DNA of 58,863 bases, taken from assembly GCA_017460515.1 (NCBI GenBank), contig JAFUAY010000026.1, forward strand, positions 1 through 58,863, given 5' to 3'. Below the pieces are notes generated by a model, which saw nothing but the letters and a program-made list of their open reading frames with translations, ran no database searches and was not told the origin of the DNA. The DNA is from Prevotella sp. Its GTDB lineage: Bacteria > Bacteroidota > Bacteroidia > Bacteroidales > Bacteroidaceae. Below, one piece after another: positions 1 to 58,863 of this stretch (positions are counted from its first letter, which is position 1; each line of letters begins with the position of its first letter). The position numbers and the translations under genes are program-made.

Positions 1-834
1 GATAGCGACTTTCGGGGTTACATTAAGAGGCAATGTTTCAAGAATTGTCCATTGGAAATTCTGCTCTGCATAATTGAGACCTTCATTCGCAATTATTTCC
101 ATGAGACGCTTATTGTTCCCATGTCCAGATTGCGCATACTCAGTCCATCGACCAAGAATTCCATTTTTAATACCAGGTTTCATGTCTTTGTATGTTACAC
201 CCACGTATTGCTTACCTGTTTTTTTGTCAAGTATCAAATACACACAATTAAGACTCTCAAGTTTTGATTTCCATTCTTTATCTTCTACGACCTTCTTTAG
301 TTGTGGAAATGTTAATATAACATCTTCATAACGAGAAAAGTATGGTATATCATCCCCTATGCTCATTTGTTCAATTCGTCTTACTTCTTTTGTTGTCTGC
401 CAGTTCTGCATCCATGACAAAGTTCCCTTTCCCCAATCTATAACAACCTTATCTTTCAGTGCTTCAAAGCCCTCTACCTCTTGAAGGTTGTACTCTGAAA
501 CACAATCACCAGTAGGCCTTTTGGGACCATCATTCCTGTAAACACCAATAAAACGGCATTCGCAAGACTCTTCTGCTAGAAAAACAACCAAATAATCAAC
601 ATCCTTCATTCTACTATCTGACTGTTCACTTTGCCATTCTTTGAACAGTTCGTAATTTGTACGATATAATTTATAGACAGAACCTTGATATTTATTGTAA
701 ATGTTGCTATCTGATTTGACATCATTACTGTGTCTTACTAGTTTAATCCGCTTTTCATCTGCTTTGTCAAAATCTGTATTTCTATTCCAACCTCGCAGCA
801 AGTTTTGGATACTGATAATACTATTCTTATCCAT
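1..834 (-). CDS. GIY-YIG nuclease-like protein (partial, C-terminus outside window)
   Basis: Reading the reverse strand from the ATG at 834-832 gives an open frame of 278 codons with no stop, running off the left edge, so the gene is truncated by the window. Residues about 198-278 look like a GIY-YIG endonuclease fold: CVYLILDKKTGKQYVGVT supplies the two short motifs on adjacent strands. It is followed by GRWTEYA, whose Arg fits the catalytic Arg of the family, and by a helix with NNKRLMEII. The first 190 residues are charged and unfamiliar; they contain VDYLVVFLAEE and a Cys pair (ESCECRF). It starts 15 bases after the stop of the upstream uncharacterised gene and is probably in its operon. 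GIY-YIG proteins cut DNA in repair, restriction and mobile elements; the substrate here is unknown. The family call is fairly sure, the role is not. Confidence 0.7.
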   Translation of the reverse strand, partial: MDKNSIISIQNLLRGWNRNTDFDKADEKRIKLVRHSNDVKSDSNIYNKYQGSVYKLYRTNYELFKEWQSEQSDSRMKDVDYLVVFLAEESCECRFIGVYRNDGPKRPTGDCVSEYNLQEVEGFEALKDKVVIDWGKGTLSWMQNWQTTKEVRRIEQMSIGDDIPYFSRYEDVILTFPQLKKVVEDKEWKSKLESLNCVYLILDKKTGKQYVGVTYKDMKPGIKNGILGRWTEYAQSGHGNNKRLMEIIANEGLNYAEQNFQWTILETLPLNVTPKVAI

Positions 835-849
835 AATATAAAGATTTAT

Positions 850-1899
850 TTAGTTTTTTCCTATTCCGTGTAATGATCCTAAAGCGAAAAATATCCATCT
901 TGGCAATATAACATTGCGGATATTGTATTTATACCATTCGTCAAAGGCTGATACTACTTTGAATTTATAGTTCGAGTCGATATGGAAAATACCTTTGAAG
1001 TCAGCAAGGACAAACGTCTCTTCTGGGCGGCTATGGGCATAGATTAGGAATTCATTGAATACCTTTTTCATATCACCAATGAAATCGCCCTTGTCTGGCA
1101 ATGGTATCTCATAGTATTTCTCGACTTTATAATCTGGAAGATTGTCTGCGAAGATGAAGTAGCACGGCTCTCCGTTCTCATCTTCTTCACATGCTTCACA
1201 ATCTCTGAAATATGTTAGAGTATTGTCATTAGTCAGTACCTCTTCTATCTCGTCATAGGTGAAGCGTTGCATTTTCTTTCGCAAGGAAGTGCCTTCAATA
1301 AACGTCGGAGCATCCATTGCAACGGAAGCTTTTTCGCCTATTTCGGCAAAAGACGGTCCACCTTGACAAAACGCATCTGCCGCCCAACTTACAATCATTG
1401 GATTAAACTCCTTAAACATCGTTGGATTAACATTGACGAATGCCGTACCCTCTTTATGAATGGCGCCACGACCTTCAAACAAAATGTCGCAGTTGTCACC
1501 AGCTAAACCAGGGTACTCGGCATCATTAAAGTATCTAACTAAAGATGTATAACCTTGATATGTGGCTACGTCACCAGTGAAAATTTCTCTGCCCACATCG
1601 TCTTTTAACTTAGTGTCGACACCTGCGAAGATGACTGGTACAGTGGATAAAAGCGTGTGAGCTAGTTGGTCATTTTTGTGATAAGGAACATAATCTTTAT
1701 CTTTTGTGATGAGCATCATAACATCGCCATCGAAATAGAAATCACCAAAGTAGGCATAGTCAAACTTACCCCATGGGTTAATGAATCGTACACGTCGGCT
1801 AAGCAATAACCTCTTAATGTCCTTGCGTTCCATGATGTCACGATAGTGGATACGGCACATGTCCTGTATTCCACGAAAGCTGAAATCTACTTTATCCAT
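850..1899 (-). CDS. Uncharacterised protein, possible YopX-like segment
   Basis: This 349-residue protein has no signal peptide or membrane segment. I do not recognise the whole protein. Residues about 95-150 (DDVGREIFTGDVATYQG, then a strand and a G-D pair) resemble the YopX fold common in phage and Bacteroidetes accessory genes, a weak match made by eye. The C-terminal 80 residues (NEFLIYAHSRPEETFVLADF, later NVILPRWIF) recall a domain seen in many Bacteroidetes hypothetical proteins, but the usual Gly-Cys-Gly core is not evident. A Cys/acidic patch (CEACEEDENGEPC) lies near residue 240. The ATG follows the stop of the WYL gene by 2 bases and the next gene follows 15 bases later, so it is the middle gene of a three-gene operon under probable WYL control. 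Confidence 0.6.
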   Translation of the reverse strand: MDKVDFSFRGIQDMCRIHYRDIMERKDIKRLLLSRRVRFINPWGKFDYAYFGDFYFDGDVMMLITKDKDYVPYHKNDQLAHTLLSTVPVIFAGVDTKLKDDVGREIFTGDVATYQGYTSLVRYFNDAEYPGLAGDNCDILFEGRGAIHKEGTAFVNVNPTMFKEFNPMIVSWAADAFCQGGPSFAEIGEKASVAMDAPTFIEGTSLRKKMQRFTYDEIEEVLTNDNTLTYFRDCEACEEDENGEPCYFIFADNLPDYKVEKYYEIPLPDKGDFIGDMKKVFNEFLIYAHSRPEETFVLADFKGIFHIDSNYKFKVVSAFDEWYKYNIRNVILPRWIFFALGSLHGIGKN

Positions 1900-1901
1900 A
1901 G

Positions 1902-2837
1902 CTATTTATTATATTTGTTCCACATTCTCTTTATCTTTCCAGCTATCTCCTTGCGGAGCCAGAGGGGTTCAAGCACTTCCATATCCTCGCCATTCCAAAG
2001 AATTTCTTGTTGGAAGTCAAACTCAGGACGGAGATTGAAAGTGAAGATGCTGTATTCTTCGTTGCGTTCTATCTCCTGCTGCGACTCGTGCATCTTCAGG
2101 TCGCGTATGTAATTTGCCTGTCCAGCAGAGACCTTCAATTTTACTGGCTGAATTTTGACAGACTGTTCTGCGATAATACCAAAGCAACCGTCAAAATATT
2201 CCGTAGCAGTCCAATACTTCGGCATCTCGAAGGTCTCTTCCGTTGTATGAATATTTTTGATGCGGTCAAGTGCATAGATGCGTGGCCCCAGCTCGTAGTA
2301 ATAAGGATCTGTGCTACGTGCCACCAAATACCATCGTTGGCGAAACAGTTTTACACAGTATGGCTGCACGTCGAAGTTGTTCTCCTCGTCCTTCCAATAG
2401 CTATGGTAGGTCATGTTAAGCACTCGATTTTCCTTCATAGCATCGATGATGGTTTGAAAGTACTGCTGTCCTGACGGCACATACTCCAGCAGGATGCGGT
2501 CTTTGATGCTCTGACTGTTTGCCAAGGCGTTACTGACGCAGAATGTGTTATAGAGCCACGAACGGAGGCCGTTCTTGCTGATGTCCTCGATATTGGAGAT
2601 ATAGTAGCGGTACTCACCACGATTCTCGTTGACGATGTTGATACCGAACATGTCCCAAATGACATAACGCCAGTTATCAAAGGTGCGTTTTGGAATTTCC
2701 ACACCTCTACTTATATCCGTATCACGAAGCCAACGTTTATTCAGTTCTTTGAATGAAATCTTTCCTGCCTTATAGATGGTCTCAATCACCCAAACGTATT
2801 TGGTTATAAGGCTTTGTCCTCGTTCATTATTAATCAT
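1902..2837 (-). CDS. WYL-domain transcriptional regulator
   Basis: A 311-residue protein with an N-terminal helix-turn-helix-like region (residues 1-70, ending PKRTFDNWRYVIWDMFGI) and a central WYL domain at about 130-205. The WYL signature is clear in VQPYCVKLFRQRWYLVARS, where the W-Y-L triplet follows the conserved Arg. A C-terminal extension of about 90 residues (LKVSAGQANYIRDL to LWLRKEIAGKIKRMW) matches the usual architecture of Bacteroidetes WYL regulators. Such proteins bind DNA, sense nucleic acid or nucleotide ligands, and often control defence or DNA-damage genes. It is the first gene of the operon, with two unfamiliar genes downstream. The start at 2837 is supported by a -7 element 19 bases upstream. 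Confidence 0.85.
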   Translation of the reverse strand: MINNERGQSLITKYVWVIETIYKAGKISFKELNKRWLRDTDISRGVEIPKRTFDNWRYVIWDMFGINIVNENRGEYRYYISNIEDISKNGLRSWLYNTFCVSNALANSQSIKDRILLEYVPSGQQYFQTIIDAMKENRVLNMTYHSYWKDEENNFDVQPYCVKLFRQRWYLVARSTDPYYYELGPRIYALDRIKNIHTTEETFEMPKYWTATEYFDGCFGIIAEQSVKIQPVKLKVSAGQANYIRDLKMHESQQEIERNEEYSIFTFNLRPEFDFQQEILWNGEDMEVLEPLWLRKEIAGKIKRMWNKYNK

Positions 2838-2855
2838 ATTGATTTAATTTTTCTG

Positions 2856-2863
2856 CAAAATTA
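2856..2863 (-). promoter_or_regulatory. -7 promoter element of the WYL operon
   Basis: On the minus strand TAATTTTG fits the Bacteroidetes -7 consensus TAnnTTTG, 18-19 bases before the WYL gene start. No TTTG is found at the ideal -33 distance. Confidence 0.55.
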
Positions 2864-3224
2864 CACTAAGGGTGCGCCAAACCGTAGCAGAGGTTAGAGG
2901 AAATCGTAGATTTTGTTAAAAACTCATCTACATTCAACCTTTAGGAACATCCAAGGTCCGGAATTGTTCATGAAGGCCATTTCTGCACATGGGGGTTGCA
3001 TCAGTTTCTCCATCGAATATTTTTATTAATTATTGGTCGGAATGATTACAAATATTTCCAACCGCAAAGATACTTCTTTTTCTCTCAATTGACAAAGCTT
3101 TATCCCACAAAATTAAGTTCTCTTTGCTGAAAAATGGTGTTTTCTCTTTTTTTGATCTGCAAGGACACCATTATGATGTTCCCCGTCAAGACATGAACAT
3201 TATCCGCAAACAAAAACACCATGT

Positions 3225-3259
3225 TTAGGCATCGTAATCAATAAGGTTACGATGCCTAA
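3225..3259. repeat. 13-bp inverted repeat
   Basis: The arms TTAGGCATCGTAA (3225-3237) and TTACGATGCCTAA (3247-3259) are perfectly complementary around a 9-base loop. No T-run follows closely, so a terminator role is doubtful. Confidence 0.75.
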
Positions 3260-3310
3260 CTCTATTGATTGCAATTAACAAATATGGTATATAGCAATGA
3301 TTGTTTTTAG

Positions 3311-3420
3311 TCTGAAAGAGTCAGAGTGAACGTCCGAAACACTCAGAGTGATCGACCGAAACACTCGGAGTGAACGACTGAAACACTCGGAGTGAACGAC
3401 TGAAACACTCGGAGTGAATC
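3311..3420. repeat. 22-bp tandem array, five units (array A)
   Basis: Five head-to-tail units at exact 22-base spacing; the GAGTG element falls at 3324, 3346, 3368, 3390 and 3412. The later units carry the interrupted palindrome CACTCGGAGTG. The first two units are more diverged, and the last three are nearly identical. There are no spacers and 22 is not a multiple of three, so this is neither a CRISPR array nor a coding repeat. Confidence 0.9.
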
Positions 3421-3440
3421 ATCAAAAAACAATGAATTCA

Positions 3441-3518
3441 AAAATGTCCCTCACGTGCCTCAAACCCTTTGTACATCGGCATTTGAGAGGGGTTATGTGA
3501 GTAAGTGAGGGACATTTT
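3441..3518. repeat. 14-bp inverted repeat with inner dyad
   Basis: AAAATGTCCCTCAC (3441-3454) pairs perfectly with GTGAGGGACATTTT (3505-3518). Between the arms, CCTCAAA and TTTGAGAGG can form a second stem, so the whole unit could fold into a long imperfect hairpin. It looks like a small mobile or REP-type intergenic element. Confidence 0.7.
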
Positions 3519-3782
3519 GAAAATTCTTTTATTTTCAGTCAACACAAATTATTTTACGGCAACGGCGAGAAAAAAATATAAAGTTACGAAAAAATGAGAG
3601 CAATGCAAAAGAAAAGTTCATTTTTCTTTCATTTCCGAGTGCTAAGTAAGTTCGGCGAAGCCAATGTTACGAATAAAAGCGAGAATAAGGGTGCAAAAGT
3701 GAAAAATCACCTAAAGGGTGATGGATTCGAAAGTTTTTTTAACTGTTTGTTACTTGGATTGGTGAAATATGGGAGGTAATAA

Positions 3783-3927
3783 AGTTATAACTTATAACTT
3801 TGGACATTAAGGGTTTTGAAATTGGAATAGGGATAGGATACTAAGTAGAAGAGGAAGAATCAGATAATAAAATTTCTCCTTCAAGTTTTTCAGAAATGTA
3901 AATGTCCAAAGTGAATAAGTTATAACT
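3783..3927. repeat. Long imperfect inverted repeat
   Basis: The left arm 3783-3808 (AGTTATAACTTATAACTTT then GGACATT) matches the reverse complement of the right arm 3901-3927 with a few changes. The loop is about 90 bases and AT-rich, without a gene. Terminal repeats of this kind would suit a short non-autonomous element, but I see no target-site duplication. Confidence 0.55.
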
Positions 3928-3949
3928 GAATAAGTTCCGCGGGTAGCGA

Positions 3950-3978
3950 AGCCAATTTCACGGGGAGCGAAATTGGCT
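3950..3978. repeat. 10-bp inverted repeat
   Basis: AGCCAATTTC (3950-3959) and GAAATTGGCT (3969-3978) are complementary around a 9-base GC-rich loop. A related GCGAAGCCAATGT lies near 3654, so the arm sequence recurs in this gap. Confidence 0.6.
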
Positions 3979-4105
3979 TTCGCTCCCTGCGTTCTTGGCT
4001 TTCGCTTAGGTGAAGTTTGGGCTGTTTGTCATCATTCTGGGTGAATAAGTTTAGGCAGAGAGAAATATTTTTGGGCGAAAAGAAATGTGTTTGCAGATAA
4101 TTTTG

Positions 4106-4113
4106 TAATTTTG
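4106..4113 (+). promoter_or_regulatory. -7 promoter element of glnN
   Basis: TAATTTTG matches the Bacteroidetes -7 consensus, 22 bases before the glnN ATG. No clear -33 TTTG is found at 19-21 bases upstream. Confidence 0.5.
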
Positions 4114-4135
4114 CACCCGCAAATCAACTTATAGG

Positions 4136-6340
4136 ATGGCAAACAATTTAAGATTTCAGGTAGTTGAAGAGGCGTTCAAGAAGAGCGCACTTGAAGTGGA
4201 AGCTCCCAGTGAGCGGCCTTCAGAATACTTTGGCAAGTATGTTTTCAACAGGGAAAAGATGTATAAATACCTGCCGAAGAATGTGTACGACAAGCTTATT
4301 GACGTGATTGACAACGGTGCCCGACTCGACAGAGGTATTGCCGACGCAGTGGCTGCCGGCATGAAGCAATGGGCTACGGAGATGGGCGTGACGCACTATA
4401 CCCACTGGTTCCAGCCGTTGACGGAGGGCACTGCCGAGAAGCACGACGCTTTCGTGGAGCACGACGGCAAGGGCGGCATGATGGAGAAGTTCAGCGGCAA
4501 GCTGCTCGTTCAGCAGGAGCCCGACGCATCGTCGTTCCCCAACGGTGGCATCCGTAACACATTCGAGGCTCGCGGCTATTCTGCCTGGGATCCCACATCG
4601 CCTGTGTTCATCATTGACGATACGCTCTGTATTCCTACCATATTTATCGCGTACACGGGCGAGGCGCTTGACTATAAGGCTCCGCTGCTGCGCGCCCTTC
4701 ATGCGGTAGGAAAGGCTGCTAAGGAGGTGTGCCAGTATTTCTACGACGACGTGACGAAGGTGCAGGTGAACCTGGGATGGGAACAGGAGTATTTCCTCGT
4801 CGACGAAGGACTCTATTCTGCCCGCCCCGACCTGGTGATGACGGGTCGCACGCTGATGGGTCATGAGAGTGCGAAGAACCAGCAGATGGATGACCACTAC
4901 TTCGGAACGATTCCCGATCGCGTACAGGCTTTCATGAAAGACCTTGAGATTCAGGCGCTGGAGCTGAGCATCCCCTGCAAGACACGCCATAACGAGGTGG
5001 CTCCCAACCAGTTTGAGCTGGCTCCGATCTTCGAAGAGTGCAACCTGGCTGTCGACCATAACATGCTGCTGATGTCGCTGATGAAGAAGGTGGCTCGCAA
5101 GCACGGATTCCGCGTATTGCTGCATGAGAAGCCCTTCGACGGCATCAACGGCAGCGGTAAGCACAACAACTGGTCGCTGACTGCCGAACACGCCTCGTCG
5201 AGCGAGCAGCGCTCTACCCTTCTCCACGCACCTGGCACGACGCCAGAAGAGAACCTGCGCTTCATCACTTTCATCGTGGAAACCCTGATGGCGGTGTATA
5301 AGCACAACGGATTGCTGAAAGCCAGTATCATGAGTGCTACCAACGCACACCGACTTGGTGGCAACGAGGCTCCTCCATCTATCATCTCATCGTTCCTGGG
5401 CACTCAGCTGTCGGAACTGCTCGACCAGATAGAAAGGGGCGAGAAGTCGGAGGTAAAGGGCAAGAAGAACATGGAGATTGACATCCCGCAGATTCCCGAC
5501 CTGATTGTCGACAATACCGACCGTAACCGTACGAGCCCCTTCGCCTTCACCGGCAACCGCTTCGAGTTCCGTGCTCCAGGTTCCAGCGTCAACTGTGCCT
5601 CGGCTATGATTGCGCTGAACTCAGCAATGGCTGAAGCGCTGCAGTCGTTCAAGGAGCGCGTGGATGCCCGTATCAACGCTGGCGAGAGCAAGATGACTGC
5701 CATCCTTGTCACGCTGAAGGAAGACATCAAGACCTGCAAGCCTGTGCGTTTCGACGGCAACGGCTATAGCGACGAATGGGTGAAAGAAGCTGCCCGCCGC
5801 GGACTTGACGTTGAAAAGTCGTGCCCCATCATCTTCGAACACTATCTTGACGAGTCGTCGGTGAAGATGTTTGAAAGCACAAAGGTGATGAACCGCAAGG
5901 AACTGGAAGCCCGCAACGAGGTGAAATGGGAGATGTATGTGAAGACCGTTCAGATAGAGGCGCGCGTATTAGGCGACCTGGCCATGAACCACATCATCCC
6001 TGTGTCGACCTACTATCAGAGCCAGCTCATCAAGAACGTGCAGGGCATGAAGAGCGTGTTTGCAGAAGACAAGGCACTGCGACTCTCTGCCCGCAACATG
6101 AAACTCATAGAAGAGATTGCCGAGCGTACAGAACGCATAGAGCAACTCGTAGAGGAACTGACAGATGCCCGACGCATAGCCAACCGCATCAGCGATATCC
6201 ATCAGCGCGCAATAGCCTATCACGACACTGTTTGTCCGAAGATGGATGCCATCCGCAAGGAGGTTGACCATCTGGAGATGATTGTCGAAGACGGGCTATG
6301 GACACTGCCAAAATATAGAGAACTGCTGTTTATCAGATAA
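4136..6340 (+). CDS. glnN: Glutamine synthetase type III
   Basis: Makes glutamine from glutamate, ammonium and ATP in the cytoplasm and is the main ammonium-assimilation enzyme in many Bacteroidales. The 734-residue length and the N-terminal region (YFGKYVFNREKMYKYLP, residues about 32-48) are those of type III enzymes, which form dodecamers and are much longer than GlnA. Visible catalytic-core motifs are NGSGKHNNWS near 338 and SPFAFTGNRFEFRAPG near 466. The C-terminus is long and helical (residues 600-720), as usual for GSIII. It is monocistronic, preceded by a -7 element and convergent with the next gene. A 376-codon antisense frame inside it is a shadow of its codon bias. Confidence 0.96.
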   Translation: MANNLRFQVVEEAFKKSALEVEAPSERPSEYFGKYVFNREKMYKYLPKNVYDKLIDVIDNGARLDRGIADAVAAGMKQWATEMGVTHYTHWFQPLTEGTAEKHDAFVEHDGKGGMMEKFSGKLLVQQEPDASSFPNGGIRNTFEARGYSAWDPTSPVFIIDDTLCIPTIFIAYTGEALDYKAPLLRALHAVGKAAKEVCQYFYDDVTKVQVNLGWEQEYFLVDEGLYSARPDLVMTGRTLMGHESAKNQQMDDHYFGTIPDRVQAFMKDLEIQALELSIPCKTRHNEVAPNQFELAPIFEECNLAVDHNMLLMSLMKKVARKHGFRVLLHEKPFDGINGSGKHNNWSLTAEHASSSEQRSTLLHAPGTTPEENLRFITFIVETLMAVYKHNGLLKASIMSATNAHRLGGNEAPPSIISSFLGTQLSELLDQIERGEKSEVKGKKNMEIDIPQIPDLIVDNTDRNRTSPFAFTGNRFEFRAPGSSVNCASAMIALNSAMAEALQSFKERVDARINAGESKMTAILVTLKEDIKTCKPVRFDGNGYSDEWVKEAARRGLDVEKSCPIIFEHYLDESSVKMFESTKVMNRKELEARNEVKWEMYVKTVQIEARVLGDLAMNHIIPVSTYYQSQLIKNVQGMKSVFAEDKALRLSARNMKLIEEIAERTERIEQLVEELTDARRIANRISDIHQRAIAYHDTVCPKMDAIRKEVDHLEMIVEDGLWTLPKYRELLFIR

Positions 6341-6375
6341 CAATTCAAGACAGCTACAACTATGGTCCGGTTATG

Positions 6376-6987
6376 CTATTTGCAGCGGCATTCTAGCACA
6401 CGTTGTTTACCTATATATCCCTCCAGATAATCTTCAACGGCAACCGGACCTACACCTACGGGCGTTCCTGTGAATAACAGGTCGCCCGTTTTCAGTGTGA
6501 AGAAGCGGGAGATATAGGCAATGAGCGAGTCGACGGAATAGAGCATATCGCCTGCAAAGCCCTCTTGCACCGTCTTGCCGTTCTTGTCTAAACGGAAATG
6601 GAGCGACTGCACATCACCCTCTACGGGAATCCAGTCGCCAATGATGGCACTACCGTCGAACCCCTTGCAAATGGTCCACGGAAGACCTTCACGACGGGCT
6701 TTCTGCTGCAAATCGCGAGCCGTAAAGTCGAGCCCCACCGTCACAGCGTCATAGTAGCGATGGGCAAAGCGCTCAGGGATAGCCTTACCCAGACGGCAGA
6801 TACGCACCACCAGCTCGCCTTCATAGTCGATACGTCCCATATCGTCAGGAATGAAGAACGGCTTGCGGTCTTTCAGCAATGCAGAATCGGCTTTCGTGAA
6901 AATCACGGGTTCGGCCGGGCGGTAAGCCTTTCCGTCCAGCTCTTCGGTATGCATGAGATAGTTCATGCCAACGGCAAATATTTTCAT
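6376..6987 (-). CDS. Fumarylacetoacetate hydrolase family protein
   Basis: A 203-residue enzyme of the FAH superfamily, metal-dependent hydrolases, decarboxylases and isomerases acting on 2-oxo or acylpyruvate compounds. The metal-binding acidic residues are visible in YEGELVVRI (about residues 68-76), with a further Asp in LDFTARDLQ; the C-terminal GDLLFTGTPVGVGPV is the family signature. It is short, like acylpyruvase-type members. I chose the ATG at 6987 because the N-terminal extension available upstream would overlap a -7 promoter element at 7009-7016 and lacks family resemblance. The gene is monocistronic, convergent with glnN and divergent from the STAS gene. The substrate cannot be told from sequence. 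Confidence 0.88.
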   Translation of the reverse strand: MKIFAVGMNYLMHTEELDGKAYRPAEPVIFTKADSALLKDRKPFFIPDDMGRIDYEGELVVRICRLGKAIPERFAHRYYDAVTVGLDFTARDLQQKARREGLPWTICKGFDGSAIIGDWIPVEGDVQSLHFRLDKNGKTVQEGFAGDMLYSVDSLIAYISRFFTLKTGDLLFTGTPVGVGPVAVEDYLEGYIGKQRVLECRCK

Positions 6988-7008
6988 AATAAATCCATTT
7001 TGAGAGTG

Positions 7009-7016
7009 CAAAGTTA
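7009..7016 (-). promoter_or_regulatory. -7 promoter element of the FAH-family gene
   Basis: On the minus strand TAACTTTG matches the -7 consensus, 21 bases before the chosen start codon. It argues against the longer frame that begins at 7131. Confidence 0.55.
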
Positions 7017-7078
7017 AGAAAAAATAATCTATCAAACAATTTCGACCTATTTTTTTCTTTTTATTTGAAAAAAAAACG

Positions 7079-7086
7079 TACCTTTG
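7079..7086 (+). promoter_or_regulatory. -7 promoter element of the STAS-RelA/SpoT pair
   Basis: TACCTTTG, the most common Bacteroidetes -7 form, lies 50 bases before the STAS start codon. This supports translation from 7137 rather than from the upstream ATG at 7065. Confidence 0.6.
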
Positions 7087-7136
7087 CAGGGTGTTATAAA
7101 TATTTGAACTATCAACAAATAAATATCTCATTAATT

Positions 7137-7442
7137 ATGATTGACATTAAAGAAATTAACGGAGGCATGGTTGCCACTATCGAAGGACGTCTGGACACCC
7201 CATCAGCTATCAAGGCTCAGCAGGAGATTGGTCCGCTGCTTGAGAATGCCGATAAGGTTATCACCCTTGACTGCAAGAACCTGGAATACATCAGCTCAAG
7301 CGGTCTTCGCCTGTTCCTCTCACTGAGAAAAGAGGCTTCGGCAAAGGGTGGAAAAGTAATCATCGAGAACATCAACGACGAAATCAAGAAGGTGTTCATG
7401 ATGACAGGCTTCCTCAATCTGTTTGAAATCAGAAACTCTTAA
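7137..7442 (+). CDS. STAS-domain protein (anti-sigma factor antagonist type)
   Basis: A 101-residue single STAS domain. It has the alternating strand-helix pattern, with ATIEGRLDT near residue 12 and CKNLEYISSSGLRLFL near 45-60; the Ser cluster there aligns with the serine phosphorylated by anti-sigma kinases in the SpoIIAA/RsbV family. No RsbW-type kinase, sigma-B-type factor or SpoIIE phosphatase is encoded nearby. It is followed after 14 bases by the RelA/SpoT-type gene, so the two are probably cotranscribed from the promoter at 7079. It may act in partner switching or as a scaffold; the partner is unknown. Confidence 0.85.
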   Translation: MIDIKEINGGMVATIEGRLDTPSAIKAQQEIGPLLENADKVITLDCKNLEYISSSGLRLFLSLRKEASAKGGKVIIENINDEIKKVFMMTGFLNLFEIRNS

Positions 7443-7456
7443 TACGCCAACCATAG

Positions 7457-8557
7457 ATGCAGGACAACGAATTGGACTTGCACGGTGAGATGCTGCTCGC
7501 TGAATACCAGAAAAAGCTCCCCATCTACGAAGAGTTGAATCGTGTAATCAGTGAGAAGATCAAGAACGAGATCAAAGAGTGCGGCATAGAAATCAATGTC
7601 TATGAGTCGCGCGTAAAAGGCGAGAAGTCATTAATCGGCAAACTTCAGCGAAAAGGTCACAAATATCAGTCGATGGCTGATATCACCGATATCGTTGGAG
7701 CCCGAATCATCACGTACTACAACGAGGATGTTGACCGCATTGCGTCGATAGCCGAGAAGCTGTTCATCATTGACTGGGAAAACTCTGTCGACAAGCGAAA
7801 GACCCACCAGCGTGAGAGCTTCGGCTACAACTCGCTCCACTACATCTGTCGCATTCCACCTGAGTTCTACTACGACTCGACGCTGCCGGAGCTGAATGAG
7901 ATTCCGTTCGAGTTGCAGATGCGTACAGCACTCCAGCACGTATGGTCGGCCATTCAGCACGACATCGGCTATAAGACGGATGTGGAGACGCCCGATGAGC
8001 ACCACCGCAATCTCAGCCGACTGGCAGGTTTGCTGGAACTGGCCGATAATGAGTTCAGCCGCATCCGCAATGCTATTGCCGATTATCGTCGCAGGGCTAC
8101 ATTCCTGGTAGAAAACGGTCAGCTGGCAGAAGCGATGCTTGACGGTGATACCTTCCATACCTACCTTAATCAGGATCCGTTTGGAGAGTTGAATCGCAGG
8201 ATTGCAGGCATCACGGCTGCCGAACTTCATGAGACCTCGCTGATGCCCTATCTCGGTGTTCTCAAAGCATTCGGATTGCAGACGCTTGCCGATGTTGACA
8301 AGCTCATCAAGGAGAACGAGGAAGATGCCTACCAGCTGGCACTGTTCCAGATAGGCAGCACCGATATCGACATCCTCGCCAGCAGCATCGGCATACAGAA
8401 TCTCTGCATCGTCTACACATTGAAGCAAGGCAACGGAAAGAAAGGGGTCACTGATATCTTCCAAGCCATCAACGGCGAATCGCCCAACAACGAACTGATG
8501 GCATCAATTATTATGGAACAGGCCTCACGCCTTTCGTTCATGCAGAACATCAAATAA
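7457..8557 (+). CDS. Stand-alone RelA/SpoT-type (p)ppGpp synthetase domain protein
   Basis: A 366-residue protein with a RelA/SpoT nucleotidyltransferase domain at about residues 25-180 and no HD hydrolase, TGS or ACT domain. Motifs include the ATP-binding basic stretch YESRVKGEKSLIGKLQRKG, then ADITDIVGARIITYY, GYNSLHYI and FELQMRTALQHVWSAI, which hold the usual substrate and metal residues. By family it should make (p)ppGpp from ATP and GTP/GDP. The C-terminal 180 residues are helical and unfamiliar, which makes it longer than the usual small alarmone synthetases of about 210-260 residues. It lies 14 bases after a STAS gene, an unusual pairing, and is convergent with uvrD. Confidence 0.85.
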   Translation: MQDNELDLHGEMLLAEYQKKLPIYEELNRVISEKIKNEIKECGIEINVYESRVKGEKSLIGKLQRKGHKYQSMADITDIVGARIITYYNEDVDRIASIAEKLFIIDWENSVDKRKTHQRESFGYNSLHYICRIPPEFYYDSTLPELNEIPFELQMRTALQHVWSAIQHDIGYKTDVETPDEHHRNLSRLAGLLELADNEFSRIRNAIADYRRRATFLVENGQLAEAMLDGDTFHTYLNQDPFGELNRRIAGITAAELHETSLMPYLGVLKAFGLQTLADVDKLIKENEEDAYQLALFQIGSTDIDILASSIGIQNLCIVYTLKQGNGKKGVTDIFQAINGESPNNELMASIIMEQASRLSFMQNIK

Positions 8558-8558
8558 T

Positions 8559-8585
8559 CTGGTTGCTGCAAGTGGCAACAATCAG
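8559..8585. terminator. Possible bidirectional hairpin between convergent genes
   Basis: CTGGTTGC at 8559-8566 can pair with GCAACAATCAG ending at 8585 with a bulge. It sits directly between the convergent RelA/SpoT-type gene and uvrD, but lacks a strong T-run. Confidence 0.35.
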
Positions 8586-8663
8586 ATTATCTTATATTTC
8601 GCAAAGCAATTAGATTATCCTGTATTTGCAAAGCAATCAGATTATCTTGTATTTTGCAAATTT
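8581..8663. repeat. 27-28-bp repeat, three units, copying the uvrD 3' end
   Basis: The unit with core AGATTATC..GTATTT.GCAAA occurs at 8581-8608, 8609-8635 and from 8636. The third copy contains the uvrD stop codon and its last codons (FAKYKII). The first two are therefore tandem copies of the gene's own 3' end lying just past its stop, with a few substitutions. Confidence 0.75.
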
Positions 8664-11036
8664 CAAAAGCAATTGTTTGGTTCCAACATTACGGAAGTTG
8701 ACAGTTGCTTTTTCATTTTCACCCGAACCCTCAACCTTCAGCACCGTACCAATGCCAAAGCGCTGGTGCTCAATGGTCATTCCCTCACGAAGCTGATGTC
8801 CCGTGGTCGCTCCTTCATGAAGAGCACTGCTTGAAGGCGCTGCACTTCCGTTTTGCTGTGAAGCACGCGGAGCAGTTGCGGCAGGACGATATTGTCCGCC
8901 AGCCGACTGATTGAGCAGTCGTTTGAAGCTGGGGCTGAGCGCTTCTACTGGCTGTTCCTGACGACGGGGAGCAACCGCACGCGGCATCGGGTCGGCACGG
9001 AATTGCGTTGCCACCGGTCGGGGATTCTGCGTCCAAGGCAATCGTTTAGTTCCATAGTCGGCATCGTCAGACTTCTTCTCGCCTGCAATATAAAGCAGCG
9101 ATGGGTCGATATCGCGGATGAAGCGTGAGGGCGTGTCGTACTCCATTCGTCCGTAACGGAAGCGATTCTGTGCACAGGTCAGGATGCAGTGTTTCTCGGC
9201 TCGCGTGATGGCCACATAAAGCAGCCGTCGCTCTTCCTCCAATTCGCGCATCGACTCAGTACACATCGGTGAGGGGAAGATGTTCTCTTCCAATCCCACG
9301 ACAAAGACGGTCGGAAACTCCAATCCCTTGGCGCTGTGAATGGTCATCAGCGACACCTTTGGCTGATTCTCGTCACCCTCGCTGTCTAAATCGGTCAGCA
9401 GGGCTACCTCTTGCAGGAAGTCGCTCAATAGCACATGATTGCCCATATCCTCCTCGCGTCGGCTCTCAACGAAATCCTGCATACCGCCCAGGAATTCCTC
9501 CAGGTTCTCCTGACGGGCTATATCTTCGGGATTACGGCTGGAATAGATGTCCTTCGAAACACCGCTCTCCATGATGATGGCGTGACCTAACTGATAGGCA
9601 TCCTCCGTGACGGAGCGACTCCCCCATCCTATCACCAACTGACGGAAAGCCTCAATCTTGTTGGCGGTAGCTTTGGCCACGTCGAGCTGATATCTCGCAG
9701 GGTTCGACATCACCTCCCATAGTGAGGCTCCGTGTTCAGTAGCTTTCGCCACAATCTTCTGAACGGTGGTATCGCCAATGCCACGAGTGGGATAATTGAT
9801 GATTCGTTTCAGTGCCTCCTCGTCGTTATGGTTCGTCACCAGTCGGAAGTAGGCAATGACATCCTTAATCTCCTTACGCTGGTAGAACGACATTCCGCCG
9901 TAGATGCGATACGGGATATTCATCTTTCGCATCTGTTCCTCAAACGAGCGGCTTTGCGAATTGGTGCGATACAGGATGGCGAAATCACTATACTCGCAGT
10001 GGTCCTGGCGCTTGATGCGTACAATGTCATTGCAAACGATGATAGCCTCCTCCTTATCGCTATAAGCGGGCTTCAGCGTCAGTTTCTCACCGTGTTCGTT
10101 CTTGCTGTAGACGTCTTTGGGAATCTGGCGCTCGTTCTTGCGAATCAGGCTATTGGCTGCCTGGACGATGAGCTGCGTAGAACGGTAGTTCTGCTCAAGT
10201 TTGAATAGCTTCGCATCATCGTAGGCATCTCTGAAGTTCAGGATATTGTCGATATTGGCGCCTCTGAAGCTGTAGATGCTCTGTGCATCATCGCCTACGA
10301 CACAGATGCGCTGGCGCTCACGTGTCAGCTGATACACAATCTTCTGCTGCGTGTGGTTGGTGTCCTGATACTCGTCGACGAGCACGTACTGGAACTTCTC
10401 AACGTATTTTCTTCTCACGTCCTCATGCTGTTCGAAGAGCTGATAGGTCTTCACCAGCAAGTCGTCGAAGTCCATCGCATTCGCCTGATGACAGCGTTCC
10501 ATATAGCGTGAGTATACCTCGACAACCTTCGGACGCTTCACGTTGAAGAGCGAACAGGACGTGAATTGCTGTGGGAGTATCAGGTGGTTCTTCGCCATCG
10601 ATATCTGGTCGGCCACAGTGCTGGGCTTATACTCTTTCTCATCGAGCTGCATTTCCTTGCAGATACTCTTCACCAGCGAACGGGCATCCGTCTGGTCATA
10701 GATGGTGAAATTGGAAGTGAAGCCTATTTTCTCTGCCTCTGAACGCAGGATGCGTGAGAAGACGGAGTGGAAAGTGCCCATCTGCAGATAGCGTGCCGTC
10801 TCCTGTCCCACCAGCCGACCGATACGATCTTTCATCTCGCGAGCAGCCTTGTTGGTGAACGTCAGCGCCAGGATGTTCCAGGGTTTCAGCCCTTTCTCCT
10901 GCAGCAGATAAGCTATCTTATAGGTGAGCACGCGTGTCTTGCCAGAGCCTGCTCCAGCAATAACAAGCGAGGCTCCATCACAATAGGTGACGGCCTCGCG
11001 TTGTCTTTCATTCAGTAGTTCTAGAATATCAGCCAT
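8637..11036 (-). CDS. uvrD: UvrD/PcrA-type superfamily 1 DNA helicase
   Basis: An ATP-dependent 3'-5' DNA helicase acting in nucleotide-excision and mismatch repair or in clearing stalled complexes. The 799-residue length is typical. Motifs: Walker A AGAGSGKT at 27-34, DEYQDT at 221-226, the [11 protein letters not shown] motif in the third quarter, and YVAITRAEK near 640. The C-terminus has a linker and a small PcrA-like domain ([18 protein letters not shown]) that in PcrA contacts RNA polymerase. Its ATG overlaps the end of rho by 8 bases, so the two are translationally coupled, which is notable because both act on transcription complexes. The extreme 3' end has been copied in tandem just downstream. 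Confidence 0.95.
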
Positions 11037-12957
11037 TCATTGACATCAGGAATTCTTCGTTGTTGCGCGACTGAACGAGTCGGTCACGAACGGTATTCAT
11101 TGCCTCAATAGGATTCATCTCAGCAATAAACTTACGGATGATCCACATGCGGTTGAGCGTTGTCTGATCCTGCAACAGATCATCACGACGCGTACTTGAC
11201 TGTACCAGGTCGATAGCAGGGAACACACGCTTGTTGGACAGTGAGCGCGAGAGCTGGATTTCAGAGTTACCCGTACCCTTGAACTCCTCGAAGATCACTT
11301 CATCCATCTTTGAACCGGTATCTACGAGTGCGGTAGCGATAATCGTCAGCGAACCGCCTCCTTCAATCTTACGGGCAGCACCGAAGAAGCGCTTCGGCTT
11401 CTGGAGCGCGTTGGCGTCGACACCACCCGTGAGCACCTTACCTGAAGCAGGAGCCACCGTATTATAAGCGCGCGCAAGGCGTGTGATAGAGTCGAGGAAG
11501 ATCACTACATCGTGACCACATTCCACCATGCGCTTTGCCTTCTCAAGCACGATACCGGCAATCTTCACATGACGGTCGGCAGGTTCGTCGAACGTAGAGG
11601 CAATCACCTCCGCATTGACTGTTCTGCTCATATCGGTCACCTCTTCAGGACGCTCGTCGATGAGCAGCATCATGATATATGCCTCCGGATGGTTGGCTGC
11701 AATCGCATTGGCAATATCCTTCATTAGGATGGTCTTACCCGTCTTGGGTTGTGCAACGATCAGTGCGCGCTGACCCTTACCGATGGGTGAGAACAGGTCG
11801 ACAATACGTGTTGAGGGATTGGTGGTGGCAGGATCGCCGCAGAGCATGAATTTCTCCTCTGGGAAGAGAGGCGTCAGGTGTTCGAACGACACACGGTCAC
11901 GCACATCGTCGGGATTACGGCCATTGATAGACTTCACCGACGACATTGCGAAATACTTCTCACCATCATGCGGCGGACGAACGGTGCATTCTACTACATC
12001 GCCTGTCTTAAGTCCATATTTCTTAATCTGCTGTGGAGCCAGATAGATATCGTCTGGCGACGAGAGATAGTTGTAATCACTGGAACGCAGGAATCCATAG
12101 CCGTCCTGCATGATCTCCAACACACCGTTGCCAGGAATAAAGTCGGAAAAGTCGTAAGTGTAATTGTTTTGTGCTGCCTGCACCTGAACGGATACTGGCT
12201 GATAGACGGGCTCTGTATGCTGTACGACAGGACGGTCGAAGATATCGAGTGTGGGTATAGCTGCCTGATCCTCAATAGGCAGGTCGATAACAGGGATGAA
12301 GTCGGTACCATCGTCAGGATCTCCCTCCCACACACCATCAGGGTTTGCCTCGAAGAATGCGTCTGGGTCGGGAGCTATCAGGCTCTGACTCATCTTCTCC
12401 TGCAGACGTTCCAGCATCTCTGGCTCAGGTTCGTTCATGGACTCTTCTGACTGCTGGATAGCTTCCTCTGGAACGAAATCGGGTTGAACGTCTTCTGCGA
12501 ATGACTGCTCTTCCTGCTGCAGTTCTGCCTGCTGTTGTTCAGCTTCAGCAGCAGCGATAGCGGCCAGTTCTGCCTTCGACTTCCTTCCGCGACGCTTGGG
12601 TGCAGCGGGAGCCGACTCTTCAGCCACAGACTCTTCCTGCTGGGGTTCTACGGCAGGGATTGGTTCATCACTGAACAGCGAGGGCGCTTCAGCGACCTTT
12701 CGTCTTGACGACTTCTTATCATAGTTCGCACCATCCTTTCCAGTCACGGTATATACTTTGTCATCTTTCTTGGCTATGCGTGTGCGTTTACGTTTTGTGG
12801 CTTGTGCACCAGCAGCGCTGTCGATAGCTGCCTGATCCAAAATGGCGTAAACGACTTTTTCCAGTTCGTCATCCTGAGAAACCTGAACACCGAGATCTGC
12901 TGCGATGCTGAGCAGCTGGGCAGGTTCCATCTGTTCTAATTCTTCTTTGGTATACAT
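11029..12957 (-). CDS. rho: Transcription termination factor Rho
   Basis: The hexameric RNA translocase that ends transcription. The 642-residue protein is over 200 longer than the E. coli one because of an N-terminal insert. Residues 1-35 are the Rho_N helical domain. Residues about 45-260 are low-complexity, basic then Glu/Gln-rich ([20 protein letters not shown]), and likely disordered. The cold-shock RNA-binding domain is at about 272-345 ([13 protein letters not shown]). The ATPase follows, with Walker A QPKTGKT near 400 and [13 protein letters not shown] near 490. The disordered insert is typical of Bacteroidetes Rho proteins and thought to help RNA binding or condensation. It lies upstream of and overlaps uvrD; a leader of about 140 bases precedes it. 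Confidence 0.97.
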
Positions 12958-13107
12958 AAATAGTTTAACTTTAATTGTAAAGTTGAAATTGTTTTCTAGG
13001 GTTCTTTTCTGATAAGTGAAACTCCCTTTCGCTGAGTTTACTTAAAAACGTTTCAGAGATTTAGAAACGTCAGATAAGGATTGAATCGTAATTCGATTGC
13101 AAAGGTA
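12958..13107 (-). promoter_or_regulatory. rho promoter and structured 5' leader
   Basis: On the minus strand TACCTTTG at 13107-13100 is a strong -7 match. It leaves a leader of about 135 bases before the rho ATG. In the leader, GACGTTTC and GAAACGTT can pair around a short loop (about 13052-13073), and AAACTC pairs with GAGTTT a little further on. Rho genes are often autoregulated through the leader; that role is inferred here. Confidence 0.45.
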
Positions 13108-13128
13108 CGAATAAAAATCAAAAAAAGA

Positions 13129-13181
13129 AGAATGAAGAATTAAGAATTATTCTGACTTTAGAATTATTAACTCTTCATTCT
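13129..13181. terminator. Imperfect inverted repeat after the kinase gene's neighbour region
   Basis: AGAATGAAGAATTAA (13129-13143) pairs with TTAACTCTTCATTCT (13167-13181), 14 of 15 positions. It is AT-rich filler of a kind common between Bacteroidetes genes. It lies between the stop of the response regulator-kinase gene (13258) and the rho promoter and could slow transcription; the call is weak. Confidence 0.35.
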
Positions 13182-13257
13182 CCATTCTTATTGTTTGCTT
13201 GTTGTACGCCTTTCTCTTCGAGCGGCTTTTCAGCCTTTTCGTCTCGATAGGATTATG

Positions 13258-14397
13258 TCAGTCTTTTTTCAAGGGGAGCAATACGCTGAAGGTTGATCCT
13301 TCGCCAAGTGTTGACTCAACCATTACATCGCCACCAATCTTGCGCGAGAAGTCGGCACAGAGCTGAAGTCCGAGGCCCGATCCTTCTTCGCCTCCAGTAC
13401 CATAGGTGGTCTCACCTTTATTGAAGATGCTGTCTAGTCGGTCAGGAGCGATACCCACACCATGATCACTGATGCTCACCTTGGCAAAATCGCCATCCTG
13501 TGACATAGTGATGTCTATGGTGGAACCTTCAGAGCTGAACTTCACGGCATTCGACATGAAGTTGCGCACAATGGTCTTGAGCATATCGTTATCGGCTCTG
13601 ACTACCAAGGGCTGTGGTGTACCTGCGTACTGCAACTTGATTTTCTTGGTCATTGCAATCATCTCAAAGATGTCTACCACACCAGGAATGATATCGTTGA
13701 GGTCCAGGTCTTGCATCACCACGTTGAGTCGTCCTGTCTGACTCTTTGTCCATTTCAGCAGGTTGTCAAGCAGATCATGACAATCCTCCGATTCTTTGTT
13801 GGCTTTGTCGAGCAATTCGAACAGCTCTGGTCCTATCGTCTCAGGCGATACGGCAGAAACAACCAGGTTGAGCACCATTCTGATAGAGGCCATTGGTGAG
13901 CGCAGGTCGTGAGCAATCACGGAGTACATCTTGTCACGATTCGATATAGTTGCTCTCAGCTCTTCATTCTGTTTCTGAATGAGGCGCTTAGCTGCTACGA
14001 GTGCTATCTGGTGCATCACACGCACCACCAGTTCTTCCTTATTAAACGGCTTTGTGAGGAAGTCGTTGGCGCCCACCTGGAATCCGTGAACCAGGTCGCT
14101 GGGGTTGTTGAGTGCCGTGAGGAAGATGATGGGGATATCTGCCGTCGCAGGGTCTTTCTTCAGTATGACGGCTGTATCGAATCCGCTGATATCTGGCATC
14201 ATGACATCAAGCAGGATCAAGTCGGGCTTTTCGGTCTTTGCCTGCTCAATGCACATATTTCCGCAATTAGCCGTACAGACTTGGAATTTCTCGTTTGTCA
14301 ACAGGATTTTCAGCAGCAATACGTTGCTGACTACATCATCGACAATCAGAATTTTATAGTCGGATCGGTTAATCTTTGATTCTAATTTTTCATCCAT
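13258..14397 (-). CDS. Response regulator-histidine kinase (REC-HisKA-HATPase)
   Basis: A 379-residue cytoplasmic protein with a receiver domain first (residues about 14-130; phospho-acceptor Asp in LILLDVMMPDISGFD, conserved Lys in LTKPFN). A HisKA domain follows (His in SVIAHDLRSPM), then a HATPase domain (NFMSNAVKFSSEG; DHGVGI; GSGLGLQLC). There is no sensor or membrane segment, so it probably receives phosphate or a signal from another kinase. The ATG at 14397 was chosen because the longer frame from 14451 would overlap the -7 element at 14438-14445. No partner response regulator with an output domain is adjacent. Confidence 0.92.
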   Translation of the reverse strand: MDEKLESKINRSDYKILIVDDVVSNVLLLKILLTNEKFQVCTANCGNMCIEQAKTEKPDLILLDVMMPDISGFDTAVILKKDPATADIPIIFLTALNNPSDLVHGFQVGANDFLTKPFNKEELVVRVMHQIALVAAKRLIQKQNEELRATISNRDKMYSVIAHDLRSPMASIRMVLNLVVSAVSPETIGPELFELLDKANKESEDCHDLLDNLLKWTKSQTGRLNVVMQDLDLNDIIPGVVDIFEMIAMTKKIKLQYAGTPQPLVVRADNDMLKTIVRNFMSNAVKFSSEGSTIDITMSQDGDFAKVSISDHGVGIAPDRLDSIFNKGETTYGTGGEEGSGLGLQLCADFSRKIGGDVMVESTLGEGSTFSVLLPLKKD

Positions 14398-14437
14398 TTC
14401 AATAGTTATTGATAGGTTGCTTTTGGTTTTGACCATG

Positions 14438-14469
14438 CAAAAATAGTGCAATTATTCGGATTTGCCAAA
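14438..14469 (-). promoter_or_regulatory. Promoter of the response regulator-kinase gene
   Basis: The minus strand reads TTTG at 14469-14466, a 20-base spacer, then TATTTTTG at 14445-14438. This is a full match to the Bacteroidetes -33/-7 promoter pattern. Confidence 0.75.
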
Positions 14470-14492
14470 CAAATGCACTATTTTTTTATCAT

Positions 14493-16889
14493 TTACAACA
14501 ACAAACTACCGATTTGGTACACTAAGGCGGAGATTATCCACGCTACAAGTGTTGTGTAGCCAGCAGCAAACGAGGCCCATCGCCAGGAGGACGTCTCATG
14601 CTTGATAGCCACAATCGTAGCGATACAGGGGAAATAGAGCAGCACGAACAGCAGATAGCTGTAGGCAGCCAGAGGTGTGATACCGTCTTTCTCCATTGCT
14701 TCCTGCAGATTCACGTCCTGTCCGTAGAGCACACCGATGGTTGAAGCCACGATTTCCTTTGCTCCCACACCTGCCAGAAGACTGACGTCGAGTTTCCAGT
14801 TGAAGCCCTGTGGGGTGAAGATTGGTTCGACAGCCTTTCCCATCTTGCCAATGTATGACTGCTCCTGCTGTTGCTGTTCTGTGAGTTCGTCGTTATGGGG
14901 GAAATATCCCAGCGCCCATACGATGATGGATGCCACGAGGATAACGCCACCCATCTTCTTCAGATACTCCTTGCCTTTCTCCCAGGTATGACGGGCGATG
15001 GCTTTCGAAGTAGGCCAACGATAAGGGGGCAGTTCCATCACGAATGGTGTGTCTTGTCCTTTCACGACGAAGGCTGAGAAGAGCTTACTCATCACTACCG
15101 ACATTGCAATGCCTACCATATAGAGCGAGAGCATCACCCACGAGCGGTATTGCACAGCGAAGAACGTTCCCGTTATCATAATATAAATAGGTAGGCGCGC
15201 GGAACACGACATGAACGGCAGTATCAGCATCGTGATGAGTCTTGACTGTCGGCTCTCAATGGTTCGCGTGGCCATTACTGCAGGCACGTTGCATCCAAAA
15301 CCCATGATGAGCGGTATGAACGACTTGCCGTGAAGTCCCATTTTATGCATCAGCTTATCCATGATGAAAGCAGCTCTTGCCATATAGCCGGAGTCTTCCA
15401 TCAGTGAGATGAAGAAATAGAGAATCAGGATTTGTGGCAGGAACACGATGACGGAACCCACACCTGCTATAGCACCGTCGACCACCAGCGAGCGTATTGG
15501 GCCGTCAGGCATAGAGCGCCCTACCCAATCGCCCAACCACGCAACGGCTTCTTCAATCCAATCCATAGGATATTGTCCCAGGGAGAAGGTTGTCTCGAAC
15601 ATCACGAACAGGATGAAGAAGAATATGGGGAGCCCCAGGAACTTGTTTGACAACACTCTGTCGATCAGGTGGGTTGTGCGATAGGTGTCTTCTTTCGTTC
15701 CTGTGCGATATTCCGCCTCTGTCAGCGCTCCGTTGATGAAGCCGTATTTGGCGTCCATGATGGTTGTCTCAGCATCATCGCCTGTCTCTTCCAGTACTCT
15801 GGCAATAGCACGGTTGCGGGCTTCAATCATTCGTTGGAAGATTTCTGCCGATTGTTCCGGATCATTCGTCCCGTCTGTTTCCAGGCCTTCCACGAACTTC
15901 TCTACCTCTTTATCGCCTTCCAGCAGTTTGATGGCTACATAACGGCTACTGAGCGATAGTGGCAGGTTGATAACCTCCTGTGGCTCATGGTTCTTCTGCT
16001 GTTGGCTCTTACCTCTTTTAATATATTTCTGGATAGCCGTAATGCCGTTCTCAATCTCGTGGCCGTAGTTGATGTGCAGGTGTCGGGCGTGTGAATTCTG
16101 TCCGTCGTAAATCTGGATGACTGCCTTGAACAGTTCCTTGATGCCTGTGCCATTCTTGAACGATGTGGGAATGATAGGCATACCAAAGAGATTGCTCAAC
16201 CGTTTGATGTCAACAGAGTCGCCTCGACGTTCAAACTCGTCATACATATTCAGCGCACCCACCATTCTGACGTCCATATCCACCAACTGTGTAGTCAGAT
16301 AGAGGTTGCGTTCCAGATTGCTGGCATCAATAACGTTGATAATCACGTCAGGCACGTTCTCTGTCAGATACTGTCGCACGTAGAGTTCTTCTGGCGAATA
16401 GCACGAGAGAGAATAAGTACCAGGCAGGTCGATGAGGTTGAACTCATAGCCGAACATGGATGCACGGGCTTCTGAGGCATTGACGGTGACGCCTGAGTAG
16501 TTGCCTACCCGTCCGTGGGCACCGCTGGCATAATTGAATAGCGACGTCTTTCCGCAGTTCGGGTTGCCGATGAGTGCCACATTGATGGTGCGGCGCTCTC
16601 TGAGAGCGATGTGTTGCATGAAGTCATCCTCGTGCTTCTTGGACAGTTCTTCATCGACAGCGGCATGCTGATACACTACCTCAATCATTTCGGCCTCCTG
16701 ATGTCGGAGTGACACCTCGTAGCCCATAATCTTATATTTGACGGGGTCTTGCAAGGGAGCATTCAGGAGCACTTCTATCTCTTTTCCCCTGACGAATCCC
16801 ATCTCAATGATTCGCTTTCGGAAGCCTCCGTGTCCCAGCACCTTGACAATGACACCACGCTGGCCAGTCTTTAATTCAGAGAGTTTCAT
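14493..16889 (-). CDS. feoB: FeoA-FeoB fusion, ferrous iron transporter
   Basis: A single 798-residue protein joining FeoA and FeoB. Residues 1-75 are the FeoA SH3-like domain (GHGGFRKRIIEMGFVRG). The G domain starts near 110, with G1 IGNPNCGKTSLFN, G3 DLPGTYSL and a G4-like NMYDE; the last is an atypical form of NKxD. The C-terminal half has the Gate regions (SCSARLPIYIMI, GFGCNVPAVMATR) and about eight membrane segments. It imports Fe2+ across the inner membrane under anaerobic conditions. FeoAB fusions are common in Bacteroidetes. The start at 16889 is preferred because a -7 element at 16915-16922 overlaps the longer frame. No obvious Fur box was seen. Confidence 0.95.
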   Translation of the reverse strand: MKLSELKTGQRGVIVKVLGHGGFRKRIIEMGFVRGKEIEVLLNAPLQDPVKYKIMGYEVSLRHQEAEMIEVVYQHAAVDEELSKKHEDDFMQHIALRERRTINVALIGNPNCGKTSLFNYASGAHGRVGNYSGVTVNASEARASMFGYEFNLIDLPGTYSLSCYSPEELYVRQYLTENVPDVIINVIDASNLERNLYLTTQLVDMDVRMVGALNMYDEFERRGDSVDIKRLSNLFGMPIIPTSFKNGTGIKELFKAVIQIYDGQNSHARHLHINYGHEIENGITAIQKYIKRGKSQQQKNHEPQEVINLPLSLSSRYVAIKLLEGDKEVEKFVEGLETDGTNDPEQSAEIFQRMIEARNRAIARVLEETGDDAETTIMDAKYGFINGALTEAEYRTGTKEDTYRTTHLIDRVLSNKFLGLPIFFFILFVMFETTFSLGQYPMDWIEEAVAWLGDWVGRSMPDGPIRSLVVDGAIAGVGSVIVFLPQILILYFFISLMEDSGYMARAAFIMDKLMHKMGLHGKSFIPLIMGFGCNVPAVMATRTIESRQSRLITMLILPFMSCSARLPIYIMITGTFFAVQYRSWVMLSLYMVGIAMSVVMSKLFSAFVVKGQDTPFVMELPPYRWPTSKAIARHTWEKGKEYLKKMGGVILVASIIVWALGYFPHNDELTEQQQQEQSYIGKMGKAVEPIFTPQGFNWKLDVSLLAGVGAKEIVASTIGVLYGQDVNLQEAMEKDGITPLAAYSYLLFVLLYFPCIATIVAIKHETSSWRWASFAAGYTTLVAWIISALVYQIGSLLL

Positions 16890-16914
16890 ACGTTCTTCTT
16901 CAACAATTAGGGCG

Positions 16915-16922
16915 CAAATATA
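16915..16922 (-). promoter_or_regulatory. -7 promoter element of feoAB
   Basis: On the minus strand TATATTTG matches the -7 consensus, 25 bases before the chosen start. It indicates transcription separate from nhaD upstream. Confidence 0.5.
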
Positions 16923-16975
16923 CACATTTTTGATGAAAAAGAGTCCATTTGCACACGCCTACGCATCAAAAATAC

Positions 16976-18361
16976 CTACAAATTAGGATTCCAAAGGAAG
17001 GAATATTCAATGTATAGCACGATGAGACCTACCAAGAAGCCTGCGAATATCTTGGGCGTAACATGGCGCAGATACCACGTCAACCCTATCTGCTCCGTCT
17101 TCATCAGGGCGATACCACTGGTAGAACCAAACAGCAGCAGACAGCCTCCGATGGCGGTACAGAAAGCGATGAGCAGCCAGTAGATGCCGTTCGTGCCGAA
17201 GAGTCCTTCGCTGACAGGGAAGAACGATATGTTCGTGATGGCAACGGTAAAGGTGTCAACGATTGATGACAGCAAGCCGGACATGAAGGCAATGACCCAT
17301 ATATTTCCGTCGAAGATGGTGAAGATGCCTGATGCAATATCGCCCAGCACGCCTGTTTCCGTCATCACGCCCATTGCCAGCATGATACCCATCACGAAGA
17401 GAAGCTGCTGGATAGCGCCATACTGCAGTGCTCGTGGGATGCGGCGCTGTGCCATCTGGTCTGCTTCCATCAGTTTACGATTGAACGCCTCGTTGACCAC
17501 CCAAAGCACGGAGAGCACACAGAGGGCGCCGAGGAAGGGCGACAAGTGGGTGATATCCCTAAATGTAGGTATGAACCAGAGCCCGCCAATGCCCAGGATG
17601 AGCATCACTGCCCGTTGCCAGCGGTTCAGCCTTGTGTCGTTACCGCGATAGGGAGCTGGTGCCCATTCTGTCTCAATTCTGCTGGGCAGTTCGCGATTGA
17701 TGAGTATCGTAGGTACAATCCAAGCCAGCAATGCGGGTACTGCCAGGTAAGCCGAGAAATGGGTAGCGATGATGGCTCCGTCGCCCCAAAGTATCAGACC
17801 TATGGGGTCGCCGATGACGGTAAAGCATCCGCCTGCGTTGGCTGCCAGAACAATAGCTGAGCCTATCAGCATGCGCTGTGTACGACTCTTCACCACACTT
17901 CGCATGATGACCAGCATCATTGCCGCTGTAGTCAGGTTGTCAAGATTGGCAGAGATGATGAACGTGGTGAAGGTGATGATCCACAGCAGTCGCGTACTAT
18001 TGCGTGTGCGTATCCATTCGCTGATGAAGTCGAAACAACCATTGTTGTTGAGGATTTCCACAATGCTCATCGTAGCCACCAGGAACATCACGATAGCTGC
18101 TGCCTTGCCTACGTATTTCAGGAAGATATTGTCGTAGATGAAGTCCTTGACCAGCGAAGAGGTCGTTTCCTGTCCGCTCAGAAACTCGGCATAGTCGTCA
18201 GCATGCAACTGCAAGACGAAGTCGGTTCCCCAACAGACGTAAACCACCCATCCGACGGTACCGATAAACATTGCGATTGCCGACTTGTTCACACCTGTCA
18301 GGTGACCAGTGGCAATGAGCAGATATCCGAATGCGAGCAGGAGTACAATGATTAGTGTCAT
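16976..18361 (-). CDS. nhaD: NhaD-type Na+/H+ antiporter
   Basis: A 461-residue inner-membrane protein with about twelve hydrophobic segments. It resembles the NhaD branch of the ion-transporter superfamily: paired re-entrant-like segments hold ANLDNLTTAAMMLVIMRS and ANAGGCFTVIGDPIGLIL, and a second half has SSIVDTFTVAITNISFFP. NhaD exports Na+ or Li+ in exchange for protons. An ArsB- or CitT-like anion role is the main alternative, but the Asn-Asp motifs favour NhaD. It lies between feoAB and the sensor-kinase operon, all on the minus strand; the gap to the kinase gene holds only a 24-bp repeat and no clear promoter. Confidence 0.88.
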   Translation of the reverse strand: MTLIIVLLLAFGYLLIATGHLTGVNKSAIAMFIGTVGWVVYVCWGTDFVLQLHADDYAEFLSGQETTSSLVKDFIYDNIFLKYVGKAAAIVMFLVATMSIVEILNNNGCFDFISEWIRTRNSTRLLWIITFTTFIISANLDNLTTAAMMLVIMRSVVKSRTQRMLIGSAIVLAANAGGCFTVIGDPIGLILWGDGAIIATHFSAYLAVPALLAWIVPTILINRELPSRIETEWAPAPYRGNDTRLNRWQRAVMLILGIGGLWFIPTFRDITHLSPFLGALCVLSVLWVVNEAFNRKLMEADQMAQRRIPRALQYGAIQQLLFVMGIMLAMGVMTETGVLGDIASGIFTIFDGNIWVIAFMSGLLSSIVDTFTVAITNISFFPVSEGLFGTNGIYWLLIAFCTAIGGCLLLFGSTSGIALMKTEQIGLTWYLRHVTPKIFAGFLVGLIVLYIEYSFLWNPNL

Positions 18362-18380
18362 TTTTGTTTTATTATTTGGA

Positions 18381-18475
18381 GTTCGGAAGTTTAAAAGTTC
18401 GGAAGTTTATAAGTTTATAAGTTCGGAAGTTTATAAGTTTAAAAGTCCGGAAGTTTATAAGTTTAGAAGTTCAGG
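18381..18475. repeat. 24-bp tandem repeat upstream of nhaD
   Basis: The motif GTTCGGAAGTTTATAAGTTT recurs from 18381 to 18475; GTTCGG or a one-base variant begins at 18381, 18397, 18421, 18445 and 18469. The spacing is 16 once and then 24 three times. It fills nearly all the gap between nhaD and the upstream kinase gene. Confidence 0.85.
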
Positions 18476-18487
18476 ACTTTGTTCTTC

Positions 18488-20047
18488 TTATGATGAGGAC
18501 ACAACCACCTGTGGGATGAGTATCCAGAAGGTGCAGCCCTTGCCTGGTTCTGAAATCACGTCGATGGTTCCATAGTATTTCTCCACGATAGAGCGACAGA
18601 TGCTCAGGCCTAATCCGTTGGATATTTTATTCGTGAAGGTCTGCGGATTCTCCATGAGTTTGAAGATATTCTCTCGCAGGTGTTCCGGTAGTCCTGGCCC
18701 TGTGTCTCTAACCTCCAGTCGCAGGTCGCTGCCAAAGTGGGTGTATCTCAATTCTACAGAGCCTTCCTTGGTGAATTTCAGTGCATTCTTCAGCAGATGT
18801 ACGGCCAGGAGTTTCAGCATCTCTGGTGCCATACGCAGCATCAGGGGAGTTGTCTGAATATTCAGTGTTACGCCTTCTGCCTTCATGTGTTCCACCTCCT
18901 GTCGGCACTCTGCCATTACGTCAGCCAACTGACAACAGGGCGTCTCTTCATCGCGATTGCTCGTCTCAATGTTCGACAGCTGCAGCAGTTCGTCGAAGAA
19001 GTAGTTCAACTGGCTGCCGTTGTCATAAATGCGGTTATAGAGCTCGTTGCGCTCCTCTTGTAGCATATTCTCGTCGTTGTTCTTGAGCACTTCCGAGAAG
19101 CCGATGATGGCATTCAGCGGCGTGTGGAGCGCGTGGCTCACATTACCCAGGATGACAGTCTTCAATCGTTCGCTTCGCACTGCTCTTTCTGCCTCACGAC
19201 GCAGACGCCTGGAGTGACTGAGCTGCAGGATGAGCACGATGGTGACGGCTACGAGACTTACTGCCAACAAGAGGAACCACACCCAGACGGGAATCTCAAT
19301 GCGTCCGAACTCTGAGATGACGTCTTCGCCATAAATGGCATTCAGTCGTCCTTCGGCCTTCATCTGGATGATCATCTTGTTGATGGAGTCAATGAGTTCC
19401 TTGTTCTTGCTCACGTAGCAGTATTCCCTGGGTGTGAGGGTCAGGTCTTCAGTAGTGAGATTGTCTAAGGAATGGGTCTCAATGATATACTTTGCCTGAT
19501 AGCGGAAGCAGATGACGGCATCGTATTTCCCTGCCGACAATTCTTTCATGGCCTGTGTCAGGTCGCGCACTTCCACAGGATGGGCTCCTGCCTTGACGAG
19601 CGTGTCAGTGACGGGTCGTGAAGCCATATACGCCACTTCCTTGTTCTTCAGGTTGCGCATGTCGAAATAGCTGTCGGCTTCCTGACGGTAGACGGCCTGA
19701 TAATAGAGTCGGAACACGGCTCTTGAATAGTTCAGGATGTGCTGTCGGTAAGGCGAGAATACCATCATAGCCAGGTCGACCCGTTGATTGATTACGTCGT
19801 CAGAGATATTGCTCCACGAGTTGGGTTGGAAGGTGAAGGGAATGTTCATCCTGTTCAGCAGCTCGATGGTGAAATTCACGTCGAGTCCTCGCGGATTGCC
19901 TCTACTGTCGATATACTCCAACGGCGGGTAATCCATATCGATACCAAACAGCAGCGGATGCTCTTTCGAGAATCCCAGCGACTGTGCTGCCGATACTGTG
20001 AAGGGCATCAGCAGCAGGTATAACAGGATGATGACTGACTTCTTCAT
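18488..20047 (-). CDS. Sensor histidine kinase with periplasmic solute-binding domain
   Basis: A 519-residue kinase. It has a signal peptide (residues 1-20) and a periplasmic SBP_bac_3-type domain at about 30-250 (DYPPLEYIDSRGNPRGLDVN; later YDAVICFRYQAKYI), which in this family binds amino acids or other small ligands. One membrane segment at about 256-278 (VWFLLLAVSLVAVTIVLIL) is followed by HisKA (GNVSHALHTPLNAIIGFSE) and HATPase (HLLKNALKFTKEG, DTGPGLPEHL, NGLGLSICRS). No response regulator is adjacent. The ATG overlaps the rnz stop by one base (TAATG type), so it is translationally coupled as the last gene of the mazG operon. Confidence 0.92.
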   Translation of the reverse strand: MKKSVIILLYLLLMPFTVSAAQSLGFSKEHPLLFGIDMDYPPLEYIDSRGNPRGLDVNFTIELLNRMNIPFTFQPNSWSNISDDVINQRVDLAMMVFSPYRQHILNYSRAVFRLYYQAVYRQEADSYFDMRNLKNKEVAYMASRPVTDTLVKAGAHPVEVRDLTQAMKELSAGKYDAVICFRYQAKYIIETHSLDNLTTEDLTLTPREYCYVSKNKELIDSINKMIIQMKAEGRLNAIYGEDVISEFGRIEIPVWVWFLLLAVSLVAVTIVLILQLSHSRRLRREAERAVRSERLKTVILGNVSHALHTPLNAIIGFSEVLKNNDENMLQEERNELYNRIYDNGSQLNYFFDELLQLSNIETSNRDEETPCCQLADVMAECRQEVEHMKAEGVTLNIQTTPLMLRMAPEMLKLLAVHLLKNALKFTKEGSVELRYTHFGSDLRLEVRDTGPGLPEHLRENIFKLMENPQTFTNKISNGLGLSICRSIVEKYYGTIDVISEPGKGCTFWILIPQVVVSSS

Positions 20048-20961
20048 TATATATCTATCACGTCAAACTCGTTGGTTAGCTTTGTGTTCTGAAACACCTC
20101 CTGCGCCTGATGGAGCAGTACATGCTCTTTGTCGTAGCGCGAGCTGTAGTGTCCCAGCAGCAGCTGTCCCACGTGGGCATCACGTGCCACCTGAGCTGCC
20201 TGTCGTGCTGTGGAATGGTGGTATTTCTCAGCCATAGCGGGATTGTCATCACCGTAGGTAGCCTCGTGGTAGAGGGTGGTGACGCCCTGTAGCTGATCGG
20301 CCAGTTCGGGCATGTATTTCGTATCGCTGACGTAGGCGTAGGAGCGTACGGGATCGGCAGGTTCCACGAGTCGTTCGTTGGGCACGCAGGTTCCGTCAGG
20401 CAGCATATAGTCTTGTCCGTTCTTGATGTTCGGGATTTGTGATACGGGGATGCCGTAGCAGTCAATCATGTCGCGACGGATATGCGGCAATGTGGGCTTT
20501 TCGCGGAACAGAAATCCGCAGCAAGGCAGTCGGTGGCTCAGGGGAATGGTCTCCACGCTGAGCGACCGGTCGTCGTAGATCACCTTTCTGACGGTGGTGT
20601 CGACGGGATGGAACTCCACTTCATATCCCAGGTCTCGGCAGAAGGTTGCTATCTGGAAATCGAGCACGTTCCCAAGTGCCGGTTCGCCATAGACATGCAT
20701 TGTGGCTGTGCGTCCCAGCAGGCCGAAGGTACTGAGCATACCAATGAGTCCGAAACAGTGGTCGCCGTGCAAGTGAGAGATGAAGATGTGGCCCACCTTG
20801 TTGTAAGAGAGTCCTGCGCGTCTCATCTGCAGTTGTGCCCCCTCGCCGCAATCCACCATATACAGTTTGCCCCTGCATTCCACCACTTGTGTCGTTGGGA
20901 AATGGCGAAGCGTGGGCAGGGCGCTTCCACAGCCGAGGATGTGAAGTTTGAAGGGTTCCAT
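20047..20961 (-). CDS. rnz: Ribonuclease Z
   Basis: A metallo-beta-lactamase-fold endonuclease that trims tRNA 3' ends. The 304-residue length fits the short form. The zinc motif HLHGDH lies near residue 63, with further ligands in YVSDTKYM, the exosite region and HEATYGDD. The C-terminus LLGHYSSRY supplies the last His. It is coupled on both sides by one-base stop/start overlaps, with the lipoprotein gene before and the kinase gene after. Confidence 0.95.
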   Translation of the reverse strand: MEPFKLHILGCGSALPTLRHFPTTQVVECRGKLYMVDCGEGAQLQMRRAGLSYNKVGHIFISHLHGDHCFGLIGMLSTFGLLGRTATMHVYGEPALGNVLDFQIATFCRDLGYEVEFHPVDTTVRKVIYDDRSLSVETIPLSHRLPCCGFLFREKPTLPHIRRDMIDCYGIPVSQIPNIKNGQDYMLPDGTCVPNERLVEPADPVRSYAYVSDTKYMPELADQLQGVTTLYHEATYGDDNPAMAEKYHHSTARQAAQVARDAHVGQLLLGHYSSRYDKEHVLLHQAQEVFQNTKLTNEFDVIDI

Positions 20962-21641
20962 CAGATCAGCATGTCGTCAATATTGTCTTCACTCTCATCG
21001 ATTTCTATACCGTTGAGGTCGTCTTCCTGTCCGGGACGTGTGTATTCGAAGAGCTCGTCGCCATTGATGATGGTCAGTTCGTTGGTCGTGAGCTGTTTGA
21101 AGCGGAATGTCTCCACCTCTTCAAAGTCGCCCCCACCCTCACGGATGCTCACAATCTCCAGCTGTCCGTTGATCAGTCGCCAAGTCTTGTAGATGACTGA
21201 GCTCTGGTTGATGCTCTCCATAACACCGCCTTCGCGAAGGCTGAATCCCATCACCGACGAGCCGTCGAGGGGATTTGGTGTCACCCAGTCGCCCATCAGG
21301 GTACTCAGGTTCAGCACCATCGTGGCATAGGTGTGGTCGCGGCTGGCCAGTACTGCCATTCTGTCGCCTACCCTGAAGCCGCCATAGACGCGGTCTTCTT
21401 CTTGTGCTACCATCAGATTGAACGACAGCGTGTCGCCATTGTCCTGTACGATCTGCAGGGTGTGCATCGCCGACCCTTCGGTGCAGTTGCCGTAGATGGT
21501 GGAGTCACGGTTTATGTTGTCAGCGGCATCGACCCATTCCGAGCCTTCTGTCTGTTGCGTAGACGATTGTTGCTTTCCTCCGCAAGAGGCGATAGTGAGC
21601 AGCAGGGCTGCTGTCAGTAGCAATAAGAGATGTTTCTTCAT
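20961..21641 (-). CDS. Lipoprotein with lipocalin-like domain
   Basis: A 226-residue exported lipoprotein. The signal peptide ends at the lipobox LTIASC (Cys near residue 20), followed by a Gln/Ser-rich linker. The rest is rich in short beta strands (TLSFNLMVAQEED, YGGFRVGDRMAVL, WRLINGQLEIVSIREG) and resembles the lipocalin-like domains of Bacteroidetes lipoproteins, an inferred fold. It sits between mazG (33-base gap) and rnz (one-base overlap). The function is unknown; it is probably anchored in the outer or inner membrane facing the periplasm. Confidence 0.75.
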   Translation of the reverse strand: MKKHLLLLLTAALLLTIASCGGKQQSSTQQTEGSEWVDAADNINRDSTIYGNCTEGSAMHTLQIVQDNGDTLSFNLMVAQEEDRVYGGFRVGDRMAVLASRDHTYATMVLNLSTLMGDWVTPNPLDGSSVMGFSLREGGVMESINQSSVIYKTWRLINGQLEIVSIREGGGDFEEVETFRFKQLTTNELTIINGDELFEYTRPGQEDDLNGIEIDESEDNIDDMLI

Positions 21642-21674
21642 TTTAATTTTTCAGGTTATTCAGTTTTTGATGAT

Positions 21675-22619
21675 TCATACTTTGTCGGGCGTCTCCATGC
21701 GCTTGGCTTCATTCCAGAGGTTGTCCATTTCTGCCAGCGTCATCTCCGTCAGCGGGCGCCCCATGCGGATGCTGTGCTCTTCGATATAGGTGAAACGGCG
21801 TATGAATTTCGCATTCGTCTGTTCCAGCGCATTGTCAGGGTTCAGCTTGTACAGCCGGGCGGCATTGATGACGGAGAAGAGAAAATCGCCCAGTTCTCCT
21901 TCCTGCTGGTGGCGCAGTGCCTGTTTCTGTTCGTCAGTGGGGTGATCGGGCAGCGTTTTCGATAGTTCGGCTTCCAGCTCGCCCAGTTCCTCACGCACTT
22001 TCTTCCATACGTCTTCTTTCTTCTCCCAGTCGAAGCCCACGTTGCGCGCCTTGTCCTGGATGCGGTAGGCTTTGATAACGCTGGGCAGTGCGGCAGGCAC
22101 TCCAGACAGCACTCGCTTGTTGCCGTCTTTCTCCTTCAGCTTGATCTGCTCCCAGTTCTGCAGCACCTGGTCGGCAGTCTTTGCTTGCGAGAATTGAGTG
22201 GTATCGGGAGTATCGACAGTTCCGGATACTTTGGGGGTTCCTGCCTCTTTAGGCTCCTCTCCAAACGGCAGCGGCTTGGGTTCCTCGGCTCCCACCTGAC
22301 TGGGATGATAGACGTGCGGATGGCGGAAGATGAGCTTGTCGGCCTCCTGTCGCAGCACGTCGTACATGTCGAAGGCTCCCTTCTCCTGACCTATCAGTGC
22401 GTAGAAGCAGGTGTGCATAATCACGTCGCCCAACTCCTTCATCGTGTCGTGGTCGTCACCACGGCTCAGGGCGTCACACAGCTCATAGGTCTCTTCAATC
22501 GTATTCGGACGCAGGCTCTCGTTGGTTTGCTTCCTGTCCCAGGGGCATTTCTCGCGCAACTGCTGCAGCACGTCCAGCAGTCGACCGAAAGCCTTCATTT
22601 GTTCCTCTCTTGTATGCAT
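21675..22619 (-). CDS. mazG: MazG nucleoside triphosphate pyrophosphohydrolase
   Basis: Hydrolyses NTPs/dNTPs to monophosphates; MazG proteins clean nucleotide pools and can lower (p)ppGpp levels. Tandem MazG domains are visible: EETYELCDAL near residue 40, and GELGDFLFSVINAARL near 240, with the helix start WPWD-like CPWDRKQTNESL at about 20. The 314 residues exceed the usual ~260 because a Pro/Thr-rich linker of about 45 residues (EEPKPLPFGEEPKEAG onward) separates the domains. It is the first gene of a four-gene operon with a clear promoter. Confidence 0.93.
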   Translation of the reverse strand: MHTREEQMKAFGRLLDVLQQLREKCPWDRKQTNESLRPNTIEETYELCDALSRGDDHDTMKELGDVIMHTCFYALIGQEKGAFDMYDVLRQEADKLIFRHPHVYHPSQVGAEEPKPLPFGEEPKEAGTPKVSGTVDTPDTTQFSQAKTADQVLQNWEQIKLKEKDGNKRVLSGVPAALPSVIKAYRIQDKARNVGFDWEKKEDVWKKVREELGELEAELSKTLPDHPTDEQKQALRHQQEGELGDFLFSVINAARLYKLNPDNALEQTNAKFIRRFTYIEEHSIRMGRPLTEMTLAEMDNLWNEAKRMETPDKV

Positions 22620-22636
22620 GATTAGTTATTTTTATG

Positions 22637-22668
22637 CAAAGGTAAACAATAATATCGACACTGCCAAA
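22637..22668 (-). promoter_or_regulatory. Promoter of the mazG operon
   Basis: The minus strand reads TTTG (22668-22665), a 20-base spacer, then TACCTTTG (22644-22637), 17 bases before the mazG start codon. This is a full Bacteroidetes-type promoter match. Confidence 0.8.
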
Positions 22669-22770
22669 TGTTTGTTGATTTTATTTTAATTCAACTTTCT
22701 GAAATTAATTTGATAAAGGAAAAAAACAATAAAAAACTGGTTAGACCATACGCAGAGGATACTGTTTCAC

Positions 22771-22880
22771 GTAAACACCATGTTTTCACCCCGTAAACAC
22801 CATGTTTTCACCCCGTAAACACCATGTTCCTGTCCTGTAAACACCATGTTTCTGTCCTGTAAACACTATGTTTCCCATTA
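22771..22880. repeat. 22-bp tandem array, five units (array B)
   Basis: Units start at 22771, 22793, 22815, 22837 and 22859, exactly 22 bases apart. Each has the core AAACACCATGTTT or a close variant, an interrupted palindrome (AAACA..TGTTT). The bases between cores vary (TCACCCC or CTGTCCT). The same 13-base core occurs once at 3214-3226. Confidence 0.92.
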
Positions 22881-23022
22881 TTCGTTTGATTAGTGCAATT
22901 CGTGTTCGTTAATAAATGAAGTCCGAACAGGCAGTGCTCGCCTTTGAGGTCTGCCGGTAGCAAATTCTTCATTTTTCACTCTTCACTTGTCACTTCAAAA
23001 TTGGGGGGTTCTTGGCGCCTCA

Positions 23023-23068
23023 CCCCTCATATCAATGTCCCCCTTATAGGGGGACTGATATTGAGGGG
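23023..23068. repeat. REP-like GC-rich hairpin
   Basis: CCCCTCATATCAATGTCCCC (from 23023) faces GGGGACTGATATTGAGGGG (ending 23068) with few mismatches and a tiny loop; flanking GGCGCCTC and GAGGCACC extend the stem. It is unlike its AT-rich surroundings and looks like a mobile palindromic unit. Confidence 0.7.
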
Positions 23069-23160
23069 ATAGAGGCACCCTAGAAGGGGGGCATAAAAAG
23101 CGAATCCTTATTATTCGTGATATTCATGTGATTCGTGTTCGGCTTATGAATCATTCGAAC

Positions 23161-23220
23161 CACTGAGATACTGTCAGCAAACCACTGAAATACTGTCAGT
23201 AAACCACTGAGATAAATTTT
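23161..23220. repeat. 22-bp tandem array, three units (array C)
   Basis: CACTGA begins at 23161, 23183 and 23205, exactly 22 bases apart. The full units carry the interrupted palindrome ACTGA..TCAG(T). The third unit is truncated and runs straight into the sigma-54-type promoter of clpC. Confidence 0.82.
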
Positions 23221-23236
23221 TGGCACGACTTTTGCA
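23221..23236 (+). promoter_or_regulatory. Sigma-54-type promoter upstream of clpC
   Basis: TGGCACGACTTTTGCA matches the -24/-12 consensus TGGCACG-N4-TTGCW at every defined base, with correct spacing between the GG and GC pairs. It lies 82 bases before the clpC start. No exact TAnnTTTG element replaces it; a longer TAAATTTTTG sits just in front. Confidence 0.6.
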
Positions 23237-23318
23237 CAATTTAAATTGCATGATTATCGTTAAATAAGAACAAGAAAAGGAAAAAACGCCCTCCGACGGG
23301 CAGAACGAGATAGACAGA

Positions 23319-25877
23319 ATGACAAGTCAGTTTTCACATAAAGTATCAGAAATACTCGCCTACAGCCGCGAAGAAGCAGCGCGCCTGGCCAGTTCGTCAG
23401 TAGGTCCTGAACACCTGCTGCTGGGCATGATGCGCATGAAGGAAGGACCCGTCATCGACGTGTTCCACCGCCTCCGCCTGAACCTGCAGTCGGTAAAGAC
23501 TGAACTGGAGACAAAGGTGAGGCGCGACGAACTGGGAATGCCCATCCACACACAGGATCTGGTGCTCAACGAGCGGGCGTCAAACATCCTGAAGCTGGCG
23601 GTGCTGGAAGCCCGTATACAACACCTCACGAAAGTAGACGAACAACACCTGCTGCTGGCTATCCTGCACGACCAGACGGCCAACGGCGCAAAACAAATAT
23701 TGGAATTTCACAACATGAACTACGAAGACGTACTGAGCCTGATGCGCTCACAACAATCGCAAAACAGCATTAAGAACGACATAGGACTGCCTGAGGACGA
23801 AGACGACGAGGATTTCGAGACCGCAGGCGCTCTCAGCGGACGCAACTCTACCAATGGCAGCAGCACCCAGACGGCACAGAAGAAAGAATCTGACACCCCC
23901 GTGCTCGACAATTTCTCGACCGACCTCACCGTAGCTGCCGCAGAAGGTAAGCTGGATCCTGTGGTGGGGCGTGAGCGTGAGATGCAGCGCGTTATTGAGA
24001 TACTGGGCCGTCGGAAGAAGAACAACCCTATCCTGATAGGCGAACCTGGCGTGGGCAAGAGTGCCATCGTAGAAGGATTGGCACAACTCATCGCACAGCA
24101 CAAGACGTCGCCGATGTTCTTCAACAAACGACTGGTCAGCCTCGATATGACTGCCATTGTGGCAGGCACGAAGTATCGCGGACAGTTCGAGGAGCGTATA
24201 CGCGCCCTGCTCAAAGAAATTGAAAACGATCCCAATATCATTGTGTTCATCGATGAGATACATACACTCATCGGAGCCGGTTCTTCGCCTGGAACGATGG
24301 ACGCTGCCAACATCATGAAACCTGCATTGGCACGAGGCACCATACAGTGTATCGGAGCTACCACACTCGACGAATATCGCAACTCTATCGAGAAAGACGG
24401 GGCATTGGAGCGCCGCTTCCAGAAGGTAGTCGTTGAGCCTACCACACGTGATGAAACGCTGCAGATTCTGCGCAATATTAAGGACCGCTACGAACATCAC
24501 CACCACGTTGACTATACTGACGAGGCACTGGAGGCGTGTGTCAAATTGACAGAACGATATGTCACTGACAGAGCCTTCCCTGACAAAGCCATCGATGCAA
24601 TGGATGAGGCTGGTTCGCGCATACATCTTTCACACGCCCAGATTCCGCCCATCATCCAGGAAAAGGAGAAGGAACTGGCTCGCGTACTGGAGAAGAAAAA
24701 GTTGGCCGTGCAAAACCAGAACTTCGAGTTGGCTGCCAGTTATCGCGACAAACAGACGGAGCTGGAAGCTAACCTCGCTATGATGAGAAACGATTGGACA
24801 AACGGTTCAATGGAAGACCGTCAACAGGTTGATGCTGAGACGATTGCAAACGTTGTCTCAATGATGACTGGAGTGCCCGTGCAGAAGATGGCCGACGAGG
24901 AAGGCATCCGCCTGAAGGGAATGGCTACCTCACTGAAAGCTGCCGTCATCGCTCAGGATAAAGCTATCGACAAGATGGTGAAAGCCATCCAGCGTAACCG
25001 TGTGGGCTTGAAGGACCCCAACCATCCCATCGGCGTGTTTATGTTCCTGGGGCCTACAGGTGTGGGAAAGACTTATCTAGCCAAGAAGCTCGCTGAGTTC
25101 ATGTTTGGCTCGGCCGACTCGTTAATCCGTATCGACATGAGCGAATATACAGAATCATTCAATGTCTCACGCCTGATTGGTGCGCCTCCAGGATACGTGG
25201 GTTATGAGGAAGGCGGACAGCTCACTGAACGGGTTCGTCGCCGTCCCTATTCCATCGTGCTGCTCGACGAGATTGAGAAAGCCCACGGCAACGTGTTCAA
25301 CCTGTTGCTGCAGGTGCTCGACGAGGGAAGGCTAACTGACGGCAACGGACGGTTCGTCGACTTCCGTAATACGGTGATTATCATGACCTCGAACGCAGGT
25401 ACACGACAGCTGAAGGACTTTGGACGTGGTGTGGGATTTACGGCAGGAGCACTCAGTACGAATATGAATGAGAAGGACAAGGAACACGCTCGCAGCATCG
25501 TACAGAAAGCACTCTCCAAGCAGTTCTCGCCTGAATTCCTTAACCGCTTGGATGAAATCATTACCTTCGACCAGCTGGACCTCACTGCCATCAAGCAAAT
25601 TGTCGACATCGAACTGCGTGCACTCTGGAAACGCATTGATGATATGGGCTATAAAGTTGAACTTACCGACGATGCCAAGCAGTTCGTGGCCGAACGCGGC
25701 TATGACGTGCAATTCGGTGCTCGACCCTTGAAACGCGCCATCCAGAACTATATCGAGGATGGTGTGGCAGAGATGATTATCAACGACGATCTGCCATTGG
25801 GTGCTACCATTCGCATCTCCAAGGCAGACGACAAAGAAGAGTTAAAGTTCGAAAAATGTTTGGAAGTTAACGAATAA
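23319..25877 (+). CDS. clpC: ClpC-type AAA+ unfoldase
   Basis: The ATPase partner of ClpP, unfolding damaged or tagged proteins. The 852 residues have the standard order: two Clp_N repeats (1-150, SSVGPEHLLLGMMR), a linker, AAA1 with Walker A GEPGVGKSA near 241, a UVR-type coiled motif near 445-480 (QNQNFELAASYRDKQ), which marks ClpC rather than ClpA or ClpB, and AAA2 with GPTGVGKTY near 578. The ClpP-docking loop region follows. It is preceded by arrays of 22-bp repeats and a sigma-54-like promoter, suggesting regulation apart from the housekeeping sigma factor. It is followed by rpoD with its own promoter. Confidence 0.96.
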   Translation: MTSQFSHKVSEILAYSREEAARLASSSVGPEHLLLGMMRMKEGPVIDVFHRLRLNLQSVKTELETKVRRDELGMPIHTQDLVLNERASNILKLAVLEARIQHLTKVDEQHLLLAILHDQTANGAKQILEFHNMNYEDVLSLMRSQQSQNSIKNDIGLPEDEDDEDFETAGALSGRNSTNGSSTQTAQKKESDTPVLDNFSTDLTVAAAEGKLDPVVGREREMQRVIEILGRRKKNNPILIGEPGVGKSAIVEGLAQLIAQHKTSPMFFNKRLVSLDMTAIVAGTKYRGQFEERIRALLKEIENDPNIIVFIDEIHTLIGAGSSPGTMDAANIMKPALARGTIQCIGATTLDEYRNSIEKDGALERRFQKVVVEPTTRDETLQILRNIKDRYEHHHHVDYTDEALEACVKLTERYVTDRAFPDKAIDAMDEAGSRIHLSHAQIPPIIQEKEKELARVLEKKKLAVQNQNFELAASYRDKQTELEANLAMMRNDWTNGSMEDRQQVDAETIANVVSMMTGVPVQKMADEEGIRLKGMATSLKAAVIAQDKAIDKMVKAIQRNRVGLKDPNHPIGVFMFLGPTGVGKTYLAKKLAEFMFGSADSLIRIDMSEYTESFNVSRLIGAPPGYVGYEEGGQLTERVRRRPYSIVLLDEIEKAHGNVFNLLLQVLDEGRLTDGNGRFVDFRNTVIIMTSNAGTRQLKDFGRGVGFTAGALSTNMNEKDKEHARSIVQKALSKQFSPEFLNRLDEIITFDQLDLTAIKQIVDIELRALWKRIDDMGYKVELTDDAKQFVAERGYDVQFGARPLKRAIQNYIEDGVAEMIINDDLPLGATIRISKADDKEELKFEKCLEVNE

Positions 25878-25890
25878 TTTTGTAACTTTG
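25859..25890 (+). promoter_or_regulatory. rpoD promoter
   Basis: TTTG at 25859-25862, a 20-base spacer and TAACTTTG at 25883-25890 form a full Bacteroidetes promoter. It overlaps the end of clpC and leaves a 5' leader of about 70 bases. Confidence 0.75.
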
Positions 25891-25965
25891 CAGCCGAAAA
25901 TCAAGCGTATAGGATATATATCGTTGAATAACAGAAGGTTAGCTAACATTTTTAGGTATTAAGGA

Positions 25966-26838
25966 ATGAGACAACTTAAGATTCAGAAGAGCATTACCAA
26001 CCGTTCGAGCGAAGCACTCGACAAGTACCTCGTAGAAATTGGTCGTGCTCCACTTATCAGCATCGATGAAGAGATTGAACTGGCACAGAAAATCCGTAAG
26101 GGCGGATTGGAGGGCGAGCGCGCCAAAGACAAACTTGTAACCGCCAACCTGCGATTCGTGGTTTCAGTAGCCAAGCAGTATCAGCACCAAGGACTGACAC
26201 TGACCGACTTGATCGATGAGGGTAACATAGGACTGATTAAAGCCGCACAGAAGTTCGACGAGACGCGTGGCTTTAAGTTCATCTCGTATGCGGTATGGTG
26301 GATTCGTCAGAGCATCCTCCAAGCTATTGCTGAGCAGAGCCGCATCGTCCGCCTGCCGCTGAATCAGGTTGGCTCACTCAATAAGATTAGTCATGAGATC
26401 AATAAGTTCGAGCAGGTCAACCAGCGCCACCCGTCAGTGAGTGAATTGGCAGAACTGACCGATATTGACGAGGAGAAGATTGGACAATCCATGATGGCAG
26501 ACGGTCACCACGTGTCTATCGATGCTCCTTTCCAAGATGGAGAAGACAACTGCATGCTCGACGTGATGGCGTCAGGCGACGATTCTCGTACCGATCGCCA
26601 GGTCGACCATGAATCAATGGCACAGGAACTGAACACAGTGCTGAACAAGGTGCTGAAAGAGCGCGAGATCACCATCATCCGCGAGTGCTTCGGCATCGGT
26701 TGCCACGAGAAAGGTCTTGAAGAGATTGGCGACCAGCTGGGTCTTACGCGTGAGCGCGTTCGTCAGATTCGCGAGAAGAGCATCGCCAAGCTTCGCGACT
26801 CAGGCAACGCCCGCATCCTCATGAAATACTTAGGATAG
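25966..26838 (+). CDS. rpoD: Primary RNA polymerase sigma factor (sigma-70 family)
   Basis: A 290-residue sigma factor of the short Bacteroidetes primary type (sigma-ABfr), lacking the long region 1.1. Region 1.2 is at the N-terminus (SSEALDKYLVEIGRAPLI). Region 2 is near 85-135 (DLIDEGNIGLIKAAQKFD; FKFISYAVWWIRQSI), region 3 follows, and region 4 is at about 245-285 (LTRERVRQIREKSIAKLR). This factor should read the TAnnTTTG promoters seen across the window. Being monocistronic behind its own promoter fits a housekeeping role. Confidence 0.96.
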   Translation: MRQLKIQKSITNRSSEALDKYLVEIGRAPLISIDEEIELAQKIRKGGLEGERAKDKLVTANLRFVVSVAKQYQHQGLTLTDLIDEGNIGLIKAAQKFDETRGFKFISYAVWWIRQSILQAIAEQSRIVRLPLNQVGSLNKISHEINKFEQVNQRHPSVSELAELTDIDEEKIGQSMMADGHHVSIDAPFQDGEDNCMLDVMASGDDSRTDRQVDHESMAQELNTVLNKVLKEREITIIRECFGIGCHEKGLEEIGDQLGLTRERVRQIREKSIAKLRDSGNARILMKYLG

Positions 26839-26896
26839 TGTGCCAAGCTGTTTTGCCGCATAGTAATTAGTGTGCCAAGCGGTTCTGCCGCTTGGA
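26838..26896. repeat. Duplicated GC-rich dyad after rpoD
   Basis: GTGTGCCAAGC-G/T-GTT..TGCCGC occurs twice (26838-26859 and 26870-26891), 32 bases apart. The second copy forms a hairpin CCAAGCGG/CCGCTTGG around a short loop. It may help end rpoD transcripts, though no T-run follows. Confidence 0.65.
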
Positions 26897-26909
26897 AAAA
26901 CAAGCACTC

Positions 26910-27500
26910 ATGAATCAAGATTCCATCAGAAACGGCTTTAAGAATAGTCCACGGCTTAAACGGCTTGTGGACTTCTTTGTTATGAACCAGACACTGACAC
27001 GCCCACGATGGTACATTCGGCTGTTGGCGCCTCTCTACCAGCATCGCGGACGAGGCAGCGTCATCTACAGTTCAGTTAGGATGGACACACCGCCCTACCG
27101 TCGCTTCTCGTTGGGTAGAAAGAGTGTCATCGAGTCGTTTTCATGCGTCAACAATGCCGTTGGCGACGTCGTGATAGGTGACCGCACACGCATCGGACTT
27201 CATAACACAATTATTGGTCCTGTCACCATAGGAAGCGATGTCAATCTGGCACAAGGCGTAGTTGTAACAGCACTTAATCATAACTTTAGCATCAAAGAGG
27301 AAACAATTGGGAATCAAGGCGTTTCAACTGCACAAATTATTATTGATGATGATGTCTGGATAGGTGCAAACGCCGTCATTCTGCCGGGTGTCCATATAGG
27401 TCGCCACTCAGTTGTTGCTGCTGGTGCTGTAGTCACCAAAGATGTTCCTCCGCGTACAGTCGTGGCTGGCGTCCCGGCAACTGTAATAAAGAACATTTAA
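26910..27500 (+). CDS. Left-handed beta-helix acyltransferase
   Basis: A 196-residue hexapeptide-repeat protein of the maltose/galactoside O-acetyltransferase-like group. Repeats run from about residue 75 ([20 protein letters not shown]) to the C-terminus ([19 protein letters not shown], then [10 protein letters not shown]). The His near TALNHNF is the likely catalytic one. It should move an acetyl or other acyl group onto a sugar or cell-surface precursor. A TTG start at 26892 is possible but falls in the preceding hairpin, so the ATG at 26910 is preferred. It lies alone after rpoD. Confidence 0.85.
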
Positions 27501-27530
27501 GGCCCTTATGGAAAACTTTCCATAGAAAAT

Positions 27531-27561
27531 TTTGCCAGTTCGTTTTTTTATAGTACCTTTG
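27531..27561 (+). promoter_or_regulatory. Promoter of the esterase/rhamnosidase operon
   Basis: TTTG at 27531-27534, a 19-base spacer and TACCTTTG at 27554-27561, followed by a 50-base leader rich in A. A good match to the Bacteroidetes pattern. Confidence 0.75.
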
Positions 27562-27614
27562 CATTGCTTTAGCAAAAACAAAAAACAACTACTTTAAACA
27601 AACTCACAAAAGCG

Positions 27615-28841
27615 ATGAAAAAGTACTTAGCAGCCCTAGTGGCATTCATGCCCATCATGATGATGGCACAGACATTTGATTTCGACATGACAAAGTCGCA
27701 ACCTGTCTATAACGAACAGGATGGCTTTGGCTATGACATTTTGCCTGCACCTGATGCCAAGAAATCCGCACCTTTCTATTTCTCTGTAAAAGTGCCTGAC
27801 GGAAACTATCGTGTCAAGATAGTTCTGGGCGGCAAGAAGAATGGCAGCACTATCGTCCGTGCAGAAGGCAGACGCATGTTGACCGACATCATCACCACTC
27901 CCAAGAAGAAGGACTCGGAAACAGTTGAGTTCACCGTCAACAAGCGTTCACCACAGATTGACAAGGATAAGCGCGTCAAAATCAAGGAGCGCGAGAAGGA
28001 GTATCTGGCTTGGGACAACAAGCTAACACTGGAGTTCAACGGCGAGAACCCCGATGTCACGAGCATACATATCGAACCTGCCGACGTGCCTACCATCTAC
28101 CTGTGCGGCAACTCAACCGTAGTCGACCAGAATAACGAGCCCTGGGCTTCGTGGGGACAGATGATCACACGCTGGTTCGGCCCTGAGGTAGCCATATCCA
28201 ATCATGCTGAAAGCGGCTTGACAGCACGCACATTCATTGGTGCATACCGTCTGGATAAGATACTCTCCACGCTGAAAAAGGGCGATTATGTATTCGTAGA
28301 GTTCGGCCATAACGATGAGAAAGAAAAGCGCCCAGGCGATGGCGCGTGGTATCACTACCAGTACCAGCTGAAAATATTCGTTGATCAAGTACGTGCAAAA
28401 GGTGCCGACATCGTATTCTGCACGCCTACACAGCGACGCCAGTTCACCCCTGACGGCAAGGCTATCAGAAACACGCATGGCGACTTCCCCGCTGCGATGA
28501 AGATGGTAGCCGAGAAAGAAAATGTGCCCCTCATCGACCTGAACAAGATGACTACCGACTTGTATCTGGCTGTAGGACCCGAGGAATCAAAGCACATGCT
28601 GGTACACTACCCTGCCGAAATGTATGGACGCAAGTTGGAAGACAACACGCACTTCAACCCCTTTGGCGCATACGAGGTAGCCAAATGCGTGGTGATGGGA
28701 ATGAAACAGCTACAACTGCCTATCGTACAGTATCTGCGCACTGACTGGCAAGATTTCAATCCTGCTCAGCCAGACGATTGGAAAGCCTTCAAATGGGTTC
28801 CCGCGCCATTGGTTGACAACTTAAAGCCTGACGGCAATTAA
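27615..28841 (+). CDS. SGNH-type rhamnogalacturonan acetylesterase-like protein
   Basis: A 408-residue secreted enzyme with a signal peptide (1-18, ending MAQ). Residues 20-135 are a beta-rich, galactose-binding-like module. The SGNH hydrolase follows: block I YLCGNSTVVDQ (Ser in G-N-S), block III VEFGHND, and block V DNTHFNPFGAYE with the catalytic Asp-His. The match is to CE12-like esterases that remove acetyl groups from rhamnogalacturonan. The next gene, a GH106-like rhamnosidase, supports pectin side-chain breakdown. There is no SusC/SusD pair or regulator, so this is not a full polysaccharide utilisation locus. Confidence 0.88.
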   Translation: MKKYLAALVAFMPIMMMAQTFDFDMTKSQPVYNEQDGFGYDILPAPDAKKSAPFYFSVKVPDGNYRVKIVLGGKKNGSTIVRAEGRRMLTDIITTPKKKDSETVEFTVNKRSPQIDKDKRVKIKEREKEYLAWDNKLTLEFNGENPDVTSIHIEPADVPTIYLCGNSTVVDQNNEPWASWGQMITRWFGPEVAISNHAESGLTARTFIGAYRLDKILSTLKKGDYVFVEFGHNDEKEKRPGDGAWYHYQYQLKIFVDQVRAKGADIVFCTPTQRRQFTPDGKAIRNTHGDFPAAMKMVAEKENVPLIDLNKMTTDLYLAVGPEESKHMLVHYPAEMYGRKLEDNTHFNPFGAYEVAKCVVMGMKQLQLPIVQYLRTDWQDFNPAQPDDWKAFKWVPAPLVDNLKPDGN

Positions 28842-28883
28842 TTGATTCAGAAACAACTGACACGAATCTAACGGCAAGAAGTA

Positions 28884-31502
28884 ATGAAAAAGTTTCTTTC
28901 AATCATATCACTCATCATGCTGACCACGACGGCAATGGCACAATCGTGGCCAACACCCACCACAGAAGCCAAGCCTGGCACACGCTGGTGGTGGCTGGGA
29001 TCAGCTGTTGATAAAGAGAACCTGCAATGGAATCTCAATGAATATGCCAAGCACGGCATCGGAGCCGTCGAGATTACACCGCTTTATGGTGTGCAAGGCA
29101 ATCAGGCCAACAATATCCAATATCTTTCCGACCAATGGATGGACATGCTTCGCTATACACAGGAGCAATGTCAGCGTAACGGCATCGAGATTGGAATGGC
29201 CACAGGCACAGGATGGCCTTTCGGCGGTCCTTGGGTGCCACTGAAAGAATCGGCTTGCAAAGTGGTCTTCGTAGAGAAAGAGTTCAAAGGCAACGAGACT
29301 GCTGACATAGACATCTCCATCGCCAACGAGAAAGACCGCAAGAACGCATTCCTCGACAAGGTGATGCTCTATGCTGATGGTAAGGCAATTGATGTCACTG
29401 ACCTGGTAAAAGACGGCAAGGTGTCTCTTAAACCTTATATATCAACCCAAAAAACTCAAACCTCAAACCTCAAATCCCAAGCCTTTAAACTGATTGCCGT
29501 CTATATCAAGTACGGCGTGATGAAGGTGAAACGAGCTGCCCCTGGTGGCGAAGGACTGGTCATCGACCACTTCGACAAAACAGCTGTCAGAAACTATCTG
29601 AAACATATAGAACAGGCGTTTGAGCGCACCAAGACGCCCTACCCTCACACATTCTTCAATGACTCTTATGAGGTGAGTGAAGGCGACTGGACACCTACAC
29701 TCTTCACGGAGTTCAAAGCACGCAGAGGCTATCAGTTGGAGGATTATCTGCCACAATTGATTGCAAGAGAACAGAAGGTGCTGAGCGACTATCGCGAAAC
29801 ACTGGGCGACCTGGTGCTGGAGAACTTCACAGAGCAATGGACGGCTTGGGCACACAGTCACGGAGCCATCACTCGCAATCAGGCTCACGGCTCTCCTGCC
29901 AACCTCATTGACTGTTATGCGGCTGTCGACATCCCTGAGATTGAAGGATTCGGCCTGTCCGATTTGGGAATCAAAGGGCTGCGTCAGGATCCAGGAAAAA
30001 CACGCAAGAACGATAGCGACTTCTCTATGCTGAAATATGCTCCCTCGGCTGCACATATCTGTGGAAAGCCCTATACATCGAGTGAGACGTTCACTTGGCT
30101 GACAGAGCATTTCCGTACGTCGCTCTCACAACTGAAGCCCGATATCGACTTGATGTTCTGTGCAGGCGTCAACCACATGTTCTTCCACGGAACCTGCTAT
30201 TCTCCACGCAATGATGAATGGCCCGGTTGGAAGTTCTATGCCTCTATCGACATGAGTCCTACGAACAGCATCTGGCGCGACGCTCCCTATTTTATGGAGT
30301 ATGTGGAGCGCTGTCAGAGTTTCCTGCAGATGGGACAGCCGGACAACGACTTCATTGTCTATCTCCCCATTCGCGATATGTGGAAACAGAACAAGGGCAA
30401 GTTGCTGATGCAGTTCTCTATCCATGCAATGGGTAAGTTGGCACCCGACTTCATCAAGAGTGTCCTGGAGATAGATAAAGCAGGTTTCGACTGCGACTAT
30501 ATCTCAGAGAAATATATCCTCACTACCCAATTCGTCGACGGAATGCTGCAGACGGCTGCAGGCACACGCTATAAAGGACTGATTATTCCTGGTACTGGCG
30601 AAATGCCGGAGAGGGTCAAGAAGCACATCGATGAACTGAAAGCACAAGGAGCCCGTATCATCTACGGCACGAAGGCTGCCGACTTAGCGAAAGCTGCCCG
30701 CCCAGAACAGATTCGTACCGATTGCGGCTTGAAGACGATTCGTCGTAAGAACGCCAACGGCTACCATTATTTCATTGCGAACCTGACACCAAACGACATT
30801 CATCAAAAAGTTCAGCTGGCTGTGCCCTTCAAGAGTGCAACATGGTTCAACCCATTAAACGGTGACATTACAGAGGCAGCTGTGGAAAACGGGCAACTGG
30901 ATATTTGTCTCAGAAGTGGAGAGTCAATGATTCTGCAGACCTTTAATGAAAAGAATACTGCCAACGAAAAAGTCTCTTCACCAACTGCGAAGACAGCACC
31001 TTCTACAATCACCATCAATGGTCCTTGGACACTCACATTTACAGAAGAAGCACCAAAGGTTGACAAGACTTACACGCTGAACAAGCTTCAGACGTGGGAA
31101 ACACTTGACGAACAAACAGCCGTCACAATGGGAACGGGTATTTATACGACGAAGTTCAAACTGTCAAAGAAAGACAATCCACAAGCCCAGTGGATGATTG
31201 ACTTAGGCGATGTGCGCGAATCGGCCCGTGTTTATATCAACGGCCAATTTATCGGCTGCGCCTGGTCTGTTCCCTTTATCCTCGATACAAGAGGAACGCT
31301 GAGAGTTGGCGAAAATGAGCTGCGCATAGAAGTAACCAACCTGCCAGCCAACCGTATCAGGGAGCTTGACAGAAAAGGCGTGAAATGGCGCAAGATGGAA
31401 GAAATCAATGTTGTAGACATTAATTATAAGAAAACTCTATACAATGATTGGGAGCTGGTACCCAGCGGGTTGAATGCACCAGTCAAACTAACTAAAATGT
31501 AA
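28884..31502 (+). CDS. GH106-like alpha-L-rhamnosidase
   Basis: An 872-residue secreted glycoside hydrolase with a signal peptide (1-19, ending MAQ). The N-terminal segment TRWWWLGSAVDKENLQWNL and the catalytic-region MATGTGWPFGGPWV are typical of GH106 and its relatives. C-terminal residues about 700-870 form a beta-sandwich with a galactose-binding fold (GDVRESARVYINGQFIGCAW; LRIEVTNLPANRIRELDR). It should release rhamnose from pectin chains in the periplasm. It is shorter than many GH106 proteins (about 1,100). It lies 42 bases after the esterase in the same operon. Confidence 0.85.
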   Translation: MKKFLSIISLIMLTTTAMAQSWPTPTTEAKPGTRWWWLGSAVDKENLQWNLNEYAKHGIGAVEITPLYGVQGNQANNIQYLSDQWMDMLRYTQEQCQRNGIEIGMATGTGWPFGGPWVPLKESACKVVFVEKEFKGNETADIDISIANEKDRKNAFLDKVMLYADGKAIDVTDLVKDGKVSLKPYISTQKTQTSNLKSQAFKLIAVYIKYGVMKVKRAAPGGEGLVIDHFDKTAVRNYLKHIEQAFERTKTPYPHTFFNDSYEVSEGDWTPTLFTEFKARRGYQLEDYLPQLIAREQKVLSDYRETLGDLVLENFTEQWTAWAHSHGAITRNQAHGSPANLIDCYAAVDIPEIEGFGLSDLGIKGLRQDPGKTRKNDSDFSMLKYAPSAAHICGKPYTSSETFTWLTEHFRTSLSQLKPDIDLMFCAGVNHMFFHGTCYSPRNDEWPGWKFYASIDMSPTNSIWRDAPYFMEYVERCQSFLQMGQPDNDFIVYLPIRDMWKQNKGKLLMQFSIHAMGKLAPDFIKSVLEIDKAGFDCDYISEKYILTTQFVDGMLQTAAGTRYKGLIIPGTGEMPERVKKHIDELKAQGARIIYGTKAADLAKAARPEQIRTDCGLKTIRRKNANGYHYFIANLTPNDIHQKVQLAVPFKSATWFNPLNGDITEAAVENGQLDICLRSGESMILQTFNEKNTANEKVSSPTAKTAPSTITINGPWTLTFTEEAPKVDKTYTLNKLQTWETLDEQTAVTMGTGIYTTKFKLSKKDNPQAQWMIDLGDVRESARVYINGQFIGCAWSVPFILDTRGTLRVGENELRIEVTNLPANRIRELDRKGVKWRKMEEINVVDINYKKTLYNDWELVPSGLNAPVKLTKM

Positions 31503-31507
31503 TTATT

Positions 31508-31693
31508 ATGTCAGAATCATCAGGACATCATCATCACCACCATCATAAGATGGACAGTGCTAGTAAATTCAAACGCGAAAGTCTTCTTGCCATCGAGAGA
31601 AGAAAGCAAATTGCAAAATGGGGTAAACGCATACTTGTAGTCATTGCCATCATTATGGGACTGGTTGTTGCTGCTGCCTACACGATTGGCTAA
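31508..31693 (+). CDS. Small His-rich single-pass membrane protein
   Basis: A 61-residue protein starting 5 bases after the rhamnosidase stop. Residues 7-13 are seven consecutive His, followed by a charged helix (SASKFKRESLLAIERRKQIA) and one C-terminal membrane segment (about 41-60, ILVVIAIIMGLVVAAAYTI). There is no signal peptide. The N-terminus, with its natural His run, would face the cytoplasm by the positive-inside rule and could bind Ni, Zn or Cu. From memory, similar small proteins occur in other Bacteroidales; I know no function. Its place beside carbohydrate enzymes may be chance. Confidence 0.7.
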   Translation: MSESSGHHHHHHHKMDSASKFKRESLLAIERRKQIAKWGKRILVVIAIIMGLVVAAAYTIG

Positions 31694-31719
31694 GACAAAA
31701 CGCAGAAGCGCTGGATTTC

Positions 31720-32526
31720 CTATTCAAGGGTAACAATGTCACGATCAGCCAATACTCGGAAACGAGTTCTGGCTTTGTCTAAAGACGCCTTGCTGAGCGG
31801 CACAAAAAGTGCCTGCTCAGTATTTTTATCGCTCTCGACTACTACCCTACCAATAGGATCAATCACCATTGAATGGCCGCAATAACTGGCTAACGGATCA
31901 TCGCCCACCCTGTTCACTGCAATCACATAACACTGATTCTCAATAGCACGGGCTTTCGTCAGCACATCCCATGCTGGGATACGCGAAGAAGGCCAGTTGG
32001 CGACATAGATGATGGCATCGTACTCGCCTGCCAATCCGTAGCGACTCCAAACAGGAAAGCGCAAGTCATAGCAAGTGAGCAGGAGAAAACGAAACTCCTT
32101 CCACGCTACAACCGTATGAGTCTGTCCTGCCTGATAGCTGTCATCTTCATGTCCATAAGAGAAGAGATGATGCTTGTCATAGAAGAATACGTGATCAGGA
32201 GTCATAAAATAATGACGATTGCGGCAACTGCCGTCATGTAGACGGACAGCAAGGCTGCCACTAAGAGCACAAGCACATCGGCGCGCCTGCTCCTGCATCC
32301 ACCGAAGGGCAATACTGTCTTGCTCGTGTTCTATCACTTGCTCAGCAGATCGAACATCATCTGGTGAATTCCCCTCTTGGATATCGGTCAAGAACCCTGT
32401 TGACCACATCTCAGGAAGTACATATAAATCGGCTCCAGGATGTTTGCCCATCAGCATTTCCGCTCGACGGATATTCTCTTGAATGTCTTTCCACTGGATA
32501 TCTAACTGGAGAAGTACTACTTGCAT
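31720..32526 (-). CDS. Nitrilase-family omega-amidase-like hydrolase
   Basis: A 268-residue carbon-nitrogen hydrolase with the Glu-Lys-Cys triad: Glu in LPEMWSTGF (about residue 40), Lys in FFYDKHHLFSYGHED and Cys in LLTCYDLRFPVW. The YDLRFP neighbourhood and overall length point to the omega-amidase/YafV group, which hydrolyses alpha-ketoglutaramate or alpha-ketosuccinamate from glutamine transamination. It lies 33 bases after trmN6 on the minus strand and is probably cotranscribed with it. Confidence 0.88.
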   Translation of the reverse strand: MQVVLLQLDIQWKDIQENIRRAEMLMGKHPGADLYVLPEMWSTGFLTDIQEGNSPDDVRSAEQVIEHEQDSIALRWMQEQARRCACALSGSLAVRLHDGSCRNRHYFMTPDHVFFYDKHHLFSYGHEDDSYQAGQTHTVVAWKEFRFLLLTCYDLRFPVWSRYGLAGEYDAIIYVANWPSSRIPAWDVLTKARAIENQCYVIAVNRVGDDPLASYCGHSMVIDPIGRVVVESDKNTEQALFVPLSKASLDKARTRFRVLADRDIVTLE

Positions 32527-32559
32527 ATCGTTTATCAGAATAAAGGATTAACAGGTGGA

Positions 32560-33246
32560 TTACAGATAAAAATCGCGTGTCAATGAGCGATACCAGTCAG
32601 TCAGCATGTTAGGACTCTCCTGAAGGATGCCGACAGATTGTTCGACAACGGCAACAGGATGCTTGCGGAATGCCAGCATACAGCGCTTGGACGTTTTGCG
32701 AGGAGTTGTCTTAACCATACATTCACGCGTTTTGAAAAAGCCTGCTAATGCAGCTTCACCCTCAACCCTGGATTTGGAATCAGTGGGAATGATGATAGAG
32801 AACTCCCCCTCATCGTCCAACAAGCGCCAAGCACTCTCCATCAGCTCACGGTAACTCAGTGAAGACGTATGTCGAGCCAAGGTGCGCTGACTATCAGGAC
32901 TTGCTAATGAATTCTCGAAATAAGGCGGATTCGATACGATAGCATCAAAACATCCAGTCATACGTCGAACATCCAGACAATCGATTTTCACGTAAAAAGG
33001 AGAAGTGTCAACATTTTCCTTTGCCTGACAGCAGGCATCTTCGTCAATATCGATGCCAACAACAGCAGCAGAAGGAAAACGCTGCGCCATCATCAGTGCG
33101 ATAAGACCAGTACCAGTACCAATATCAAGGATAGAGCAGCCACCATTTGCCCAAGCTCCCAGCAGCACTCCGTCTGTACCTACTTTCATCGCACACCGTG
33201 ACTGGTGAACAGTGAATTGTTTGAATTGGAAATAATCGTTCGACAT
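32560..33246 (-). CDS. trmN6: tRNA1(Val) (adenine37-N6)-methyltransferase
   Basis: A 228-residue SAM-dependent methyltransferase of the YfiC/TrmN6 family, modifying A37 of tRNA-Val. The N-terminus FKQFTVHQSRCAMKVGTDGV is the family hallmark. The SAM site is ILDIGTGTGLIALMMA and the catalytic motif is NPPYF. The ATG at 33246 was chosen over 33273 because a -7 element (33261-33268) falls inside the longer frame. It is divergent from lon. Confidence 0.9.
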   Translation of the reverse strand: MSNDYFQFKQFTVHQSRCAMKVGTDGVLLGAWANGGCSILDIGTGTGLIALMMAQRFPSAAVVGIDIDEDACCQAKENVDTSPFYVKIDCLDVRRMTGCFDAIVSNPPYFENSLASPDSQRTLARHTSSLSYRELMESAWRLLDDEGEFSIIIPTDSKSRVEGEAALAGFFKTRECMVKTTPRKTSKRCMLAFRKHPVAVVEQSVGILQESPNMLTDWYRSLTRDFYL

Positions 33247-33260
33247 AAGAAAAACCGATG

Positions 33261-33268
33261 CAAATATA
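33261..33268 (-). promoter_or_regulatory. -7 promoter element of trmN6
   Basis: On the minus strand TATATTTG matches the -7 consensus, 14 bases before the chosen trmN6 start. Confidence 0.5.
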
Positions 33269-33341
33269 GGCATAAATCTCGAAAGATACTAATTATTTGA
33301 AAATTATTATTCATACTTTCTTTATTCTTAATAAAAATGAG

Positions 33342-33349
33342 TAAATTTG
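33342..33349 (+). promoter_or_regulatory. -7 promoter element of lon
   Basis: TAAATTTG fits the -7 consensus and overlaps the first in-frame ATG (33347). Transcription would start after it, so lon translation probably begins at 33359 or 33377. Confidence 0.5.
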
Positions 33350-33376
33350 CACCCAATTATGCAGTATACATTTGAA

Positions 33377-35842
33377 ATGAGTGACAATCAGAATAACAAG
33401 GCATTCTCAATGATTGCCGATATTGACGGGGATTTCAAGGACTTCCTAAATGTTGAGACTCCCGATGAACTACCAATTCTTCCTGTTCGCAATCTCGTCC
33501 TATTCCCAGGCGTGGTTTCGCCGATTCTTATTGGCCGAAACAGCAGCTTGAATCTTGTCAAGCGTGCAGAATCGAAGAATATGATCATAGGAATCGTGTG
33601 CCAAAAAGACCCTGAAGTGGAACTGCCCACGCGAGAGGACCTGTATGAATACGGTGTTTTTGCCAAGATCGTCAAGCAACTGACATTACCTAATGGCAAT
33701 GTTACCGCTATTGCGCAGGGATTCGGACGCATGCGCCTGTTGAATCTCACATCATTCTCACCTTATCTGAAGGGCAAGGTGGAAGCCGCTCCTGAATTGC
33801 TGCCGGAAAAGCATGACAAAGAGTGGTCAACAGCTATGGATGATCTCAGAAAGTTGACAGATGAGTATGTGAATGCTTCTGAGGAAATTCCTGATGAAGC
33901 AACATTCGCTATTCATAATATCCGTAATAATGTGATGGCACTGAACTTCGTCTGCACCAACATGCCTTTCAACATCAAGGAGAAAATCAATCTGCTGAGT
34001 GCTGACTCAATGAAGGAACGCATGTTCAGCACGATGAAAGCGCTTAACCGCGAAATCAATCTCCAGAACCTTCGTGCAGATATCCGTAATAAAACTCGCG
34101 AGGATATTGACGAACAGCAGAAGAACTATTTCTTGCAACAGCAGATTAAGAACTTGCAGGCAGAAATGGGTAATGAGACGACTCCTGAAAAGAGTGAACT
34201 GATGAGGAAAGCGAAGGGCAAAAAATGGTCAGAGGAAACGAAAAGGATATTCTTCAAGGAGTTGGATAAACTGGACAACCTGTCTCCACAGTCGCCTGAC
34301 TTCAACGTACAGTTGAACTACTTACAGACGTTTGTCAGTCTTCCGTGGAACCAATTCACGAAGGACGATTTGAACTTGGGCCGTGCACAAAAGATTCTTG
34401 ATAAGGATCACTACGGTATGGAGAAAGTGAAGGAACGCATTCTTGAATATATCGCTGTTCTTTCATTGCGTGGTGACCTGAAGAGTCCGATCCTCTGTCT
34501 CTACGGCCCTCCAGGAGTTGGTAAGACTTCTTTAGGAAGGTCGATTGCAGAAGCAATGAAACGCAAGTATGTACGTGTGTCTTTAGGTGGATTGCATGAT
34601 GAAGCAGAGATTCGAGGACATCGTCGTACGTATATCGGAGCTATGCCTGGACGTATCATTAAGAGCATCCAAAAGGCTGGTTCAAGTAATCCTGTGTTTA
34701 TCCTCGATGAGATTGACAAGGTGACACAGAATACGGTGAATGGCGACCCAGCTTCTGCACTTCTCGAAGTACTTGACCCAGAGCAGAATACTGCATTCCA
34801 CGATAATTATCTTGACGTAGATTACGATTTGTCGAAAGTGCTCTTCATTGCTACTGCTAATAATCTGTCAACGATTCCACGTCCCCTACTCGACCGTATG
34901 GAAATCATTGAGGTAAGTGGCTATATTACGGAAGAGAAAATAGAAATTGCCAAACGTCACCTGATTCCTCGTGAACTGGAGAACACCGGATTGAGCACTA
35001 TCAAGCCCAAACCCGCTTTCCTGAAAGCCTCCATTGAGAAAATCATTGAGCAGTATACACGCGAAAGCGGTGTTCGACAGTTGGAGAAGGAAATCAATAA
35101 GGCATTCCGAAAAATGGCATATCAGCATCAGATTGACCCGTCAATGAAGCAGGATGCCAAAATCTCAACAGAACGCATTGAAGACCTGTTGGGGAAACCA
35201 CCGTTCTATCGTGATATCTATCAGGGCAATGAATATGCTGGTGTAGTAACGGGATTAGCATGGACAAGCGTAGGAGGAGAAATCCTCTTCATCGAGACTT
35301 CGCTGAGCAAAGGTAAAGGAGCAAAACTTACCCTGACAGGTAATCTGGGTGACGTGATGAAAGAGAGCGCAGTGCTGGCTTTGGAATATGTGAAGGCTCA
35401 CGCAGAGACGTTGAACATCGATTATCGCATCTTCGACAATTGGAATATACATATCCACGTACCAGAAGGCGCAACACCAAAAGACGGTCCTTCGGCAGGT
35501 ATCACCATCGCTACCAGTATTGCATCGGCGCTGACACAGCGAAAAGTGAGGAAAAACACTGCAATGACGGGTGAGATTACCCTTCGCGGCAAAGTACTCC
35601 CTGTAGGAGGTATCAAAGAGAAAATCTTGGCAGCAAAGCGAGCCGGCATTACGGATATCGTCATGTGTTGCGAGAATGAGAAAGATATCAAGGAGATTCC
35701 CGACATCTACTTGAAGGGAGTCACCTTCCATTATGTTGAGAATGTGCAGGATGTGTGGAACTTTGCACTGACTAACCAACAGGTGGCTCATCCGCTGGTG
35801 TTTGAGATTCCGAATGAAGCTGCTGATGAGAAAGAGAAATAA
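33377..35842 (+). CDS. lon: Lon protease
   Basis: An ATP-dependent serine protease for misfolded and regulatory proteins. The 821-residue protein has the N-terminal substrate domain ([18 protein letters not shown]) and a coiled region. The AAA+ module has Walker [11 protein letters not shown] near 375 and FILDEIDKV near 440. The protease domain has the catalytic Ser in KDGPSAGIT near 707 and Lys in PVGGIKEK near 750. The start was placed at 33377 because the -7 element overlaps the earlier ATG at 33347; 33359 is an alternative. It is 36 bases upstream of tgt. Confidence 0.95.
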
Positions 35843-35878
35843 AGTAATCGCCTCAAAAGAAAAGATACAGAACGTAAG

Positions 35879-37012
35879 ATGGCATTGACATTTGAGTTGC
35901 AGCATACTGATAATGCAAGTGATGCCCGTACAGGTATTATTACCACTGATCACGGACAGATTAAGACTCCAATCTTCATGCCCGTTGGTACCTGCGGAAG
36001 TGTAAAAGGAGTTCATTTTGATGAGCTGCGCAATCAGGTAAAAGCACAAATCATCTTAGGTAATACCTATCATCTGTACTTGCGTCCTGGACTTGACACA
36101 CTGCGTAAGGCAGGAGGCCTTCATCAGTTCAATACCTGGGATCGCCCCATCCTTACTGATTCAGGCGGTTTCCAGGTGTTCTCACTGACAGGTATCCGCA
36201 AGCTTCGAGAAGAAGGTTGTGAATTCAGAAGTCATATCGATGGTTCAAAACATATCTTCACACCAGAGAACGTGATGGATACGGAGCGAATCATTGGTGC
36301 TGATATCATGATGGCATTCGATGAATGTCCGCCAGGTCAGAGCGATTATCAATATGCGAAGAAATCACTGGGACTCACACAACGCTGGTTAGATCGTTGC
36401 ATCAAGCGTTTCAATGAGACAGAACCGCTCTATGGACACCATCAGGCACTATTCCCTATCGTACAAGGATGTACCTATAAAGACTTGCGACAAGAAGCTG
36501 CTAAGTATGTTGCCGACAAAGGAGCTGAAGGAAATGCTATCGGCGGCTTGGCTGTTGGTGAACCCACTGAGGTTATGTATGAAATGATTGAGGTGGTAAA
36601 CGAGATTCTGCCCAAGGATCGTCCTCGCTACTTGATGGGCGTGGGGACACCACAGAATATTCTTGAGGCAATTGAACGAGGTGTTGATATGTTCGACTGT
36701 GTGATGCCTACACGTAACGGACGTAATGCAATGCTTTTCACCTATAACGGCACGATGAATATGCGTAATAAGAAATGGGAACAGGATTTCTCGCCGATTG
36801 ATCCAGACGGATGTGATATTGACAGAATCCATACCAAGGCTTATCTGCATCATTTATTCAAAGCACAGGAGTTGCTCGCCCTGCAAATAGCATCTATACA
36901 TAACCTGGCCTTCTACCTAAGACTGGTTAGCGATGCACGTCAGCACATTGAACAAGGCGACTTCGTTTCTTGGAAGCGTTCGGTTATTGACAATCTCGGC
37001 AGAAGAGTGTAA
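35879..37012 (+). CDS. tgt: Queuine tRNA-ribosyltransferase
   Basis: Exchanges G34 for preQ1 or queuine in four tRNAs. The 377 residues have the TIM-barrel motifs LTDSGGFQVFSL (catalytic Asp region), GLAVGEPTEVMYEMI and the nucleophile region RYLMGVGTP..FDCVMPTRNGRN. The usual C-terminal zinc site C-x-C-x-x-C is not intact: only one Cys (DPDGCDIDRIHT) remains before KAYLHHL, although the later His in IHNLAFYL is kept. Loss of these Cys may be general in Bacteroidetes. It lies between lon and the LptF/G-like gene. Confidence 0.95.
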   Translation: MALTFELQHTDNASDARTGIITTDHGQIKTPIFMPVGTCGSVKGVHFDELRNQVKAQIILGNTYHLYLRPGLDTLRKAGGLHQFNTWDRPILTDSGGFQVFSLTGIRKLREEGCEFRSHIDGSKHIFTPENVMDTERIIGADIMMAFDECPPGQSDYQYAKKSLGLTQRWLDRCIKRFNETEPLYGHHQALFPIVQGCTYKDLRQEAAKYVADKGAEGNAIGGLAVGEPTEVMYEMIEVVNEILPKDRPRYLMGVGTPQNILEAIERGVDMFDCVMPTRNGRNAMLFTYNGTMNMRNKKWEQDFSPIDPDGCDIDRIHTKAYLHHLFKAQELLALQIASIHNLAFYLRLVSDARQHIEQGDFVSWKRSVIDNLGRRV

Positions 37013-37045
37013 TTGAAGGCAGAACTCAGCATTAAAGAAAAAGCA

Positions 37046-38239
37046 ATGAAGAAGTTTTTGAAATACATATCTGAAGCATATAGGAAGATGATTCCCCTGA
37101 TACAAAATGGCAAGGAAATGATTGCCAGTCGATTCAGAGGGATGTGGAAGATTGTTCCTATCATGGATTGGTATATCATCAAGAAATTCATTGGCACATA
37201 CATCTATGCTATAGCCCTCATTATATCTATTTCTATTGTATTTGACTATAATGAGCACATGTCAAAGTTTGCCACCAATCATGCTCCCTGGAAGGCAATC
37301 ATCTTTGACTACTATGCTAACTTCGTTCCTTATTTCTCCAATCTCTTTTCACCACTGTTCGTTTTTATTGCCGTCATATTCTTTACCTCGAAGCTTGCAG
37401 GCAACTCAGAGGTTATCGCAATGTTGGCAAGTGGTATGAGTTTCAAACGACTGCTAAGGCCTTACATGATATCTGCCGCCCTTATTGCGGTAGTCAACTA
37501 TTATTTAGGTGCTTTCGTCATCCCGCACGGAAATGTTATCCGACAGAATTTTGAGGTACTGTACAAGAACAACAAGAAAATCACATCTGCTCAAAACGTA
37601 CAGTTGCAGGTGGCTCCAGGTGTCATCACCTATATTCAGACATACGATAACAATACGAAACGTGGCTACGGCTTCTCGCTCGATAAATTTGAGAAAAAGA
37701 AATTGGTCAGTCACATGACGGCAAACGTTATACAATACGATACGATTTCTGACGACCGCTACCACTGGAAGGTTATCAACTATAAGATACGATCACTGAA
37801 AGGTCTGCGAGAACATATTGAAACTGGAGTTGAACTTGATACGATGATTATGATGGAGCCAATGGACCTGGTATTCTCAAGTGGACAACAGGAAACATTT
37901 ACCTCACCAGATCTTTTGAGATATATCTCGAAACAGAAGAACCGTGGCTCTTCAAACGTGGTGCAATACGAGGTGGAATATCACAAGCGAATAGCTACCT
38001 CGTTTGCCTCATTCATCTTGACCATTATCGGATCATCACTATCATCACGTAAACGTAAGGGCGGTATGGGAATGTATCTCGGTATCGGATTGGCACTGTC
38101 ATTTACCTATATATTACTCCAAACCGTCAGTGCCACATTCGCTATTAACGCTGGTACACCTGCAATACTCGCAGCATGGATTCCTAACATCATTTATGTA
38201 TTCATTGCCTATATGTGCTATAGGCAAGCACCAAACTAA
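37046..38239 (+). CDS. LptF/LptG-family permease (YjgP/YjgQ)
   Basis: A 397-residue inner-membrane subunit of the lipopolysaccharide export ABC transporter. It has three N-terminal membrane segments (YIIKKFIGTYIYAIALIIS and following; motif GMSFKRLLRPY after the third), a periplasmic jellyroll (about residues 150-290) and three C-terminal segments (LGIGLALSFTYILLQ and following). A TTG at 37013, directly after the tgt stop, could also serve as start; the ATG at 37046 is preferred because the MKKFLKYI start reads better. Whether this is LptF or LptG cannot be decided. It fits with the lpx genes downstream. Confidence 0.88.
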   Translation: MKKFLKYISEAYRKMIPLIQNGKEMIASRFRGMWKIVPIMDWYIIKKFIGTYIYAIALIISISIVFDYNEHMSKFATNHAPWKAIIFDYYANFVPYFSNLFSPLFVFIAVIFFTSKLAGNSEVIAMLASGMSFKRLLRPYMISAALIAVVNYYLGAFVIPHGNVIRQNFEVLYKNNKKITSAQNVQLQVAPGVITYIQTYDNNTKRGYGFSLDKFEKKKLVSHMTANVIQYDTISDDRYHWKVINYKIRSLKGLREHIETGVELDTMIMMEPMDLVFSSGQQETFTSPDLLRYISKQKNRGSSNVVQYEVEYHKRIATSFASFILTIIGSSLSSRKRKGGMGMYLGIGLALSFTYILLQTVSATFAINAGTPAILAAWIPNIIYVFIAYMCYRQAPN

Positions 38240-38277
38240 GAGCCCAACCGAATAGCTCATAACAAACAAAGTTAATA

Positions 38278-39582
38278 ATGACATTTGAAGAAACCTATTT
38301 AAACGACAATATCCTCGATGCTCTATACGATATGCACTTTGAGGAGATGACTCCTATACAAGAAAAGTGTATACCACAAATCCTTGATGGACATGATGTA
38401 CTTGGCGTAGCACAGACGGGTACAGGAAAGACGGCTGCGTATCTGCTTCCCATCCTGTCACTGCTGGATGACGGTAATTATCCGGAGGATGCCATCAATT
38501 GTGTTATCATGTCGCCAACCAGAGAATTGGCACAGCAAATTGACCAAGCGATGGAAGGATTCAGCTACTATCTTGATGATATTTCATCTATTGCCGTCTA
38601 TGGCGGTAACGATGGAACACGCTTTGATCAAGAATTGAAAAGTCTTCGAGGCGGAGCTCCTGTCGTCATTGCCACCCCTGGTCGTCTGCTGAGTCATATG
38701 AAAGTAGGCAACCTCGACCTCTCACGAACATCATTCTTCGTTCTTGATGAGGCTGACCGAATGCTTGATATGGGATTCTCAGATGATATCCTGCAGATAA
38801 ACTCGCTGCTTCCCAAGACCTGTCAGAAAATCATGTTCTCAGCTACGATGCCCAGTAAAATACGCGAACTGGCTGTTTCGTTGCTGAACAATCCAGTAGA
38901 AGTGAAAATTGCTGTTTCACGTCCTGCAGAGAAAATCAAACAGTCAGCTTATGTCTGCTATGACCCTCAAAAACTGAAAATCATTCAGAACCTCTTTATG
39001 AATGGAGACCTTAAGAGAGTGATTATTTTCTGTGGGAAAAAGGAACGGGTAAAAGAGATTGGGCACGAACTGAAGAAGATGAAGATAAACTGCGCTACGA
39101 TGCATTCTGATTTGTCACAAGCTGAACGTGACGAGGTAATGTACCGGTTTAAGGCTGGACATACAGATGTGCTGGTGGCTACGGATATCGTTTCGCGAGG
39201 CATTGATATTGATAATATCCGACTGGTTATCAACTACGATGTTCCCCATGATTCAGAAGACTATGTTCACCGTATCGGAAGAACAGCGCGTGCTGATCGT
39301 GACGGTGAAGCTATTACTTTTGTCAACGAGAAAGACGTCAGTCGTTTCATGCAAATTGAACATTTCCTACAGAAAGACGTAGAAAAGATTCCATTACCTG
39401 AAGGACTGGGTGAAGGGCCTGAATATATTGGACGAAGTAATAGGAAGCCTGGAGGTGGTAATCGTAAGAACAGAAAACATCACAGTCGCTCTCACGGCAG
39501 TAAACAAGGAGATAAGAAGCAGAAAGGCGATCAGAGGCGCAAAAAGCAACCAACGGACAAAACGAAAGTGAAGCATGAATGA
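38278..39582 (+). CDS. DEAD-box RNA helicase
   Basis: A 434-residue ATP-dependent RNA helicase with all core motifs: Q-motif PIQEKCIP, AQTGTGKT (Walker A, about residue 45), PTRELAQQ, VLDEADRMLDMGF, FSATMP, ATDIVSRGIDI and HRIGRTAR. The C-terminal tail of about 60 residues is very basic and rich in Gly, Lys and Arg, suited to RNA binding, as in RhlE-type helicases. Roles are ribosome assembly or mRNA turnover. It overlaps the HD gene by 8 bases. Confidence 0.94.
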   Translation: MTFEETYLNDNILDALYDMHFEEMTPIQEKCIPQILDGHDVLGVAQTGTGKTAAYLLPILSLLDDGNYPEDAINCVIMSPTRELAQQIDQAMEGFSYYLDDISSIAVYGGNDGTRFDQELKSLRGGAPVVIATPGRLLSHMKVGNLDLSRTSFFVLDEADRMLDMGFSDDILQINSLLPKTCQKIMFSATMPSKIRELAVSLLNNPVEVKIAVSRPAEKIKQSAYVCYDPQKLKIIQNLFMNGDLKRVIIFCGKKERVKEIGHELKKMKINCATMHSDLSQAERDEVMYRFKAGHTDVLVATDIVSRGIDIDNIRLVINYDVPHDSEDYVHRIGRTARADRDGEAITFVNEKDVSRFMQIEHFLQKDVEKIPLPEGLGEGPEYIGRSNRKPGGGNRKNRKHHSRSHGSKQGDKKQKGDQRRKKQPTDKTKVKHE

Positions 39583-40795
39583 AGCAAAGATTATCAATGA
39601 CCCCGTTTTTGGCTTTATAAAAATTCCGAGAGGATTGCTTTATGACATCGTGCGCCATCCGCTCATGCAGCGATTGAATCGAATCAATCAATTAGGTCTT
39701 GCCTCAGTAGTATACCCAGGTGCTCGTCATACACGCTTCCAGCACTCATTGGGTGCTTTCCATCTGATGAGTGAAGCTATCCTTTCCCTTCAACTGAAAG
39801 GACAGTTCATCTTTGATAGCGAAGCAGAGGCAGTAGAAGCTGCCATTTTGATGCACGATATAGGTCACGGACCATTCTCTCATGTCCTTGAGAATACACT
39901 TATCAGAGATATCTCGCATGAAGAAATATCGCTGATGATGATGGAGCAAATCAACAAGGAAATGGGGAATCGGTTGAATATGGCCATCTCCATCTTCAAA
40001 GATGAATACCCCAAGCGTTTCCTTCATCAGTTGATTAGCTCTCAACTGGATATGGACCGCCTGGATTACTTACGAAGGGATTCGTTCTTCACAGGCGTTA
40101 CAGAAGGAAACATAGGAAGTGCAAGAATCATCAAAATGCTCAATGTGGTTGATGACCGTCTTGTCGTTGAGCAAAAAGGAATATATTCCTTGGAGAATTA
40201 TCTGACGACACGACGATTGATGTACTGGCAAGTGTATCTGCACAAAACGGCTGTTGGATACGAGAAGGTGTTGGTCAACATGCTTCGACGAGCCAAGTAT
40301 CTCACAAAACAGAAGAAAGAAATCTTTGCATCACCAGCACTTTCCTATTTTCTGAAAAATGATGTCGACGCAGAATGGTTTGCTACTCATCCAGAAACTT
40401 TGCAGATGTATGAAGAACTGGACGATAGCGATATCTGGAGTGCTATGAAAGCGTGGAAACACTCTGACGATAAGATTCTTTCTACGTTGGCCGCCGATAT
40501 GCTTGACCGTCATATATTCAAAGTGGAGATCTACGAATCACCTATAGAAGAAGAACGTATAGACGAATTGTTATCCTCTATAGCAAAGAAAATGGATATC
40601 ACCAAGGATGAAGCACGCTACATGATTAGTCTGAATACCATACAGAAAGACATGTATTCTGTAGATGAAGACTCCATAGGTGTTTTATATAAAGATGGAA
40701 CCATAAAAGACATTTCTGAGGCTTCAGAAATACTTAATGTGGCACTTCTTTCAAAAAAAATAAGAAAATATTATCTTTGTTACCAAAGATTCTGA
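39575..40795 (+). CDS. HD-domain phosphohydrolase
   Basis: A 406-residue protein with an HD domain related to dNTP triphosphohydrolases (SAMHD1/dGTPase-like). The signature runs ARHTRFQHSLGAFHLM, then ILMHDIGHGPFSHVLE near residue 95 and LDMDRLDYLRRDSFFTG near 155. The C-terminal half is helical. It probably hydrolyses a (deoxy)nucleotide phosphate; the substrate is unknown. The start overlaps the helicase gene by 8 bases, so translation may be coupled. Confidence 0.88.
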   Translation: MNEAKIINDPVFGFIKIPRGLLYDIVRHPLMQRLNRINQLGLASVVYPGARHTRFQHSLGAFHLMSEAILSLQLKGQFIFDSEAEAVEAAILMHDIGHGPFSHVLENTLIRDISHEEISLMMMEQINKEMGNRLNMAISIFKDEYPKRFLHQLISSQLDMDRLDYLRRDSFFTGVTEGNIGSARIIKMLNVVDDRLVVEQKGIYSLENYLTTRRLMYWQVYLHKTAVGYEKVLVNMLRRAKYLTKQKKEIFASPALSYFLKNDVDAEWFATHPETLQMYEELDDSDIWSAMKAWKHSDDKILSTLAADMLDRHIFKVEIYESPIEEERIDELLSSIAKKMDITKDEARYMISLNTIQKDMYSVDEDSIGVLYKDGTIKDISEASEILNVALLSKKIRKYYLCYQRF

Positions 40796-40804
40796 TTTTT
40801 TTTA

Positions 40805-40812
40805 TTACCTTT
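40805..40812 (+). promoter_or_regulatory. -7 promoter element of the lpx operon
   Basis: TACCTTTG lies 31 bases before lpxD, within a 48-base gap after the HD gene. A TTTG is present upstream at 40776-40779 but at a longer spacing than usual. Confidence 0.6.
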
Positions 40813-40843
40813 GCAAGCAGTATTGCAATATAATTTTTAAAGA

Positions 40844-41875
40844 ATGGAATTTTCAGCAAAACAAATTGCCGATTTTATCGGTGGACGTGTGGAAGGAAAC
40901 GAGAATGCTACTATTCACACATTTGCAAAAATTGAAGAAGGACAAGAAGGAGCTATTTCGTTCCTTTCTAATCCCAAATATACCCACTATCTTTACGAGA
41001 CTAAATCATCCGTTGTCTTGGTCAATGATGATTTAGAATTGGAAAAAGAAGTTAGCACAACACTTATTCGCGTCAAAAATGCCTATGAAGCAGTAGCAAA
41101 ACTTCTTCAGCTCTATGCATCAATGTTGCCCAAGAAGACAGGTGTTGACCCAACAGCGAGCATTTCACCGAAAGCAACCATAGGTAAGGATGTATATATC
41201 GGCGCTTTTGCTGTCATCGGAGATGGTACCACCATTGGCGATGGAAGTCGTATCTATCCTCATACGGTGATTGGCGACAATGTACGTATTGGCGACAATT
41301 GCCTTTTCTATCCCAATGTTACCATTTATGACGGATGCCGAATTGGTCAAAATGTGACCATTCATGCTGGTACAGTCATTGGTGCAGACGGCTTTGGTTT
41401 TGCGCCTAACGTAGAAGGATATGAAAAGATTCCACAGATTGGCGTTGTTATCATAGAGGACAATGTTGAGATAGGTGCTAATACCTGTATTGATCGCTCA
41501 ACAATGGGAGCAACCGTCATTCATAAGGGCGTAAAACTTGACAACCTTATTCAGGTGGCACACAACTGTGAGATTGGTGAGAATACCGTGATGTCTGCCC
41601 AAGTGGGTATTGCAGGCTCGACCAAGGTTGGCTCATGGTGTATGTTTGGAGGTCAGGTCGGATTGGCAGGTCATATCACTATTGGCGATCATGTTAATCT
41701 TGGAGCTCAGTCAGGTGTTCCCAGCAGCATCAAGGCAAACCAAACACTGATTGGTACACCCCCTATGGAACCCACTCCATACTTTAAGTCTCAAGCAGTG
41801 TTCCGTCGCTTGCCTGATTTGTACAAGGAAATAAATGCCTTGCGCAAAGAAATTGAAGAATTAAAGTCAAAATAA
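40844..41875 (+). CDS. lpxD: UDP-3-O-acylglucosamine N-acyltransferase
   Basis: Third step of lipid A synthesis: adds the second hydroxyacyl chain to the glucosamine precursor. The 343 residues have an N-terminal uridine-binding domain (1-100, [16 protein letters not shown]) and a left-handed beta-helix of hexapeptide repeats ([17 protein letters not shown]). The catalytic His is in [11 protein letters not shown] near 247, and a C-terminal helix follows. It is the first gene of the lpxD-lpxC/fabZ-lpxA-miaA operon. Confidence 0.96.
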
Positions 41876-41900
41876 GAATACATACTAAATCCAAAATATT

Positions 41901-43286
41901 ATGATGAAACAAAAGACACTGAAAGGAAGTTTCTCGCTTTGTGGAAAAGGCTTGCATACAGGTCTGAGTCTTACTGTTACTTTTAATCCTGCTCCAGAAA
42001 ATCATGGATACAAAATACAGCGGATCGATGTAGAAGGAATGCCTGTCATTGATGCTGTGGCAGAAAATGTTATTGACACCCAGCGCGGAACCGTACTTGC
42101 TAAGGGAGATGTGAAAGTATCAACCGTAGAACATGGATTGTCTGCATTATATGCTCTTGGCGTTGACAACTGCTTGATTCAGGTGAATGGTCCGGAATTT
42201 CCTATTCTTGACGGTTCAGCCATTCAGTATGTTGAAAAGATCAATGAGATTGGCATTGAAGAACAAAATGCGCCAAAAGACTGGTACGTCATCCGTAAGA
42301 AGATTGAGGTTAAGGATGAGAATACAGGATCCTGTATCACTATTTTGCCAGATGAGGAATTCTCATTGACCACGATGTGCTCTTTTGAATCAAAATTCAT
42401 AAACAGCCAATTTGCAACACTTGACAATATTCATAATTATGCTACTGAGATTGCGCCCGCGCGTACATTTGTATTTGTACGTGATATAGAACCGCTCCTC
42501 CAGGCAAATCTGATAAAAGGTGGTGATCTTGATAATGCAATCGTAATGTATGAGCGTCAGATATCACAGGAGCAACTTGACAAACTTGCCGATATGATTG
42601 GCGTTGAGCATCGTGATGCTACCGAACTGGGATACATTCAGCACAAGCCTCTTGTATGGGAAAATGAATGCACACGCCATAAGCTTCTTGATATTATCGG
42701 CGATATGGCTCTGATTGGAAAACCCATCAAAGGACGTATTATTGCAACTCGACCCGGACATACCATCAACAATAAGTTTGCCCGTCAAATGAGAGCAGAG
42801 ATTCGCAAACATGAAATTCAGGCTCCCGTTTACGATCCCAACGAAGAGCCAATCATGGATGTTAATCGTATTCGCGAGTTGCTCCCCCATCGCTATCCCA
42901 TGCAGTTGGTTGATAAAGTCATTTCTTTAGGTGCTACCAGCATTGTGGGAGTGAAGAATATCACCAGCAATGAACCTTTCTTCCAGGGACATTTCCCACA
43001 GGAGCCTGTAATGCCAGGTGTTTTGCAAATAGAAGCAATGGCACAGTGTGGTGGATTACTTGTATTGAATACTGTTGAAGAACCTGAGAAATGGAGTACC
43101 TATTTCATGAAGATTGATGGTGTTAAGTTCCGTCAGAAAGTAGTTCCTGGCGACACTCTTCTATTCAAGGTTGACCTTCTTGCACCTGTCCGCCACGGCG
43201 TCTCTTCTATGAAAGGCTATGTTTTCGTAGGTGACCATGTGGTATCGGAGGCAATGTTTACAGCACAAATTGTTAAGAACAAATAA
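41901..43286 (+). CDS. lpxC: LpxC-FabZ fusion: lipid A deacetylase / hydroxyacyl-ACP dehydratase
   Basis: A 461-residue bifunctional protein. Residues 1-305 are LpxC, the committed zinc deacetylase of lipid A synthesis (TVEHGLSALYALGVDNC with one zinc His; later zinc ligands in the HKLLDIIGDMALIG region). Residues about 315-461 are FabZ (LLPHRYPMQLVDKV with the catalytic His; GHFPQEPVMPGVLQIEAMAQ). Joining the two links lipid A and fatty-acid supply, since both use the same hydroxyacyl-ACP pool. The fusion is known across Bacteroidetes. It lies 25 bases after lpxD and 12 before lpxA. Confidence 0.96.
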   Translation: MMKQKTLKGSFSLCGKGLHTGLSLTVTFNPAPENHGYKIQRIDVEGMPVIDAVAENVIDTQRGTVLAKGDVKVSTVEHGLSALYALGVDNCLIQVNGPEFPILDGSAIQYVEKINEIGIEEQNAPKDWYVIRKKIEVKDENTGSCITILPDEEFSLTTMCSFESKFINSQFATLDNIHNYATEIAPARTFVFVRDIEPLLQANLIKGGDLDNAIVMYERQISQEQLDKLADMIGVEHRDATELGYIQHKPLVWENECTRHKLLDIIGDMALIGKPIKGRIIATRPGHTINNKFARQMRAEIRKHEIQAPVYDPNEEPIMDVNRIRELLPHRYPMQLVDKVISLGATSIVGVKNITSNEPFFQGHFPQEPVMPGVLQIEAMAQCGGLLVLNTVEEPEKWSTYFMKIDGVKFRQKVVPGDTLLFKVDLLAPVRHGVSSMKGYVFVGDHVVSEAMFTAQIVKNK

Positions 43287-43298
43287 TTACGAAATTTT

Positions 43299-44069
43299 AT
43301 GAATACAATTCATCCTATGGCTATCGTTGACCCAGAAGCAAAACTGGGAGACGGTAATTATATTGGTCCTTTCTGCGTTATCAATAAAGATGTTGTTATT
43401 GGTGACAACAATAAGTTCTTGAACAGCGTAACTGTTCACGATGGTGCTCGTATTGGTTCAAATAATGAGTTCTTCCCTGGTGCCAGTATTGCAACAAAAC
43501 CACAGGATTTGAAATTCAAGGGAGAAATAACAACGGCTGAAATTGGTGACAACAACTCTATTCGTGAGAATGTTACCATTAGTCGTGGTACTGCGTCAAA
43601 AGGCAAAACCGTTGTTGGTTCTGGTAACCTGCTGATGGAGAATATGCACGTTGCCCACGACTGCGTAATAGGCAATGGTTGCATCATTGGTAATTCCACA
43701 AAGTTTGCTGGCGAGGTAGTTGTTGATGATAATGCCATCATTTCAGCTGAAGTACTTATTCACCAGTTTAATAATATTGGCGGCTATGTGATGATTCAAG
43801 GCGGAACTCGCACCAGTCAGGACATACCTCCCTACGTGATTGCAGGAAAAGAACCCGTTCGCTTTGCCGGAGTAAATCTCATCGGCTTACGTCGTCGAGG
43901 CTTCTCGAATGAAACAATTGATGCCATTCACGACACCTATCGCATTATCTATGCAAGCAGTGTCCTCAAAGACGGAATTGTAGAAGCACGCGCTAAGTAT
44001 CCTGATTCAAAAGAAGTTGACTATATATGTACCTTTATTGAGAATTCAAAGAGGGGCATTATCAGATAA
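43299..44069 (+). CDS. lpxA: UDP-GlcNAc acyltransferase
   Basis: First step of lipid A synthesis, adding a 3-hydroxyacyl chain to UDP-GlcNAc. The 256 residues are a hexapeptide beta-helix ([20 protein letters not shown]) with the catalytic His in [13 protein letters not shown] (near 122) and the C-terminal helical domain ([20 protein letters not shown]). It sits last of the three lpx genes, 8 bases before miaA. Confidence 0.96.
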
Positions 44070-44077
44070 ATACGATT

Positions 44078-44986
44078 TTGGAAAAGACGCTGATAGTCGT
44101 CACAGGCCCAACTGCAGTTGGAAAGACAGAGCTCTGTCTTGATATTGCAAAATACTTCAACATCCCTATCATCAACGCTGATTCAAGGCAGATTTATAAG
44201 GAGTTGAAAATAGGAACGGCCGCACCTACCGAAGAACAAATGCGGCAGGTGCGGCATTTCTTTGTAGGTACTTTGAGCATTGCTGATTACTATAGTGCTT
44301 CCATGTATGAAGAGCAGACAATGTCACTTCTTCATGAGCTGTTCCAGACGAGCAACATCGCTTTGATGTGTGGTGGCAGCATGATGTATATCGATGCAGT
44401 ATGCAACGGCATAGATGATATCCCTACGGTAAGTGACGAAATACGTAACGAATTGAAAAAGCGATTGGCTAATGAGGGGCTTGAGGAATTATGCAAGTTA
44501 CTGAAGACGCTTGATCCTGAACATTACGAAATTGTAGATCGTCAGAATCCAAGACGTGTGGTTCATGCACTTGAAATCTGTCTGATGACGGGAAAGACCT
44601 ATACATCGTTCCGTACGAACGAGAAGAAAGAGCGTCCATTTCAGATTATCAAGATTGCCATCAATCGGAATCGCGAAGAATTGTATGAGCGTATCAACCA
44701 TCGAGTAGATCAGATGATGGAAGACGGACTGCTTGAAGAGGCGCAACGCCTGTATAACCAGCGGAACTTGAATGCGCTTAACACCGTAGGTTATAAAGAG
44801 ATGTTTGCCTATTTTGACGGAACATGGTCGCTTGAAGAAGCTATCGAACGCCTAAAAGGAAATACTCGCAGATATGCTCGCAAGCAGCTCACGTGGTTTA
44901 AGAAAGATCCCTCAGTAAAATGGTTCTCGCCAGATGATAAAGAAGAAATCATTAAATATATTAGAGAAAGGTGTATTCTCAAGTAG
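44078..44986 (+). CDS. miaA: tRNA dimethylallyltransferase
   Basis: Adds the dimethylallyl group to A37 of tRNAs reading codons that begin with U. The 302 residues have Walker [13 protein letters not shown] (6-17), the [14 protein letters not shown] loop, the FVGTL segment and the [11 protein letters not shown]-terminal motif. The start must be the TTG at 44078, since no ATG precedes the P-loop in frame. It is cotranscribed with lpxA (8-base gap). Its stop codon falls at the first unit of array D. Confidence 0.95.
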
Positions 44987-45115
44987 AAAACGATGTTCCC
45001 CCTAAAGGAAAACGATGTTTTCTCATTGGGAAAACGATGTTTTCTCACTGAGAAAACAAAATATTCTCAATATAGAAAACGATGTTTTCTCCCTGTAGGA
45101 AACGGTAGTTTCTCA
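44986..45115. repeat. 22-bp tandem array, six units (array D)
   Basis: Units with core GAAAACGATGTTTTC, an interrupted palindrome, begin at 44986, 45008, 45030 and 45052 (22-base spacing), then two more at 23-base steps. The fourth and sixth units are diverged. The array starts in the stop codon of miaA and ends 22 bases before the PBP gene. Confidence 0.9.
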
Positions 45116-45137
45116 TATAACAACAAACTTCAAGACT

Positions 45138-47591
45138 ATGAATAGCTCTCAAGGAAACAGCCTACAAAAACTGATGACAGCAGCAAGTGTAGCATGGAAT
45201 TATATCAAGCTGGCCTGCCGATTTGTCTGTAACGGATACCTATGGTTCTTTAAAGGACGTCCCTGGTACATAAAGACCTTGTCAGTCTTTGCAACAATCA
45301 TCATACTTTTTGTGTCATATTTGTTTGCTGTTGACAATAACTTCCTGTATCTCTTTGGCAAATCGCCCAGTATGGCAACGGTCATGAATACACGTCCTGC
45401 CCAAGCTTCAGAGATTTATAGTGCTGACAGCGTGATGATAGGCAAGTTTTTCAGCGAGAACCGCACCCCTGTTCGCTTTGAGGATGTAGACAGCTCCTTC
45501 TGGCAGGCACTGATTGATACCGAAGACGAGCGATTCTATCATCATCACGGTATTGACTATCAAGCCTTTGCTGCAGCACTGAAAGATTACATCATACATC
45601 GTGATGCTCGTGGTGCTTCCACCATTACCCAGCAGTTAGCCAAGAATCTCTTCCGCGTCAGAACAGAATACTCTACAGGAGTTTTAGGAAACATCCCAGG
45701 GCTGAAAATGCTCATCATGAAGAGTAAGGAGTGGATTACCGCCATCAAATTAGAGTGGAACTTCAGTAAGGAAGAGATTCTTACGATGTATGCCAATACT
45801 GTTGACTTTGGCAGCAACTCTTTCGGAATAAAAACGGCCTGCAAGACCTACTTCAATTTAACTCCGAAACAGCTTACCCCTGATAAGTCTGCCATTCTGG
45901 TAGGTATGCTGAAAGCAACGACATACTATAATCCTCGACTTCATCCGGATCATAGTAAACAACGGCGCAATGTGGTTTTAGGACTCATGTATAACCATCA
46001 CCACATTAATAAAGCACAACTTGATTCTCTCTCTGCAAAGGATATTAAACTTGATTTCAGCGTTGAGACAGCCTACGATGGTGATGCTAACTATTTTCGT
46101 GAAGCGATTGCTGACTGGATGAAGAATTGGTGCCGTGATTATTATGGTAAAGAACGTGCCTATGCTTATTACACCGAGGGACTCAAGATTTTCACGACTA
46201 TTGATACTCGCATGCAGCACTATGCCGAAGAAGCCGCTGGGACACAGATGAAGCAACTGCAGAAACGGTTTAATGATCACTGGGGGCGCACAAATCCCTG
46301 GCAAGACGAACGTCATCAGGAGATACCTAATTTTATTGAGAATATTGCCAAGCGACTTCCTGTCTACAAATATCTGAACCGGCGTTTCCCTGATATGCCT
46401 GATTCGGTAGATTATTATCTGAATCTCCCCCACCCTGTTAAATTATTCAGCTATGACGGTGTGTATGAAACGGAAATGTCAACTATGGATTCTATTCGAT
46501 ACATGGAACATTTCATGCATTGCGGCTTTGTTGCTATGGAGGCAGCTACGGGACATGTCAAAGCATGGGTGGGCGATATTGATTTCAGTACGTGGAAATA
46601 CGATAAAGTGACCGCCATGCGTCAACCGGGTTCTACCTTTAAGCTCTTCGTCTATACTGAAGCCATGAATCAAGGACTCACTCCCTGTGATCGCCGAATG
46701 GATTCCTATTTTGCAATGAAAGTATTTGATGCTGAGAAGAAGATAGATGTAACATGGGCACCAACGAACGCCAACGGATATTTCAGCAACATGAACATGC
46801 CTCTGAAGTCGGCTTTTGCACAGAGTATCAATTCTGTTGCAGTAAGAGTTGGTCAAGAGGTGGGTATCGATAAGGTTGCCAAGACTGCCCACGATATGGG
46901 TATCAAAAGCAAACTTGATGAAACGCCGTCGCTGGCATTAGGTTCAAGTGATGTCAATCTTCTTGAACTGGTAAACTCGTATGCAACTGTTGTCAACGAT
47001 GGAAAACGTCATGAGCCTATTCTTATCACCAAGATTATTGACCGTGATGGAAACGTTGTCTATACAGCTCCTTCCGATGAGAATCAGGTAATCCCATACC
47101 GCAGCGCATTCCTTATGCAGCAGATGCTGATGGCAGGTATGCGAGAGCGTGGCGGAACAAGCATGAATATGTGGACCTTCGTACGCAATTTCTCAGATAC
47201 GGAGTTTGGCGGCAAAACGGGAACATCCAATAATCACTCAGATGCTTGGTTCGTAGGAGTAAGCCCGAATCTGGTTTGTGGAGCATGGGTAGGAGGCGAA
47301 TATCGTGCTATTCATTTCCGTACTGGACAACTTGGTCAAGGCTCAAGAACAGCTCTTCCCATTTGTGGATCGTTCTATGAGAAAGTACTGAATGACCAAC
47401 ATTTTGCTCACTATCGTGGAAGGTTCAGTAAGCCAAAGAGTAATGATATCCGCCCTGATGAATACCAATGTGCTGGTGTCTATTATGAACCCGAAGACAG
47501 TATCAGTTCCGATAGTCTTGGTAACTGGAATGTAAAAAAAGAATGGGACGGCAACACTGATAATCCCTCAACCACTGTTACTGAAGAATAG
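45138..47591 (+). CDS. Class A penicillin-binding protein (PBP1A-like)
   Basis: A bifunctional peptidoglycan synthase of 817 residues with one N-terminal membrane segment (about 48-68). The transglycosylase domain has DTEDERFYHHHGIDYQAF (catalytic Glu), then ASTITQQLAKNLF. The transpeptidase domain has the SxxK motif in PGSTFKLF (near 498), S-x-N in QSINSVAVR and the KTG motif in FGGKTGTSNNHSDAWF. The C-terminal tail is acidic and short. It polymerises and cross-links the wall at the inner membrane. The only possible upstream regulatory element visible is array D. Confidence 0.95.
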   Translation: MNSSQGNSLQKLMTAASVAWNYIKLACRFVCNGYLWFFKGRPWYIKTLSVFATIIILFVSYLFAVDNNFLYLFGKSPSMATVMNTRPAQASEIYSADSVMIGKFFSENRTPVRFEDVDSSFWQALIDTEDERFYHHHGIDYQAFAAALKDYIIHRDARGASTITQQLAKNLFRVRTEYSTGVLGNIPGLKMLIMKSKEWITAIKLEWNFSKEEILTMYANTVDFGSNSFGIKTACKTYFNLTPKQLTPDKSAILVGMLKATTYYNPRLHPDHSKQRRNVVLGLMYNHHHINKAQLDSLSAKDIKLDFSVETAYDGDANYFREAIADWMKNWCRDYYGKERAYAYYTEGLKIFTTIDTRMQHYAEEAAGTQMKQLQKRFNDHWGRTNPWQDERHQEIPNFIENIAKRLPVYKYLNRRFPDMPDSVDYYLNLPHPVKLFSYDGVYETEMSTMDSIRYMEHFMHCGFVAMEAATGHVKAWVGDIDFSTWKYDKVTAMRQPGSTFKLFVYTEAMNQGLTPCDRRMDSYFAMKVFDAEKKIDVTWAPTNANGYFSNMNMPLKSAFAQSINSVAVRVGQEVGIDKVAKTAHDMGIKSKLDETPSLALGSSDVNLLELVNSYATVVNDGKRHEPILITKIIDRDGNVVYTAPSDENQVIPYRSAFLMQQMLMAGMRERGGTSMNMWTFVRNFSDTEFGGKTGTSNNHSDAWFVGVSPNLVCGAWVGGEYRAIHFRTGQLGQGSRTALPICGSFYEKVLNDQHFAHYRGRFSKPKSNDIRPDEYQCAGVYYEPEDSISSDSLGNWNVKKEWDGNTDNPSTTVTEE

Positions 47592-47595
47592 CTGA

Positions 47596-49341
47596 ATGGA
47601 ACTCGACTTGGACAACAAGGAATGGCAAGACGCACTTCAAATAGTTAATTTTACCCGTCGCTCCCTTTTCCTTACAGGTAAGGCAGGAACGGGTAAATCG
47701 ACTTTTTTGCGCTATGTGGCAAAGAATACGAAGAAGAAACATGTGATCCTTGCTCCAACAGGAATCGCTGCTATAAATGCCGGCGGTGCAACCTTGCATA
47801 GTTTCTTCCGTCTTCCCTTCCATCCTCTGTTGCCTAATGATTCTCAATACGATCGTCGACATATCCGGGAGACGTTGAAATACACAAATGCTCAACGAAA
47901 ACTGCTACGTGAGATTGAGCTGATTATCATTGATGAGATTTCGATGGTTCGTGCCGATATCATTGATTTTATTGATAAGGTATTACGTATTTATACTCGA
48001 AATTCTGAGCCTTTTGGAGGCAAGCAACTACTGCTCGTAGGTGATTGTTTTCAGTTGGAGCCAGTCGTTAAGGAAGAAGACCGCCAGTTGCTGAATCCAT
48101 TCTACCAGTCATCCTATTTCTTTAATGCTAAGGTATGGCAACAGATTCAGTTGGTTAGCATCGAACTACGAAAGGTCTACCGTCAAAGCGATAATCATTT
48201 TATTGCCATACTAGATCGCATTCGACAAAATCATGCTACCAGGAATGATATTGAAGAACTGAACAAGAGGGTCCTCCCTTCAACACAAAATTCACCCAGC
48301 GATCAGTCCTCTTCCGATCTGCTTTCAAATCGGGGGTTGTCAATCTTGTTGGCAGCACGCCGGGATGTCGTTGACTATACCAATGAACAGAAACTGGAAG
48401 ATTTGCCAGGACTGCCATCAGTTTTTACAGGCGTGATTAAAGGCGATTTCCCTGATACATCATTACCCACACCCATTGATCTTCGCCTAAAGCCAGGTGC
48501 TCAAGTTATCTTCATAAAGAATGACAAAGAGAAAAGATGGGTTAACGGCACGTTAGGTACTGTTTCAGAGATTGACGAGGAACAAGGCATCATTACGATT
48601 GCCTCAGAAGAAGGAATCGAGTATCCCGTAGAACGAGAGGTTTGGGAAAACGTACGGTACACATTCAATGAGAAAGAACAGAAGATTGAAGAACAGTTAT
48701 TAGGTACCTATACTCAATTTCCACTTCGCCTGGCATGGGCCATCACCGTTCATAAAAGCCAGGGCCTCACATTCAATCATGTAACCATTGACTTCACAGG
48801 CGGAGTGTTTGCTGGCGGACAGACCTATGTCGCATTGTCGCGTTGCACATCATTAGAAGGCATCACTCTGAAAGCCCCCATTCGCCAACAGGACATCTTT
48901 GTTCGTGCTGAGGTAGTACAGTTTGCTAATCGTTATAATGACAAACGCATCATTGAACGAGCTATGGAGGAAGGCAAGGCCGACCGTTTGTACCATGATG
49001 CTATTATGTATTTTGACCAAGGGCAATTTGCATCGTTTTACGATACATTTATCAAGGCGATTCATAGTCGGTATGATATTGAGAAACCATTGGCTCGCCG
49101 TTTTATTCTCCGAAAATTAGGCGTTATTAATCGTCAGAAGATAGAAATTGAAGCACTGAGAAAAGAGAAATCCGAACGCGAAAAGACACTGAAGCGTCTT
49201 GCTGCAGAATATACTTTGCTTGGCAAAGAATGTGAGCAGGAACACATGACTGAAGCTGCCATCCGGAACTATCAAAAAGCATTGGAACTCTATCCAGACG
49301 CCTCTGACGCCAAACGAAGGCTCAAGAAACTCAATAAATAA
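47596..49341 (+). CDS. Pif1/RecD-like helicase with C-terminal TPR-like tail
   Basis: A 581-residue superfamily 1B helicase, 4 bases after the PBP gene. Walker A is GKAGTGKSTFLRYVA near 30. Other motifs are APTGIAAINAGGATLHSFF, IIIDEISMVRADIID, LLVGDCFQLEPV and, late in the protein, AITVHKSQGLTF and QTYVALSRCTSLEGI. Pif1-type enzymes unwind 5'-3' and resolve G-quadruplex or R-loop structures. The last 80 residues form a coiled-coil and one TPR-like pair (AAIRNYQKALELYPDASDAK), which could mediate protein contacts. It ends before a 310-base gap. Confidence 0.9.
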   Translation: MELDLDNKEWQDALQIVNFTRRSLFLTGKAGTGKSTFLRYVAKNTKKKHVILAPTGIAAINAGGATLHSFFRLPFHPLLPNDSQYDRRHIRETLKYTNAQRKLLREIELIIIDEISMVRADIIDFIDKVLRIYTRNSEPFGGKQLLLVGDCFQLEPVVKEEDRQLLNPFYQSSYFFNAKVWQQIQLVSIELRKVYRQSDNHFIAILDRIRQNHATRNDIEELNKRVLPSTQNSPSDQSSSDLLSNRGLSILLAARRDVVDYTNEQKLEDLPGLPSVFTGVIKGDFPDTSLPTPIDLRLKPGAQVIFIKNDKEKRWVNGTLGTVSEIDEEQGIITIASEEGIEYPVEREVWENVRYTFNEKEQKIEEQLLGTYTQFPLRLAWAITVHKSQGLTFNHVTIDFTGGVFAGGQTYVALSRCTSLEGITLKAPIRQQDIFVRAEVVQFANRYNDKRIIERAMEEGKADRLYHDAIMYFDQGQFASFYDTFIKAIHSRYDIEKPLARRFILRKLGVINRQKIEIEALRKEKSEREKTLKRLAAEYTLLGKECEQEHMTEAAIRNYQKALELYPDASDAKRRLKKLNK

Positions 49342-49440
49342 CAATATCGTCCTGTTTTTCATACAATTTCCGCCCCCAAAAGTCGGGAATTGAATTTGTG
49401 TGCCCACACAACAATTTTTATAAAAATATTTTAAAAAAAG

Positions 49441-49472
49441 TTTGGAGACAACAAAAGTTTTGCATACCTTTG
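49441..49472 (+). promoter_or_regulatory. Promoter of the candidate small RNA
   Basis: TTTG at 49441-49444, a 20-base spacer and TACCTTTG at 49465-49472 match the Bacteroidetes promoter pattern fully. Confidence 0.7.
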
Positions 49473-49478
49473 CCAACG

Positions 49479-49570
49479 TTATCCTGAAAACAATCTTTTT
49501 ACCTTAAAAGAACTAATACCTATTGAAGATGAAAGCGATTGTCTGTGAAGACCGTCGCTTTTGCATTTTT
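49479..49570 (+). ncRNA. Candidate small RNA or serS leader (about 90 nt)
   Basis: A start near 49479 is expected from the promoter. The RNA would end in a strong hairpin: AAAGCGATTGTCT (49532-49544) pairs with AGACCGTCGCTTT (49549-49561) at 12 of 13 positions, counting one G-U, around a GUGA (GNRA) tetraloop. TTTGCATTTTT follows. An ATG opens a short frame through the stem, but its sequence is not protein-like. serS has its own promoter after the hairpin, so this looks like a separate short transcript; a read-through attenuator is the alternative. I cannot match it to a named RNA family. Confidence 0.45.
49532..49570 (+). terminator. Intrinsic terminator of the candidate small RNA
   Basis: A 13-pair stem with one mismatch, a GUGA tetraloop and a downstream U-rich run (49559-49570) form a classical factor-independent terminator. 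Confidence 0.65.
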
Positions 49571-49582
49571 ATCCCCCCAATA

Positions 49583-49614
49583 TTTGGTGCTTTTAGCAAA
49601 TTAATGTACCTTTG
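49583..49614 (+). promoter_or_regulatory. serS promoter
   Basis: TTTG at 49583-49586, a 20-base spacer and TACCTTTG at 49607-49614, 37 bases before the serS ATG. Confidence 0.75.
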
Positions 49615-49651
49615 CAGGCAAATTGCAAATTAAAATAAAGTAACAATAATT

Positions 49652-50971
49652 ATGCTTACACTTAAACTCATCACCGAGGAAACCGAGCGCGTTATTCGTG
49701 GCTTGGAAAAGAAGCACTTCAAAGGTGCAAAAGAAGCTATTGATCAGGTTCTTGCTGTCGACAAAAAACGTAGAGAATCACAACAAGAGTTAGACAAGAA
49801 CTTGGCTGATGCCAAAAAGATGGCAGCCCAGATTGGTAGTTTAATGAAAGAAGGCAAGAAAGCTGAGGCTGAAGCTATCAAGAATCAAGTTTCTGCCATG
49901 AAGGAGACCAATAAACAATTGGAAGATGTGATGAATCAGTCACAGGAAGAGATGACTCGCCTTCTTTGTCAGATACCAAATATCCCTTACGATGAAGTGC
50001 CTGAAGGTGCATGTGCTGAGGATAACCATGTTGTAAAAAGTAATCTGAAGGAATGTACAGATACTGACACCGTGGGTAATTGGGACGTCAATCCTAAACT
50101 CGGAATAGCAAATCCATTACCCCATTGGGAATTGGCAAAGAAGTACAACCTCATTGATTTCGATCTTGGCGTAAAGATTACTGGTGCTGGCTTCCCCGTC
50201 TATATAGGTAAAGGTGCCCGTCTGCAGCGCGCCCTCATCAATTTCTTTCTTGATGAAGCCCGTGCAAGCGGTTATACCGAAATCATGCCTCCTACCGTTG
50301 TGAATGCTGCATCAGGCTACGGTACAGGTCAGCTTCCTGACAAGGAGGGACAGATGTATCATTGCGAGGTTGATGACTTCTACCTCATTCCTACTGCCGA
50401 GGTTCCTGTCACCAATATCTATCGTGATGTTATTCTCGACGAAAAAGAATTGCCCATCAAGAACTGTGCCTATACTGAGTGTTTCCGTCGCGAAGCAGGC
50501 TCGTATGGTAAAGACGTACGCGGCTTGAATCGTCTTCATGAGTTCTCTAAGATTGAGATTGTGCGTATTGACAAGCCCGAACATTCTAAGGAAAGCCACA
50601 AGGAAATGCTGGCACATGTTGAAGGACTGCTAAAGAAATTGGAACTCCCCTATCGTATTTTGCTGCTTTGCGGTGGTGATCAGTCGTTTACTTCAAGTAT
50701 TTGCTATGATTTCGAAGTTTATTCTGAAGCTCAGGGCCGCTGGCTTGAAGTATCATCCGTATCTAACTTCGATACCTATCAGGCCAATCGTCTGAAATGT
50801 CGTTATCGTCGTGCTGACAATAAGAAGACTGAACTCTGCCACACGCTCAATGGCTCCGCATTAGCATTGCCCCGCATTGTAGCAGCATTGCTGGAGAATA
50901 ATCAGACCGAAAAGGGAATTGTCATTCCAAAGGCACTGGTTCCCTATACCGGATTCGAGCTGATTGACTAA
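49652..50971 (+). CDS. serS: Serine-tRNA ligase
   Basis: Charges tRNA-Ser with serine. The class II synthetase of 439 residues has an N-terminal antiparallel coiled coil (about 25-110) that grips the tRNA long arm. The class II core includes PTAEVPVTNIYRD, then CFRREAGSYGKDVRGLNRLH (motif 2) and the motif 3 region LNGSALALPRIVAALLE. In related genomes serS often follows rplU-rpmA; here it stands behind its own promoter and is followed by a PrsW-like gene 23 bases later. Confidence 0.97.
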   Translation: MLTLKLITEETERVIRGLEKKHFKGAKEAIDQVLAVDKKRRESQQELDKNLADAKKMAAQIGSLMKEGKKAEAEAIKNQVSAMKETNKQLEDVMNQSQEEMTRLLCQIPNIPYDEVPEGACAEDNHVVKSNLKECTDTDTVGNWDVNPKLGIANPLPHWELAKKYNLIDFDLGVKITGAGFPVYIGKGARLQRALINFFLDEARASGYTEIMPPTVVNAASGYGTGQLPDKEGQMYHCEVDDFYLIPTAEVPVTNIYRDVILDEKELPIKNCAYTECFRREAGSYGKDVRGLNRLHEFSKIEIVRIDKPEHSKESHKEMLAHVEGLLKKLELPYRILLLCGGDQSFTSSICYDFEVYSEAQGRWLEVSSVSNFDTYQANRLKCRYRRADNKKTELCHTLNGSALALPRIVAALLENNQTEKGIVIPKALVPYTGFELID

Positions 50972-50994
50972 ATAATCATATCATCAGGATTGCT

Positions 50995-51714
50995 ATGACT
51001 ATTCTGCTTATACTTGCAACAGCCCTTCTCCCCGTTGGGCTGTTGCTTGCTTATATCTACAAGTCGGATCCCTTCCCCGAACCAGGCAAGGTGCTCTTCA
51101 AGGCTTTTGCGTATGGAGTAGGTATAGTTTTTCCAGCCGTAGTGATAGAAGAGATTATCAGCTATGCTCTATTAAGCGGTCTGTCTCCCTCCCTATTCAC
51201 CTCTGCTGTGAAAGCATTCTTCGTAGCAGCCCTGCCTGAAGAAGCGCTAAAGCTGTTGGCTCTCTGGCTATTGCTTCGCAAGAATCCCTTCTTTGATGAG
51301 CACATCGACGGTATAGTCTATGCTGTCTATGTCAGTCTTGGATTTGCAGCTGTCGAGAACATCTTCTATCTTGTTGGCAATATGGATTCTTGGCTTACAG
51401 TCGGCATTGCCCGCGCTCTGTTAGCTGTTCCCGGTCATTATGCCTTTGGCGTGCTGATGGGATTCTTCTATTCTCTTTATTATTTCGTACATCGTTCTCG
51501 TCGCAACAGAATTCTGATTTTTGCAGCTCCGTTCCTGGCTCATGGCATATACGACACATTTGCCATGATGAGCGATATAACACCAGCCTATGGTGCAATC
51601 GGCTTTGTATGTATGGTTGCTTTCTGCATCCGACTTCACAAATTCTGTAAGAACCGAATAGGTAGTCATCGGCATCGTGATGAGAAATTATTTGGTAAAA
51701 CATTATTCAATTAA
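50995..51714 (+). CDS. PrsW-family intramembrane metalloprotease
   Basis: A 239-residue membrane protein with about seven hydrophobic segments and the PrsW motif set: LPEEALKLLALW (glutamate motif, near residue 81), GFAAVENIFYL, VPGHYAFGVLMGF (His) and AHGIYDTF (His). PrsW in Bacillus cleaves an anti-sigma factor. No anti-sigma factor or ECF sigma gene is adjacent, so the substrate here is unknown. It shares an operon with serS. Confidence 0.88.
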   Translation: MTILLILATALLPVGLLLAYIYKSDPFPEPGKVLFKAFAYGVGIVFPAVVIEEIISYALLSGLSPSLFTSAVKAFFVAALPEEALKLLALWLLLRKNPFFDEHIDGIVYAVYVSLGFAAVENIFYLVGNMDSWLTVGIARALLAVPGHYAFGVLMGFFYSLYYFVHRSRRNRILIFAAPFLAHGIYDTFAMMSDITPAYGAIGFVCMVAFCIRLHKFCKNRIGSHRHRDEKLFGKTLFN

Positions 51715-51726
51715 AAAACAATTTGC

Positions 51727-51734
51727 TAACTTTG
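51727..51734 (+). promoter_or_regulatory. -7 promoter element of the glutamate-synthase-type fusion
   Basis: TAACTTTG lies 42 bases before the ATG at 51777, in the 62-base gap after the PrsW gene. Confidence 0.55.
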
Positions 51735-51776
51735 CACGCTGAAATACAATCAAAGTGAAACAACTCAATACTAATT

Positions 51777-54131
51777 ATGAATAAAATTGTCAGAAAAGAG
51801 CAATTCTCTGAGAAAGTGTTCCTCTTCGAAATAGAGGCACCTCTGATTGCTAACAGCCGTAAGGCAGGAAACTTTGTAATTGTTCGTGTAGGACAGAAGG
51901 GCGAACGCATGCCACTTACTATTGCTGGTGCTGATAAGGATAAGGGCACTATCACTTTAGTGGTTCAGCAGGTGGGCCTTTCGTCTAAGAAACTGTGTTT
52001 GCTGAACGAAGGTGATTACGTAACTGATGTTGTTGGTCCCTTAGGTAATCCCACGCATATTGAGAAGTTCGGAACTGTAGTATGTGCTGGTGGCGGCTTA
52101 GGCGTTGCTCCTATGCTCCCTATTATCCAGGCTTTGAAAGCTGCCGGAAATCGTGTGCTTTCAGTAATGGCTGGCCGTTCGAAGGATTTGATTATATTAG
52201 AGAATAAGGTACGCGAGAGCAGTGATGAGGTAATCATTATGACTGACGATGGCAGCTATGGCGAGAAAGGCGTAGTTACCGTAGGTATTGAGAAGTTCAT
52301 CGAGCAGGAACATGTCGATAAGGTCTTTGCCATTGGTCCTCCCATCATGATGAAATTCTCGAACCTTACCGCCCAGAAGCACAATATACCCTGTGAGGTA
52401 TCGCTCAATACCATCATGGTTGACGGTACTGGTATGTGTGGTGCCTGCCGACTGACAATTGGAGGCAAAACAAAGTTCGTCTGCATCGATGGACCTGAAT
52501 TTGACGGTTCACTCGTTGACTGGGATGAGATGTTCAAGCGCATGGGTACCTTCAAGAAAGCCGAACAGGAGGAGATGGAGCACTTCCAGGATCATCTGAA
52601 TTCAGTTGATGATGGCGGAAAGGCATCGAATCTTACCACCGATGTTGTCATGGATAGTGATCCCACCAACGATACCATTGAGGTTCTTACCGATCGTAAC
52701 GCACCTTGGCGTAAAGAGCTTCAGCAGAGCATGAAGCCCAAGGAGCGCACTCAGATTGAGCGAGTGAAGATGCCTGAGCTCGATCCTGTCTATCGTGCAA
52801 CTACCCGTACTGAGGAAGTTAATATCGGTCTGACTAAGGAGATGGCTATGACGGAGGCTAAGCGTTGTCTCGACTGTGCTAAGCCAAGCTGTGTTGAAGG
52901 CTGTCCTGTCAATATCAATATCCCGTCGTTTATCAAGAATATTGAGCGTGGTCAGTTCCTGGCTGCTGCCAAGGTGTTGAAGAATACCTCTGCCCTACCC
53001 GCTGTCTGCGGACGTGTTTGTCCCCAGGAGAAACAGTGTGAGAGCAAGTGTATCCACCTGAAGATGAACGAACCAGCAGTAGCTATCGGCTATCTGGAAC
53101 GTTTTGCAGCCGACTTCGAACGCGAGAGCGGAAACATCTCATTGCCAGAGATTGCACCTTCCAATGGTATTAAGATTGCCGTTGTTGGTTCGGGTCCTGC
53201 CGGACTTTCATTCGCAGGCGATATGGTAAAGAAGGGCTACGATGTTTACGTGTTTGAGGCTCTGCATGAGATTGGCGGTGTGCTGAAGTACGGTATTCCT
53301 GAGTTCCGCTTGCCCAATAAGATTGTTGATGTAGAGATTGAGAATCTCGCCAAGATGGGTGTCCACTTCCAGACCGACGTCATTGTGGGCAAGACTATTA
53401 GCGTTGAGACGCTTGAGCAGCAAGGCTTCAAGGGAATCTTCGTAGGTTCTGGTGCCGGCCTACCGAACTTCATGAATATTCCTGGTGAGAATGCCATCAA
53501 TATTATGTCATCAAACGAATACCTGACACGTGTGAACCTGATGGATGCTGCCAATCCTACTACCGATACACCTATCAACTTGGGTAAGAAGGTTCTTGTT
53601 GTCGGTGGTGGTAATACCGCTATGGACTCTTGTCGTACGGCAAAGCGTCTGGGTGCTGAGGTAACGCTTGTCTACCGTCGTAGCGAACAAGAGATGCCTG
53701 CCCGTCTCGAAGAGGTTAAGCATGCTAAGGAGGAAGGAATCAACTTCCTCACGCTACATAATCCTATCGAATATCTGGCTGACGAGAATGGTGCTGTGAA
53801 GGCTGCTGTTCTTCAGGTCATGGAACTGGGTGAGCCCGATGCATCAGGCCGTCGTAGTCCCGTTCCCGTTGAAGGAAAAACCGTTACACTCGATGTAGAT
53901 CAGGTTGTTGTTGCTGTAGGCGTTAGCCCCAACCCGCTTGTTCCCAAATCTATTGAGGGATTGGAACTTGGTCGCAAGAATACGATTGTAGTCAACGAGG
54001 GTATGCAGTCTAACCGTTCTGAAATCTTTGCTGGCGGCGATATCGTTCGAGGTGGTGCCACCGTTATCCTGGCGATGGGAGATGGTCGCCGTGCCGCACA
54101 GAATATGGACGAATACTTGCAAGCTAAATAG
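51777..54131 (+). CDS. Fused ferredoxin-NADP reductase / glutamate synthase small chain (NfnAB/SudAB-like)
   Basis: A 784-residue fusion. Residues 1-280 resemble the DHODH electron-transfer subunit: FAD/NAD fold (GGGLGVAPMLPIIQAL) and a 2Fe-2S Cys set (GTGMCGACRLTIGGKTKFVC). Residues about 330-784 are GltD-like: iron-sulfur Cys (KRCLDCAKPSCVEGCPVNI; CGRVCPQEKQCESKC), a first FAD motif (AVVGSGPAGLSFAGDM) and an NAD(P) motif (VLVVGGGNTAMDSCRTAKRL). The two halves match the subunits of NfnAB, the electron-bifurcating NADH-ferredoxin:NADP+ enzyme, and also sulfide dehydrogenase. Databases often name it a DHODH B subunit/glutamate synthase fusion. No large glutamate synthase gene lies nearby, which favours a redox role. 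Confidence 0.92.
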   Translation: MNKIVRKEQFSEKVFLFEIEAPLIANSRKAGNFVIVRVGQKGERMPLTIAGADKDKGTITLVVQQVGLSSKKLCLLNEGDYVTDVVGPLGNPTHIEKFGTVVCAGGGLGVAPMLPIIQALKAAGNRVLSVMAGRSKDLIILENKVRESSDEVIIMTDDGSYGEKGVVTVGIEKFIEQEHVDKVFAIGPPIMMKFSNLTAQKHNIPCEVSLNTIMVDGTGMCGACRLTIGGKTKFVCIDGPEFDGSLVDWDEMFKRMGTFKKAEQEEMEHFQDHLNSVDDGGKASNLTTDVVMDSDPTNDTIEVLTDRNAPWRKELQQSMKPKERTQIERVKMPELDPVYRATTRTEEVNIGLTKEMAMTEAKRCLDCAKPSCVEGCPVNINIPSFIKNIERGQFLAAAKVLKNTSALPAVCGRVCPQEKQCESKCIHLKMNEPAVAIGYLERFAADFERESGNISLPEIAPSNGIKIAVVGSGPAGLSFAGDMVKKGYDVYVFEALHEIGGVLKYGIPEFRLPNKIVDVEIENLAKMGVHFQTDVIVGKTISVETLEQQGFKGIFVGSGAGLPNFMNIPGENAINIMSSNEYLTRVNLMDAANPTTDTPINLGKKVLVVGGGNTAMDSCRTAKRLGAEVTLVYRRSEQEMPARLEEVKHAKEEGINFLTLHNPIEYLADENGAVKAAVLQVMELGEPDASGRRSPVPVEGKTVTLDVDQVVVAVGVSPNPLVPKSIEGLELGRKNTIVVNEGMQSNRSEIFAGGDIVRGGATVILAMGDGRRAAQNMDEYLQAK

Positions 54132-54164
54132 TTAATAGTGAAAAGTGTATAATTTGCTTCAGCT

Positions 54165-54533
54165 ATGAATGGCTTTTATACAATCTTACTGCTCATACTA
54201 AGCAATGTCTTCATGACACTTGCTTGGTATGGGCATTTGAAACTTCAGGAATCCGGCACATCAAGCAACTGGCCCCTCTTTGGCGTTATTGTGTTCTCTT
54301 GGTGCATCGCCTTCTTGGAATATTGCTGTCAGGTGCCAGCCAACCGTCTCGGATTTATAGGCAACGGAGGTCCGTTCACACTGGTACAGTTAAAAGTAGT
54401 ACAGGAGTGCATCTCTCTGGCAGTTTTTGCCATCATTGCCAACATCATGTTCCAAGGTCAGAATCTGCATTGGAATCATATTCTGGCATTCCTGCTCATC
54501 ATCCTGGCCGTCTATCTGGTATTCATGAAATGA
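54165..54533 (+). CDS. DUF486 (DMT-type) small membrane protein
   Basis: A 122-residue protein with four membrane segments (IILLILSNVFMTLAWYG-like; FGVIVFSWCIAFLEYC; SLAVFAIIANIMF; ILAFLLIILAVYLVFM). The segment EYCCQVPANRLG matches the DUF486 family, related to small drug/metabolite transporters. Function is unknown. Its stop overlaps the ATG of the TtcA-like gene (ATGA). Confidence 0.82.
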   Translation: MNGFYTILLLILSNVFMTLAWYGHLKLQESGTSSNWPLFGVIVFSWCIAFLEYCCQVPANRLGFIGNGGPFTLVQLKVVQECISLAVFAIIANIMFQGQNLHWNHILAFLLIILAVYLVFMK

Positions 54534-55336
54534 TGACGGACTGTGATTCTGCTGACATCAAGAAATCTGACGAGTCTGCTATTCAAGAGCTGAAGCATCT
54601 TGAACGCAAACTTCATCAGCTCTTTGTACGGGCTTTTGCCACCTATCATCTTATTGAAGATGATGACCATATCCTTGTTGGATTATCAGGTGGTAAAGAC
54701 TCGCTTTTTTTATTGGAGACGCTGGCCAAACGCTCGCGAATCAGTCATCCGAGGTTTTCGGTTGAAGCCCTTCACGTCCGTATGTCGAACATCCATTATG
54801 AGACTTCAACGGAATATCTGGAGCGGTTCTGCCGGAACCTGAATGTTCCCCTTCATGTTGCCGTTACCGGTTTTGAGACTGGTGCAGACACGTGTCACTC
54901 CAGTCGCGATGTGCGCCGCCAGAAATCCCCATGCTTTCTCTGCTCATGGTATCGCCGCAAGCAACTGTTCAACACCGCCCAGCAGTTAGGATGCAATAAG
55001 ATTGCCTTAGGGCATCATCAAGACGATATTATCCATACCACACTGATGAACCTCACCTTCCAAGGCCGCTTTTCCACGATGCCGGCATTGCTGAAGATGA
55101 AGAAAATGCCGTTGACAATCATTCGGCCTCTATGCATGATAGCCGAAGCCGACATCCAACGCTATGCGGAACTTGTCGGATACGAGAAACAGCTGAAGCA
55201 ATGCCCTTATGAGCACGACAGCAAACGAACTGACGTCCATCAGCTCCTTAAGGTTGCCGAACAGATAAATCCAGAAGTACACTCCTCCATTTGGAATGCA
55301 CTTAATGCGGAGAATAAGTTAGTCGAAGATTATTAA
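54530..55336 (+). CDS. TtcA-like PP-loop ATPase (tRNA thiolation family)
   Basis: A 268-residue PP-loop protein with the ATP motif GLSGGKDSLFLLETLA near 50. A CxxC pair occurs in CFLCSWYRRKQLF, and HHQDDIIHTTLMNL follows. The CxxC plus a later Cys (QCPYEHDSKR) fit the 4Fe-4S site of TtcA, which puts sulfur on C32 of tRNA. The true start is the ATG at 54530, overlapping the DUF486 stop by 4 bases; the much longer frame upstream is a shadow of that gene. Confidence 0.85.
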   Translation: MMTDCDSADIKKSDESAIQELKHLERKLHQLFVRAFATYHLIEDDDHILVGLSGGKDSLFLLETLAKRSRISHPRFSVEALHVRMSNIHYETSTEYLERFCRNLNVPLHVAVTGFETGADTCHSSRDVRRQKSPCFLCSWYRRKQLFNTAQQLGCNKIALGHHQDDIIHTTLMNLTFQGRFSTMPALLKMKKMPLTIIRPLCMIAEADIQRYAELVGYEKQLKQCPYEHDSKRTDVHQLLKVAEQINPEVHSSIWNALNAENKLVEDY

Positions 55337-55385
55337 AAACACTTAATTTTTTCAACAACTACACATGTCTTCATAAAAAACAAAC

Positions 55386-55393
55386 TATCTTTG
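55386..55393 (+). promoter_or_regulatory. -7 promoter element of the PD40-type gene
   Basis: TATCTTTG lies 24 bases before the start at 55417, within a 75-base gap after the TtcA-like gene. Confidence 0.5.
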
Positions 55394-55416
55394 TAGTTTG
55401 GAAATATAATATGCTT

Positions 55417-56556
55417 ATGAAGACAAAGTTTATATATCTTACCTGCCTTTTACTCTCTCTTACGTTTCTTCCTGCTAACGCACAACGTCGTAAAGTACGG
55501 AAGCAGAAGGAAGTTGTTCAGAAAGAAGACCCAAAATTCGAGGCTATGCTCGATGCTACGGCTAGGATTGTTATCTTTGACAGCGTGGTTGTTGACAGTT
55601 CAAACTACCTGGATGTCATCTACCCTAATCAAGAAGAAGGTCGCATCTCTACCTACTATCAGTTCTTCAAGGATGCTGGCGACGGTATCGTCTACTTGAA
55701 CCAGATGGGTAACAAATGTATCTACTCAAAATACGATGAAGACCTGGGGCGTAAGCTGCTGTTCCAAAGCGACTTACTTGCTGACGGATGGACTGTCGGT
55801 GAACCGCTGAAAGGTATTGACGATGGCAGCCTGACTGATTTTGATCATCCCTACCTGATGCCGGATGGTGTTACGCTCTATTTCTCTGCATGCGGTGGCG
55901 ACGGCCTGGGCGGATATGACATCTATCGCACTCGCTTCGATATTGAAGAGGGCAAGTATTTACGTCCTGAGAACTTAGGTCTTCCGTTCAATTCGAAAGG
56001 TGATGACTATATGTTTGTCATCGACGAGCAGAACCAGCTTGCCTATTTTGCATCCAACCGCCGTCAGCCTCAGGGAAAGACCTGCGTCTACTCCTTCATC
56101 CCTTTCGAAACGCGAACCATTGCCAAAGGAACACCTGAGAAGATTCGTTCGCTGGCACATATCGAGAAGATATCCGACACATGGGGAAATGGTCGAGAGC
56201 GCCGCGCTGCCTTGTCACGCAAGCAGGTCATTGAGCAACGGGCATCAGCAAACATGATCAATTCAAACATGGATACTTTCTCGTTCGTTATCAACGATAA
56301 TACCACCTATACTAAGTTGTCCGACTTCCGTAAGGCGGCTAATCGCTCTCGCATGAAACAGCTGCTTCGACTGAAGAACGATCTCAGAACCCTTCAGTTC
56401 ACCCTCGACAAGGCACGCGACTATTATGCAACCGCATCAAGCCGCGAACGTAATCAGTTGAAGGGCGATGTCTTGGAGACGGAACAACAGAGAGAAAGGG
56501 TGAAAGCCCAGATACGCCAAATTGAGAAGACCATTCGTATTACTGAAAATCAATAA
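55417..56556 (+). CDS. Exported PD40/WD40-like repeat protein
   Basis: A 379-residue exported protein with a signal peptide (1-22, ending NAQ). The middle (residues about 110-240) has beta-propeller-like repeats of the PD40 type (DFDHPYLMPDGVTLYFSA; GGYDIYRTRF; YMFVIDEQNQLAYFASN). The C-terminal 110 residues are helical and charged and include a coiled coil (RNQLKGDVLETEQQRERVK). Similar propellers occur in type IX secretion and OmpA-linked proteins of Bacteroidetes, but no OmpA domain is present. The first ATG (55411) is an alternative to 55417. Confidence 0.75.
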   Translation: MKTKFIYLTCLLLSLTFLPANAQRRKVRKQKEVVQKEDPKFEAMLDATARIVIFDSVVVDSSNYLDVIYPNQEEGRISTYYQFFKDAGDGIVYLNQMGNKCIYSKYDEDLGRKLLFQSDLLADGWTVGEPLKGIDDGSLTDFDHPYLMPDGVTLYFSACGGDGLGGYDIYRTRFDIEEGKYLRPENLGLPFNSKGDDYMFVIDEQNQLAYFASNRRQPQGKTCVYSFIPFETRTIAKGTPEKIRSLAHIEKISDTWGNGRERRAALSRKQVIEQRASANMINSNMDTFSFVINDNTTYTKLSDFRKAANRSRMKQLLRLKNDLRTLQFTLDKARDYYATASSRERNQLKGDVLETEQQRERVKAQIRQIEKTIRITENQ

Positions 56557-56559
56557 GCT

Positions 56560-57435
56560 ATGGAAAAGAAAACATTTGCACCCTCAGAACTCATCATCAA
56601 TGAAGATGGGTCTTGTTTCCATCTGCATCTCAAGCCTGAGTATTTAGCAGATAAAGTCATCCTCGTCGGTGACCCCGCCCGTGTCAATACTGTAGCTGCA
56701 CACTTTGACTCTATTGAACATGAGGTTAGTAGCCGTGAGTTCCACACTATTACCGGCTCCTATAAAGGTAAGCGAATCACTTGTCAGAGTCACGGCATCG
56801 GATGCGACAATATTGACATCGTAGTCAACGAGCTGGACACCTTGGCAAACATTGATTACACCACTCGCACCGAACGTGATGAGCATCGCACACTTACGAT
56901 GGTACGCATTGGCACCTGCGGCGGACTCCAGCCTTTCACGCCTACAGGCTGTTTCGTGGCTTCCGTCAAGAGCATCGGCTTCGACGGGTTATTGAATTAT
57001 TATGCCGGGCGCAACGTCGTTTGTGACGTACCGATGGAGAAAGTATTCTGCGAGCACATGAAATGGGATCCCGTCAAAGGCGCCCCTTACGTAGCTGTAG
57101 CTGATGCCGGACTTATTGAGCAGATAGCCCAAGACGATATGGTGCGTGGCTATACGGTAGCCTGTGGCGGCTTCTACGGACCACAAGGCCGCCAACTGCG
57201 TGCCGATATTGCCGACCCTCAGCAGAACGAGAAGATTGAAGCCTTCGAGTATGAGGGCATGAAGATTTGCAACTTCGAGATGGAATCATCAGCCCTTGCC
57301 GGTCTTGCTTCATTATTAGGCCATCGCGCCATGACTTGTTGTATGGTCATCGCCAACCGTTATGCCAAGGAGATGAACACGAACTATAAGAACTCCATAG
57401 ATACGCTCATCCAGAAAGTTCTTGATAGGATTTAA
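56560..57435 (+). CDS. Nucleoside phosphorylase (uridine phosphorylase-like)
   Basis: A 291-residue member of the PNP/UDP family: phosphate-binding VILVGDPARVNTVA near 30, RIGTCGGLQ near 115, and the C-terminal motif FEYEGMKICNFEMESSAL, where the Glu-Met-Glu contacts ribose. It cleaves nucleosides with phosphate into base plus ribose-1-phosphate for salvage. The exact base cannot be set from sequence; uridine is the usual annotation. It lies 3 bases after the PD40 gene stop and directly before mnmE. Confidence 0.9.
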   Translation: MEKKTFAPSELIINEDGSCFHLHLKPEYLADKVILVGDPARVNTVAAHFDSIEHEVSSREFHTITGSYKGKRITCQSHGIGCDNIDIVVNELDTLANIDYTTRTERDEHRTLTMVRIGTCGGLQPFTPTGCFVASVKSIGFDGLLNYYAGRNVVCDVPMEKVFCEHMKWDPVKGAPYVAVADAGLIEQIAQDDMVRGYTVACGGFYGPQGRQLRADIADPQQNEKIEAFEYEGMKICNFEMESSALAGLASLLGHRAMTCCMVIANRYAKEMNTNYKNSIDTLIQKVLDRI

Positions 57436-58737
57436 ATGAACGAAACGATTTGTGCTCTTGCCACCGCTCCAGGTGGTGCCATCGGAATCATCAGAATCTC
57501 AGGAGATCGCTCTCTTGAGATTCTTTCTCATATCTTCTCAAAAGACCTTGCGCAGGCACCTGCCAACACCATCCATTACGGACACATCGTTGCCCCTGTG
57601 CCAGCCGGTTCTCCATCAGGTATCATCGACGAGGTGCTGGTCAGCATCTTCCGTGCTCCTCATTCCTATACAGGCGAGGACAGTGTAGAGATTTCCTGTC
57701 ACGGCTCCCGCTATATCCTTCAGCGCGTGCTCGATTTGCTTTGTCAGCATGGATGTAGGATGGCACAGCCGGGCGAGTTCACCATGCGGGCCTATCTCAA
57801 CGGAAAGATGGACCTCTCTCAAGCCGAGGCCGTTGCCGACCTCATCGCTTCGAGCAACAAATCGACCCATCAGATGGCCCTCAGTCAGCTACGCGGACAC
57901 TTTTCATCAGAACTATCCCGTCTGCGTGAAAAACTGCTGAAGCTCACCTCGCTACTCGAATTAGAGCTCGACTTCTCCGATCATGAAGACCTGGAGTTTG
58001 CCGACCGCACCGAACTGCTCACCCTCGCCCACGACATCAATGCCCGTGTCTCGCGTCTGGCCGATTCCTTCCAGACAGGCAATGCCCTGAAGAACGGCAT
58101 ACCCGTAGCCATCGTCGGAGCCCCCAATGTGGGCAAGTCGACACTGCTCAATGCCTTGGTGGGTGAAGAGCGAGCCATCGTCAGCGACATACAGGGCACT
58201 ACCCGCGATGCCATTGAGGATACCATCCAACTGGGTGGCATCACCTTCCGTTTCATCGATACCGCAGGCATCCGTCGTACCGACGATACCATCGAGAACC
58301 TCGGCATCGAACGCTCCATTGCTGCTGCCCAGCGAGCCCGTATTATCCTACTGATGACGGAGCCCGGCGTGCCCTATCCCGACGTCCCCGTACGTAGTGA
58401 TCAGACTGTTATCCGCATCGAGAATAAGACGGAAGATTTTCAGGCAAAGTTCGGCATCGGTATCGACGCCCTGCGCCAGCTTCTCATCGATGCCGCTCCG
58501 AAAGCCGACGATAGCGACATCATCGTCACCTCTGCCCGTCAGTACGATGCCCTTGTACGTGCCCGTGAGAACCTGCAGCGCGTCTTGGAAGGCATTGAGA
58601 TACAACTCAGTGGCGACCTCCTCTCCGAAGACCTCCGACTCGTGTTGAGCAACCTTGCCGAAATCACCGGAGAGGGTCAGATCACTCCACAGGAAACCCT
58701 CAACAACATCTTCTCACATTTCTGCGTGGGCAAGTAA
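57436..58737 (+). CDS. mnmE: tRNA uridine-34 modification GTPase MnmE
   Basis: With MnmG, installs the cmnm5 group at U34 of tRNA. The 433 residues have an N-terminal formyl-THF domain (ICALATAPGGAIGIIRISG; YTGEDSVEISCHG), a helical domain with an inserted G domain, and the C-terminal Cys-Gly-Lys-type end (FCVGK). G1 is GAPNVGKST near 226 and G3 is DTAGIR. G4 reads NKTE instead of NKxD, and the G4-G5 interval is short, so the protein is smaller than E. coli's 454. The ATG directly follows the phosphorylase stop. Confidence 0.95.
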   Translation: MNETICALATAPGGAIGIIRISGDRSLEILSHIFSKDLAQAPANTIHYGHIVAPVPAGSPSGIIDEVLVSIFRAPHSYTGEDSVEISCHGSRYILQRVLDLLCQHGCRMAQPGEFTMRAYLNGKMDLSQAEAVADLIASSNKSTHQMALSQLRGHFSSELSRLREKLLKLTSLLELELDFSDHEDLEFADRTELLTLAHDINARVSRLADSFQTGNALKNGIPVAIVGAPNVGKSTLLNALVGEERAIVSDIQGTTRDAIEDTIQLGGITFRFIDTAGIRRTDDTIENLGIERSIAAAQRARIILLMTEPGVPYPDVPVRSDQTVIRIENKTEDFQAKFGIGIDALRQLLIDAAPKADDSDIIVTSARQYDALVRARENLQRVLEGIEIQLSGDLLSEDLRLVLSNLAEITGEGQITPQETLNNIFSHFCVGK

Positions 58738-58779
58738 CTGATTATCAACAACTTAGAACAATTTGGATAAACTATTACT

Positions 58780-58806
58780 AAAGCTCTCATTTTGAGGGCT
58801 TTTGTT
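58780..58806 (+). terminator. Intrinsic terminator after mnmE
   Basis: AAAGCTCTCA (58780-58789) pairs with TGAGGGCTTT (58793-58802), nine of ten pairs with one G-U, around a three-T loop; TTGTTG follows. Confidence 0.7.
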
Positions 58807-58829
58807 GTGTTAAGTGTTCTTAATTGCTC

Positions 58830-58861
58830 TTTGTTATTCCAAGTTATTTTAGCTATTTTTG
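58830..58861 (+). promoter_or_regulatory. Promoter reading out of the window
   Basis: TTTG at 58830-58833, a 20-base spacer and TATTTTTG at 58854-58861 match the Bacteroidetes pattern. Any gene it serves lies beyond 58863. Confidence 0.55.
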
Positions 58862-58863
58862 TA

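Follow-up and report, generated by a model that had tools for sequence, protein, structure and literature searches.

Dispersed 22-bp tandem arrays in the spacers of a Prevotella genome probably represent a species-specific minisatellite superfamily

Bacterial minisatellites, or VNTRs, are built from short tandem units that lie in spacers and are homogenized locally. In eukaryotes, satellite DNA evolves by turnover of a library, such that the sequence is species-specific and the unit length is fixed, and the arrays are graded and composite. The intergenic arrays described here can be set against both of these systems. The minisatellite concept does not include a fixed period that holds across unrelated sequences and species, as is seen here, and eukaryotic satellites occupy long blocks, whereas each of the present arrays comprises a few units and the arrays are scattered among the spacers. 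They constitute a genuine minisatellite variant that has a fixed step and is concentrated in one bacterial family.

The closest described system is BrickBuilt of P. gingivalis, in which 23-nt tandem units reside within a MITE provided with a leader, a tail, and IS5-type ends. Its 19 copies are intergenic, the number of repeats varies among strains, and several of the copies adjoin secretion-system genes (PMC4596501, in the portions available). As far as those portions go, the likeness lies in intergenic, dispersed, and species-restricted arrays, in imperfect units of approximately two helical turns, and in predicted stem-loops. The BrickBuilt unit is 23 nt in length, however, whereas arrays A to D of the present study and the peak of our genome sample are at 22 bp, no shared leader or tail was found here, and there are several diverged sub-families per genome and many species that carry such arrays. 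The same portions of PMC4596501 mention tandem direct repeats of 22, 23, and 41 nt in P. gingivalis W83, credited to an earlier genome paper; these belong to the same unit-length class and the same order, and are known from a mention without positions. The available portions of another report on P. gingivalis (PMC5771137) and of one on lake genomes (PMC9426551) contain nothing on a 22-bp class. Within the literature covered, from which subscription journals were mostly absent, BrickBuilt alone resembles these arrays, and no description of them was found.

The stretch of DNA under study, referred to here as the window, is a contig of 58,863 bp (C17) from a 2.27-Mb draft of a gut Prevotella, which consists of 50 contigs and is 65% complete. 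Its 22-bp arrays and the elements that accompany them are listed below.

3214-3281, no strand assigned: three-unit chain preceding array A, with diverged 22-bp units, AAACACCATGTTT, then in register AATCAATA.. and CTATTGATT..
3312-3418, no strand assigned: array A, 22 bp x 4.9, unit CTGAAACACTCGGAGTGAACGA (Tandem Repeats Finder, TRF)
3446-3513, + strand: hairpin with the loop core CCTTTGTACATCGGCATTT at 3466-3484, a core also written CCTTTGTNNATCGGC; the stem differs among copies (L158-L165)
22770-22875, no strand assigned: array B, 22 bp x 4.8, unit CGTAAACACCATGTTTCCACCC (TRF)
22770-22913, no strand assigned: array B with ~38 bp of downstream flank; a copy lies on contig C23 (92% identity in a 146-column alignment to L012)
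23158-23214, no strand assigned: array C, 22 bp x 2.6, unit AACCACTGAGATACTGTCAGCA (TRF)
44976-45119, no strand assigned: array D, 22 bp (also scored at 44-45), unit GAAAACGATGTTTTCTCATTGA (TRF)

All four of the 22-bp arrays claimed in the initial annotation were recovered by TRF where it had placed them, and they are visible in the raw sequence. Its two exclusions hold as well: the 22-bp units are contiguous, with no unique spacers between them as in CRISPR, and arrays A to D are intergenic rather than coding. Array A and arrays B/C lie in divergent spacers. Array D, for which TRF also reports 22 bp x 3.8 at 45008-45091, sits between miaA and a gene of the PBP1A family, and overlaps the miaA open reading frame by its final 11 bp. 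Two further strong arrays of other periods, absent from the initial annotation, were found by TRF at 8579-8660 and 18387-18472. That at 8579-8660 has a period of 27-28 bp and lies partly over the 3' end of a gene for a PcrA/UvrD-like helicase. The second is intergenic, between genes for an NhaD-like antiporter and a histidine kinase, and its 24-bp period arises from an 8-bp step (GAAGTTTA). Sequence related to ATTCGTG..ATTCGTGTTCG directly follows array B (22876-22914) and directly precedes array C (23110-23157); there are only two occurrences of ATTCGTGTTCG in the sample of this genome. No tRNA was detected in the window.

The frequency of period 22 was examined in a sample composed of 40 genome stretches plus the window, amounting to 733,380 bp or 32% of the draft, with genes called by a simple ORF rule and arrays counted at a score of at least 60. 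Of 44 intergenic arrays, 23 have a period of 22 bp and three more a period of 44-45 bp, versus one of 26 coding arrays at 22 bp. The lag spectrum of self-matches in the spacers contains 21 segments at lag 22 and 15 at lag 44, with four or fewer at any other lag from 8 to 60, and shuffled spacers gave no segments at each of the five lags tried. The coding lag spectrum of this full sample has a flat floor that probably stems from masked N runs, which were excluded in the repeat described next. Note that eight of the 40 stretches contain the previously located array B motif, and as a control for bias the analysis was repeated on the other 32 (514,517 bp). In these motif-free stretches nine of 23 intergenic arrays are at period 22 and one is at 44, the next most common period being 21 (n = 3), and one of 16 coding arrays is at period 22. 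The corresponding lag spectrum shows seven segments at lag 22, six at lag 44, and three or fewer elsewhere. In this genome scan, which the initial annotation had proposed, the periods are not spread evenly over 10-40 bp; 22 bp is the peak.

For comparison, 80 loci around the neighboring gene mazG were collected from related genomes. Their 85 intergenic arrays include 23 at period 22, four at 44, 12 at 21 (some of which are 7-bp repeats), and five at 23, and two of 57 coding arrays are at period 22. The value of 22 is the peak at these loci too, but it is less sharp than in the genome of the window. Arrays of 22 or 44 bp number five in 200 kb of P. communis, one in 200 kb of B. fragilis, six in 80 kb of X. 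brevis, and two in 160 kb, two in 56 kb, and six in 60 kb of three rumen drafts. A P. clara locus contains two short ones, 40 kb of Paraprevotella xylaniphila contains none, and one was present in the sole stretch sampled from another genus of the same family. Beyond the family, none was found in 19 stretches that represent other families of Bacteroidales (15 genomes) or in eight stretches from other classes, and one was found in 12 stretches of other Bacteroidia; a draft labeled just Bacteroidales (L125) has two. Such arrays are concentrated in the family of Prevotella and Bacteroides and are rare beyond it. A shared 22-bp geometry with differing sequence, over-represented in intergenic DNA, is thus a feature of both this genome and its relatives, and the phenomenon is confirmed as genuine and as larger than had been stated. 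No second strain of the species turned up among the collections searched.

Prevotella relatives also carry another type of repeat in their spacers, distinct from the 22-bp arrays and built on 7-bp steps (periods of 7, 14, 21, and 28 bp, for example CTCTCAA; L060, L065, L084, and L088). In the draft of another relative (G206), contigs C93 and C108 start in array-family sequence, which suggests that arrays may break assemblies.

The four arrays had been regarded as sharing a design and as "not copies of one element". The latter statement is mostly wrong, for the units share a weak consensus and are graded, and array B, array D, and the block beside array A recur elsewhere as 22-bp arrays, array C being without a copy. 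The core of array B, AAACACCATGTTT, occurs 33 times in the genome, versus no occurrence of the reversed-pattern control. A tandem pair of AAACACCATGTTT was encountered in one of 200 genomes of the genus, namely its own; the exact tandem motif is absent from viral contigs, and BLAST searches with array B against phages and plasmids gave no match. The block preceding array A (3214-3281) has ungapped matches of 39-68 bp, at 77-87% identity, to nine distinct other loci among those compared. Array A itself has three weak matches elsewhere in the genome, the best of which is on contig C31 (E = 1.1e-5); two of these three loci have 22-bp arrays, one within an ORF call. Diverged copies of array D are located on contigs C21, C36, C37, C44, and C45, with 22-bp arrays at all five, and for array C no second copy was found in the genome at E ≤ 0.1.

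A circular-motif search on 20 non-redundant units of this genome yielded a consensus with a log-likelihood of 107.6, versus 60.0 ± 2.6 for shuffles. With all 30 units the value is 176, versus 90 ± 12 (maximum 119) for spacer 22-mers, a test in which kin were unfiltered and the nulls were fitted with fewer starts than the real fit; the 20-unit set is the filtered one. When close kin are left out of the fit, 19 of the 30 units conform at p < 0.05, and the values for the arrays of the window are 0.007 (A), 0.047 (B), 0.10 (D), and 0.16 (C). Gradation is evident when L150, L161, L165, and L034 are written in 22-letter rows, whereby unit types shift by way of mixed units and the step is kept. Sixteen loci with the array B motif were displayed and 12 were set in rows; the remaining four (L002, L009, L012, and L019) run on into further units of the same or another type. 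At nine of the 12, the following unit, exactly 22 bp on, starts with AATCAATA or AACTCTAT after a 9-bp linker that varies, and at two more it starts with AAACAATA or AAACTATA. A segment of 391 bp common to two loci (92.6% identity) spans one array and a hairpin and extends into a second array. Simple ORF calls cover two of the 30 motif loci and a few of the related arrays; otherwise the sites are intergenic and dispersed. From these comparisons of sequence, we see the array units of one genome as members of what appears to be a single diverged superfamily, with a faint core common across species. The lack of a copy of array C and its poor fit to the consensus, together with the p value for array D, weigh against this one-superfamily reading.

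Between species the units change. The consensus from this genome fits six of 49 units from other species at p ≤ 0.05, and five of 100 random spacer 22-mers. Relatives have internal consensuses of their own, with log-likelihoods of 73.7 versus 51.3 ± 3.9 in G208, 49.9 versus 37.8 ± 1.5 in G207, and 57.3 versus 45.7 ± 3.1 in G205; in G201 and G206 the internal consensus is not above the null maximum. When 45 non-redundant units from other species are pooled, some common consensus is retained (91.3 versus 68.5 ± 4.5 for shuffles), and turnover is therefore not total. We attribute this pooled signal to AAAC-rich cores. AAAC is present in 32 of 65 non-redundant units versus 18.8 in spacer 22-mers, and CAAAC, a motif chosen after a scan, in 14 of 65 versus 3.7. 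Pairs of units from different species with at least 15 of 22 matches number 11 of 2578, versus one in shuffles, and the pair formed by L052 and G208 has 18. Judged by these fits, the consensus of this genome hardly extends to other species, but the period does.

At 21675-25877 of the window, mazG is divergent to a gene for a clpB/clpC-like ATPase. Among the 80 related mazG loci, valS occupies the clpB/clpC-like position in 28, and a clpC relative is within reach upstream of mazG in one (L089). A 22-bp array is present in two of these 28 comparable mazG-valS spacers (L095 and L097), with units unrelated to each other; of the 26 without one, most are 111-475 bp in length and the two of B. fragilis are 1183 bp. 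The notion that arrays occupy the same spacer in many species was rejected on the basis of these two in 28, the other 52 of the 80 loci not being comparable. At L097, ~147 bp including the array are absent from L085 and L096, the flanks of which are 87-88% identical. This insert has no second copy in its own genome, and thus not every array stems from a resident family. The L095 array region, on the other hand, has 16 further matches in its own genome, several on the same contigs. Of 66 arrays that could be placed, 35 lie between codirectional, 16 between convergent, and 15 between divergent genes, and the background of 502 spacers is distributed as 52, 16, and 32%, respectively. The arrays ignore the orientation of the flanking genes and do not favor divergent spacers. 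Their dispersal was not linked to any transposase or terminal repeat. A promoter role was considered and rejected, given that TTTG/CAAA is not above the spacer background (28 of 65 units versus 24.5). We think that most of the arrays have no gene-specific regulatory role.

According to the initial annotation, every unit contains an interrupted dyad. Overall, dyads are commoner than in shuffled units, but the enrichment is not specific to 22-bp arrays, and the dyad of array C is at chance. Against shuffled units the p values are 0.03 for array B, 0.055 for array A, and 0.40 for array C, and in the unit of array D 16 of the 22 positions are symmetric. Taken over the whole unit, symmetric positions number 12.1 of 22 on average versus 11.0 (s.d. 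0.16) in shuffles, with 13 of 79 units displaying at least 16 of them versus 1.5 in shuffles; with kin removed the latter count is nine of 65 versus 2.7 (maximum 8) in spacer 22-mers. Arrays of other periods (n = 29) have a mean dyad excess over shuffles that is just as large (0.05). Local dyads at p ≤ 0.05 are found in 11 of 46 units of period 22, in four of 20 of period 21 or 23, and in none of the 25 units with any other period. There are few compensatory double changes (11 doubles versus five expected, with six of them complementary), and no 11-bp sub-period was detected in the units.

Array D (44986-45115) folds well on both strands, with z-scores against shuffles of -5.1 and -4.5. For array B the values are -3.4 on one strand and -0.3 on the + strand, for array C a weak -2.1 on one strand and -0.9 on the + strand, and for array A a moderate -2.6 and -2.2. 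The hairpin region at 3430-3530 has a z-score of -5.8. Its loop core has nine matches in the genome with three or fewer mismatches, versus one for the control, and seven of the nine adjoin 22-bp arrays. In spacers the core was counted five times in the sample of this genome and once at most in each other set; the hairpin totals from that cross-set survey arise from masked N runs. The conserved loop and variable stem had prompted the idea of a rolling-circle origin with iterons and a stem-loop, which was dropped because matches to the loop core hardly extend beyond this genome and the search for a Y1 transposase was negative. The Y1 transposase (PF01797) that moves REP/BIME elements in RAYT systems has no match in the 65% complete draft and is present in five of 14 control genomes. 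Rfam searches produced nothing at gathering score in the window, and at the array and hairpin loci microRNA matches alone, all below gathering scores.

In-register slippage would keep the period for free, yet long drift should let it wander by way of indels. In the flanks of the arrays, identity at lag 22 is 0.33-0.365 out to 110 bp, whereas lags 21 and 23 lie at 0.250-0.275, near the 0.255-0.260 of other lags; the raised value is not by itself proof of one shared phase because the neighboring array gives it too. The dispersed three-unit block has accumulated ~114 substitutions from its consensus over 10 loci with one indel judged clear (L029), versus ~7 expected from the 17 gaps per 286 mismatches in the spacers of six close species pairs. 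This indel count is soft, since 34 of the 66 pairs (12 loci) gain in score from gaps once the gap costs are made lenient; all 12 pairs listed involve L029, L027, or L017. Inside the 22-bp arrays indels are not rare, at 0.138 per mismatch by the TRF count. It is likely that a length constraint helps to keep the 22-bp period, and the length of the arrays is probably held by the slippage register plus some further constraint.

On the basis of the evidence presented here, we assign a probability of approximately two-thirds to the reading that arrays A to D, of which C is the least sure, belong to a dispersed, species-specific 22-bp minisatellite superfamily that is akin to but distinct from BrickBuilt. 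The observations behind it are the period peak, the weak shared consensus, the dispersed copies, the graded arrays, the sporadic presence at one spacer, and the concentration in one family. Slippage or unequal exchange would homogenize each array locally, copying of array segments would move arrays into new spacers, and point mutation would let the units drift until the loci seem unrelated. Each Prevotella-type species would in this manner bear its own version, with the sequence turning over and the 22-bp step staying. The period may be kept in part by a constraint on length, set either by two helical turns under a bound protein or by copying with a 22-bp ruler.

The arrays could instead be architectural sites, where a lineage-specific protein coats or bends the spacer DNA once per two helical turns and reads shape and spacing over sequence. 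Such sites would be in keeping with the sharp peak at 22 in this genome, the flank identity raised at lag 22 but not at 21 and 23, the single clear indel in the three-unit block where ~7 were predicted, the whole-unit dyad symmetry above shuffles, and CAAAC in 14 of 65 units versus 3.7. We nevertheless regard them as unlikely: no protein has been identified, arrays of other periods have an equal dyad excess, an 11-bp sub-period is lacking, and the share of indels within arrays is not low by TRF, the count for the block being soft. The view put forward in the initial annotation, namely that these are operator arrays unrelated to one another, each having a dyad of its own, which serve a family of dimeric regulators, can call upon the near-perfect dyads of 19-22 bp in some units of other species (L052 and L061, for example) and upon the 13 of 79 units in which 16 or more of the 22 positions are symmetric. 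Divergent spacers are not preferred, however, the units of one genome are kin, and a significant local dyad is present in 11 of 46 units only, that of array C being at chance. With the dyad excess equal in other periods and compensatory changes few, a dimeric-binder family receives no direct support, and operator arrays are improbable.

If, alternatively, the arrays were situated inside a BrickBuilt-like MITE, a non-autonomous transposon mobilized by an IS5-family transposase, then the insertion-like difference at L097 and the ~38 bp of flank shared by array B and its copy would be accounted for. The elements described in the available portions of PMC4596501 are also from Bacteroidales, and are dispersed, intergenic, dyad-bearing, and composed of 22-23 nt tandem units. 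At the ends of the present arrays, however, no common leader or tail was seen, either in the flanks of 16 AAACACCATGTTT loci or by spacer BLAST, the sole shared flank in that check being the ~38 bp of array B and its C23 copy. The IS5-type terminal inverted repeat (GAGACCTTTGCA) is not above chance in the window, with four matches at two mismatches versus 5.8 expected and none at the arrays, and the 391-bp shared segment begins at the edge of one array and stops within another; a transposon of this type has, in our estimation, a low probability. Once transcribed, the arrays might also fold into long hairpins with a role in termination or in mRNA protection, and array D does fold on both strands, arrays B and C on one, and array A moderately. 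Yet the + strand values for arrays B and C are only -0.3 and -0.9, RNA hairpins would have no need of a fixed period, the window contains nothing that attains the gathering score of an Rfam family, and the arrays occur in every spacer orientation, all of which renders an RNA element highly improbable.

A more tentative proposal, possible but doubtful at present, is that Prevotella and Bacteroides possess a 22-bp ruler, in the form of a protein or a copying process by which intergenic DNA of 22-bp periodicity is built and kept whatever its sequence. Each species might then maintain its own satellite-like library at a single unvarying length, and this bacterial counterpart to the evolution of satellite DNA is put forward just as tentatively. 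Dyads such as those described here should, as a caution, not be read as operators, and the arrays may account for contigs that start in such sequence. A length that stays fixed while the sequence is rewritten between species would imply a constraint on spacing, and hence a protein or enzyme that can be found, and satellite-style evolution would become testable in a bacterium.
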